DNA from: a virus
Length of the DNA stretch: 25,189 nt
IMG/VR virus record: IMGVR_UViG_3300010430_000425
Coordinates: 1-25,189 of that record
Reading direction: 5' to 3' (one strand)
In this document: piece after piece, positions 1-25,189 of the stretch
Layout: the number at the start of each line of letters is the position of its first letter
How positions within the stretch are numbered: position 1 is the stretch's first letter
The notes under the pieces: generated by a model
What the model was told of the DNA's origin: nothing
The model's input: only the letters and a program-made list of their open reading frames with translations
Database searches by the model: none
Position numbers and translations under genes: made by a program

Positions 1-608
1 CTAGCATCATAATCGTCACCCCAAGTCTTCTTCAACTCATCTACGGCTTCAGATTTAGCTTTTTCAGCTGCTTCAGTTTGTGCAACTACAGCTTCTACTC
101 TATACTCAACTAGCTTATTAGCTTGTTCAGTATTAAGACCTGCTTCATATGCTATAGCTTTAAAATCATTTAACTCAGCTTCAGCGTGAGGAGCATATTT
201 TTCTCTACCGCCTTCAAACATTTCACTGAAGTCATAATTATCAGCTGTTTCAGGTTTACCTAATTTAGAGTACAGTGTTTCATCACCTTTCCATAATATA
301 CCATCTACATCTTTTACTTTATTATAGAAGTCTTGCTTAGCTTCTGGTGAAGCATCTTCAGCTGGTATTCTTACAGAATTACCTACCATCTTTTGAAGTT
401 CTAAATAGCTCTTAGCTAAATCAGCAGGTTCTTTAAAGTCTTTTAAATTACTTGTATTTAAATACTCTTCAGGTAACCATGATTTACTTTCAACTGGAAC
501 TTCAACTACAGGAGCTGATACTACAGATTCTACAGTTGGAGACGCTACAGTAGAAGTCTCTACAATAGGTGCTTCTACAGCTACTTCTGGTTTAATTTCT
601 TCACTCAT
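1..608 (-). CDS. Scaffolding (capsid assembly) protein, 3' end cut by window
   Basis: The visible 202 residues begin with an acidic, Pro/Val/Thr-rich leader (about residues 1-42). A block containing SWLPEEYLN, a Leu-Lys-Asp-Phe segment and LAKSYLELQKMVG follows, then a Lys/Glu/Ala-rich helical stretch. This layout is typical of podovirus scaffolding proteins, which guide procapsid assembly and then leave the capsid. The ATG at 608 follows a G-rich Shine-Dalgarno (GAGGGGG) and overlaps the end of the Bbp19-like gene by 8 bp. The position, after portal in the late minus-strand arm, is where a scaffold is expected, with the major capsid protein presumably next beyond the left edge. The frame is open to position 1, so the C-terminus is not seen. 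Confidence 0.82.
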   Translation of the reverse strand, partial: MSEEIKPEVAVEAPIVETSTVASPTVESVVSAPVVEVPVESKSWLPEEYLNTSNLKDFKEPADLAKSYLELQKMVGNSVRIPAEDASPEAKQDFYNKVKDVDGILWKGDETLYSKLGKPETADNYDFSEMFEGGREKYAPHAEAELNDFKAIAYEAGLNTEQANKLVEYRVEAVVAQTEAAEKAKSEAVDELKKTWGDDYDA

Positions 609-834
609 ACATTTCCCCCTCAACTTTTATATCTACTCTTTCTGGTTTAGTGTTAGCATCTATTATTAGACCTTGAACAAACTCTTTCTGGCCTAAGTTA
701 TAGTAGGTCTTTTCAGGAGTGTCGCCCATAGCTGGAGTGTCTACATAACTCTCAGCTAAGAACTTTAACACGCTTTGACCCCTATCTGTTTTAAATATTT
801 CATATATGTTTTCTAAATGTTTAATGTTATCCAT
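601..834 (-). CDS. Small Bbp19-like phage protein (77 aa)
   Basis: A 77-residue protein between portal and scaffold. The central part (a hydrophobic helix KFLAESYVD, then DTPEKTYYNLGQKEFVQGL) resembles the Bbp19-like family, small phage proteins commonly found beside portal genes, in which an Asp-Pro-type segment precedes a Gly-Arg/Gln-Lys helix. Their molecular role is not established. The start is preceded by GGAGGAGGAA, and the ATG overlaps the stop of the portal gene, so translation is probably coupled. The family call rests on pattern and position, not on a search. Confidence 0.6.
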   Translation of the reverse strand: MDNIKHLENIYEIFKTDRGQSVLKFLAESYVDTPAMGDTPEKTYYNLGQKEFVQGLIIDANTKPERVDIKVEGEMYE

Positions 835-2482
835 TCGTTCCTCCTCCTGGATTTACTTTCGAATTGATATCTGCTGCTTGAACAGCTGTATCCATAGCTT
901 GTTGCTGTTGAGCTTGTTGAGCTCTTTGTTGTCTTAATGCTTGTACTTCATCGTCATTCTTTATAGCTATTTCAGGAACACCAAGTATCTTACCTGTATG
1001 TTTAGCTATTCCGTCTACATCAACATAATCAATCACTGAAGGATCTAATTGAGCTACTGCAGCTAAGTTCTGTACCCATTGTTGTATAGTGTTAACGTCT
1101 TGTATTTGTTGAGCTCTAGCTAATTGGTTCACAAATACTATCTCTACATCTATACCTCTTTCTTTTAAGATGTCTGGTAACTCTGGTAAGCTCCCATTTC
1201 TAAGCATCATCTTAAATGATCTAATTACTAATGGATTTAATAATTCGTTATTAACTCTAGAAAGTACTGGTCCCAGCACTCTTTGCATCTGCTCTACTCT
1301 TTGAGATACTTCGAATGCTGTCATTTCGCCAGTTTCCGTTCTAGGAGGTAATAGTAACTTGTCTAAGAAGAATATGCCTCTAATAGATGCTCTAAGTTCT
1401 TCTACACTAAATCTAAGTATATCGCTACGAGCTTGAGATACAAACTCTCTAACTCCGTCTATATTCTTAACTATAGATATCCCGCCTGGTCTCATATCTA
1501 GTTGTCCGAATACATCTCTTTGGTTAGCGAAGATAGGAGGCCTTACTTGAAGATCTATTGCTTCTAATCCTCTCATCTTTAATCTGTTTAAAGTTCTTAC
1601 GTCAGGTAATGATAAATGTCCTGGACCTCTACCATACATCTCTCCTGGCATTAAACCCCATCTACTTACATACATAGGTGTTTCATAGTAACCTGATTCT
1701 TCTAGTAATGAACCATGAATAGTGTCTATGTATATACTAGCTATTGGTCTAAACTCTCCTAGAGCTAAACCTACGTCATTTAATTTTATTTCACTTCTCT
1801 TTCTAGGAGCTATACAATGTATAATCTCGAATTCTTTAGTTGGTTCTTTCTCTAAGGCTGTTATAACTTCTGGGTGTACTTTATCGCCCCATCTTTCTAT
1901 CATCTGTTTAGGAGTCATAGAGAACTTTCTATGTATAGTGTCTACTATACCATCTTTATCCTCTGTCCAAGCTATACTAGTTATATGAACTGAAGTGAAT
2001 CTAAACCCACCATCATCGTCTTGTTCATGAAGTAAAGCCATATTAGCTAAACTAACGAAAGATTGATAACTCTTAGCTATCTCTGTATTGAAATTGGATT
2101 CATTAAATTTATTATGCATTATACGGTTAACTTCTTCTAACCATATATTAGCATCTTCTACGTTGTTTAAATCATCTGATTGAAATCTTAATTTAGACCA
2201 TACTGTAGCTGGGTTAGTTAATGTACCTTGAAATGATGATGACAAGTCTTGAACTGCTTGTAGAGCTGTTGAATCAAATAACCTTCTTGTTCTTCTAGCT
2301 CCTGGTGAAGAGCTATTAGGATCTATAGGTCTACCAGTTGAACCGGCTCCTGTAACCCCTGTGTATTGGTTGTTAAGCATGAACTCTGATAGTTCAGCCC
2401 ACATGCTTTCACTATTCTGCCTCTCTGCAGTAGTGAATAGCATTTCAGCTTTCATTATAGTATCTTGTACGTTAACCGTCAT
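827..2482 (-). CDS. Portal (head-tail connector) protein, T7 gp8 type
   Basis: A 551-residue protein, the usual length for T7-like head-tail connectors. It forms the dodecameric ring at the capsid vertex through which DNA is packaged and ejected. The N-terminal RRTRRLFDSTALQAVQDLSS with a following LTNPATVWSKLRF is the family signature. A middle segment has W-G-L-M-P-G-E-M-Y-G-R-G-P-G and DVRTLNRLK, and LPPRTETGEMTAFEVSQRVE near residues 380-400 is also characteristic. The C-terminus is Gln/Ala rich. The ATG at 2482 follows AGGGGAATA. It lies directly after a gp7.3-like gene, as in T7, where 7.3 precedes 8. Confidence 0.93.
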   Translation of the reverse strand: MTVNVQDTIMKAEMLFTTAERQNSESMWAELSEFMLNNQYTGVTGAGSTGRPIDPNSSSPGARRTRRLFDSTALQAVQDLSSSFQGTLTNPATVWSKLRFQSDDLNNVEDANIWLEEVNRIMHNKFNESNFNTEIAKSYQSFVSLANMALLHEQDDDGGFRFTSVHITSIAWTEDKDGIVDTIHRKFSMTPKQMIERWGDKVHPEVITALEKEPTKEFEIIHCIAPRKRSEIKLNDVGLALGEFRPIASIYIDTIHGSLLEESGYYETPMYVSRWGLMPGEMYGRGPGHLSLPDVRTLNRLKMRGLEAIDLQVRPPIFANQRDVFGQLDMRPGGISIVKNIDGVREFVSQARSDILRFSVEELRASIRGIFFLDKLLLPPRTETGEMTAFEVSQRVEQMQRVLGPVLSRVNNELLNPLVIRSFKMMLRNGSLPELPDILKERGIDVEIVFVNQLARAQQIQDVNTIQQWVQNLAAVAQLDPSVIDYVDVDGIAKHTGKILGVPEIAIKNDDEVQALRQQRAQQAQQQQAMDTAVQAADINSKVNPGGGTNG

Positions 2483-2483
2483 A

Positions 2484-2900
2484 TTATTCCCCTAATAGAG
2501 ATTTACTTATAGTTGATGCATCGTCGTCTGTACCTGCTAATGAGAATAGTCTTTTCTCTTCTTGAGATCTTCTTCTCTTAGTAGCTCTTACTCTAGCTGC
2601 TTCTGTATCTACCACAGGAGCTTGACCACTAATACCTGGCGCTGAAGATGATTCAGGTGGAGGTGGAGGAGCTGCTACAGGAGCTGCAGATGCAGTAGGA
2701 GCTGGAGGTGGAGCTGCTGGTGGAGGAGGAGGTGGAGGAGGTGCTACAAATCCTATAGGTGTTGGAGCACTAGGTGCGTCAGGAGCTAATGCCCCTCTTA
2801 CTACTGAACCAACTACCTGGCTTGCTACTTTTCCAACAGGACCTTTACCTTTACCGCCCTTGCTGCCTCCTTTACCGCCGCCTTTTCCACCGCCGCCCAT
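2484..2900 (-). CDS. Gly/Pro-rich T7 gp7.3-like tail assembly or virion protein
   Basis: A 138-residue low-complexity protein with three zones. The N-terminus is Gly/Lys-rich (MGGGGKGGGKGG), the middle is Pro/Ala-rich with runs of up to eight prolines, and the C-terminus is basic and ends ISKSLLGE. T7 gp7.3, a small tail assembly protein encoded just upstream of the portal, has the same layout: basic start, low-complexity middle, Arg/Lys-rich segment and short Ser/Leu tail. This gene also sits just upstream of portal. The tail motif recurs in the gene at 3718-4104 and in the micro-ORF at 4106-4147. The ATG is preceded by GGAAGGG. Polyproline runs normally need elongation factor P for translation. 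Confidence 0.55.
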   Translation of the reverse strand: MGGGGKGGGKGGSKGGKGKGPVGKVASQVVGSVVRGALAPDAPSAPTPIGFVAPPPPPPPPAAPPPAPTASAAPVAAPPPPPESSSAPGISGQAPVVDTEAARVRATKRRRSQEEKRLFSLAGTDDDASTISKSLLGE

Positions 2901-2903
2901 ATG

Positions 2904-3359
2904 CTATCCCTTCCTTACTTTCTTAATTTTAACATTACTTGCAGGTGAGTAACCTAAACTTGTAAGTCGTTTAGATATTGAGTTCTCGCTACTTTCAAAT
3001 AATACAAATATTTCTTTACCATGATTATGATATAAGTCTGATTCCGCAAACTTAACTAAATCACTAAATAAACCTTGTCCTCTAGCTTCTGGATGTAAGT
3101 AGAAAGCATCTCCGTGTGCTTCTTTTTCACCCATAAGTATAAATCCTAGATAACCATAGAAGTTATCGTCTTCATCTGTTATAAAGTACATATGATACCT
3201 ATTATCTGCAAACATCTTAGCGTAAGATGCTCTATGTATTTTAGGTGTCTTATATTGTTCAGATTTAGCTTCATCGTAATGAGCATCTAATACTTTAGAA
3301 TAATCATCAAACAGATACTTGTTCATCTGTTCTAAGTTAGCCTTGAAAAATTTTAACAT
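2904..3359 (-). CDS. GNAT-family N-acetyltransferase
   Basis: A 151-residue protein with the GNAT fold signature. A beta-strand pair (MYFITDEDDNFYGYLGF) is followed by AFYLHPEARGQGLFSDLVKF around residues 85-105. There R-G-Q-G forms the acetyl-CoA pyrophosphate loop (consensus Q/R-x-x-G-x-G/A) ahead of the following helix. Such enzymes move an acetyl group from acetyl-CoA to an amine; the substrate cannot be read from sequence. Acetyltransferases of this type recur in podovirus structural modules beside the portal. It overlaps the upstream GNAT-like gene by 23 bp. A virion or maturation role is possible but not shown. Confidence 0.8.
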   Translation of the reverse strand: MLKFFKANLEQMNKYLFDDYSKVLDAHYDEAKSEQYKTPKIHRASYAKMFADNRYHMYFITDEDDNFYGYLGFILMGEKEAHGDAFYLHPEARGQGLFSDLVKFAESDLYHNHGKEIFVLFESSENSISKRLTSLGYSPASNVKIKKVRKG

Positions 3360-3714
3360 ATGCTTTATCCGCTTCTTTATAATCTTTTAAATGGGTCTCA
3401 TCTATACTACTCTGTAGATATCTGAAATATTTAGGGTCTCTTAACTCGATGACTTCTGATTCTACATGTTGTATAAAATCTGCATTGTTACTGTCTAAAT
3501 ACACTATATCTGCATATATCTGACTAGTGTGGGCAAATAATGTAATGGATACGATCATAACGCCAACTATCTTGTCATCCTTCAGATCGAAATATATCTC
3601 TACGTCTCCGTCATATTCCCAAAAACTTTCTAAATGTTCTGTGCATCCTTTCGATTCAAAGTATTCTTCTATTTGTCTCTGATAATCGAAAACATTTGTT
3701 ATATGCATGTACAT
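3337..3714 (-). CDS. Divergent GNAT-like protein lacking the CoA loop
   Basis: A 125-residue protein directly upstream of, and overlapping, the GNAT gene. It has the strand pattern of a GNAT domain (VEIYFDLKDDKIVGVMIVS, then IYADIVYLDSNN and a helix), but the R/Q-x-x-G-x-G loop is replaced by NADFIQHVESEV. If it is a GNAT homologue it has probably lost normal acetyl-CoA binding and may act as a partner of the next protein. The assignment to the fold is by shape only; otherwise it is unrecognised. The ATG at 3714 is about 10 nt after GGAGA. An in-frame ATG two codons later is further from this SD. Confidence 0.5.
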   Translation of the reverse strand: MYMHITNVFDYQRQIEEYFESKGCTEHLESFWEYDGDVEIYFDLKDDKIVGVMIVSITLFAHTSQIYADIVYLDSNNADFIQHVESEVIELRDPKYFRYLQSSIDETHLKDYKEADKAYVKIFQG

Positions 3715-3717
3715 ATA

Positions 3718-4104
3718 TTAATCGTCTCCTAATAGACTAGTTGGTCCACTGCTACCTTTTGAGTTTAGAGATAATAAACTACTACCTCCTCTTCTACCTT
3801 TTCTTCTTTTAGATCCTTGAAGCCCTGTTGCAACAGTATCTTCTGATGCTGACGCTCCTTGTTTAATTGATGGAGCTGATGATTTTGTAGGACCTGTTTT
3901 AGTCGGTGTTACTGAAGCTGGAGCTGGAGTCGGTGCTACTGGGCCTGAAGCTGGTGCTGATGCTACTGGACCTGAAGTTGGTGAAGCAGTACTCTCGCCA
4001 GAAAGTTCTTGACGCCTTTGAGCTGATGCCTCTTTTATTATAGCTGCAATAGGTGCAAATGTTGGTTGAAATGCTGCAAGTGTTCCTGGTGCAAAACCTC
4101 CCAT
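3718..4104 (-). CDS. Second gp7.3-like Ser/Pro/Ala-rich virion-type protein
   Basis: A 128-residue protein with a hydrophobic start (MGGFAPGTLAAFQPTFAPI), a Pro/Ala/Ser/Thr-rich disordered middle (about residues 40-90), a basic cluster (SKRRKGRRGG) and a Leu/Ser tail ending TSLLGDD. The basic cluster, the SLLSL segment and the LLG ending copy the C-terminal design of the gene at 2484-2900 and of T7 gp7.3. Two such genes flank the GNAT pair. The start is supported by GGAGGCGAG. Function is inferred from position and layout only. Confidence 0.5.
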   Translation of the reverse strand: MGGFAPGTLAAFQPTFAPIAAIIKEASAQRRQELSGESTASPTSGPVASAPASGPVAPTPAPASVTPTKTGPTKSSAPSIKQGASASEDTVATGLQGSKRRKGRRGGSSLLSLNSKGSSGPTSLLGDD

Positions 4105-4105
4105 A

Positions 4106-4147
4106 TTACTCGCCTCCTAATAAACTTTTACTAATAAATCCTGACAC
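4106..4147 (-). CDS. 13-codon micro-ORF consisting of the ISKSLLGGE tail motif
   Basis: A GTG at 4147 lies 7 nt after a good Shine-Dalgarno (AGGAGA) and one base after the stop of the upstream membrane protein gene. It opens a 13-codon frame reading MSGFISKSLLGGE. Eight of these residues repeat the C-terminal ISKSLLGE of the gene at 2484-2900. It may be a true micro-peptide, the C-terminal extension of the upstream gene reached by a +1 frameshift near TTT-AGG-AGA, or the remnant of a lost gp7.3-like gene. In-frame stops upstream exclude a longer ORF in this frame. Confidence 0.35.
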   Translation of the reverse strand: MSGFISKSLLGGE

Positions 4148-4148
4148 T

Positions 4149-4415
4149 CTAGTTTCTCCTAAATAATTCTGTTACGCGGTCTTCTATTAATCTCATTCCC
4201 GCTTTAGCTCTGTAAAAATTCTCTAATCTATTGAACATACAATATGTACCTCCTATTAAAGGCGATACTAAGAATGTTATTAAAGGCATCCATATGTAAA
4301 ATGGTTCCCAAACTATAACACAAGGTATAGATATAAGATTTAACACTATAAGCATCAAATGGGTTATAGCTACAAACTTAGCTAAGCAATAATATAATAC
4401 CGATGTATATTCCAA
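4149..4415 (-). CDS. Small membrane protein, DUF2784-like
   Basis: An 88-residue protein with two or three hydrophobic segments (roughly residues 5-30, 35-50 and 50-62), then CMFNRLENFYRAKAG. The Cys, Leu-Glu-Asn, Arg and Ala-Gly pattern after the last membrane span resembles the bacterial DUF2784 family (C-x-L-T-x-L-E-N-x-L-R-x-x-A-G), whose role is unknown. The start is TTG at 4415, supported by GGAGTAGGG just upstream. It overlaps the preceding 50-aa gene by 38 bp. A lysis or membrane-remodelling role is possible, but nothing in the sequence decides it. Confidence 0.6.
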   Translation of the reverse strand: MEYTSVLYYCLAKFVAITHLMLIVLNLISIPCVIVWEPFYIWMPLITFLVSPLIGGTYCMFNRLENFYRAKAGMRLIEDRVTELFRRN

Positions 4416-4530
4416 ACCCTACTCCAAATATCTGTATACGTTCATTTAATGGAGCTTCTTCATATTCATTGACGTAGATTGCGCCTAATATAACTAATAT
4501 GAATAAAAACAGTGTGAATAGTCCTGTCAT
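4378..4530 (-). CDS. 50-aa membrane protein
   Basis: The ORF starts at an ATG preceded by GGAGGAAGGT. The protein has an N-terminal membrane span (residues 2-19, LFTLFLFILVILGAIYV), a short charged loop (NEYEEAPLNER) and a second span to the C-terminus (IFGVGFGIYIGIILLLS). It lies between terL and the DUF2784-like gene and overlaps the latter by 38 bp. It is unrecognised. The hairpin-like topology is compatible with a small holin or accessory lysis protein, but this is a guess. Confidence 0.6.
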   Translation of the reverse strand: MTGLFTLFLFILVILGAIYVNEYEEAPLNERIQIFGVGFGIYIGIILLLS

Positions 4531-4578
4531 ACCTTCCTCCAATTGACTACTGTAAGTATAGTAGCTACTGAGCTTATA

Positions 4579-5946
4579 TCAAGCAAACAGGTCATAATCT
4601 GATATTACAGATACTCTACCACTGTTAAATTGATCAGCACTGGTTATATCTTCAGATATAGCTTCCATCCTTATAGCATCAGCAGCATGAGAACTTCCAT
4701 CATGTACTGGTTCTTTAATGAATACTTGTCTTTTTTTATCGTACCTTCTATGGTACAACTCTAATCTCTTAATACCTACTAAACATGCACCTGCATCAAA
4801 ATGATATCTAGAGAAGCGTGAACGTACAGCATTAATACCATCCTGTACTGGCAATCTATCCAGCACCTCTACATTTGCTGACATCTGAGTCTGTCTTAAC
4901 ATATCTTCGAACATATCAGCTGTAGCCATTCCTGACTGTATATTTCTCTGCCTAGCATCATGAGGTAAATAATGTGTTCCATAATTATACCCTTTAGCTT
5001 CTAGTACTTTAATATAGTGTTGTAAATTCTTTCCATTGTCTTCATAGTAATCTACGAATGATATCTTGTTCCCTGACTTTTGTCTGAACCATATAGCTGT
5101 AGAATCATCTACACCTAAATCCCAAAAGGTATCTACTGTTAATACATCATTATAAATTACATCTGTAATTCTATCTTCTTTATATGCTTGTTCTATTTGG
5201 TCTGCATAGTACGCACCTTTCATACCAACTGTAAAGTTACAGCCATACTCTCGCTCTATATCATCCCATGTGGTCATACCAGTCTTAACTTGATCCTCAA
5301 AGTAATCTTGAGGGTGTACGTGTACATAGTTAGGTCTGTCTGGATATAGTGCTTGTTTAAATGATACTATCCATTTAGGAGATTCTTTCGCTCCTAGGAA
5401 TAAATTATAGAAGTGGTTTCTACCGTTGGGGGTGGAATTAATTATATGCCAACAACCCTTACGTCTTAAAGCAGGTAGTAATGCTCTATACGCCTCTACA
5501 TCTGAGAAAGCAAATTCAGATAGTACTACACCCATAGGAGTTACACCTCGTATAGCATTTGGGTTTCTATCTAAACCTAAGACTTGAATAGTGGAAGAGA
5601 CACCTAATTTATCTTTACTTATAGTTATAGACATCTCTTGATTTGATATTCTACCTATGAATGGTTCTGGAATCATATCCAGTAGTTTAGTACCATCTTC
5701 TAATACCTTAGTCCATAAAGCCCTTTTAGCTTCTTCAGCTGTTGGGAATATGTAGAAGTAGTTACCAGATACTTGACATGCTTCTTTACACATGTAAGCG
5801 AAGCAACTTGTATCTTTACCTATTTGTCTAGGCCATACTAGTAAGGCTTTCCTTTCATCTAAGTGTCTCTTAGAATCCAGCTCTTTAAAGACATCTAGTT
5901 GATAGTCTCTAGGTATGAAGTTGTGAGGTACTGTTAAAGTATCCAT
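4579..5946 (-). CDS. terL: Terminase large subunit (packaging ATPase and nuclease)
   Basis: A protein of about 455 residues, the motor that pumps DNA into the procapsid and cuts concatemers. The N-terminal ATPase has a Walker A variant (WPRQIGKDT) about 40 residues in, a Walker B strand ending in acidic residues (GVVLSEFAF) and a motif III segment INSTPNGRNHFY. The C-terminal RNase H-like nuclease shows FWDLGVDDSTA, LPHDARQRN and HDGSSHAADAIRM, supplying the metal-binding acids. The start chosen is ATG 5946, with GGAAAGG six bases upstream. An in-frame ATG at 5961 has no clear SD. The 46-aa gene before it overlaps by 13 bp, suggesting coupling. terS lies about 3.1 kb upstream rather than adjacent. 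Confidence 0.94.
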   Translation of the reverse strand: MDTLTVPHNFIPRDYQLDVFKELDSKRHLDERKALLVWPRQIGKDTSCFAYMCKEACQVSGNYFYIFPTAEEAKRALWTKVLEDGTKLLDMIPEPFIGRISNQEMSITISKDKLGVSSTIQVLGLDRNPNAIRGVTPMGVVLSEFAFSDVEAYRALLPALRRKGCWHIINSTPNGRNHFYNLFLGAKESPKWIVSFKQALYPDRPNYVHVHPQDYFEDQVKTGMTTWDDIEREYGCNFTVGMKGAYYADQIEQAYKEDRITDVIYNDVLTVDTFWDLGVDDSTAIWFRQKSGNKISFVDYYEDNGKNLQHYIKVLEAKGYNYGTHYLPHDARQRNIQSGMATADMFEDMLRQTQMSANVEVLDRLPVQDGINAVRSRFSRYHFDAGACLVGIKRLELYHRRYDKKRQVFIKEPVHDGSSHAADAIRMEAISEDITSADQFNSGRVSVISDYDLFA

Positions 5947-6074
5947 ATTAAACCTTTCCATGTTAATACAGCTACTGTTGTAGCGTATATTATAGTAGTC
6001 GTGAATCTGATTAGTCTATCAAGCTTCTTATACTTGTTTCTTATCCAATGCTTTATCTTTTGCCACTTGGTCAT
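5934..6074 (-). CDS. 46-aa basic single-span membrane protein
   Basis: The ATG lies in an ATGA overlap with the upstream stop and is preceded by GGAGGGATC. The product has a strongly basic N-terminus (MTKWQKIKHWIRNKYKKLDR), then one hydrophobic segment (about residues 25-46) to the end. The charge layout predicts the basic part in the cytoplasm. Its stop lies inside the start of terL. It is unrecognised; comparable very small membrane proteins occur in phage lysis and virion modules. Confidence 0.6.
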   Translation of the reverse strand: MTKWQKIKHWIRNKYKKLDRLIRFTTTIIYATTVAVLTWKGLIWIL

Positions 6075-6514
6075 GATCCCTCCACTAATGGTACATAATA
6101 GTAAGCTATAGTGCAGAATATATCGTCATCATCTGTCTTAGCATTTAACCATCTACCTTCACCTTCTACTGCTAAGTTTAAACCTATCAAGTCTCTTGAT
6201 GACTGTCTTAGCATTTCTGTTTCCAGTATTATTTCTTTTACTGTTAGAGAATCCGGACCTATGTCTGAAGTATATATGTCTACCGTAGCATCTCCTACTC
6301 CAACGTTCTTATTAGCGAATAGAAAAATGTCTGTAATAACTATTTTGTGACCTGATTTAGGTACTACAAAGTTATATGCAGTATTAATTGCGTCCAACGT
6401 AATAGTAACAGGTGTACTGTAATCTAAAGGAGCAGTAATTAACTGTCCGTATTTAGAGACTCTGGCTTTAGATCCAGAACCTTGTCCATCTTGTATTATC
6501 GTTTTTAAAGACAT
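6071..6514 (-). CDS. Virion-type beta-rich protein, paralogue of the upstream gene
   Basis: A 147-residue protein beginning with DGQGSGSKARVSKYGQLIT and continuing as alternating strands (VTITLDAINTAYNFVVPK, HKIVITDIFLFANK, ATVDIYTS). The N-terminal DG-x-G-x-G-x-x-ARV pattern matches the start of the gene at 6517-7098 and is seen at the N-termini of phage virion proteins. It may be a capsid decoration or tail-associated protein; this is inference. The ATG at 6514 follows GGAG by six bases. Its stop overlaps the next start as ATGA. Confidence 0.6.
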   Translation of the reverse strand: MSLKTIIQDGQGSGSKARVSKYGQLITAPLDYSTPVTITLDAINTAYNFVVPKSGHKIVITDIFLFANKNVGVGDATVDIYTSDIGPDSLTVKEIILETEMLRQSSRDLIGLNLAVEGEGRWLNAKTDDDDIFCTIAYYYVPLVEGS

Positions 6515-6516
6515 CT

Positions 6517-7098
6517 TTACTCCGTGAAATCTACTTCTTTAAGAAAGCATACAGCAACAACATATACATTAGTAGTTCCTGAAGTAGTATTAGTATCTAT
6601 GTTAACGGCTATCCTATCACCTTTAGTTAATATAAAGTTTACAGGTATAGCTACTCTTGTACCAGGAGCTGCATAAGCTAAAGCTATATCATCTCCATTT
6701 GTATGAGTAGATCCCTCGACTCCTTTATAAGCATCGACTGCTATAGTCCTAGATGAACCGAAATTTCTATTTTGATTCATATCGACTGCAGTTGAGAAAT
6801 CTACTGATACAGGGTTTCGAACTATAGTAATAGATGACACATCAGTAGTGGTCCCTGCTGAACCTATGCCTATAGTTAGACTCTCTATTACTAGATCTCT
6901 AGCTTCATTATTTTTAATATATAGTACATCAGATGCTGTGGTACTGGTTAAACCTATAGTACCTGTATTTATATTGTAAGCATCTCCTACTTCTGTAGCA
7001 TGTAATGGTTCTGTTTCTGTAACAGAGTGTGTGAACATTCTATTACCACTTACTCTCGCTACGTTTCCTGTTCCTGTTCCGTCATTTATTGTGGACAT
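6517..7098 (-). CDS. Virion-type protein with INDGTGTGN-ARV start
   Basis: The chosen start is ATG 7098 (MSTINDG), preceded by AGAGGAG, giving 193 residues; a longer open frame upstream has no matching SD and overlaps another gene. The N-terminus INDGTGTGNVARVSGNRMFT is a motif I associate with phage structural proteins, and the rest is Thr/Ser/Val-rich beta structure (LVIESLTIGIG, SSITIVRNPVS, RIAVNIDTN). It is a tandem paralogue of the following gene. A head-decoration or tail role is likely but unproven. Confidence 0.65.
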   Translation of the reverse strand: MSTINDGTGTGNVARVSGNRMFTHSVTETEPLHATEVGDAYNINTGTIGLTSTTASDVLYIKNNEARDLVIESLTIGIGSAGTTTDVSSITIVRNPVSVDFSTAVDMNQNRNFGSSRTIAVDAYKGVEGSTHTNGDDIALAYAAPGTRVAIPVNFILTKGDRIAVNIDTNTTSGTTNVYVVAVCFLKEVDFTE

Positions 7099-7250
7099 TC
7101 GTCTAACTCCTCTTCCGTTATTATTTCTAAATGTTGTTCTAGATTGTCTAGTTTCTCTATAACCAATTCTAGAGCACACATTATCTGAGTGTCCCTAGCT
7201 CTTGTATCCATTTCCACCTTCCTATTAGAAGGGATGAACTTAATAGTCAT
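7086..7250 (-). CDS. 54-aa acidic helical phage protein
   Basis: The ATG at 7250 has an excellent SD (GGAGGT four bases upstream) and overlaps the end of the upstream gene by 11 bp. The product starts MTIKFIPSNRKVEMDTRARD and continues as a single amphipathic helix rich in Leu/Glu (ALELVIEKLDNLEQHLEII), ending in an acidic tail. An internal ATG at 7211 would give 41 residues. Small proteins with this RARDxQ-helix design are common in phage structural modules and have no known function. It overlaps the next start by 13 bp. Confidence 0.65.
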   Translation of the reverse strand: MTIKFIPSNRKVEMDTRARDTQIMCALELVIEKLDNLEQHLEIITEEELDECPQ

Positions 7251-7563
7251 GGTAACCTCCCTGGATTACTTTTGCTTTTATCGTACCTGATTTATAATCT
7301 CTTACGTTTAATCTAAATCCTTGAAAGGGTATGTTTAGTGTAGAAGCACATGATTCTGTTAAATCACATAATACGTCATGTTTAATCCAAGTCTCTTCCT
7401 GTCCATCTATACAGTCATCTGGAGTGAACTCGAAGTCCACTGTACCAGTACCACTTTCCATGTCAACTACTATCAAGTAGTTATCACCAGCGTTACCTCT
7501 TCTATCAACACACTTATGTGCAGTTACGCCAGTTTCTGTTGTTTCTATTAATGTTTGTCTCAA
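7240..7563 (-). CDS. 107-aa virion-type beta-sheet protein
   Basis: The protein is built of predicted strands (NYLIVVDMESGTGTVDFEF, FQGFRLNVRDYKSGTIKAKV) with an acidic cysteine-containing middle. The ending, a phrase like F-x-x-x-R-L-N-V followed by S-G-T-I-K-A-K-V-I-Q-G, is familiar from small structural or head-fibre-like phage proteins. The best start is TTG at 7563, overlapping the upstream stop as TTGA with AGGA nine bases before it. The precise virion position cannot be told. Confidence 0.55.
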   Translation of the reverse strand: MRQTLIETTETGVTAHKCVDRRGNAGDNYLIVVDMESGTGTVDFEFTPDDCIDGQEETWIKHDVLCDLTESCASTLNIPFQGFRLNVRDYKSGTIKAKVIQGGYHDY

Positions 7564-7889
7564 TCGTCTGGGTCCTGTGATTTAGTTCCAATTCGGGTGA
7601 CCTTACACGTGCCGTCTGGCCTGGGGTCAATTATATTTATAGGTACATCTGCTTTATCTCCTAAGACTCCTTTCTTATCGAAAACAGAATCTAAGCATTT
7701 AGACTTTCCATTGTAAGTCATATGTCCTGGGAGTATCATTGATGGGCAACTGTCTATCCTTACAGCTGGTTTACATTCAGTGCAGAGCTCTTTACTTATA
7801 TCTTCTACTTCAGTATCAGTTAATTCTCTTACCTGAAGTTTGCATTTACAACAAATGAATGTTCTATTCTTCCAATTTCTTACAGCCAC
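7560..7889 (-). CDS. Small zinc-ribbon-like protein, first gene of the structural run
   Basis: A 109-residue protein that starts at GTG 7889 with AGAGGT five bases upstream. The N-terminus holds two cysteine pairs (FICCKCKLQ and LCTECKP) spaced about 20 residues apart, consistent with a zinc ribbon or rubredoxin-like knuckle. The remainder (residues 45-109) has no motif I recognise. It is the first gene after the 1.15 kb gene-poor region, and a sigma70-like promoter candidate lies about 170 bp upstream. It could be a virion protein or a regulator. Confidence 0.6.
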   Translation of the reverse strand: MAVRNWKNRTFICCKCKLQVRELTDTEVEDISKELCTECKPAVRIDSCPSMILPGHMTYNGKSKCLDSVFDKKGVLGDKADVPINIIDPRPDGTCKVTRIGTKSQDPDD

Positions 7890-7926
7890 TTAGTACCTCT
7901 TTAAGTTTATATGCATCTATTAATGA

Positions 7927-8049
7927 TTAAAGGGTTAGCATAGAATTGAGCGGTGTACATTCCAGACAGTTAATGTCCGGTGATTTTACGCGTTTCGGCC
8001 AGTATATCGTAGTATGTCCTAAGAGGATAAATATCCAAGCGCTCTTCAT
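7927..8049 (-). CDS. Possible 40-aa peptide with atypical codon use
   Basis: The ATG at 8049 has GAAGG eight bases upstream and lies just after a sigma70-like promoter candidate (8069-8096). The product starts with a hydrophobic stretch (MKSAWIFILLGHTTIYW) and contains a Cys pair. Codons such as CCG, CGC, CTG and CTC are used, unlike neighbouring genes that favour AGA, TTA and CTA. This could mean recent acquisition or chance opening in structured DNA. No family is recognised. Confidence 0.25.
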   Translation of the reverse strand: MKSAWIFILLGHTTIYWPKRVKSPDINCLECTPLNSMLTL

Positions 8050-8068
8050 ATCTAAAACCTTCACAGAG

Positions 8069-8096
8069 AATATAGTTACTACTGTACAGATATCAA
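8069..8096 (-). promoter_or_regulatory. Candidate sigma70 promoter for the structural run
   Basis: On the minus strand a -35 box TTGATA (8096-8091) and -10 box TATATT (8074-8069) are separated by 16 bp. The expected start is near 8062, about 170 nt before the Zn-motif gene. Match to consensus is moderate. Confidence 0.4.
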
Positions 8097-8159
8097 GTAC
8101 TATACGATATTTTTTTCCTATCTAGACCGCTGACGACGCTAGGAGGAAGCCCGACAAGC

Positions 8160-8178
8160 CTTTAGGAGGCAGCTAAAG
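8160..8178. other. Perfect 6-bp inverted repeat
   Basis: CTTTAG (8160-8165) and CTAAAG (8173-8178) flank a 7-base loop. An alternative pairing, GCCT with AGGC, overlaps it. There is no T-tract, so it is not a simple terminator. It lies in the GC-richer part of the gene-poor region. Confidence 0.4.
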
Positions 8179-8187
8179 CTCGTAGCA

Positions 8188-8216
8188 CCCTTTAAACCCC
8201 CTACCCTACCTTACCC
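8188..8216 (-). other. Canonical G-quadruplex motif
   Basis: The minus strand has four G-runs (GGG, GGG, GGGGG, GGG) separated by loops of 7, 2 and 6 bases, fitting the G3+N1-7 rule. On the plus strand it appears as C-runs at 8188-8190, 8197-8201, 8204-8206 and 8214-8216. If the late arm is transcribed through this region, the RNA would also carry it. Confidence 0.55.
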
Positions 8217-8375
8217 TATCACATCAGAATTTAAATCTCTTATACGAAGATACTACTTCCTAGTAGTACTTACCACTTAAGTAACCCCGGCCAGTTGTAG
8301 CTACACTTTATTTTATCTCCCAAGTATAGCCGGGTGACTCCATAGGACCATAATAACTATCACTCAGAAATAAAA

Positions 8376-8409
8376 CCCCGCCCCCGGGTCCGAATATACC
8401 CCCACCCCC
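8376..8409 (-). other. Second G-tract cluster with one long loop
   Basis: The minus strand carries runs of 5, 5, 5 and 4 guanines separated by loops of 1, 13 and 1 bases. The long middle loop exceeds the strict quadruplex rule but still allows folding. This dense G/C block is conspicuous in an AT-rich genome and contains the palindrome CCCGGG. Confidence 0.5.
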
Positions 8410-8703
8410 TTCACAGTAGTAGATATATAGTATAGATAGGGAGTAGATGACTGTGTAGTATCCTTCGCGTGTGTAGAGCTGTCCATTTAGTTAGAGTTAG
8501 TGCTAAGATATTGGCTAAGGCCTTGATATCATTGACTGTATAGCTATAGATGGCTAGTGATACTGTCTAGTATTGTCATATGAATGCAGTGATTATGTCT
8601 GTTAATTGATGAGATTGATAGCTATTACCACAGTATTACATAGTAATAGTGAGATACTTCTGTCCAGTTACTGGTCTTAACTCACTCAACTGTATATACA
8701 CTA

Positions 8704-8727
8704 CACAAGAAAACTTCGGTGCTTGTG
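8704..8727 (+). other. Hairpin capped by a UUCG tetraloop
   Basis: CACAAG (8704-8709) pairs with CTTGTG (8722-8727). Inside, AC-TTCG-GT forms a second short stem closed by C(UUCG)G, a very stable RNA tetraloop when read on the plus strand. An AAA/G internal loop separates the stems. No T-tract follows and no plus-strand gene is near. Confidence 0.4.
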
Positions 8728-8737
8728 GGTGTGGAAG

Positions 8738-8752
8738 TATACTATAAGTATA
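8738..8752. other. 6-bp palindromic operator-like dyad
   Basis: TATACT (8738-8743) and AGTATA (8747-8752) form an inverted repeat around ATA. It could be a protein-binding site near the tandem repeats. A chance AT-rich palindrome cannot be excluded. Confidence 0.3.
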
Positions 8753-8794
8753 TCTTTGTGGTACTCTTACCGTTCGTCTGACCTGAGTGGTGAT

Positions 8795-8888
8795 ATAGAT
8801 GGATGACTGATTATAGGTACAGTTGCTTAGGTGCTCGTGGTTGAACTAACGAGAGTTCCTCGTATGTTTGCAAGGGGGTATAATTGCG
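8795..8888. repeat. Tandem noncoding repeat, copy A
   Basis: About 94 bp, repeated at 8903-8997 with a 108-bp period. The two copies share an exact 24-bp core (8807-8830), then a more variable middle, and again agree near the end (TTGCAAGG, GGGGTATAATT). On the minus strand the core contains TATAAT with ACGAGC 17 bp upstream, which may be a promoter for a non-host sigma factor. Eighteen bases (8829-8846) recur inside the gene at 9516-9776. Confidence 0.75.
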
Positions 8889-8902
8889 ACTGTTATTGTA
8901 GA

Positions 8903-8997
8903 ATAGATGGATAACTGATTATAGGTACAGTTGCTTAGATGCTCATAGCTGAACGAACTGATAGTGGTTGGTATGATTGCAAGGGGTATAATTACGG
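8903..8997. repeat. Tandem noncoding repeat, copy B
   Basis: Second copy of the ~95-bp repeat, with the exact 24-bp core at 8915-8938. The minus-strand TATAAT here is preceded by ATGAGC at the same 17-bp distance as ACGAGC in copy A. Its position just beyond the end of terS suits a terminase-binding or regulatory array. Confidence 0.75.
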
Positions 8998-9010
8998 TTG
9001 AATTAGCTAA

Positions 9011-9031
9011 GGACTCATTATTACTGAGCCC
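9011..9031 (-). other. Hairpin 12 bases after the terS stop
   Basis: GGGCTCA and TGAGTCC (minus strand) pair over 7 bp with one G-U, around a 7-base loop. The downstream sequence (CTTAGCTAATTC) lacks a clear U-tract, so it is a weak terminator at best. It may protect the terS mRNA 3' end or attenuate transcription into the gene-poor region. Confidence 0.4.
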
Positions 9032-9042
9032 TCTATTTAATG

Positions 9043-9516
9043 CTATTGGTCTGATATGACCTTGGAGTTATCTGTTAGTGCTTCGTTAGGTTCAGCATAG
9101 TTCATGATGATCATCTTGGGTGCTAATGCATCTCCTGACACTTCTATCTTAGTTGATGTGTTAAACCTACGTGATAATATAGGAGCCATCTTACCGAGTA
9201 CGAACTTGCTCTCATCTATCCGACGCTTCAACGTTGCTTCCGCTTGTCTCCAATCCTCTACATCTGGATATGCTTCTTGAGCTGTCTGTCCTGCTATACG
9301 ATGTAATTCATCCATTCTATGCATCAACAATACAGTATATGCTTGGTTGATGTCCTCAGCGAATGCTTTATCTTGGACTGATTTCCTATAAATGCTATCT
9401 TTGTGTGGCACTTTATCAGGCCATTTCTCAGATATTTGACTGATATCATTGCCTTCTGCCATCTTTTGGAGTATGAAGTTCTTCACTTCTTTACTGAATC
9501 TTATCTGTTTGCCCAT
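9043..9516 (-). CDS. terS: Terminase small subunit (DNA recognition)
   Basis: A 157-residue protein with an N-terminal helix-turn-helix region (VKNFILQKMAEGNDISQISE, then DSIYRKSVQDKAFAEDINQAY at about 35-60), a helical oligomerisation part with MDELHRIAG and LKRRIDESKFVLGKMAP, and a C-terminal tail with TKIEVSGDA. This order is that of Bbp20-like small terminases: Gly-x-Ser-type HTH, Trp/Tyr-rich linker, Asp-Glu-x-x-x-Ile-Ala helix, then the Lys-Arg-Arg segment. The protein picks the packaging site and stimulates TerL. The SD is AAGGAG, and the start overlaps the upstream stop by one base. It is followed by a gene-poor region that may hold its target. Confidence 0.72.
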   Translation of the reverse strand: MGKQIRFSKEVKNFILQKMAEGNDISQISEKWPDKVPHKDSIYRKSVQDKAFAEDINQAYTVLLMHRMDELHRIAGQTAQEAYPDVEDWRQAEATLKRRIDESKFVLGKMAPILSRRFNTSTKIEVSGDALAPKMIIMNYAEPNEALTDNSKVISDQ

Positions 9517-9776
9517 TAATTGATCTCCTTATATATGTCTGATAACCTACCTTGCTGATCTAATACCCAGTATAATTCACACCATTCACCTATTCCTGGT
9601 TTTCTAACCAGCTCCTGAGGTGCTCGTGGTTGAACGTTCTCACCTAGGTCGTTATGATTAGATGGCTCTATTTCGGGTGCCTGTAAGCAAACATCACAAA
9701 TACGCGTCTCATTTATACTTATATAATGGTTAGTATAATAACCTACACAATACTTATTAGAACATTTTCGATTCAT
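9516..9776 (-). CDS. 86-aa cysteine-pair protein upstream of terS
   Basis: The protein begins MNRKCSNKYCVGYYTNHY and has a second pair, ICDVC, about 20 residues on: a plausible four-cysteine zinc site. The rest is polar, with a closing WCELYWVLDQQGRLSDIYKE. The start ATG 9776 is six bases after AAAGGG; the in-frame ATG at 9782 directly abuts that SD and is unlikely. It shares a TAATG junction with terS. An 18-bp stretch (9618-9635) is identical to part of noncoding repeat copy A. Function unknown; a DNA-binding partner of TerS is possible. Confidence 0.6.
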   Translation of the reverse strand: MNRKCSNKYCVGYYTNHYISINETRICDVCLQAPEIEPSNHNDLGENVQPRAPQELVRKPGIGEWCELYWVLDQQGRLSDIYKEIN

Positions 9777-9827
9777 AGTCATCCCTTTAGTTGCTTTTAA
9801 TCTGTCACCCTACACCTTTCACTTTAA

Positions 9828-9855
9828 AGTATAGTGAGACGGATGACAATTACAA
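9828..9855 (-). promoter_or_regulatory. Candidate leftward sigma70 promoter for the terS operon
   Basis: On the minus strand TTGTAA (9855-9850) and TATACT (9833-9828) are spaced by 16 bp. The start would be near 9821, some 45 nt upstream of the Zn-motif gene. A palindrome ACTTTAAAGT (9821-9830) overlaps the -10 box and the start region and could be an operator. Confidence 0.45.
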
Positions 9856-9906
9856 GGGTTAAAACCACTCAATGGTCCATCTATAAGATGAACGGTAATA
9901 TACCAC

Positions 9907-9935
9907 TTGCTATCTAGAAGGATGTATCCTATAAT
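9907..9935 (+). promoter_or_regulatory. Early sigma70 promoter P1
   Basis: TTGCTA and TATAAT are separated by exactly 17 bp, followed by the gene at 9972. The flanking bases (ACTTGCT before, CTATAATTATA at the -10) match the two near-identical cassettes at 10900 and 12536. Together with 9828-9855 it makes the divergent control region between the two arms. Confidence 0.75.
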
Positions 9936-9971
9936 TATAATAAGGGTTGATTATAGTGAGAGGTGATAAAT

Positions 9972-10328
9972 ATGAAAGACAAACTACCAATTTATTTAGA
10001 CGCACAAGAGATTCAAGTACTGATCAGCTATAAGATAGATCTTTATGCAAAGAGATTAGATATTAATGCAGACATCGAAGAGTTGAAAGTAATAGAAAAG
10101 GAAGTTGAAGATTTAACTGCGATGAGAGACATAATAAAAGAACAACCTAAAAGAGAAGTAGTAGATGATATGCTACAATCTATATGTGCATTAGAAGCTG
10201 AAGACAAGGTTATAAGCATAGACGCTCCTAAGATTAAGAGAGAAAGTATGGAAAGAATGCAAGAAGCTTTAGACTTCTTAAGCCACACAGCTAAGGTTAT
10301 ACCCTTTAAGAGAGAAGAAAATGAATAA
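9972..10328 (+). CDS. Early protein of unknown function (118 aa)
   Basis: First gene of the rightward arm. The start ATG 9972 follows GAGAGGTGAT, a near-perfect complement of the 16S rRNA 3' end; an in-frame GTG at 9963 lies inside this SD. The product is charged and largely helical, with a likely coiled coil around residues 20-65 (INADIEELKVIEKEVEDL) and no motif I recognise. Its place right after promoter P1 suggests an early host-takeover or regulatory protein. It overlaps the next ORF by 8 bp. Confidence 0.75.
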   Translation: MKDKLPIYLDAQEIQVLISYKIDLYAKRLDINADIEELKVIEKEVEDLTAMRDIIKEQPKREVVDDMLQSICALEAEDKVISIDAPKIKRESMERMQEALDFLSHTAKVIPFKREENE

Positions 10329-10497
10329 TACTGATGTAGAACTAGTTAAGAAGATACAATTCCATATAGACTGTATGATATGTGAGAAATGTTATGTAGT
10401 AAGCGAAGCACTAGCTAGTGTGTCTAACGCTACTAAAGGACTATACGAAGAGATAGATAAAGATGAGATAGCAGCATATAAAGCGGTGTACTTATGA
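10321..10497 (+). CDS. 58-aa early protein with a Cys-x-x-Cys motif
   Basis: It starts inside the end of the previous gene, whose AGAGAAG serves as SD, and ends in an ATGA overlap with the next. The sequence is helical with CMICEKC at about residues 19-25, which could bind metal or form a disulfide, and a Ser/Ala-rich middle. No family is recognised. The tight overlaps on both sides support it as a real gene. Confidence 0.6.
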   Translation: MNNTDVELVKKIQFHIDCMICEKCYVVSEALASVSNATKGLYEEIDKDEIAAYKAVYL

Positions 10498-10643
10498 GAA
10501 AGAGATTGACAGATAAACAAGGTAAAGCTATATGTAGTTTAATAGCTAATACCTATAAGGCTTCTAGTACTTACCTATGGCTGTGCTTTATACCAGGTAG
10601 TATTGTAATGACTTTCCCATTGATAGCGAGGTTAATGATATGA
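10494..10643 (+). CDS. 49-aa early membrane protein
   Basis: A basic N-terminus (MRKRLTDKQGK) is followed by a hydrophobic segment from about residue 25 to the end (YLWLCFIPGSIVMTFPLIA). It overlaps both neighbours by 4 bp (ATGA), so it belongs to the first early operon. Unrecognised. Confidence 0.6.
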   Translation: MRKRLTDKQGKAICSLIANTYKASSTYLWLCFIPGSIVMTFPLIARLMI

Positions 10644-10897
10644 ATACAAGAGATACAAGTGATTTAGTAGTGATGCTCATAGTAGGAGTGTTTATAGCAG
10701 GACTGTTAGTATTATCTCTAACTGTTATGCTTTCTAAAAGTATAGTAGGAGCTGTAGTAGGTCTACTGTTATTTATTACAGATATAGTTTTAATACGCTG
10801 TGCATATAACTCTGTAAAAGATTACTATATAGATATGAAGATTAGAAAGATAAGATTATCTAGAAGACTTAAAAGAGATGAAAAAATAAATAAATAA
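10640..10897 (+). CDS. 85-aa early two-span membrane protein
   Basis: Two hydrophobic spans (about residues 8-30 and 33-55) are followed by a strongly basic cytoplasmic tail (KIRKIRLSRRLKRDEK). It is the last gene before the second early promoter. No family is recognised. Small membrane proteins at the front of early arms often act in superinfection exclusion or host takeover, but nothing here proves either. Confidence 0.65.
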   Translation: MNTRDTSDLVVMLIVGVFIAGLLVLSLTVMLSKSIVGAVVGLLLFITDIVLIRCAYNSVKDYYIDMKIRKIRLSRRLKRDEKINK

Positions 10898-10899
10898 AC

Positions 10900-10950
10900 A
10901 CTTGCTTTTTGGATAGAGGTGTTCTATAATTATATTAAGAGGTGATTAAT
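10900..10950 (+). promoter_or_regulatory. Early sigma70 promoter cassette P2
   Basis: TTGCTT (10902-10907), 17 bp, TATAAT (10925-10930), then AAGAGGTGAT as SD. The 51-bp block is repeated at 12536-12586 with only two mismatches, so promoter, leader and ribosome-binding site were duplicated as one unit. The leader is very short, about 14 nt between predicted start and start codon. Confidence 0.85.
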
Positions 10951-10951
10951 T

Positions 10952-11179
10952 ATGAACATGAAACGTAGACAGTATTACAAAGTAGAGCACTTATGGAGAA
11001 TATTAAGAGCGGTAGCATTGTTAGCAGGGACAGGCTTGTGGTTATACACTGATGTTAACTCACATATTATATTCAGCTTTTTCGTGTTAGCAGCAGTGAT
11101 AGACCAACTTCATGGAAAGATATGTCACTTATTAGAAAAGATATTAAATTTTCAAGAACAACATAACGATTGGGAGTAA
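10952..11179 (+). CDS. 75-aa early membrane protein
   Basis: First gene under promoter P2. A basic N-terminus (MKRRQYYK) precedes two hydrophobic stretches (ILRAVALLAGTGLWLY and IIFSFFVLAAVI), then a polar tail ending HNDWE. The SD is GAGGTGAT. Unrecognised; likely an inner-membrane early protein. Confidence 0.65.
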   Translation: MNMKRRQYYKVEHLWRILRAVALLAGTGLWLYTDVNSHIIFSFFVLAAVIDQLHGKICHLLEKILNFQEQHNDWE

Positions 11180-11184
11180 GCAAT

Positions 11185-11391
11185 ATGAGATCAAAGACAG
11201 ACCTAAGTATTACAGTACTATTATGTATCAAAGTGGCACTTATATTATTCCTAGTTACAGTAATATATAATATCACCTTAGTACTAGAGATAAAAGTAGC
11301 ACCTCCAGCTGCAGGAACACATGAAATGGGTACTTGTGAGTTAAGAGGCACTAATATAGTTCCTTACGTATGTGATGAGAGAGGTAAATAA
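11185..11391 (+). CDS. 68-aa single-span membrane protein with two cysteines
   Basis: The start ATG 11185 follows GGGAG, with an in-frame GTG further up as a less likely alternative. One membrane span (about residues 8-32, ITVLLCIKVALILFLV) is followed by a polar, probably periplasmic domain with GTCELRGTNIVPYVCDE, whose two cysteines could form a disulfide. This resembles a small secreted or anchored envelope protein. Unrecognised. Confidence 0.6.
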   Translation: MRSKTDLSITVLLCIKVALILFLVTVIYNITLVLEIKVAPPAAGTHEMGTCELRGTNIVPYVCDERGK

Positions 11392-11392
11392 T

Positions 11393-11485
11393 ATGATTAT
11401 ATCTTCAATAGTAGCAGTTTGTTTAAGTATGATATTCGTTATAGCAATAGTTATATTAGGAGGAACAAAAAATGACAAAGAATAA
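11393..11485 (+). CDS. 30-aa membrane peptide
   Basis: An ATG after GAGAGGT opens a 30-codon frame made almost entirely of one hydrophobic span (SSIVAVCLSMIFVIAIVILGG) with a charged end. It overlaps the next gene by 14 bp and supplies its SD (AGGAGGA). The spacing fits the operon, so it is probably real. Confidence 0.5.
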   Translation: MIISSIVAVCLSMIFVIAIVILGGTKNDKE

Positions 11486-11642
11486 TAAAGATTTCTTCTG
11501 GAGAAAGCCAGAGAGTAACCAAGAGAGTTACTATATAAGAGAAGACGCAACCTATGAGTATTGGAGATCTCAAGCAGAGTTCACTAGTGCTGATGAAGAT
11601 ACAGTTAAAGCTGATTATAATGACAGATTAAAAGATGTTTAA
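11472..11642 (+). CDS. 56-aa polar early protein
   Basis: It has a strong SD (AGGAGGA) inside the preceding ORF. The product is acidic and aromatic-rich (DFFWRKPES, YYIRED, YEYWRSQAEF) with no cysteines or spans. Unrecognised. Confidence 0.55.
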   Translation: MTKNNKDFFWRKPESNQESYYIREDATYEYWRSQAEFTSADEDTVKADYNDRLKDV

Positions 11643-11655
11643 GAGAGGTGGTAAT

Positions 11656-11781
11656 ATGAGTGAAGATACAGAACAAGGTTTGAGCAACTTACAACTACTA
11701 CAAGAGAAATATGAATCAGAAATTGAAGTAGATTGTTATTTAGCAGAGTTATTAGCAGAGATTAAAGGAGAAGTAAAATGA
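11656..11781 (+). CDS. 41-aa acidic helical protein
   Basis: An ATG after GAGAGGTGG gives a short Leu/Glu-rich helix (LQLLQEKYESEIEVDCYLAE). It ends in an ATGA overlap with the ClpP-like gene, so the two are probably co-translated and the peptide could be an accessory to it; that link is inference. Confidence 0.5.
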   Translation: MSEDTEQGLSNLQLLQEKYESEIEVDCYLAELLAEIKGEVK

Positions 11782-12533
11782 AAAGTATAATTAGAAATAT
11801 AGTCTATGCTTTTATCTATGTATTTGGCGGAATATATGTAGCTATAAAAACTCTAGTACTTAGAGGTATATTTTATGGAACCTTATTTCTAGTCGGATGG
11901 TTACTAATAGTTAAATTTCTACCTGTTACACATACAGTAGATATCAAAGCTATTTCGCATGACCCTCATAGTTACGTACTTATATTATATGCTCAAGCAA
12001 TACTAGCAATTGCTGATGAAGATGATACAGTAATACTTAGAATATATAGTCCAGGAGGCTCAGTACTAATATGTGCTGATATAATTAACAGTATAAAAGA
12101 CTCGTTAGCACATACTATTAGTTATAACGAAGGTATTGCATATAGTGCAGGTGCTGTAATAGCAATGTCTACAGATGAAGTTAAATCAGCTTATATGTCT
12201 GAATACCTATTCCATAGACCTAGAATTATGATTATGGGAATGCCTGTATTAATTAGTGATGAGTTACCAACAGTACTTATGTTAAAAGAAATGATTCACA
12301 ACGATGTATTCCAATACTTAACTTTAATAGAACAGTATAGATATCAAGCATTAATGGATGATGTTATCGTTACAGGTAGACAGATAAGAGAAAGAACAGC
12401 TAAAGGTGGATTTACAGATGCTGAACGTTACCAACAATATGTTGAATTAGTTAAGTATTCAAATGATAACCCACCAAAGACTATACAACAGAAGTTAGAT
12501 GAAACACGTAGTAAGTCAAAAAAGAACAAATAA
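11778..12533 (+). CDS. Membrane-anchored ClpP/SppA-like serine protease
   Basis: A 251-residue protein. Two membrane spans (about 8-26 and 30-48) are followed by a ClpP/crotonase-fold domain. VILRIYSPGGSVLICADII (residues 85-103) matches the ClpP/SppA oxyanion strand and Gly-Gly turn. AYSAGAVIAM puts the likely nucleophile at Ser123, and LFHRP puts the likely general base at His146, a spacing close to that of ClpP. The C-terminal 100 residues are helical and basic. The order resembles SppA or NfeD-type membrane proteases more than soluble ClpP. The third catalytic acid is not certain. Possible roles are cleavage of host membrane proteins or partnering with the phage ClpX-like unfoldase at 21323. 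The start overlaps the upstream stop. Confidence 0.72.
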   Translation: MKSIIRNIVYAFIYVFGGIYVAIKTLVLRGIFYGTLFLVGWLLIVKFLPVTHTVDIKAISHDPHSYVLILYAQAILAIADEDDTVILRIYSPGGSVLICADIINSIKDSLAHTISYNEGIAYSAGAVIAMSTDEVKSAYMSEYLFHRPRIMIMGMPVLISDELPTVLMLKEMIHNDVFQYLTLIEQYRYQALMDDVIVTGRQIRERTAKGGFTDAERYQQYVELVKYSNDNPPKTIQQKLDETRSKSKKNK

Positions 12534-12535
12534 AG

Positions 12536-12586
12536 ACTTGCTTTTTGGATAAAGGTGTTCTATAATTATATTAAGAGGTGATAAAT
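12536..12586 (+). promoter_or_regulatory. Early sigma70 promoter cassette P3
   Basis: TTGCTT (12538-12543), 17 bp, TATAAT (12561-12566) and an AAGAGGTGAT SD. It is a near-exact copy of the block at 10900-10950 and drives the SbmA-like gene. Confidence 0.85.
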
Positions 12587-13429
12587 ATGAAAATAAAGAA
12601 TATAAAAAACTGCAAACCACTCTTAGTAGTTATAGGACTTATCCTTTTAGGAGAAAGTATATTTACAGGGCTTATACCTCACTCTAGAGGATACTTGTTC
12701 GGATTATTACAATCTCAAACAGGCCCTATATACTTGGCTTTAGGTGTATACTTGACTAATTACTTATGTTTAGATTTCTTTTGCGCTGTAAAAGGCTACG
12801 CTATAATTAAGACATCTTTACTATTTAGAACAGCTAGAACAGAAGAAACTATTAAGAAAGTTAAAGGAGAGGTAGAGAACACTCCTCAAAGAATTCAAGA
12901 AGATATCAAGTTAAGCTATGAAAGTAGGTTCATAGTATGGTCTGAGTACATAATATCAGGGATAATTGTTATACAATTGATAATTATTAACTTGTCTCAA
13001 CCAATATTAATCTTCGCGGCCTTGACATATGCTGGAATAAGTGTCATAATTGCATTAAGGTTTAACCCGAAGTTAACTAGAGCAGAAAAAGAAGTGCAGA
13101 GAACAGAAGCTACATATAGACACAGTCTTATAGACAGCTTAAGCTTAACATGCTTACCATTAGCTAACAAAGCTAACCTTATGGCAGCTAAGATAAGAAC
13201 GCACTACTTACTATTTACTAGACTTCAGTTAGGAGTTATGTCAGTATTACCATATGTTGTATTGATACCAAGCTTATTATCAGGAGATATAGATTTAGGA
13301 ACATTGGTTAAGCATCAGGCTACATTTGCATTAATAGTAGTAAACGCAAGTATATTAATACAGTTATATCCTAAGTTAGTTAAAGGTAGAGCATCAGAGG
13401 AAAGAGTAAGAGAGGTGGAAAATGATTAA
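12587..13429 (+). CDS. SbmA/BacA-like membrane protein (transporter domain)
   Basis: A 280-residue protein with about six hydrophobic segments (near 11-29, 47-66, 116-136, 138-157, 211-231 and 244-262). Between spans two and three is VENTPQRIQED (residues 96-106), matching the E-x-x-x-Q-R-[IV]-Q-E-D signature of SbmA/BacA and of ABCD-type transporter membrane domains. EVQRTEATYRHSL (169-181) matches the second family motif R-V-E-A-x-Y-R-x-x-L. E. coli SbmA is about 406 aa and imports peptide antibiotics such as microcins using the proton gradient. This version is shorter, and no nucleotide-binding domain is nearby. The start ATG 12587 has SD GAGGTGAT; the GTG at 12578 lies inside it. Its role in a phage is unknown; it could interfere with the host transporter or the envelope. 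Confidence 0.72.
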   Translation: MKIKNIKNCKPLLVVIGLILLGESIFTGLIPHSRGYLFGLLQSQTGPIYLALGVYLTNYLCLDFFCAVKGYAIIKTSLLFRTARTEETIKKVKGEVENTPQRIQEDIKLSYESRFIVWSEYIISGIIVIQLIIINLSQPILIFAALTYAGISVIIALRFNPKLTRAEKEVQRTEATYRHSLIDSLSLTCLPLANKANLMAAKIRTHYLLFTRLQLGVMSVLPYVVLIPSLLSGDIDLGTLVKHQATFALIVVNASILIQLYPKLVKGRASEERVREVEND

Positions 13430-13667
13430 AGAATACATTATAGATGGTGAAACGTTTCAACACGTTACATATAACGACGGAACTACTAGACTTTTCAACG
13501 ATGAAGGTATAGGAAGCATAGTAGATATAGATAATGAACTAGAACATGTAGTATTTAAAACATCAGACTACTGTAAGCAAGGATACGTAGAAGACGACAC
13601 AACATATCTTTCAAAGAGTCCTAGGAATCTTAAGAGATTACAAGATAGCATAAATGGAGGAGAGTAG
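13422..13667 (+). CDS. 81-aa hypothetical protein
   Basis: The start overlaps the SbmA-like gene by 8 bp, with SD AGAGAGGTGG. The product is a polar alpha/beta protein beginning MIKEYIIDGETFQHVTYNDG, with likely N-terminal beta hairpins. No known motif. It precedes the holin with no gap, and its last codons carry the holin SD (GGAGGAGAG). Confidence 0.6.
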   Translation: MIKEYIIDGETFQHVTYNDGTTRLFNDEGIGSIVDIDNELEHVVFKTSDYCKQGYVEDDTTYLSKSPRNLKRLQDSINGGE

Positions 13668-14078
13668 ATGATAGGCGGTATAATAACAGCGATAAGCGGT
13701 ATAGGAAAGGCTTTCTTTGGAGCTAAACAAGCTAAAGCAGAGATTATTAATAAAGCTATAGGCGTTGTAGGCGACATAAATAAGTCAGATGATGCAAGAG
13801 CAGTAGCTGCAGCTCAAATTATAACTGCAGAAGCTCGTTCTGAAAGCGTTATAACTAGAGTTTGGAGACCAGCGGTAGTACTAGGTTTCACAACCATACT
13901 GTTCGCTTACTTCTTTGGATTTATCCCAGAGAATGTGACCCCTAGGATACTAGATCGTATATTTGATATAGTAGAATACTCAGTATTAGGTTACATGGGA
14001 ATGAGAAGTATGGACAAATGGATAAGAGACTTATCACTAGGTTCAATAATTAAGAAGATAGTGGAGAAAAAGTTATGA
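13668..14078 (+). CDS. Holin of the 3TM family
   Basis: A 136-residue protein with the signature of the Holin_3TM family. The N-terminal amphipathic part has IINKAIGVVGDINKSDDAR (about 25-43), then AAAQIITAEARSESVITRVWRP, two hydrophobic spans (about 71-85 and 97-113) and the closing GYMGMRSMDKWI, close to the family ending GGY-x-x-GRS-x-EK. Holins open the inner membrane at a set time so that endolysin reaches the peptidoglycan. The matching lysozyme is about 10 kb away, which is unusual for a lysis pair. Confidence 0.82.
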   Translation: MIGGIITAISGIGKAFFGAKQAKAEIINKAIGVVGDINKSDDARAVAAAQIITAEARSESVITRVWRPAVVLGFTTILFAYFFGFIPENVTPRILDRIFDIVEYSVLGYMGMRSMDKWIRDLSLGSIIKKIVEKKL

Positions 14079-14164
14079 TAGATGTTATAGGAATGATGTG
14101 GGTAGCTATGCATTTTATAGTTATAATAGGATTTATAGTACTAGTCACTAAAGATTTACGATAG
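14075..14164 (+). CDS. 29-aa membrane peptide after the holin
   Basis: The ATG is in an ATGA overlap with the holin stop. The frame encodes one hydrophobic span (MMWVAMHFIVIIGFIVLVT) with a short charged tail. The coupled start suggests a holin partner such as an antiholin or pinholin-like peptide, but size and sequence alone do not prove it. Confidence 0.5.
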   Translation: MIDVIGMMWVAMHFIVIIGFIVLVTKDLR

Positions 14165-14210
14165 AATTCTCGCGACGAGGATATTTTACTTAACACCGTA
14201 GGAGGTAATT

Positions 14211-14669
14211 ATGAGTAATACAACAGAGCACGCAACAGGTATAGGCAGTATTAAGTTTTTAGCAGCTGCAAGAGCACTAAATAATCAGTTCACTAACAAG
14301 ATGGAATTTTCTTGTAGGTTAGTACTAGATGCTAACGATAAGTGTGTTGAACATATTAGAGGCATCAACAGTGCTAAGATAACAACAAAAAATGCAGGAG
14401 AAGGTCAAGTAAACATCAACTTTACTTCAACTTTTGCACCTAAAGTACTAAATAAGGACAACGAAGTTCTTTCAGGTGAAGAGATTCCATATTTCGATGG
14501 AAGAACCGACACCGGAACAGCAGCTGTTACTTATAAAGTAGTAGACTATGGAGACGCAAAAATAATTCGCCTCAGTGGTATTAAGCTACTAGACTTAAGC
14601 ATTGTTGAGAAGGAAATGCGAGAAAGTTCTATGGACGTTACTTTAGAACAACTTAAAAATATAACTTAA
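14211..14669 (+). CDS. Probable ssDNA-binding protein
   Basis: A 152-residue protein placed just upstream of DNA polymerase, the usual place of T7 gp2.5-type proteins. Predicted strands (KMEFSCRLVLDAND, AKITTKNAGEGQVNINF, AAVTYKVVDYGDAKIIRLSGI) suggest an OB-like barrel. The phrase with a P-x-V-x-x-x-D-x-x-V opening, a Gly-rich turn and an I-x-L-x-G-I-K-L-L closing strand recalls phage ssDNA-binding families. It lacks the strongly acidic C-terminal tail typical of many SSBs, ending EQLKNIT instead. The SD is TAGGAGGT. Fold and role are inferred. Confidence 0.5.
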   Translation: MSNTTEHATGIGSIKFLAAARALNNQFTNKMEFSCRLVLDANDKCVEHIRGINSAKITTKNAGEGQVNINFTSTFAPKVLNKDNEVLSGEEIPYFDGRTDTGTAAVTYKVVDYGDAKIIRLSGIKLLDLSIVEKEMRESSMDVTLEQLKNIT

Positions 14670-14724
14670 CTGGGAGGTGATCAGAAGTCGAAGAACCTCA
14701 ACTTGAGTATAAATAGAGGAAAAT

Positions 14725-14745
14725 CCTAGACTTAAAACGTCTAGG
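14725..14745 (+). other. Perfect 7-bp hairpin between the SSB-like gene and polymerase operon
   Basis: CCTAGAC (14725-14731) and GTCTAGG (14739-14745) flank a 7-base A/T-rich loop. TACTAATTTTAAG follows, a poor terminator tail. An orphan SD (GGGAGGTGAT) lies at 14671-14680 without a convincing ORF. The hairpin may process or attenuate the message ahead of DNA polymerase. Confidence 0.5.
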
Positions 14746-14771
14746 TACTAATTTTAAGAGAGGTAATTAAT

Positions 14772-14891
14772 ATGATAATGGCATCAACAATAGCCATCGA
14801 GCTAGAAAGGGTAAAGAAAGCACTGAGGGAAGCAGGAATATTAGATGAAGATGACAAATTAATTAGTGAAGAAGATGAGGAGACAGTATGA
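14772..14891 (+). CDS. 39-aa acidic peptide upstream of DNA polymerase
   Basis: An ATG after AGAGGTAATTA opens a 39-codon frame: a short hydrophobic/basic helix (IAIELERVKKALREAG) and then a very acidic tail (LDEDDKLISEEDEE). It ends in an ATGA overlap with the polymerase gene, so the two are translationally coupled. Unrecognised. Confidence 0.55.
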   Translation: MIMASTIAIELERVKKALREAGILDEDDKLISEEDEETV

Positions 14892-16951
14892 AAATTAAAG
14901 CTATAGATTTCGAGACAAGAAGAATCAGCGAGGAAGAGCCTTGTCCTACGCCTATATGCTTATCATACTATTACTTAGAAGATGGAAAGGAGCGAAAAGG
15001 GATTGTCACAGGACTTGACAGCATGGAGGCATTCTTATTCGACATACTGAGTTGCAACTGTTTAATTGTAGCTCACAATATGTCCTTTGAAGCGAATGTA
15101 ATAGATACACACTTCCCTAAACTTAGGAAGTTAATGTATAGAAAGTTTGATTTAGGTCAAATGATATGTACGGAAATAATAGAGAAATATATAGATAATA
15201 CTAGAAAAACGACCATGAGAATGTTCTCACTATCTACACTGGTCATGAATTATTTTAATACAGATATATCTGAAGATAAAAAGAATCCTGATGCATGGAG
15301 ATTAAGATATCATGAATTAGAAGATGTAAAGCTAGAACAATGGCCTGAAGAGGCTAAGAGATATGCTATAGATGATTCAGTATGGACATATAAGATATAT
15401 ATAAGACAGTTAGAATCTAAAGTAGACGCTAGAGAAAGCATAGCTGCTGGTTTCTACCTAAACAAAATAGGATTAGCAGGTGCAAATATAGACCATGAAA
15501 GAGTATTAGAACTAGAATGTGAAATAAACGATTTAATCAAATTACCTCAAGCTTATCTAGAAAAGAAAGGTATATTAACTAAATTAACAACTGGTAAGTA
15601 TAAAAAGAACTTAAAGAAATTTCAAGAGCTAATTGCAGAACAAGTGAAAGAACCTGAAAAGACCGTTAAAGGAAAGATAGCTACAGGAGTAGAGGTTTTA
15701 GAGCGATATATAGGTAAGGTAGATGTTGAGTCAGAACTATATGCTATCTTGAAGGAGTATTTAAATATAATGGAATATGAGAAGGTGAGAACTTCTTATA
15801 TACCTAGACTTAAATTAGCTAAACCTTTAATAAGGTCTACTTATAAACCTTACATAACTTCAGGAAGAACTTCCTGTTCAGGTACTAGCTTCTACCCTTC
15901 AGTTAATATGCAACAAATGCCTAGGAGCGTAGAAGGTGTTACGTGGGATATCAGAAACTGTTTTGTTCCAAGACCTGGCTATAAAATATGCAGTATAGAT
16001 TACAATGGATTAGAGCTAGCTAGTACAGCTAATCGACTATATGATCTAACAGGTAGACAAAGCATGCTAGATATCGTCAACAAAGGAGAAACACCTATAG
16101 ATTTACACAGTATGTTAGCTTACAGGATAATGAACATTAAAGAGAAATCCAAAGAAACATACGAAGGCTTCATGTCTAAGAAGAAAGAAAAGAAGTATGC
16201 AGAGTACAGACAACTAGCTAAACCTATTAACCTAGGTTTCCCAGGTGGAATAGGATATGACACTATGAGAACATTACTAGCTAAAGAAGGGATATTCCCT
16301 AAACTTGTCGTACTTGAAACAGTACCATATGAAGATAGAATATCGTGGAAAAGAAATAAAGCTAAGAGAGAAGGATACCCAGTTAGAATAAGAAGAGTTG
16401 GGTTTAGAGAGTTTCAACTAGTATACGACGAGCTGGTCCTACTAAAAGAGGAATTGTTCGCTCTTTACCCTGACCTAGAGTACTTCTTAACTGAAGGACA
16501 TAACGAGTACTTAACAGGAGAGACTAAAAACATTAAAAATGAATTTGGAGAATGGGAAAAAGAACCTATGTATGCATATACAGTAGGAGAACTTAACGTG
16601 AATTACTGTACATATACTAAATTATGTAATGGTATACTTATGCAAAGCCCTTCAGCTATTGGTGCTAAGAAGGCAATGGTTAAAATAATAAGTAAGTACG
16701 GTAACTCTGTTGCAGTTAAGCCTTTAGCTTTCATACATGATGAGATATTATTTGAAGTACTTGACAATAATGAAAAGTATGCTATAATTAAAGATATAAG
16801 TCAGATATTGATTGAAGAAATGCAGACTGTATTAAAGAGCGTAAGGATAGCAGTAGAGGCAGAGTTATTCCCTTACTGGAAGAAATCAGGAGGCGAATGG
16901 TCTAAAACTTACTTTAAAGGACCTAAAGACACAGATTTAAAGGAGCTATAA
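14888..16951 (+). CDS. Family A (T7-like) DNA polymerase with 3'-5' exonuclease domain
   Basis: A 687-residue replicative polymerase. The N-terminal exonuclease has DFET (residues 7-10), NMSFEAN (64-70) and YAIDD (159-163), corresponding to Exo I, II and III. Exo II has Glu where Asp is common. The polymerase domain has TSGRTSCSG leading to motif A IDYNGLEL (370-377), motif B built on R441-QLAK-PINLGFPGGIGYD, and motif C FIHDEILFEV (615-624) with the catalytic HDE. Length is close to that of T7 gp5 (704 aa). A possible thioredoxin-binding insert is not evident. It copies the phage genome. A consensus sigma70 promoter lies inside its 3' part at 16761. Confidence 0.95.
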   Translation: MKIKAIDFETRRISEEEPCPTPICLSYYYLEDGKERKGIVTGLDSMEAFLFDILSCNCLIVAHNMSFEANVIDTHFPKLRKLMYRKFDLGQMICTEIIEKYIDNTRKTTMRMFSLSTLVMNYFNTDISEDKKNPDAWRLRYHELEDVKLEQWPEEAKRYAIDDSVWTYKIYIRQLESKVDARESIAAGFYLNKIGLAGANIDHERVLELECEINDLIKLPQAYLEKKGILTKLTTGKYKKNLKKFQELIAEQVKEPEKTVKGKIATGVEVLERYIGKVDVESELYAILKEYLNIMEYEKVRTSYIPRLKLAKPLIRSTYKPYITSGRTSCSGTSFYPSVNMQQMPRSVEGVTWDIRNCFVPRPGYKICSIDYNGLELASTANRLYDLTGRQSMLDIVNKGETPIDLHSMLAYRIMNIKEKSKETYEGFMSKKKEKKYAEYRQLAKPINLGFPGGIGYDTMRTLLAKEGIFPKLVVLETVPYEDRISWKRNKAKREGYPVRIRRVGFREFQLVYDELVLLKEELFALYPDLEYFLTEGHNEYLTGETKNIKNEFGEWEKEPMYAYTVGELNVNYCTYTKLCNGILMQSPSAIGAKKAMVKIISKYGNSVAVKPLAFIHDEILFEVLDNNEKYAIIKDISQILIEEMQTVLKSVRIAVEAELFPYWKKSGGEWSKTYFKGPKDTDLKEL
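16761..16788 (+). promoter_or_regulatory. Consensus sigma70 promoter inside the polymerase gene
   Basis: TTGACA and TATAAT, both perfect hexamers, are spaced by 16 bp within the coding sequence. The predicted start is about 155 bp before the next gene, so it could boost the operon that follows. It may also arise by chance from the Asp-Asn-Asn and Tyr-Ala-Ile-Ile codons. Confidence 0.5.
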
Positions 16952-16952
16952 G

Positions 16953-17186
16953 ATGAAGATAATAGTAGAATACGACCTGAGTAAAGATCAAGACTTCAAA
17001 GATTACGAGATACATAAGAATGCTGATGGTTTACTATCCGCAATGTGTGAATTTGATACATACTTAAGAAACAGGTATAAGTACCCTGAAAACCAGATTT
17101 CAGACCAAACTCACGAGGCTATAGTAGAGATTAGAGATAAGTTTTACGACTGTATAGCTGAGTATAATTCTAGTTTAGATTGTTAA
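16953..17186 (+). CDS. Conserved phage protein next to DNA polymerase (77 aa)
   Basis: A small acidic alpha/beta protein. It begins MKIIVEYDLSKDQ, continues with EFDTYLRNRYKYPEN and ends in a helix (AIVEIRDKFYDCIAEYN). Similar small proteins with a D-x-Y-L-R-x-x-x-K-Y block are often encoded beside polymerase or primase genes in phages; their function is not known. The start is one base after the polymerase stop and uses AAGGAG. Confidence 0.55.
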   Translation: MKIIVEYDLSKDQDFKDYEIHKNADGLLSAMCEFDTYLRNRYKYPENQISDQTHEAIVEIRDKFYDCIAEYNSSLDC

Positions 17187-17195
17187 GGAGAAGAT

Positions 17196-17429
17196 ATGAG
17201 TTACGATGATACTAAAGTAAGAAAAGGACAAGCGTATAACCTAGCAGTTATGACTGCAATAGCTGATGGTAAGCATCACGATAACGTGTATATTACTAAA
17301 CAGTTCTTGAGACACTATCAATTTGCAGCACTATGTCAAAAAGGTGATGTAAATCAATTAGCTGCAATAACTGAATGTCCAAAGATAATAGAACTATTTA
17401 ATGAAGTTACTAAATCGTTAGGAGGTTAA
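17196..17429 (+). CDS. Conserved phage protein with KGQAYNLAV motif (77 aa)
   Basis: A soluble helical protein opening VRKGQAYNLAVMTAIADGK, followed by a YITKQFLRHYQF helix. The K-G-Q-A-Y-N-L-A start is familiar from small replication-region proteins of tailed phages, without a known role. The SD is AAGGAG. It belongs to the polymerase operon. Confidence 0.55.
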   Translation: MSYDDTKVRKGQAYNLAVMTAIADGKHHDNVYITKQFLRHYQFAALCQKGDVNQLAAITECPKIIELFNEVTKSLGG

Positions 17430-17430
17430 C

Positions 17431-17607
17431 ATGAAATATAGATTTAAACACTTAAGAAACTTTATGTTAGGTGCTCAAATGTGGAGTAGTAAGAACTCTA
17501 TAGGATTTATAGTTTGCCTAGGTACAAAAGGTATAATGGTTAGCTACTGTAAAAAGAAGAAAGGTGGCTGTGATAATTGTAGTTGCGCTAGGTCTTCAGG
17601 AGTTTAA
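17431..17607 (+). CDS. 58-aa basic Cys-rich protein
   Basis: An ATG after TAGGAGGT opens a frame with a basic N-terminus, a short hydrophobic middle (IGFIVCLGTKGIMV) and a C-terminal cluster CKKKKGGCDNCSC that could bind zinc. It fills the gap between two conserved genes. Unrecognised. Confidence 0.5.
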   Translation: MKYRFKHLRNFMLGAQMWSSKNSIGFIVCLGTKGIMVSYCKKKKGGCDNCSCARSSGV

Positions 17608-17608
17608 T

Positions 17609-17779
17609 ATGGAATATGATTATTTGATTGAAGAGTGTAGACAGCGCGTTATAGAAAGTGCAGATGCATTCATAGCTGGTGTAGGAATAGGAGACACTAT
17701 TAGACAGTCTGTAGATGACTTGATTAATACTGTAGGTACCTCACACATAGAACAACTTAAAAGGGATAAAAATGTTTAA
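17609..17779 (+). CDS. 56-aa acidic helical protein
   Basis: The start ATG 17609 follows AGGAG and gives MEYDYLIEECRQRVIE; an upstream in-frame start would overlap the previous gene. The product is a mostly helical, acidic small protein ending in a basic tip, and it overlaps the exonuclease gene by 8 bp. Unrecognised. Confidence 0.5.
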   Translation: MEYDYLIEECRQRVIESADAFIAGVGIGDTIRQSVDDLINTVGTSHIEQLKRDKNV

Positions 17780-18443
17780 AGAATTAAAACCTAAAGGTGA
17801 TGAAGAATGGTTAAAGCTAAGAGCTAAAGTTCTTACAGCTACTGATATGGGAGGAGTCTTAGGACTTAACCCTTGGCCGTCCGCCAGTATTAAGAACATA
17901 TTAGCTAATAAGAAACAGTATGTACCGTTTGAGAACGCTTATACTTACAATGGGATAACTTTAGAACCTAAAGTAGTTGACGATGTTAATAAAGTATTAG
18001 GAACTAACTTTAAGTTATTCGAGAATGGAACTAGAAGTTTCTTTGCAGATGTAGATTTTGGATTAGGAGCAACTCCAGATGCTGGAGAAGGTGATACCTT
18101 ACTAGAGTGTAAGACAACCAAGCCAGGTAATGCTTTAAAGTATTCATATCATCCACCTGCTTACTACTTAGGTCAATTGTACACTCAAATGTACTGTACA
18201 GGTAGACAGACAGGTTTATTAGCTATAACTTCTACCAACTTTACACAATATACTGAGGAACTTAACCTACCTATAAGTATATTTGAGATAAAAAGGTTTA
18301 AAGCAATGGACGATTTGATAGTCCAGGAAGTAACAAGGTTTTGGGAAACCCTTAAGATAGGGAAAATGTACAGAGTAAATCGTAAACAGGGACTTAATAT
18401 AGAGTTCATGCTTAGGTTTAAAACTAGAAGGATATACAAATGA
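17772..18443 (+). CDS. YqaJ/lambda-exo-type recombination exonuclease
   Basis: A 223-residue PD-(D/E)XK nuclease. LTATDMGGVLGLNPW (21-35) is the conserved family opening, GITLEP supplies Glu65, and GATPDAGEGDTLLECKTTK (99-117) carries the catalytic Asp103, Glu112 and Lys114. Such enzymes degrade one strand of dsDNA to expose ssDNA for annealing, and in T7-like phages the analogous gp6 also removes primers and host DNA. It is placed between polymerase and sigma factor. No Beta or RecT-type annealing partner was recognised in the window, though the SSB-like protein may serve. Confidence 0.85.
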   Translation: MFKELKPKGDEEWLKLRAKVLTATDMGGVLGLNPWPSASIKNILANKKQYVPFENAYTYNGITLEPKVVDDVNKVLGTNFKLFENGTRSFFADVDFGLGATPDAGEGDTLLECKTTKPGNALKYSYHPPAYYLGQLYTQMYCTGRQTGLLAITSTNFTQYTEELNLPISIFEIKRFKAMDDLIVQEVTRFWETLKIGKMYRVNRKQGLNIEFMLRFKTRRIYK

Positions 18444-18949
18444 AAAGTACTTGTGGAACATTATATGATGTAGAGAAATTCATTCAAGCTCAAGCAGCAC
18501 ACTGTAGAGCTCACCAATTCTTTGATAGAGATGAGATACAATCATTAGGTTACTTAGCTTATACAGAAGCTGAACAGAAAATAAACCCTGATAAGAGTAT
18601 CAATGAAAGGAAATCATTTTATAGGTACGCAATTAGAAGTATATTAACTAACGAGATTAAGAAGAAGATAACACATAGTAAAAAGATAATATATGTAGAT
18701 GATAGTGAAATAGCTAAATCTTTAGGTCAAGAACAGGAGTTAAAAACAGCTCCAGAACTACATGAGGTTTACAAGTTCATAGGCAATCTACCAGATAGGG
18801 GTCAAGAGATAATAAAAAGGAGGTACCTAAATTCCAAAGTAGAGACTTTAAATGAGATCGGACTGACTATGAACCTTTCAGGTGAAAGAGTTAGACAGAT
18901 TTGTAGACAGAACTTAGATGTTCTAAGGGAGTGTTTAGAGAATGGATAA
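18440..18949 (+). CDS. Phage sigma70-like transcription factor
   Basis: A 169-residue protein with two sigma domains. Region 2 is around residues 28-76 (DRDEIQSLGYLAYTEAEQ, then FYRYAIRSILTNEIKKK), matching the core-binding helix and the tail of region 2. Region 4 is around residues 113-166 (LPDRGQEIIKRRYL, then TLNEIGLTMNLSGERVRQIC), with the HTH signature S-x-E-R-V-R-Q-I. It lacks region 1 and a clear region 3, like ECF or sporulation-type sigmas. It probably redirects host RNA polymerase to middle or late promoters; its targets are not proven. ATGA overlap with the exonuclease gene. Confidence 0.88.
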   Translation: MKSTCGTLYDVEKFIQAQAAHCRAHQFFDRDEIQSLGYLAYTEAEQKINPDKSINERKSFYRYAIRSILTNEIKKKITHSKKIIYVDDSEIAKSLGQEQELKTAPELHEVYKFIGNLPDRGQEIIKRRYLNSKVETLNEIGLTMNLSGERVRQICRQNLDVLRECLENG

Positions 18950-19049
18950 GCCAAGTTGCAGATATTGCGAGATAATTCGCACATTAGGGGTTATATTAAT
19001 GGTTATAATCAACATTTCAACATTATTAGTAGTTTCGGGGGTATTATGA
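18942..19049 (+). CDS. 35-aa Cys-x-x-Cys membrane peptide
   Basis: An ATG inside the end of the sigma gene opens a short frame with SCRYCEII and one hydrophobic span (LGVILMVIINISTLLVV). It overlaps the next start in ATGA fashion. Its size makes it uncertain, but the double overlap fits the compact operon. Confidence 0.45.
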   Translation: MDKPSCRYCEIIRTLGVILMVIINISTLLVVSGVL

Positions 19050-19645
19050 GAAGAAGTAACACATGTTTAGCAGTGATAAGAGACGATAAAGGGACACTAT
19101 GGTTTGCAGGAGACAGAAGAATATCATGGCATTTCGGCAAAGCTCTTAAGTCACCTAGACCTAAGATAACTTACAGAAATAAAGTACTGTTAGCAGGTAC
19201 AGGTACTAGTTGTATATGCGATTTAGTAACTGATCAATTTGATATACCTATTAAAACAGATCAGCAAGATACTTTCAATTACATACATACAACATTCGTA
19301 CCTAAGCTAATTAAATGGTTAAGACAAGAAGGTTGGGTATCTGAAGGTGAACGTAAACTATCTACTTCTGACGACGACGGTAAATCTGAATTAGGTGCTA
19401 CAATATTAATAGGTGTAGAGTCAGACTTATATGAACTAGATATAGATACTAACATGATATGTGCAGATGTTATAGATGCTCCTTATGCTGCAGGTTGTGG
19501 TGGTGCTCTAGCGCATGGTTCGCTCCTTACTACAGAAAGCTTAGACTACTCTCCTAAGAAGAGACTGACTATAGCTTTAAAGGTAGCAGCCAAAGTGTCA
19601 CCTGGTTGTGATGACAACGTAGATATCTTAAACAATAGGAAGTAA
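19046..19645 (+). CDS. HslV/proteasome-like Ntn-hydrolase peptidase
   Basis: A 199-residue protein. After a five-residue leader (MRRSN) comes Thr6, the expected catalytic N-terminal threonine after processing. Asp23 in FAGDRRIS and Lys40 in RPKITYR fall at relative positions 18 and 35, near the proteasome/HslV Asp17 and Lys33. LLAGTGTS follows the Lys. The C-terminal half has LGATILIGVESDLYELD, YAAGCGGALAHGSLL and ALKVAAKVSPGCDDNVDIL, matching the HslV pattern of I-G-S-G-G and the final helix pair. Host HslV is a double hexamer fed by HslU. The start ATG 19046 follows GGGGG by five bases. A partner may be the ClpX-like ATPase at 21323; that is inference. Confidence 0.78.
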   Translation: MRRSNTCLAVIRDDKGTLWFAGDRRISWHFGKALKSPRPKITYRNKVLLAGTGTSCICDLVTDQFDIPIKTDQQDTFNYIHTTFVPKLIKWLRQEGWVSEGERKLSTSDDDGKSELGATILIGVESDLYELDIDTNMICADVIDAPYAAGCGGALAHGSLLTTESLDYSPKKRLTIALKVAAKVSPGCDDNVDILNNRK

Positions 19646-19647
19646 AT

Positions 19648-19806
19648 ATGAAAACATTAATGCTAGACTTATTTTTAATACTTGTAGACATCGTTAGAAT
19701 GATAGCTCTAGCTGTAATGTATACTGCAGCTTGTTCGATATACTTAGTATTTTGTTTACTATCTGCAATCATAGCTTTCTTGGATAGGAGAAAACTTGAC
19801 AAATAG
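19648..19806 (+). CDS. 52-aa membrane protein
   Basis: The start has SD AGGAAG. The sequence is hydrophobic nearly throughout (LFLILVDIVRMIALAV and SIYLVFCLLSAIIAFL), with a basic end (DRRKLDK), suggesting one or two spans. It lies between the peptidase and RusA. Unrecognised. Confidence 0.55.
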   Translation: MKTLMLDLFLILVDIVRMIALAVMYTAACSIYLVFCLLSAIIAFLDRRKLDK

Positions 19807-19824
19807 GAGAAGGTGTACTAAAAT
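19796..19824 (+). promoter_or_regulatory. Internal sigma70-like promoter before RusA
   Basis: TTGACA (19796-19801), 17 bp, TAAAAT (19819-19824). The -10 box overlaps the RusA start codon, so transcription would begin inside RusA and serve downstream genes only. Chance is possible. Confidence 0.4.
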
Positions 19825-20182
19825 GATATTAGAGACGTTTGAATTACCTTGGCCACCCAGTGCTAATCACTACTGGTTTATAGTGGCCTGTAAAGGTGGA
19901 GGCAGAAAAGTTATAGGAAAGAAAGGTAAGGACTTTAGGAAGGGAGTTCAGGAGCTTATAGGAGACAGGATACCGCTGGAAGGAAGACTTAAGGTAGAGA
20001 TAGAGGTATATCCTCCAGACAGGCGTAAAAGAGACTTAGATAACGTATTGAAGGCTACATTAGATGCCTTAGAAGATGCAAAGGTTTATTTAGATGATAA
20101 TCAGATAGACTGTTTAATAGTTAATAGAAGAGAAGTTGTTAAAGGTGGAAAGATGGAGGTGAAGATATATGAAATTAAATGA
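19823..20182 (+). CDS. rusA: RusA-family Holliday junction resolvase
   Basis: A 119-residue protein with the family hallmarks: PPSANHYW near the N-terminus, PPDRRKRDLDNVLKATLDAL (64-83) with Asp71 and Asp73, and VYLDDNQID (88-96) with Asp91 and Asp92. RusA dimers cut four-way junctions, and in phages they can debranch replicating DNA before packaging. Length is typical (E. coli RusA 120 aa). The chosen ATG is preceded by GGAGAAGGTG; an upstream in-frame start at 19796 overlaps the previous gene. Confidence 0.9.
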   Translation: MILETFELPWPPSANHYWFIVACKGGGRKVIGKKGKDFRKGVQELIGDRIPLEGRLKVEIEVYPPDRRKRDLDNVLKATLDALEDAKVYLDDNQIDCLIVNRREVVKGGKMEVKIYEIK

Positions 20183-20564
20183 AGACTTACAATGTGCTGT
20201 ATACTATATAGCTAAAATGTATAATCGTATATTCGATATGACCCCTATGTTCGCCTATAACGAGGAAGACGATGAGCTGATCTACAGCCGTATGGAATAT
20301 TGGGCATCTACTGAGTTAGAGTTAGAGTTTATGTGCAAATTAGTAATTAAATGTATAGAGAAGTTCCCTGAGTCTGCTGAATATATAGTGCAAGACTTAC
20401 TAAGGAACATTAATAAAAGAGGATCTGTGTCTATCGAGCTAGCTTGGCAGCATGGGTATTTAACTAAAGCAATGGAAAGTAGCTGTGAAGAAGATTGCTA
20501 TGAACTACAACTACTAACAGATTATAGTTTAACAGGAAGTTTAATAGGAGAGGATGATGAGTAA
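20169..20564 (+). CDS. 131-aa hypothetical protein
   Basis: The start ATG 20169 has GGAGGTGAAG upstream, inside the end of RusA (14-bp overlap). The product is acidic and helical, with clusters YNEEDDELIY and SSCEEDCYELQ, and no recognised domain. It is positioned between two nucleases and overlaps the next gene, so it is likely part of the replication/recombination operon. Confidence 0.55.
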   Translation: MKLNEDLQCAVYYIAKMYNRIFDMTPMFAYNEEDDELIYSRMEYWASTELELEFMCKLVIKCIEKFPESAEYIVQDLLRNINKRGSVSIELAWQHGYLTKAMESSCEEDCYELQLLTDYSLTGSLIGEDDE

Positions 20565-21321
20565 ACCAAAAATACTATTTTACGATATAGAGACAACACC
20601 ACTACAAGCGTGGATATGGCGCCCTGGTAAACAAGTAGTAAGGCCTGCTCAGTTAGTAGAAGGGTACACTAGAAATGATATTATATGTATATCTTACGAG
20701 TGGTTACACACTAATGAGAAGGGTACACTACATTGGGGTTATGAGAAACAGAACTCTAAACAAATGGTTAAAGACTTTACCAAGATTTGCCATGAAGCAG
20801 ATTTAATAATTGGTAAGAACAATAAGAGATTCGATGATAAACATCTTAACTCAGCTAGGTTATGGCACGGTTTAGCAGGTGCTCCTGACCTTTTAAGTAA
20901 GGTAGATGATCTAGAGACTCAAATGAGAAGACACTTTGCTTTAGCCTCATATGGCCTTGATTACTTCTCTGAAGAATTAGGCTTTGGTGGTAAAACTAAG
21001 ATGTGCTTTGACGATTGGATAAATATAGTCTATACTAAAGGTAAGGCCTCTTATAATAAGATGCTAAAATATTGTGCTAAAGATGTACATGATACTAAAT
21101 TGATATGGAAGCATTGCGAAAAGCATTTCCAACCTAAGTTTAACTACTCCACATTTAGTGGTAACATGGTTTGTAAAGTGTGCGGTAGTAAGAACATTCG
21201 CAAGAACGGAACTAGGACAAGTACTTCAGGGATGGTGTCTCAGAATTATTTCTGTACTGACCATAACGGTTATGCAGGGAAACTTAATTTGAATGCCCGT
21301 AAGCCGGTGCTTAGGAGTTAA
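20557..21321 (+). CDS. DnaQ-like 3'-5' exonuclease with C-terminal zinc ribbon
   Basis: A 254-residue RNase H-fold exonuclease. ILFYDIETTP (6-15) supplies Asp10 and Glu12, a middle LIIGKNNKRFDDK segment gives the second motif, and YCAKDVHDTKLI the last acidic motif. After about residue 205, MVCKVCGSKNIRKNGTRT and NYFCTDHNG form a zinc-ribbon-like end like those of transposon and IS proteins (C-x2-C plus C/H). This could bind DNA or RNA. As the polymerase at 14888 already has an exonuclease domain, this one may act in repair or in mRNA or host DNA turnover. The start is ATG 20557, with AGGAG six bases upstream. Confidence 0.8.
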   Translation: MSKPKILFYDIETTPLQAWIWRPGKQVVRPAQLVEGYTRNDIICISYEWLHTNEKGTLHWGYEKQNSKQMVKDFTKICHEADLIIGKNNKRFDDKHLNSARLWHGLAGAPDLLSKVDDLETQMRRHFALASYGLDYFSEELGFGGKTKMCFDDWINIVYTKGKASYNKMLKYCAKDVHDTKLIWKHCEKHFQPKFNYSTFSGNMVCKVCGSKNIRKNGTRTSTSGMVSQNYFCTDHNGYAGKLNLNARKPVLRS

Positions 21322-21322
21322 T

Positions 21323-22324
21323 ATGATAAACGTAGACTTAATAAAGAGGAGTATATCGCCTAAAAAGATATATGACGAGATGAACAAGACTATAGTAGGT
21401 CAGCATAAAGCTAAAAAGCTAGTAGCCAATGCAGTGTTCCTACACATAGTTAGGTTCTTTCAAGCTCAAGATCAAAATAGGAACGACCTTAAAAAGTCTA
21501 ACGTACTATTGATGGGTCCTACAGGCTGTGGTAAAACCTTAATGGTTAGAGAAGCTGCAAGAGCCGTTAATACAATACTAAAGTTAAAAGGCTTATGCCC
21601 AGTCGCTGAGATAGATTGTACATCTATAACTCCAGAAGGCTGGTCAGGAGACGACTTAAGTGATATGTTAGAAGAACATGTTCTAGATATAAAGTCTAAA
21701 GACCCATCAGCTACTGCTGGTTCTACAATAGTCTTCTTAGATGAGTTCGATAAGTTATGTAAACCTGCTATAGGAAGTGGTGGAACTGATCATAATAAGA
21801 ATACTCAATATAGTTTACTTAAGATAGCTGAAGGTAAGAAGATAATAGGTAAGAAGATAGACTTTCATACTGATAACTACTTATTCATATTAGGTGGTAA
21901 CTTCTCAGAGATAAGAGATATGAGAGCTGAAAGGAAAGCAAATAAGTTCATAGGATTTAACGAACCTAAAGTTAAGAAAGAGTATATAGATTACCACGTA
22001 GAACTTGAGAAGTTAGGTATGTCTACTCAAATGATAGGACGTACACCTTATGTAGGTGAGTTAGACCAATTGAACGCTAAGGAACTTTTAACTATATTAG
22101 ATATGCACTTGATCCCTGAGTACCAAGATACTTGGAATTACTTAGAGAAAGGTGAGATCATAGTTCCTACTAAAGCGCGTAATAAAATGGTTAAGCAGTG
22201 TATTGCTAGAAAGACTGGAGCTAGAGGGTTACAAACCGATATGGCTAACTTTGTAGAAGACACTATATTTGATACTGAATTTAACTTAAATGCGAGGCGT
22301 GAAGATGACATTAAAAAGATATAG
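21323..22324 (+). CDS. ClpX-like AAA+ unfoldase with IGF loop, no zinc domain
   Basis: A 333-residue AAA+ protein aligned by eye to ClpX. It has KIYDEMNKTIVGQHKAKKLV, Walker A GPTGCGKT (65-72), a pore loop GWSG (106-109; ClpX GYVG), Walker B FLDEFD (138-143), YSLLKIAEGKKI, a sensor segment FILGGN (188-193), IGF (210-212) in KFIGFNEPKV, the Arg finger region MIGRTP (237-242) and sensor 2 ARKTGARGL (295-303). The N-terminal zinc-binding domain of ClpX is absent, and there is no HslU-type I-domain between the Walker motifs. IGF is the loop that docks ClpX onto ClpP. It should unfold proteins; its partner may be host ClpP or a phage peptidase. The start ATG 21323 follows GGAG. Confidence 0.88.
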   Translation: MINVDLIKRSISPKKIYDEMNKTIVGQHKAKKLVANAVFLHIVRFFQAQDQNRNDLKKSNVLLMGPTGCGKTLMVREAARAVNTILKLKGLCPVAEIDCTSITPEGWSGDDLSDMLEEHVLDIKSKDPSATAGSTIVFLDEFDKLCKPAIGSGGTDHNKNTQYSLLKIAEGKKIIGKKIDFHTDNYLFILGGNFSEIRDMRAERKANKFIGFNEPKVKKEYIDYHVELEKLGMSTQMIGRTPYVGELDQLNAKELLTILDMHLIPEYQDTWNYLEKGEIIVPTKARNKMVKQCIARKTGARGLQTDMANFVEDTIFDTEFNLNARREDDIKKI

Positions 22325-22658
22325 CAAAGACGCAGAGTTAGAAATCCCTGAGGAGTTTAACGACGTAATCAGGGTACTTGAGATGGGAGCCATTAAGTAT
22401 GGTGCTAATAGTTGGTTAAAAGGTATTCATTTTAATCATAGAGATAACCATGCTTCTATGTCTAGACACCTAGCTGAAGCTTATGTAGGTCAAACTAAAG
22501 ACGCAGAGTCTGGACTACATCCTTTACTTCACTTAGCTACAAGAGCTTTAATGGAGTATACACTTGATACTAGATACTCGAAAGGTGAGGAAGCAGCTAA
22601 GGTTGAATTAGACGAAGAGCAACTTAGACGATTATATAAAGTAGGAGTTATTAAATGA
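22305..22658 (+). CDS. dATP/dGTP diphosphohydrolase-like (DUF5664 type) protein
   Basis: A 117-residue helical protein. EMGAIKYGANSWLKG matches the K-Y-G-x-x-N-W-x-x-G motif of the phage family described as dATP/dGTP diphosphohydrolase N-terminal domain (also DUF5664). MSRHLAEAYVGQTKDAESGL then gives the R-H-L and D-x-E-S-G residues. Members hydrolyse dNTPs or related substrates; activity here is unproven. No PurZ was seen, so modified adenine is not implied. The chosen start is ATG 22305 with GAGG upstream. It overlaps the AAA+ gene end by 20 bp. Confidence 0.75.
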   Translation: MTLKRYSKDAELEIPEEFNDVIRVLEMGAIKYGANSWLKGIHFNHRDNHASMSRHLAEAYVGQTKDAESGLHPLLHLATRALMEYTLDTRYSKGEEAAKVELDEEQLRRLYKVGVIK

Positions 22659-22876
22659 TTATATTAGATATCTTAGTATTCATATTTGGGGTTGCTGGAG
22701 CTTTACTTTTAATTTATAAAAATAAGTTAGGGTTCTTGAGCTTCATAATTCACAGTATAATCTGGGGTATCATGTCTTATATAGACGGTAACTATGGAGC
22801 TTTAGCTACTTGTGTAGTCTTTATAGTTATAGATAGCTTCGGGTATTGGAAATGGAGGGTAGAGCATGTTGTATAA
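22655..22876 (+). CDS. 73-aa PnuC-like membrane protein
   Basis: The sequence is hydrophobic almost throughout (ILVFIFGVAGALLLIY and FLSFIIHSIIWGIMSY), ending with YGALATCVVFIVIDSFGYWKW. The last span, with a conserved Gly-Tyr-x-x-Trp end, resembles small phage PnuC-like proteins annotated as nicotinamide riboside/NMN transporters. It may also be an unrelated short membrane protein; 73 residues is much shorter than bacterial PnuC. ATGA overlap with the previous gene. Confidence 0.5.
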   Translation: MIILDILVFIFGVAGALLLIYKNKLGFLSFIIHSIIWGIMSYIDGNYGALATCVVFIVIDSFGYWKWRVEHVV

Positions 22877-23303
22877 AGATTTAACAGAAGACCAAATGGT
22901 AACAGGAGTGTCTTTAGATAGTTTAGATAAGTCTAAGTTATTCTATTTAGCGTCTCCTTACAGTCATAATAACAGTTTTATTAAACAGTGCCGCTATGAA
23001 GCTGTAATATACACAGGCTCTATACTTACTAAAAGAGGTTTCAGATTAGTAGAGCCTATAGCTATGTGCCATGAACAATCAGCTAGACATAATATGCCTG
23101 GTGGATATCAGTTCTGGAAGACTAGAGATAGAGGGTTTATAGATATCTGTCAAGGTATCATAGTACTTACAATTAAAGGTTGGGACGAATCAGAAGGTGT
23201 ATCCGATGAGATACAGCATGCAAGAGACTCAGGTAAGCCTGTATGTTTCTTAAGTCCTCAACACATCTTTCCAATGGAGGTAATAGAAAATGCCATATAT
23301 TAA
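22866..23303 (+). CDS. DUF1937-family protein (nucleoside deoxyribosyltransferase-like fold)
   Basis: A 145-residue protein. LFYLASPYSHNN opens the core, VEPIAMCHEQSA, FWKTRDRGFIDICQGIIVL and GWDESEGVSDEIQHARDSGK follow in order. This is the DUF1937 pattern, whose fold recalls nucleoside 2-deoxyribosyltransferases. With the neighbouring dNTP-hydrolase-like protein it suggests nucleotide handling. The exact reaction is unknown. SD GGAGG; 11-bp overlap with the previous gene. Confidence 0.75.
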   Translation: MLYKDLTEDQMVTGVSLDSLDKSKLFYLASPYSHNNSFIKQCRYEAVIYTGSILTKRGFRLVEPIAMCHEQSARHNMPGGYQFWKTRDRGFIDICQGIIVLTIKGWDESEGVSDEIQHARDSGKPVCFLSPQHIFPMEVIENAIY

Positions 23304-23556
23304 AAAAGAAGATAGAACTAGATACGGAGAAATTGAAGAAGAGATCTTTAAAGAGTGGATGAGAAAAGAACCTAACGCTGGTGAGTTGAACTACTTATTT
23401 ACACTTATAATAGATCACTACATGTGCTGTAAGGGTGAGAAGTACCAGAACTATAACGATGTAATAGGTGCTTTAGAAGGCTGTAAGTTAGAACTATACA
23501 GAACAAAGATAGCTCCTTATGAAGATATTAAGTTAGATGAGAACGGAGATGTATGA
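23290..23556 (+). CDS. Conserved phage protein with GELNYLFT motif (88 aa)
   Basis: A small protein starting MPYIKKEDRTRYGEI, then AGELNYLFTLIIDHY and DVIGALEGCKLELYRTKIAP, ending YEDIKLDENGDV. This Pro-Tyr-Ile opening, G-E-L-N-Y core and Glu-Leu-Tyr-Arg followed by Pro-Tyr-Glu-Asp ending is a widespread phage/bacterial family (DUF6899-like) without known function. The start has GGAGG upstream. It ends in an ATGA overlap. Confidence 0.65.
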   Translation: MPYIKKEDRTRYGEIEEEIFKEWMRKEPNAGELNYLFTLIIDHYMCCKGEKYQNYNDVIGALEGCKLELYRTKIAPYEDIKLDENGDV

Positions 23557-23696
23557 TTATGATTGAAGATACAAAATTAAAAGATAGGATTTATGTTTTG
23601 ACCCCTAGTGGGATTCATTTTTTTAACGATAGAAAGTTAGCAGAAGAGTATGCTAGGGTAACTAAAGGCACGATATCAGAAACTGAGAAGATCTGA
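23553..23696 (+). CDS. 47-aa hypothetical protein
   Basis: The ATG overlaps the upstream stop (ATGA), and its own stop overlaps the next start (TGATG). The product is a polar alpha/beta peptide with IYVLTPSGIHFF and a helical KLAEEYARVTK segment. Unrecognised; the double overlap favours a real gene. Confidence 0.55.
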   Translation: MIMIEDTKLKDRIYVLTPSGIHFFNDRKLAEEYARVTKGTISETEKI

Positions 23697-23956
23697 TGTT
23701 GTATTATCATAAAGGTATGCACCGCCTCGGGGCGGCTTTTGTGCGTGTGGCAAATATAGAACATAAAGAAGATGGTGTGTATATAAATGTACATAAGGAC
23801 TTTGATGATGGCGGGTTAGTAGCTATAGATGAGAACACGGGTGAAGAGCTGATGGTGCTAGAGGATGATGATTTTGCAATAATGCTTCTTAATGCTAAGT
23901 ATATTAGCTATGATGATTATATAGAAGGCATAGATGGTGTAAACGATGAAGATTAG
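23696..23956 (+). CDS. 86-aa acidic protein with embedded GC-rich hairpin
   Basis: A frame from ATG 23696 encodes an acidic alpha/beta protein (DGVYINVHKDFDDGGL, ENTGEELMVLEDDDF). Codons 9-15 (HRLGAAF) come from an unusually GC-rich hairpin (23719-23744) that looks like an intrinsic terminator. SD support for the start is weak. Downstream GTG codons near 23741-23749 are alternatives. No family is recognised. It overlaps the lysozyme start by 11 bp. Confidence 0.5.
   Translation: MLYYHKGMHRLGAAFVRVANIEHKEDGVYINVHKDFDDGGLVAIDENTGEELMVLEDDDFAIMLLNAKYISYDDYIEGIDGVNDED
23719..23744 (+). terminator. GC-rich terminator-like hairpin within a coding frame
   Basis: CCGCC (23722-23726) and GGCGG (23731-23735) flank a TCGG loop, with outer GCAC and GTGC flanks and a CTTTTG run. 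The stem is strikingly GC-rich for this genome. The T-tract is short (4), so termination may be partial, reducing transcription into the lysozyme. Confidence 0.5.
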
Positions 23957-24386
23957 TCAAAGAGGTATAGACCTCATTAGAAGATATGAAGGATGTAAGT
24001 TAGATGCTTACTTATGTCAAGCTGGTGTACCTACAATTGGGTATGGTCATACTAAAGATGTTAAATTAGGGGATACTATAAACTTGGGAGAGGCTCAGGA
24101 CCTACTTAGAGACGATTTACAGGGTTTTGAGAAGGGTGTTAGTAGGATAGTGGCTGTGAAGCTGGAACAATGTCAGTATGACGCTCTAGTTAGCTTTTCG
24201 TTTAATCTTGGGTTAGGTAGTTTGAAGTCATCTACTCTACTTAAGAAGTTAAATAAGGGTAGTTACATGGGTGCTGCTCGTGAGTTTCCTAGGTGGAATA
24301 AGGTTAGAGTAGGCGGTAAGTTGATAGTATCAAGAGGATTAGTTAATAGACGTAAATCAGAACAGGATTGTTTCCTTGACAAATGA
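23946..24386 (+). CDS. Endolysin, T4/R21-type lysozyme (GH24)
   Basis: A 146-residue muramidase. Glu16 in RYEG, Cys25 in YLCQAGVPT and Thr31 in PTIGYGHT form the E-8-C-5-T triad of phage 21 R21 lysozyme, the Cys replacing the Asp of T4 lysozyme. QYDALVSFSFNLG and RGLVNRRKSEQDCF are further GH24 signatures. It cuts peptidoglycan between MurNAc and GlcNAc. No N-terminal signal-anchor is seen, so it should need the holin (13668) for release. It closes the rightward operon. Confidence 0.92.
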   Translation: MKISQRGIDLIRRYEGCKLDAYLCQAGVPTIGYGHTKDVKLGDTINLGEAQDLLRDDLQGFEKGVSRIVAVKLEQCQYDALVSFSFNLGLGSLKSSTLLKKLNKGSYMGAAREFPRWNKVRVGGKLIVSRGLVNRRKSEQDCFLDK

Positions 24387-24404
24387 TGGTTTATGTACTA
24401 TACT
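24376..24404 (+). promoter_or_regulatory. Near-consensus sigma70 promoter at the end of lysozyme
   Basis: TTGACA, 17 bp, TATACT. The -35 box lies in the last codons of the lysozyme gene. Transcription should start near 24411 and reach the terminator at 24469-24492 after about 80 nt. Confidence 0.75.
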
Positions 24405-24410
24405 ATATAG

Positions 24411-24492
24411 TAGAGGGTCAAGCAAAAAACTTAAAAGCAAGAATAGCTAAAAAGTAGTCACTAAACTAAGGGTCGTAAGGCCCTATTTTTTT
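24411..24492 (+). ncRNA. Putative ~80-nt small RNA
   Basis: The stretch between the promoter at 24376-24404 and the terminator at 24469-24492 has no ORF. It is A-rich with little internal pairing, ending in the terminator stem. It could be a phage small RNA or the terminated leader of the genes beyond. Proposed from signals only. Confidence 0.45.
24469..24492 (+). terminator. Rho-independent terminator
   Basis: AGGGTC (24469-24474), loop GTAA, GGCCCT (24479-24484), one A, then seven T. The stem has one T-G pair. A typical intrinsic terminator ending the main rightward arm. Confidence 0.82.
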
Positions 24493-24505
24493 ATCTGGAG
24501 GTTTT

Positions 24506-24697
24506 ATGTATAAAAGAAAGTTTGAGGTGAAGGTACTAACTAATGAGTTCGAGACAATCATATTTTTAGAAGACACTGAGGAGCAGGCTTTAGAGGCAAT
24601 GGACGAGTTGCTATATCTGTGTGTCGGTACTGAAATGACGAGAGAGTCTTGGATGGGTTTCTTTAAGAGGATTTATTTGGAGGTTACATGTATATAA
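24506..24697 (+). CDS. 63-aa hypothetical protein after the terminator
   Basis: The ATG follows TGGAGG by five bases. The product begins MYKRKFEVKVLTNEFETIIF, an N-terminal beta hairpin, then an acidic helix (DTEEQALEAMDELLY). Unrecognised. It may be read by leak through the terminator or by the promoter at 24376. It overlaps the next gene by 10 bp. Confidence 0.55.
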   Translation: MYKRKFEVKVLTNEFETIIFLEDTEEQALEAMDELLYLCVGTEMTRESWMGFFKRIYLEVTCI

Positions 24698-24882
24698 TAA
24701 CAGCTTATAACTTGAACGGTAATATTGCAGGTACATATAAAGTACATACTATTAAAGAAGCTAAATACGATACAACTACATGGCCTGATAATATTGGACA
24801 TGCGGTGTATAGAAAAGCTACTATACTTGATAGGTTAAAGCAGGTATTCACGACATTGCTGTCGCGATTCTTCCCTGGTTGA
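24688..24882 (+). CDS. 64-aa hypothetical protein, last of the rightward arm
   Basis: The ATG at 24688 has GGAGG four bases upstream. The product has two short strands (MYIITAYNLNGNIAGTYKV), a polar middle and a hydrophobic/basic C-terminal helix (RLKQVFTTLLSRFFPG). Unrecognised. Its stop is three bases from the end of the convergent minus-strand gene. Confidence 0.5.
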   Translation: MYIITAYNLNGNIAGTYKVHTIKEAKYDTTTWPDNIGHAVYRKATILDRLKQVFTTLLSRFFPG

Positions 24883-24885
24883 TCT

Positions 24886-25119
24886 CTAGTTCTTATCTGC
24901 GATTCTAACGAGTTGGTCTCTAATAAGGCGTATATCTTCTTTGATTTCTTGTTGAAGGACTTTTACGCTTTCCATTCTAACTTCGATCTCTTTTGATACT
25001 TCTTTCCTATTAGGTGCATCTCTCATTCTAGCATCCATATTACGCATCCTGATTTCTATACTTCCCAACCAGAGGCTAACTATCGAAACGACAATACCTA
25101 TTAGCATTGTTTCTGGCAT
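24886..25119 (-). CDS. 77-aa N-anchored coiled-coil protein (spanin-like?)
   Basis: An N-terminal hydrophobic span (about residues 4-20, TMLIGIVVSIVSLWLGS) is followed by a long charged helix (VRMESVKVLQQEIKEDIRLI) likely to form a coiled coil. This is the layout of an inner-membrane spanin, though 77 residues is short, and small virion-associated membrane proteins look similar. No lipobox partner is visible in the window. The start has GGAG upstream, and the gene follows the truncated minus-strand gene at the right edge. Confidence 0.6.
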   Translation of the reverse strand: MPETMLIGIVVSIVSLWLGSIEIRMRNMDARMRDAPNRKEVSKEIEVRMESVKVLQQEIKEDIRLIRDQLVRIADKN

Positions 25120-25128
25120 CCTAACTCC

Positions 25129-25189
25129 TTATTCTGGCTTTGTAGGCCAAACTATGTTTTCTATCTCAGTGACCCCTGAGTCTACCTGA
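25129..25189 (-). CDS. C-terminal end of a late protein, 5' part beyond window
   Basis: The visible residues read QVDSGVTEIENIVWPTKPE and then stop. The frame continues past the right edge. The Ile-Val-Trp-Pro-x-Lys-Pro ending is reminiscent of phage tail or fibre proteins, but the piece is too short to classify. It lies upstream of the coiled-coil gene in the same operon. Confidence 0.45.
   Translation of the reverse strand, partial: QVDSGVTEIENIVWPTKPE

Follow-up and report, generated by a model that had tools for sequence, protein, structure and literature searches.

The window analysed here is the whole of the 25,189-base IMG/VR virus record IMGVR_UViG_3300010430_000425, which is linear and probably a fragment. 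It encodes a transmembrane protein that lies, together with its control region and neighbours, among the following features, in which invariance refers to the five phage proteins described below:

9887-9955, plus strand: third, weaker copy of the putative promoter cassette, 5' of the first rightward gene
10882-10950, plus strand: second copy of the cassette, 5' of the ORF at 10952-11179
11778-12533, plus strand: upstream neighbour, a ClpP-like peptidase with a hydrophobic N-terminal anchor (Pfam CLP_protease, 35.6 bits; phrog_1827)
12518-12586, plus strand: putative promoter and ribosome-binding cassette directly 5' of the transporter gene, TTGCTT-16-TATAAT followed by the ribosome site AGAGGTG
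12587-13429, plus strand: transporter gene, an ORF of 280 residues from the ATG at 12587 to the stop codon ending at 13429; an NBD-less type IV (SbmA/ABC-exporter-like) transmembrane protein with six TM helices
12653-12655, plus strand: E23 in TM1, invariant in all five phage proteins and E in no SLiPT consensus; phage-only
12791-12793, plus strand: K69 in TM2, invariant in all five phage proteins, found in no SLiPT, and K in 9 of the 47 ABC proteins
12872-12904, plus strand: motif VENTPQRIQED, residues 96-106, in which E105 corresponds to the ladder residue E193 of SbmA
12944-12946, plus strand: E120 in TM3, invariant in all five phage proteins; phage-only
13085-13129, plus strand: start of ICL2, with E167 (E269 of SbmA), the motif EVQRTEATYRHSL (residues 169-181, 13091-13129) and E174 (E276 of SbmA)
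13109-13297, plus strand: shortened stretch from ICL2 to TM6, 63 residues between E174 and G238, in which the coupling-helix region is lost
13422-13667, plus strand: downstream neighbour of 81 residues that overlaps the end of the transporter gene and has no family match
13668-14078, plus strand: holin-like protein (GTA_holin_3TM / phrog_3427), one gene after the transporter

A GTG at 12578 is an unlikely start codon because it sits inside the ribosome-binding site. The packaging and structural genes of the window, among them a head-tail adaptor and terminases, are read leftward, and the rightward genes include DNA polymerase A, a RecE-like exonuclease, a sigma-like factor and a ClpX-like ATPase; no tRNA was found in the window. 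The plus-strand transporter gene comes close to the beginning of this rightward region and has its own promoter cassette. This layout agrees with the early position given in the original prediction and makes the gene probably an early one. The cassette at 12518-12586 is a 69-nt near-repeat, 91% identical to the copy at 10882-10950, which in turn is 65% identical to that at 9887-9955. The proposed cassette is thus a real repeat, but calling it a strong promoter goes beyond the signals themselves, since the -35 box TTGCTT is weak; the -10 box is a perfect TATAAT. The phage family as a whole does not share the separate promoter, since in L002, L003 and L004, three related phage contigs, the gene directly adjoins or overlaps its predecessor. 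Several small hydrophobic, probably membrane, proteins are encoded at 10494-11391, upstream of the ClpP-like gene, two of which were searched and gave no convincing family match.

Pfam search detected no NBD in the 280-residue frame, in line with the stand-alone protein of about 280 residues described at the outset, and the two motifs named then, VENTPQRIQED and EVQRTEATYRHSL, are both present. The search revealed a significant match to SbmA_BacA (PF05992; 32.4 bits against a cut-off of 24 bits, E 8.5e-8), in which residues 133-279 align with positions 156-312 of the 315-position profile, so that the similarity runs well past both motifs and through TM5 and TM6. Among the relatives, the proteins of L003 and L004 also exceed this cut-off and that of L002 falls below it (20.9 bits). 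The match is not decisive for membership of the SLiPTs, because full-length ABC proteins pass the same cut-off. In addition, residues 90-181 match ABC_membrane_2 (PF06472) at 23.9 bits, just under the cut-off of 24.4, and NCBIfam PRK12369 scores 40 bits, far under its cut-off of 385. Sequence comparison with the PDB listed SbmA alone, weakly (E 0.02), and a PHROG search with the protein gave no match.

An AlphaFold model built from 13 sequences (pLDDT 85.7, pTM 0.75) has helices at residues 6-43, 48-91, 99-134, 139-184 and 190-231 and a broken last helix at 237-259/261-279. These six long TM helices in the exporter arrangement correspond to a predicted type IV ABC-exporter/SbmA fold. Structural similarity search using Foldseek revealed SbmA as the top match (E 6.8e-7, TM 0.83), and VIA-align likewise placed SbmA first, with a Z of 21.6 and an rmsd of 2.6 Å over 279 of the 280 residues, covering SbmA residues 80-392 (the TM1-6 core). 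TAP, PCAT1, Atm1 and MsbA come next, with Z values of about 19-21, and the fold on its own therefore does not mark SbmA out from the others. The N-terminal helices TM0a and TM0b of SbmA have no counterpart in the model, the alignment starting at SbmA residue 80. This region is also absent from the PRK12369-type proteins, so the lack of TM0 is by itself no bar to SLiPT membership. In the BFVD library, no NBD-less phage relative was among the significant matches listed.

A homologous gene does occur in other phages. Scans of viral contigs revealed four further members, in L002, L003, L004 and L102, which with the window make five, all from uncultured phages; the class is so far known only from these. 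The five proteins are 272-296 residues long and 34-65% identical. The window and these contigs have further early genes in common, among them the exonuclease at 20554, a pyrophosphohydrolase-like gene (22290) and the gene at 22866, although not every contig has all of them. The presence of an intact gene in five divergent contigs with such shared early genes indicates that the transporter has been kept by the phage lineage. No ATPase domain (PF00005, ABC_tran) scored above the cut-off in four of the five phage records (G000-G003, all but that of L102), records that may be fragments. A scan of the genomes of 84,980 species, based on short patterns that could miss a bacterial copy, returned only distant Legionella ABC proteins at 19-24% identity, and a recent pick-up from a host was accordingly rejected. 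A literature search for SbmA in phages found nothing on point.

SbmA is an NBD-less, proton-driven member of the type IV fold; the glutamate ladder of the SLiPTs consists of E193, E203, E269, E276, E287 and E378, and SbmA that loses any conserved ladder glutamate is inactivated or severely impaired in transport (PMC13316013). We compared these positions in a joint alignment of 67 sequences, comprising the 5 phage proteins, 12 SLiPTs, 3 marine-phage proteins and 47 ABC proteins. All five phage proteins keep the equivalents of E193, E269 and E276 (E105, E167 and E174 in the window protein), and all five lack the other three, E203 being replaced by I/F, E287 by L/I/G and E378 by Q/K; the gate residue Y368 is replaced by I/V. 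By comparison, E203 and E287 are present in every SLiPT and every marine-phage protein, and E378 in 11 of the 12 SLiPTs and all three marine-phage proteins. With half of the six glutamates gone, the conserved charged residues do not form a complete SLiPT ladder. E193 and E276 are common in ABC proteins, whereas E269 is never E in the 47 ABC proteins, making it the sole ladder position that the phages share with SLiPTs but not with the ABC set. Moreover, E23, P31 and E120 are invariant in the phages and occur in neither the SLiPT nor the ABC group; E120 does not occupy the E203 position but lies five residues further along TM3. The five phage proteins have 62-64 residues in the stretch corresponding to E276-G350, where SLiPTs and marine-phage proteins have 73-74 and every one of the 47 ABC proteins has 81, which indicates that the coupling-helix region has been lost. 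The window protein thus has neither an ATPase domain nor coupling helices, both of which SLiPTs also lack.

In a tree computed without L102, which was found later, the phage proteins form one clade with support of 100/100, and the SLiPTs together with the marine-phage SLiPTs form another, also at 100/100, from which phage proteins of the window type are excluded. The best tree places the phage clade beside the Legionella ABC proteins, at a support of 90/76 that is not firm, and a tree constrained to join phages and SLiPTs is 2.4 log units worse and not rejected (p-AU 0.334). Profile comparison by hhalign at first gave scores of 143-158 against ABC membrane domains and 82 against SLiPTs, the ABC set having been collected partly with the phage profile itself. 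With sets chosen by the Pfam model, the scores were 108.5 for ABC proteins, 78.2 for seven SLiPTs and 109.8 for all SLiPTs plus the marine-phage proteins. As the gap shrank in this way, a closer kinship to ABC proteins than to SLiPTs was dropped, and descent from YddA is not claimed. Judged from these sequence comparisons, the phage gene represents a separate deep lineage about equally far from the SLiPTs and from the YddA/BclA membrane domains.

The SbmA/BacA SLiPTs (PF05992; E. coli SbmA, PDB 7p34 and 9g3d) share with the phage protein the TM1-6 core, the absence of an ATPase, the E193/E269/E276 positions and the motifs QxxED and EAxxR. They differ in that the phage protein has no TM0, E203, E287, E378 or Y368, an ICL2 stretch about 10 residues shorter and a separate clade, at about 20% identity. 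The full-length ABC proteins of the YddA/BclA type (ABC_membrane_2; E. coli YddA and Legionella L017-L022) share the membrane-domain fold and likewise lack E203 and E287, and the phage profile scores them equal to or above the SLiPTs; however, they have their own ATPase domain, an 81-residue ICL2 with the coupling-helix motif, and N or S at E269. The third comparable group, the putative PRK12369-type transporters, including those of marine phage contigs (L005, L008 and L012; phrog_11436 for L008), are members of the fold family, phage-borne in these contigs, that also lack the ATPase and TM0, but they are about 25% identical to the window protein, carry the full six-residue ladder and group with the SLiPTs, those of L008 and L012 scoring 437 and 484 bits, above the NCBIfam cut-off. 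The name SbmA/BacA-like therefore holds as homology to SbmA/BacA and ABCD-type membrane domains, by sequence and predicted fold. It does not extend to SbmA/BacA proper, given the three missing glutamates, the position outside the 100/100 SLiPT clade and a profile equally near YddA/BclA. SbmA is a distant cousin of the phage protein, which is not simply another SbmA, and the phage proteins are best read as a distinct class of motorless type IV membrane domain, known so far from phages alone.

Marine phage contigs encode a SLiPT of the PRK12369 type with all six ladder glutamates, at 5653-6666 in L008, 5725-6738 in L005 and 7821-8780 in L012, and the same gene occurs in L006, L007 and L032. In L008 its neighbours include genes for a T4-like glucosyltransferase, a 2OG-Fe(II) oxygenase and a dNMP kinase. 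This SLiPT is a candidate auxiliary peptide transporter of marine phages.

We propose, tentatively, that the window protein is a stand-alone transmembrane domain of the type IV ABC-exporter/SbmA fold that would act in the inner membrane as a homodimer and be produced early in infection. The missing ATPase domain and lost docking loop indicate that it is not an ordinary ATP-driven transporter, and together with an intact core in five divergent phages they point to a secondary transporter or a derivative of one. Such a transporter might switch between inward-open and outward-open forms to carry peptide-like or other amphipathic cargo, and the proton gradient would power it by way of acidic residues in a changed arrangement, with E105, E167 and E174 as in SbmA together with the phage-specific E23 and E120. 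The absence of three of the six ladder glutamates and of Y368 counts against this proposal, since losing any one of the conserved ladder glutamates already cripples SbmA (PMC13316013). A conserved fold by itself shows no function, and transport by the phage protein is best described as plausible.

The same evidence makes it unlikely that the phage protein is a bona fide SLiPT, namely a member of the SbmA/BacA family that imports peptides by proton drive and whose ladder, though degenerate, still works. Such an importer would account for the three PF05992 scores over the cut-off, the top structural match, the shared E269 and the unrejected constrained tree, but not for the loss of E203, E287, E378 and Y368 in every phage protein, the exclusion from the SLiPT clade or an ICL2 that is 9-11 residues shorter. 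We consider it quite improbable that the protein acts on host defences or transport, either by forming mixed dimers that disable a host SbmA/YddA-type protein or by blocking the entry of other phages. A mere blocker would have no need of the invariant buried charges E23 and E120, and the bacterial homologues found are only 18-25% identical, which makes mixed dimers doubtful. On the other hand, such a role would suit an early gene that has its own cassette and lies among genes for several small membrane proteins, and it would tolerate the loss of transport residues.

The surroundings of the gene bear on another explanation, in which a former transporter domain is reused as a membrane scaffold or leak, for example anchoring a phage peptidase or aiding depolarisation before lysis. 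A membrane-anchored ClpP-like peptidase lies upstream of the transporter in the window, where a holin-like gene follows, and a distant relative of this peptidase is found upstream in L004; in L002 and L003 the upstream peptidases are HslV-like. However, these peptidases belong to different families and none adjoins the gene in L102, and the full six-helix transporter core with its kept ladder residues suggests more than a scaffold, so we regard this reuse as rather improbable. Of the five phage records, four contain an HslV-like gene, which belongs to a known phage family, and two contain a ClpP-like gene. A fixed partnership with a protease was therefore dropped, and the link between transporter and peptidase is suggestive only, the ClpP-like peptidase at 11778-12533 being a possible partner in the window. 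No relatives of this protease were found in the viral contigs. The window phage carries three protease-related genes in all, the ClpP-like gene at 11778, an HslV-like peptidase at 19043-19645 (phrog_1040, 46 bits) and the ClpX-like ATPase at 21293-22324 (161 bits, under the ClpX cut-off).

Finally, the protein might be a membrane half of an ABC transporter that borrows its ATPase subunit from the host in trans. YddA-type membrane domains encoded apart from their ATPase are known in bacteria (PMC13316013), and with the phage profile E. coli YddA reaches 62.6 bits and SbmA 34.3 bits. This reading is nevertheless very improbable and was rejected, since the coupling loop is gone: in each of the 47 ABC proteins ICL2 exceeds that of the phage proteins by 17-19 residues, and the phages lack the conserved coupling-helix stretch.

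Taking the motorless secondary transporter as the preferred reading, a wider and somewhat unlikely possibility is that type IV transporters comprise not only the ATP-driven ABC proteins and the SLiPTs but also a third, phage-borne class. With its own loss of motor and docking loop, this class would run on rearranged buried acidic residues and move peptides across the host inner membrane early in infection. The cargo would then perhaps be peptide products of the ClpP-like or HslV-like peptidases of the phage. Phages would then have kept a transporter for use early in infection, something for which we found no description in the literature. SLiPTs have been proposed to arise by loss of the ATPase from a YddA-like membrane domain, and the published tree took in proteins of at least 300 residues (PMC13316013), so the phage group could not have appeared there. 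A phage lineage with no ATPase, a reduced coupling loop and half a ladder would be a natural test of what motorless transport needs.

The only annotated phage hit, an sbmA of Acinetobacter phage MD-2021a, was rejected, as it sits among bacterial chromosomal genes. The two sequences under this name, CAKLQH020000002.1 and CAKLQF020000003.1 (L025), carry sbmA among gatB, tdcB, pepO and other bacterial genes, and look like bacterial chromosome contigs filed as phage.

The lysozyme of the window (23946-24386) is most like the gene transfer agent endolysin BgtA, at 123 bits against a cut-off of 315, which hints weakly at an alphaproteobacterial host. In L003, translations near the transporter gene read as ankyrin-repeat-like proteins (8495-9631 and 9742-10152). 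Such proteins are unusual in phages, and they perhaps point to a eukaryote-associated host.

Follow-up and report, generated by a model that had tools for sequence, protein, structure and literature searches.

Can a bacteriophage encode a proteasome-type peptidase chamber and, if so, which motor would feed it? Phages and bacteria encode proteasome-like proteins that belong neither to HslV nor to the proteasome; to our knowledge none of these has a recognized AAA+ partner, and few have an assigned function. The question is raised by a 25-kb fragment, the uncultivated bacterial virus record IMGVR_UViG_3300010430_000425 of IMG/VR, whose 25,189 bases together form the window analyzed here. Terminase, head-tail adaptor, holin, endolysin and replication genes mark the window as phage DNA. 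A megablast search of the window against sequenced phages gives no match and reveals no near relative, and a search of genome contigs with an alignment of the peptidase clade found no relative, so no host or prophage is assigned. A preliminary description had proposed that the phage encodes an HslV-type peptidase, that a ClpX-like gene lies 1.7 kb away in the same operon, and that the two might form an unusual mixed machine, no HslU being present. HslU is indeed not seen within the window, a 25-kb fragment.

The candidate peptidase, P0001, has an open reading frame and begins MRRSN-TCLAVIRDDKGTLWFAGDRRISW... (Table 1). Its ATG start is supported by the ATGA overlap with the stop of the short upstream ORF, and ATG, GTG and TTG codons are absent between M1 and Thr6. 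Since no start codon abuts Thr6 and the upstream ATG is supported, the five-residue leader would have to come off to expose this residue. Leaders of 5-7 residues are present in five of the six members of the peptidase clade; in the sixth (L012), as in the wider phage relatives, Thr directly follows the start. Glycine before the threonine is a canonical feature of proteasome cleavage sites. The leader of the G018 peptidase (L115 11935-12627, minus strand) is MAIKSG, with Gly before Thr, and this gene lies directly downstream of one for a lipoprotein-type ClpP-like protein. The assignment of Thr6, Asp23 and Lys40 to the proteasomal Thr1, Asp17 and Lys33, made in the preliminary description, holds: the three residues are kept across the clade and the wider phage relatives, the Thr of L115 lying one column off in the alignment. 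Divergence between orthologues by codon position (0.36/0.24/0.49) fits a coding gene under selection.

Table 1. Features of the window and of related contigs (window coordinates unless a contig is named).
Feature	Position	Strand	Remarks
ClpP-like serine protease P0003, hydrophobic N-terminus	11778..12533	+	Pfam Clp protease E 1e-8; context
SbmA/BacA-like membrane protein	12578..13429	+	PF05992 E 9e-8, over its cut-off; context
sigma-70 region 4 protein	18440..18949	+	just upstream of peptidase; sigma-peptidase order also in L007, L012
35-aa ORF (CxxC and one hydrophobic stretch)	18942..19049	+	TGA stop overlaps peptidase ATG
proteasome-like (HslV/BPH-group) threonine peptidase P0001, 199 aa	19046..19645	+	phrog_1040; AlphaFold2 model; structure matches
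5-residue leader MRRSN	19046..19060	+	precedes nucleophile Thr6
Thr6 = catalytic Thr1	19061..19063	+	superposes on residue 1 of HslV; conserved
Asp23 = proteasomal Asp17	19112..19114	+	invariant in 10 sequences
Lys40 = proteasomal Lys33	19163..19165	+	invariant in 10 sequences
long acidic pore loop, residues 95-117	19328..19396	+	between helix 2 and next strand; 23 residues: 7 acidic, 3 basic
RusA-like resolvase	19796..20182	+	between peptidase and ClpX-like genes
DnaQ/RNase H-like exonuclease	20554..21321	+	between peptidase and ClpX-like genes
ClpX-type AAA+ unfoldase core P0002, without N-terminal zinc domain	21293..22324	+	ClpX chains E 2.5e-31; AlphaFold2 model
pore-1 loop GWSG of P0002 (ClpX: GYVG)	21638..21649	+	alignment
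IGF motif of P0002	21950..21958	+	at position of ClpX's ClpP-docking IGF loop
further ClpP-like genes	L007 7693-8322; L038 about 1391-2014; L121 4922-5599; L115 12638-13405 (-)
further SbmA/BacA-like genes	L038 2008-2844; L121 6181-7035; L115 10027-10866 (-)
M17 leucyl aminopeptidase genes	L016 11830-12711 and 12715-13317; L012 1032-1937		L016: followed by a zincin-like metallopeptidase gene

The family of P0001 is recognized through phage profiles and through its predicted fold. In PHROGs its sole clear match is phrog_1040 ("peptidase HslV family", E 1e-11), a broad phage family that is the best family match of all clade members. Searched alone against Pfam, NCBIfam and, with phmmer, the PDB, P0001 gives no match, being missed by HslV-specific and general proteasome models, while a PDB search with a profile of five close relatives returns eight chains, all of the proteasome family and all weak (E 0.055-1.5), in the order Betaproteobacteria proteasome homologue (BPH), HslV and a beta subunit. 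An AlphaFold2 model of P0001, built on an alignment of five close relatives (pLDDT 85.1, pTM 0.83), has 490 Foldseek matches in the PDB at E<=0.001; the best 50 of the 490 are all HslV, BPH or 20S beta chains (best E 1.6e-9). Among the matches listed, the query TM is highest for T. denitrificans BPH (0.70-0.71) and is about 0.60-0.64 for most HslV chains. A structural aligner gives Z 17-18 over 163-174 residues to HslV, BPH and 20S beta, and places residue 6 on HslV Thr1 (Z 18). Helices 55-64 and 76-94 are both present in the model, and the second is followed by a long acidic loop at the pore. The corresponding loop spans 14-27 residues within the clade; its acidic character is seen in three members (the window, L007 and L012) but not in L010. 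BPH likewise has a long acidic pore loop, together with heptameric rings and no known unfoldase (PMC5777263). In a peptidase tree the clade is split from five wider phage relatives with support of 100/100.

Thus P0001 is almost certainly a proteasome-type Ntn threonine peptidase encoded by a phage, as first described, and a fold other than the Ntn sandwich is not seen. The narrower label fares less well: because HslV-specific models fail and the pore loop is BPH-like, "HslV" is too narrow a name, and P0001 is best described as representing a new branch within the HslV/BPH group.

The possible partner, P0002, is encoded on the same strand 1.65 kb downstream, within the same gene run. Its likelier start is an alternative ATG at 21323, which directly follows the stop of the exonuclease gene. 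Its AlphaFold2 model superposes on ClpX with Z 27.7 and on HslU with Z 24.0, and it scores 161 bits against the curated ClpX model (cut-off 359). The Walker A and B motifs, an aromatic pore loop, the arginine finger and the sensor-2 residues are all retained; judged by these residues, P0002 should be an active AAA+ motor. The two known machines dock differently, ClpX onto ClpP through its IGF loop and HslU onto HslV through its C-terminal tail. When seven ClpX-like proteins are aligned with E. coli ClpX and E. coli HslU, [ILM]GF stands at the IGF-loop position in all seven and is absent from E. coli HslU, while neither the HslU I-domain nor its C-terminal docking tail is found in any of the seven. 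Most ClpX-like proteins of phages that lack the peptidase also have an IGF-type motif. The C-terminus of P0002, REDDIKKI, was considered as an HslU-like tail (EDLSRFIL) and rejected: by eye it aligns with the end of the ClpX small domain, and it is not found in L012-L014.

Do the two genes travel together? Scans of viral contigs with the single proteins P0001 and P0002 found nothing, and six remote homologues, once aligned, showed no segment of sufficient conservation for scanning; relatives were obtained from scans of 2.9 million viral contigs and from searches of whole records. The peptidase clade comprises six contigs: the window, L007 (3300029183_000039), L011/L012 (a pair with matching sequences, counted once), L016 (3300011445_000036), L010/G002 (3300002460_000047) and G018. 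Peptidases in G016 and in the ClpX-carrying jumbo records G009, G020, G022 and G058 are distant and lie outside this count. A ClpX-type AAA+ gene is present in five of the six, so the co-occurrence that the preliminary description wished to see checked is found in close relatives; the exception, G002 (48 kb), carries the peptidase and lacks ClpX. Among 13 wider relatives in sequenced phage genomes there is no ClpX-type gene, only P-loop fragments of 15-19 bits. The difference (Fisher p 5e-4) is descriptive, as the contigs share ancestry. When 62 ClpX-like proteins are placed in a tree, the window copy groups with those of L007, L012, L013, L014 and L016 (99/71; 100/87 without L016). The peptidase is found in all four members of this ZBD-less ClpX clade that have enough flanking sequence, the contigs of L013 and L014 ending before its expected place. 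A test of a common ClpX clade including G018 gives p-AU 0.22, a value that neither places the ClpX of G018 in the clade nor sets it apart. Few other ClpX-carrying records have the peptidase family.

Gene order adds to this picture. In L016 the ClpX gene runs on to 10954, past the start of the peptidase gene at 10917, which gives a 38-base overlap. The order YqaJ-sigma-peptidase-RusA-exonuclease-ClpX is common to three contigs (the window, L007 and L012). Peptidase and ClpX-like genes are not neighbors in the window, where both belong to a general replication gene run, and in G018 they are far apart. Taken together, the co-occurrence pattern supports a functional link between peptidase and ClpX-like protein. 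The sigma-70-type gene that precedes the peptidase in the window (18440-19645), L007 and L012 is a separate observation; judging from gene order, a link between the protease and a transcription switch is possible.

Other proteolytic and transport genes accompany the pair. A membrane-anchored ClpP-like gene in the window, which the preliminary description did not mention, encodes P0003, which in NCBIfam is matched best by models for head-maturation protease and SppA, not by ClpP. All five contigs that carry both peptidase and ClpX encode ClpP-like proteins whose N-termini bear hydrophobic or lipoprotein-type segments. Because of these hydrophobic or signal-type N-termini the proteins are probably exported, which would place their ClpP-like catalytic domain outside the cytosol; of the phage-encoded chambers found, only the proteasome homologue would then be cytosolic. 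An SbmA/BacA-like protein of the peptide-transporter type is encoded by four of the same five phages and by none of the 13 wider relatives; a literature search for phage SbmA/BacA found no report. In L016 the ClpX and peptidase genes are closely followed by an M17 leucyl aminopeptidase gene and then by one for a zincin-like metallopeptidase. The ClpP-like, SbmA/BacA-like and M17 proteins suggest a phage set for protein or peptide salvage. Different neighbors are seen elsewhere. L092 has a ClpX-like gene near the ZBD-less clade and a soluble ClpP-like protein, without the peptidase, possibly an alternative partner arrangement. In Vibrio phage phiTY18 (L006 7998-9534) the proteasome homologue adjoins an S49 (SppA/SohB-like) peptidase, and in several unrelated phages (L004, L130, L137) its neighborhood includes a gene for thymidylate synthase, dihydrofolate reductase or ribonucleotide reductase.

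In the mechanism proposed here, the P0001 chain would be made with its leader, the removal of which would expose Thr6 as the N-terminal nucleophile. The subunits would then assemble into a closed ring chamber that would cut polypeptides during infection, and its substrates would most likely be unfolded and threaded in by the ClpX-type AAA+ hexamer. That the leader is cut off, that rings form, that the peptidase is active and that it physically pairs with the ClpX-like protein are all inferred; the proposal as a whole, an active chamber including this pairing, has somewhat less than an even chance of being right. A mixed machine built from parts of two known machines is plausible, and there are hints of one. 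However, an HslV-like ring joined to ClpX, in the form first put forward, is not borne out. The ClpX-like proteins keep the ClpP-docking [ILM]GF and are without the HslU tail and I-domain, G002 has the peptidase without ClpX, the pore loop in the window, L007 and L012 resembles that of BPH, for which no unfoldase is known (PMC5777263), and the two genes lie apart in the window and in G018. Since BPH rings are heptameric, the evidence for and against could be brought together if IGF-type loops docked on a proteasome ring of seven subunits; this speculation, a BPH-like and possibly heptameric ring fed by a ClpX-type hexamer through IGF-type loops, is on the unlikely side.

Much of the same evidence suits an arrangement that is nearly as likely as pairing, though itself doubtful, in which the ClpX-like protein redirects host ClpP via its IGF loop while the peptidase works alone like BPH, with no unfoldase, on unfolded proteins or specific substrates. 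The IGF-type motif in seven of seven ClpX-like proteins and in most of those from phages without the peptidase, the acidic pore loop, the 13 wider relatives that do without ClpX, the lone peptidase of G002 and the lack of an AAA+ partner for such homologues in Fuchs 2021 all favor it, but it leaves unexplained both the concentration of ClpX in the clade (5/6 versus 0/13) and the gene overlap in L016. Feeding of the phage peptidase by host HslU is improbable: the HslV-group fold and the wider relatives without a phage-encoded ClpX-type partner would fit, but the pore loop resembles that of BPH, an AAA+ protein is already encoded by the phage itself, and sequence alignment with E. coli HslV was too poor for the positions that contact HslU to be assigned. 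Alternatively, the ClpX-like protein could pair with the phage's own ClpP-like protein, the proteasome homologue being unrelated to both. A ClpP-like gene is indeed present in all five contigs with peptidase and ClpX, and L092 combines ClpX with a soluble ClpP-like protein; the exported-type N-termini in the five contigs and the head-maturation/SppA character of P0003 make this very improbable. Finally, the fold could be kept in a non-degradative protein, such as a processing enzyme, a ligase (as connectase) or a regulator. The family does contain non-proteases and leaders vary, but Thr, Asp and Lys are kept everywhere and the model has no connectase-type insertion, so that this reading is the most improbable of all.

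Since the peptidase of this clade is accompanied by a ClpX-type motor, the questions of partner and function can both be put to just two small proteins. Should the pairing be real, a ClpX-type motor is joined to a proteasome-type chamber, and motor and chamber families would be recombinable; if docking in addition runs through IGF-type loops on a possibly heptameric ring, the proteasome-type chamber would carry an interface of the ClpXP style, and a phage proteasome homologue would for the first time have an AAA+ partner. Otherwise, the gene pair still indicates a phage equipped with proteolysis genes of its own.

How does this pair compare with known systems? BPH assembles as a tetradecamer and HslV as a dodecameric double hexamer. 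BPH shares with P0001 the Ntn fold, the Thr nucleophile with Asp and Lys, and the long acidic pore loop after helix 2, but it has no leader and no known AAA+ partner, whereas five of six clade members have leaders and a ClpX-like gene co-occurs. HslV resembles P0001 in fold (Z up to 18), catalytic residues, size and group; it differs in its shorter pore loop, and P0001 misses the HslV models and has a ClpX-type AAA+ companion, with no HslU seen. That companion is like ClpX in its core fold, IGF-type motif, aromatic pore loop, arginine finger and sensor 2, and unlike it in the missing zinc domain, a C-terminus shortened in most members, and GWxG instead of GYVG. With HslU it shares a related AAA+ core (Z about 24), but it is without the I-domain and the HslV-docking C-terminal tail. 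Connectase, a ligase, exemplifies the non-proteases of the proteasome-like family (PMC8665760); its two-helix insertion falls between early strands, where the P0001 model has no long insertion. The phage proteasome homologues PPH and AAH, already described without a co-occurring AAA+ partner (Fuchs 2021, PMC8665760), are, like P0001, phage-encoded group I proteasome-like proteins. PPH has about 140 residues and no helix 2, whereas P0001 has 199 and both helix pairs; the aspect that looks new here is the ClpX-like partner of a phage proteasome homologue.

Follow-up and report, generated by a model that had tools for sequence, protein, structure and literature searches.

A zinc-less, ClpX-derived AAA+ protein of phages and its recurrent association with proteasome-type peptidases

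The ATPase gene and its product

The window, by which we mean the whole stretch of DNA analysed, is a viral contig of 25,189 bases with matches to portal, lysozyme, holin and small-terminase proteins; a near-identity search of phage records returned zero matches. Its structural genes are accompanied by a GNAT acetyltransferase gene at 2904-3359 (-). An open reading frame at 21323-22324 (+) was confirmed and encodes a 333-residue AAA+ protein of the ClpX family. The ATG at 21323 is preceded by AGGAG, 5 bases upstream, and has better support than an alternative in-frame ATG at 21293, which would lengthen the ATPase. The features of the gene are as follows.

21323-22324, +: zinc-less ClpX-like AAA+ unfoldase, 333 residues (NCBIfam ClpX, PDB sequence and fold matches, AGGAG)
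21515-21538, +: Walker A, GPTGCGKT, residues 65-72 (G65, G68, G70, K71 and T72 invariant in the clade described below)
21638-21649, +: pore-1 loop, GWSG, residues 106-109 (Trp where ClpX has Tyr)
21731-21745, +: Walker B, VFLDE, residues 137-141 (D140 and E141 invariant in the clade)
21950-21958, +: IGF docking tripeptide, residues 210-212, in an exposed coil (alignment with the IGF of ClpX)
22037-22042, +: arginine finger, GR, residues 239-240 (R240 invariant in the clade)
22217-22231, +: sensor 2, GARGL, residues 299-303 (G299 and R301 invariant in the clade)

Several lines of evidence identify the product. NCBIfam ClpX models matched it with E-values of 3.5e-47 and 3e-43, better than the HslU model (4.9e-21), although its scores lie far under the curated ClpX cut-offs (161.2 versus 359 and 148.4 versus 370.75 bits). 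ClpX was also the top match in a PDB sequence search (E 2.8e-31). A predicted model based on a 25-sequence alignment (pLDDT 90.6, pTM 0.87) had ClpX as its top fold match by both Foldseek and VIA-align, with VIA-align Z scores of approximately 28 to ClpX and 24 to HslU. The best PHROG match was phrog_4339 (E 1.4e-41), a family of unknown function which also matches the ATPases of two related phages, G092 and G093, and which includes zinc-type proteins. These results identify the gene product as an AAA+ protein derived from ClpX in which every motor motif is present. An earlier reading of this DNA, made from the sequence only, had listed the same frame, Walker A and B, GWSG, arginine finger, sensor 2 and IGF, all of which are present; it had also described a ClpX without its zinc domain, an aromatic pore residue changed from Tyr to Trp and an IGF that should lie in a surface loop, and each of these descriptions was borne out by the comparisons reported here and below.

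The position of the gene, within a cluster of recombination and nucleotide genes, might suggest a DNA-translocating or packaging AAA+ protein. We consider this scarcely credible: all close sequence and structure matches are to ClpX and HslU, Clp/HslU unfoldases and not packaging motors; conservation extends to the docking loop and to an aromatic pore loop; and the phage has separate terminase candidates.

Relative to bacterial ClpX (E. coli ClpXP, with structures in PMC7112951), the window protein has the same AAA+ core, Walker motifs, arginine finger, sensor 2, IGF position and fold. It differs in having neither the zinc domain nor the GGRKHP loop, in its pore residue, in a shorter docking segment and C-terminal tail, and in the profile scores given above. 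HslU possesses an I-domain and lacks an IGF loop; the window protein shows an IGF and, in alignments and in the model, no I-domain insertion.

A clade with a tryptophan pore and no zinc domain

A scan of viral contigs with the single protein recovered one relative, and alignments were needed to find more. Scans with two- and five-sequence alignments recovered 128 proteins, duplicates included, that are ClpX-like or related; cellular ClpX proteins from a scan of genome contigs served as a reference set only. Most of the proteins designated L014-L048, being short AAA+ proteins without the loop, were set aside, as were the HslU-like L033, L036 and L049. Nine proteins form the clade considered here: those of the window, L002, L010, L011, L012, L063, L064, L139 and the later-found G092. 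All nine are without the zinc motif, have a GWxG pore and keep [IML]GF.

The window protein begins about 10 residues ahead of the AAA+ core, with no zinc domain. A CxxC...CxxC zinc motif is near-general elsewhere, being found in 78 of 80 sampled cellular ClpX proteins and in 61 distinct phage ClpX proteins, that of G093 included. The pore-1 position is Trp throughout the clade (9/9), compared with Tyr in 60 of the 61 zinc-type phage proteins, the exception having Phe, and in 78/80 cellular ones. The RKH loop of ClpX (GGRKHP) is missing in the clade, appearing as a gap in the window alignment, and the tail past sensor 2 comprises 15-31 residues, as opposed to 37 or more in the others. The Trp proteins fell on one side of a branch both in a tree of eight of them without G092 (support 98/90) and in a tree with G092 and without L139 (100/99); since long branches meet in both trees, monophyly is provisional. 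The L139 contig carries, besides its GWSG/IGF ClpX-like ATPase, a GroEL-like chaperonin and two ClpP-like proteases, of which one has an N-terminus resembling a signal peptide (L139 loci 2637-4217, 1565-2296 and 4245-4922, all on the minus strand).

Peptidase genes in the company of the ATPase

Three further genes of the window are relevant to the ATPase.

19046-19645, +: proteasome/HslV-like N-terminal-nucleophile peptidase, 199 residues, candidate partner ring (phrog_1040, E 1e-11)
11778-12533, +: serine protease of the ClpP/SppA fold with N-terminal membrane segment(s) (PF00574, E 1.1e-8; hydrophobic segments)
12578-13429, +: SbmA/BacA-like membrane protein, possible peptide importer (PF05992, E 8.7e-8; a remote match, 32.4 bits against a cut-off of 24)

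A three-sequence model of the HslV-like protein (pLDDT 77.7) matches BPH (5ovt) and HslV with a probability of 1.00 and TM scores of approximately 0.6-0.7. Alignment with E. coli HslV shows the catalytic set Thr1, Asp17, Lys33 and Gly47 to be present, and T6, D23, K40 and G53 of the window protein are invariant in seven phage homologues. The homologues in L063, G092 and G093 begin Met-Thr. In the window protein a leader, MRRSN, precedes the Thr, such that removal of Met alone would not expose it; loss of the five-residue leader would make the conserved Thr6 the N-terminal nucleophile. A processed Thr is usually preceded by Gly, which the leader does not contain, and the window, L012 and L063 proteins have Gly-Cys-Gly-Gly in place of the Gly-Ser-Gly-Gly of HslV. 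Peptidase activity of the window protein is, for both reasons, not assured.

Five related phages with a ClpX-type ATPase each carry one or two proteasome/HslV-like peptidases: the window, G004 (L012), L063/L143 (L143 being G091; two contigs of apparently one phage, counted once), G092 and G093. L143/L063 keep the gene order of the window, namely YqaJ, sigma-like, HslV, RusA, an open reading frame, exonuclease, ClpX and dGTP diphosphohydrolase. In G004 there is a 38-bp overlap between the ATPase and HslV-like genes; one small open reading frame separates the pair from an M17 aminopeptidase gene downstream. Among 50 records, nearly all of them from the ATPase searches, M17 aminopeptidases were found in G091 and G004, and SbmA-like proteins in exactly three (window, G091 and G004), the same three that have the window-type HslV-like family. 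As a forward test, G092 and G093 were found only through their SbmA-like proteins; both encode a ClpX-type ATPase with IGF, and each has two Thr-first HslV-like genes. For three of these four genes the assignment is backed by phrog_1040 matches of 4e-6 or better; for the fourth it depends on motifs and alignment. As the G093 ATPase keeps the zinc motif and GYVG, the pairing extends beyond the Trp clade.

A ClpX-derived motor is thus repeatedly associated with a proteasome-type peptidase. The earlier reading had offered a phage peptidase as one possible target of the docking loop, and this part of it gains genetic support from the five phages. Several considerations bear on how the association is read. 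Firstly, absences of HslV-like genes in the three-sequence profile search are weak, since that profile missed the G092/G093 genes, which were seen by reading open reading frames; matches of a seven-sequence profile in G092/G093 are not independent, as the profile was built from those genes. Absence in L010, L011 and L064 is uninformative because these contigs end just upstream of the ATPase gene. Secondly, polymerase, exonuclease and RusA are common to several of the five phages, which share parts of a lineage, so that co-occurrence may reflect descent and not function.

No genuine ClpP was found in the five phages on the contigs examined, which are possibly incomplete; the search used profiles on four of the five, and on the remaining phage a profile for L063 and reading of open reading frames for L143. 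Three of them (window, L143 and G004) have the membrane ClpP-like protease, which the earlier reading had listed among the partners to be tried in structure prediction. Its ClpP fold and its presence in these three phages would accord with a membrane-bound ATP-dependent protease, and a second membrane segment is conceivable in the window copy, which would leave its domain cytoplasmic. Its relatives, however, look single-segment or signal-peptide exported, and it is absent from G092 and G093, which carry M48 proteases with signal-like N-termini instead. Given the one or two membrane segments at its N-terminus, we regard this protein as a very improbable partner.

The docking loop and its candidate partners

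IGF is the ClpP-docking motif of ClpX, and in the E. coli protein V274 provides a third ClpP contact. The window IGF aligns with that of ClpX, at the position of the docking loop; in the predicted model it falls within the coil that links helices 195-206 and 224-231, a low-confidence block (pLDDT approximately 62-79) of a confident model. Residues invariant in the nine clade proteins are those of the catalytic motifs, a few others that are probably structural, and G211 and F212. These last two are the only invariant loop positions (9/9), and adjoining ones vary freely. GF is conserved as strictly as the catalytic motifs across nine divergent proteins, so selection evidently preserves the loop for some contact that it makes.

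Other parts of the docking apparatus have diverged. The residue equivalent to V274, four past the Phe, is Lys in the window protein; this position is hydrophobic in 3/9 clade members, 47/60 zinc-type phage proteins and 64/77 cellular ClpX proteins (Fisher p 0.011 against phage and 0.003 against cellular proteins, uncorrected for kinship). The segment from the Phe to the arginine finger spans 27-28 residues in eight of the nine, compared with 31-40 in zinc-type phage proteins and 33-42 in cellular ones, and L063 has LGF for IGF. In E. coli ClpX, the substitutions I268L, F270L and V274A cause severe ClpP-binding defects, and changes in loop length lower ClpP affinity (PMC7112951). Taking the invariant GF together with the departures at the V274 position, in segment length, in the tail and at GGRKHP, docking thus appears to have been kept in principle and changed in detail. 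A loop which retains GF and has lost other ClpP contacts would amount to a natural experiment in docking specificity.

ClpX works without ClpP, for example on MuA, and the shortened docking segment and tail would fit weak or absent docking. The ATPase may on these grounds be a stand-alone remodeller, unfolding or disassembling complexes without a peptidase, with the neighbouring peptidases unrelated to it. We find this unlikely, as a strict GF in an otherwise variable exposed loop would have no obvious use without a docking partner, and peptidase genes recur with the ATPase.

Docking to host ClpP is the main and a serious rival to a peptidase of the phage's own. The IGF would dock host ClpP, and the HslV-like protein would act separately; the choice of substrates would be the phage's, since the ATPase has neither zinc domain nor RKH loop, and bypass of host adaptors would follow from the absence of the zinc domain. 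In favour of this are the known role of the motif, with its invariant G and F, and the many phages with zinc-type ClpX that encode ClpP. Moreover, a sister phage with the same kind of ATPase, L002, encodes a genuine ClpP (14158-14745) adjoining its endolysin gene; no HslV-like gene was found on its 17 kb. The L002 protein is approximately 72% identical to the nearest record in the phage collection and is probably a host capture; that record is an E. coli-like ClpP encoded on an Escherichia phage contig. L002 therefore carries a ClpP which the loop could use, and docking to a ClpP stays plausible. Against host ClpP stand the rarity of a hydrophobic residue at the V274 position, the shortened segment and the LGF of L063, the equivalent of which impairs ClpP binding in E. 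coli, as well as the linkage to HslV-like genes, which it leaves unexplained. Of the takeover that the sequence-only reading had proposed, what stands is a ClpX-type unfoldase that has no zinc domain and whose docking loop is exposed and conserved; host ClpP as the specific target has lost ground, given the departures at ClpP-binding features and HslV-like phages without genuine ClpP. We rate it as possible, with some doubt.

Our preferred reading, held tentatively, is that the ATPase serves as unfoldase in an ATP-dependent protease encoded by the phage, probably with the phage's own proteasome-type ring and possibly salvaging amino acids. A hexamer of the ATPase would pull proteins through its Trp-lined pore and feed them, unfolded, into a peptidase ring held by the [IML]GF loop, the HslV-like peptidase at 19046-19645 being the most likely ring; we infer that the two form one protease, which would be ATP-dependent and encoded by the phage. 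That the phages also have the SbmA/BacA-like protein and an exported or membrane protease, and two relatives an M17 aminopeptidase, suggests that this protease helps to convert proteins to peptides and amino acids during infection. As the motor, in relatives of this phage, usually travels with a proteasome-type peptidase, an importer-like protein and a protease that is exported, the phage may possess a protein-recycling kit of its own and not simply borrow the ClpP of its host. A role of this wider module in amino-acid salvage is the least certain step; if the module is real, some modest-sized phages would carry a salvage route from proteins to amino acids, a counterpart to the scavenging of host nucleotides that is already known.

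Such an arrangement would, in its strongest form, be a hybrid machine, in which a ClpX-type unfoldase has switched partner and an IGF-derived loop sits on a proteasome/HslV-type ring within a protein-to-amino-acid module. This we consider possible, though doubtful. HslU docks to HslV via C-terminal tails, and an IGF loop is not known to us to bind any HslV-type ring; retention of IGF is accordingly more simply explained by ClpP docking. The recurrent pairing provides a candidate unfoldase partner for phage proteasome homologues, and a test of whether an AAA+ motor can move from a ring of the ClpP type to one of the proteasome type or back.

ClpX-like proteins have been known from phages before, and so have proteasome homologues. 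Zinc-type phage ClpX proteins with their own ClpP (Bacillus phage G gp257/gp258, PA5oct, Lak and Atu_ph07) resemble the window protein as phage-encoded ClpX-type unfoldases with an xGF loop, but keep the zinc domain and GYVG and have ClpP in the genome. HslUV, PPH and AAH, as described in the available part of PMC8665760, share with the window a phage Ntn-type peptidase of the HslV/BPH fold. That part gives PPH, known here by description only, as approximately 140 residues without helix H2; the window protein, at 199 residues, is longer and has both helices predicted (55-64 and 73-94). The same part names no unfoldase partner for PPH or AAH. Other kinds of HslV-like gene are present in G025, G028 and G041, which are HslU-like records, and in G005, a 203-kb record with a zinc-type ClpX, which has two (C1:7125-7601 and 4216-4737, minus strand). 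A small protein in L061 (11723-12232, minus strand) with a signal-like N-terminus has ClpP-like GNYSMH and MMFH motifs and no Pfam match. The Thr-first HslV-like genes of G092 (L251:10457-11008 and 16886-17410) and of G093 (34572-35207 and 46683-47201) are in each case two divergent paralogues, which could make mixed rings.
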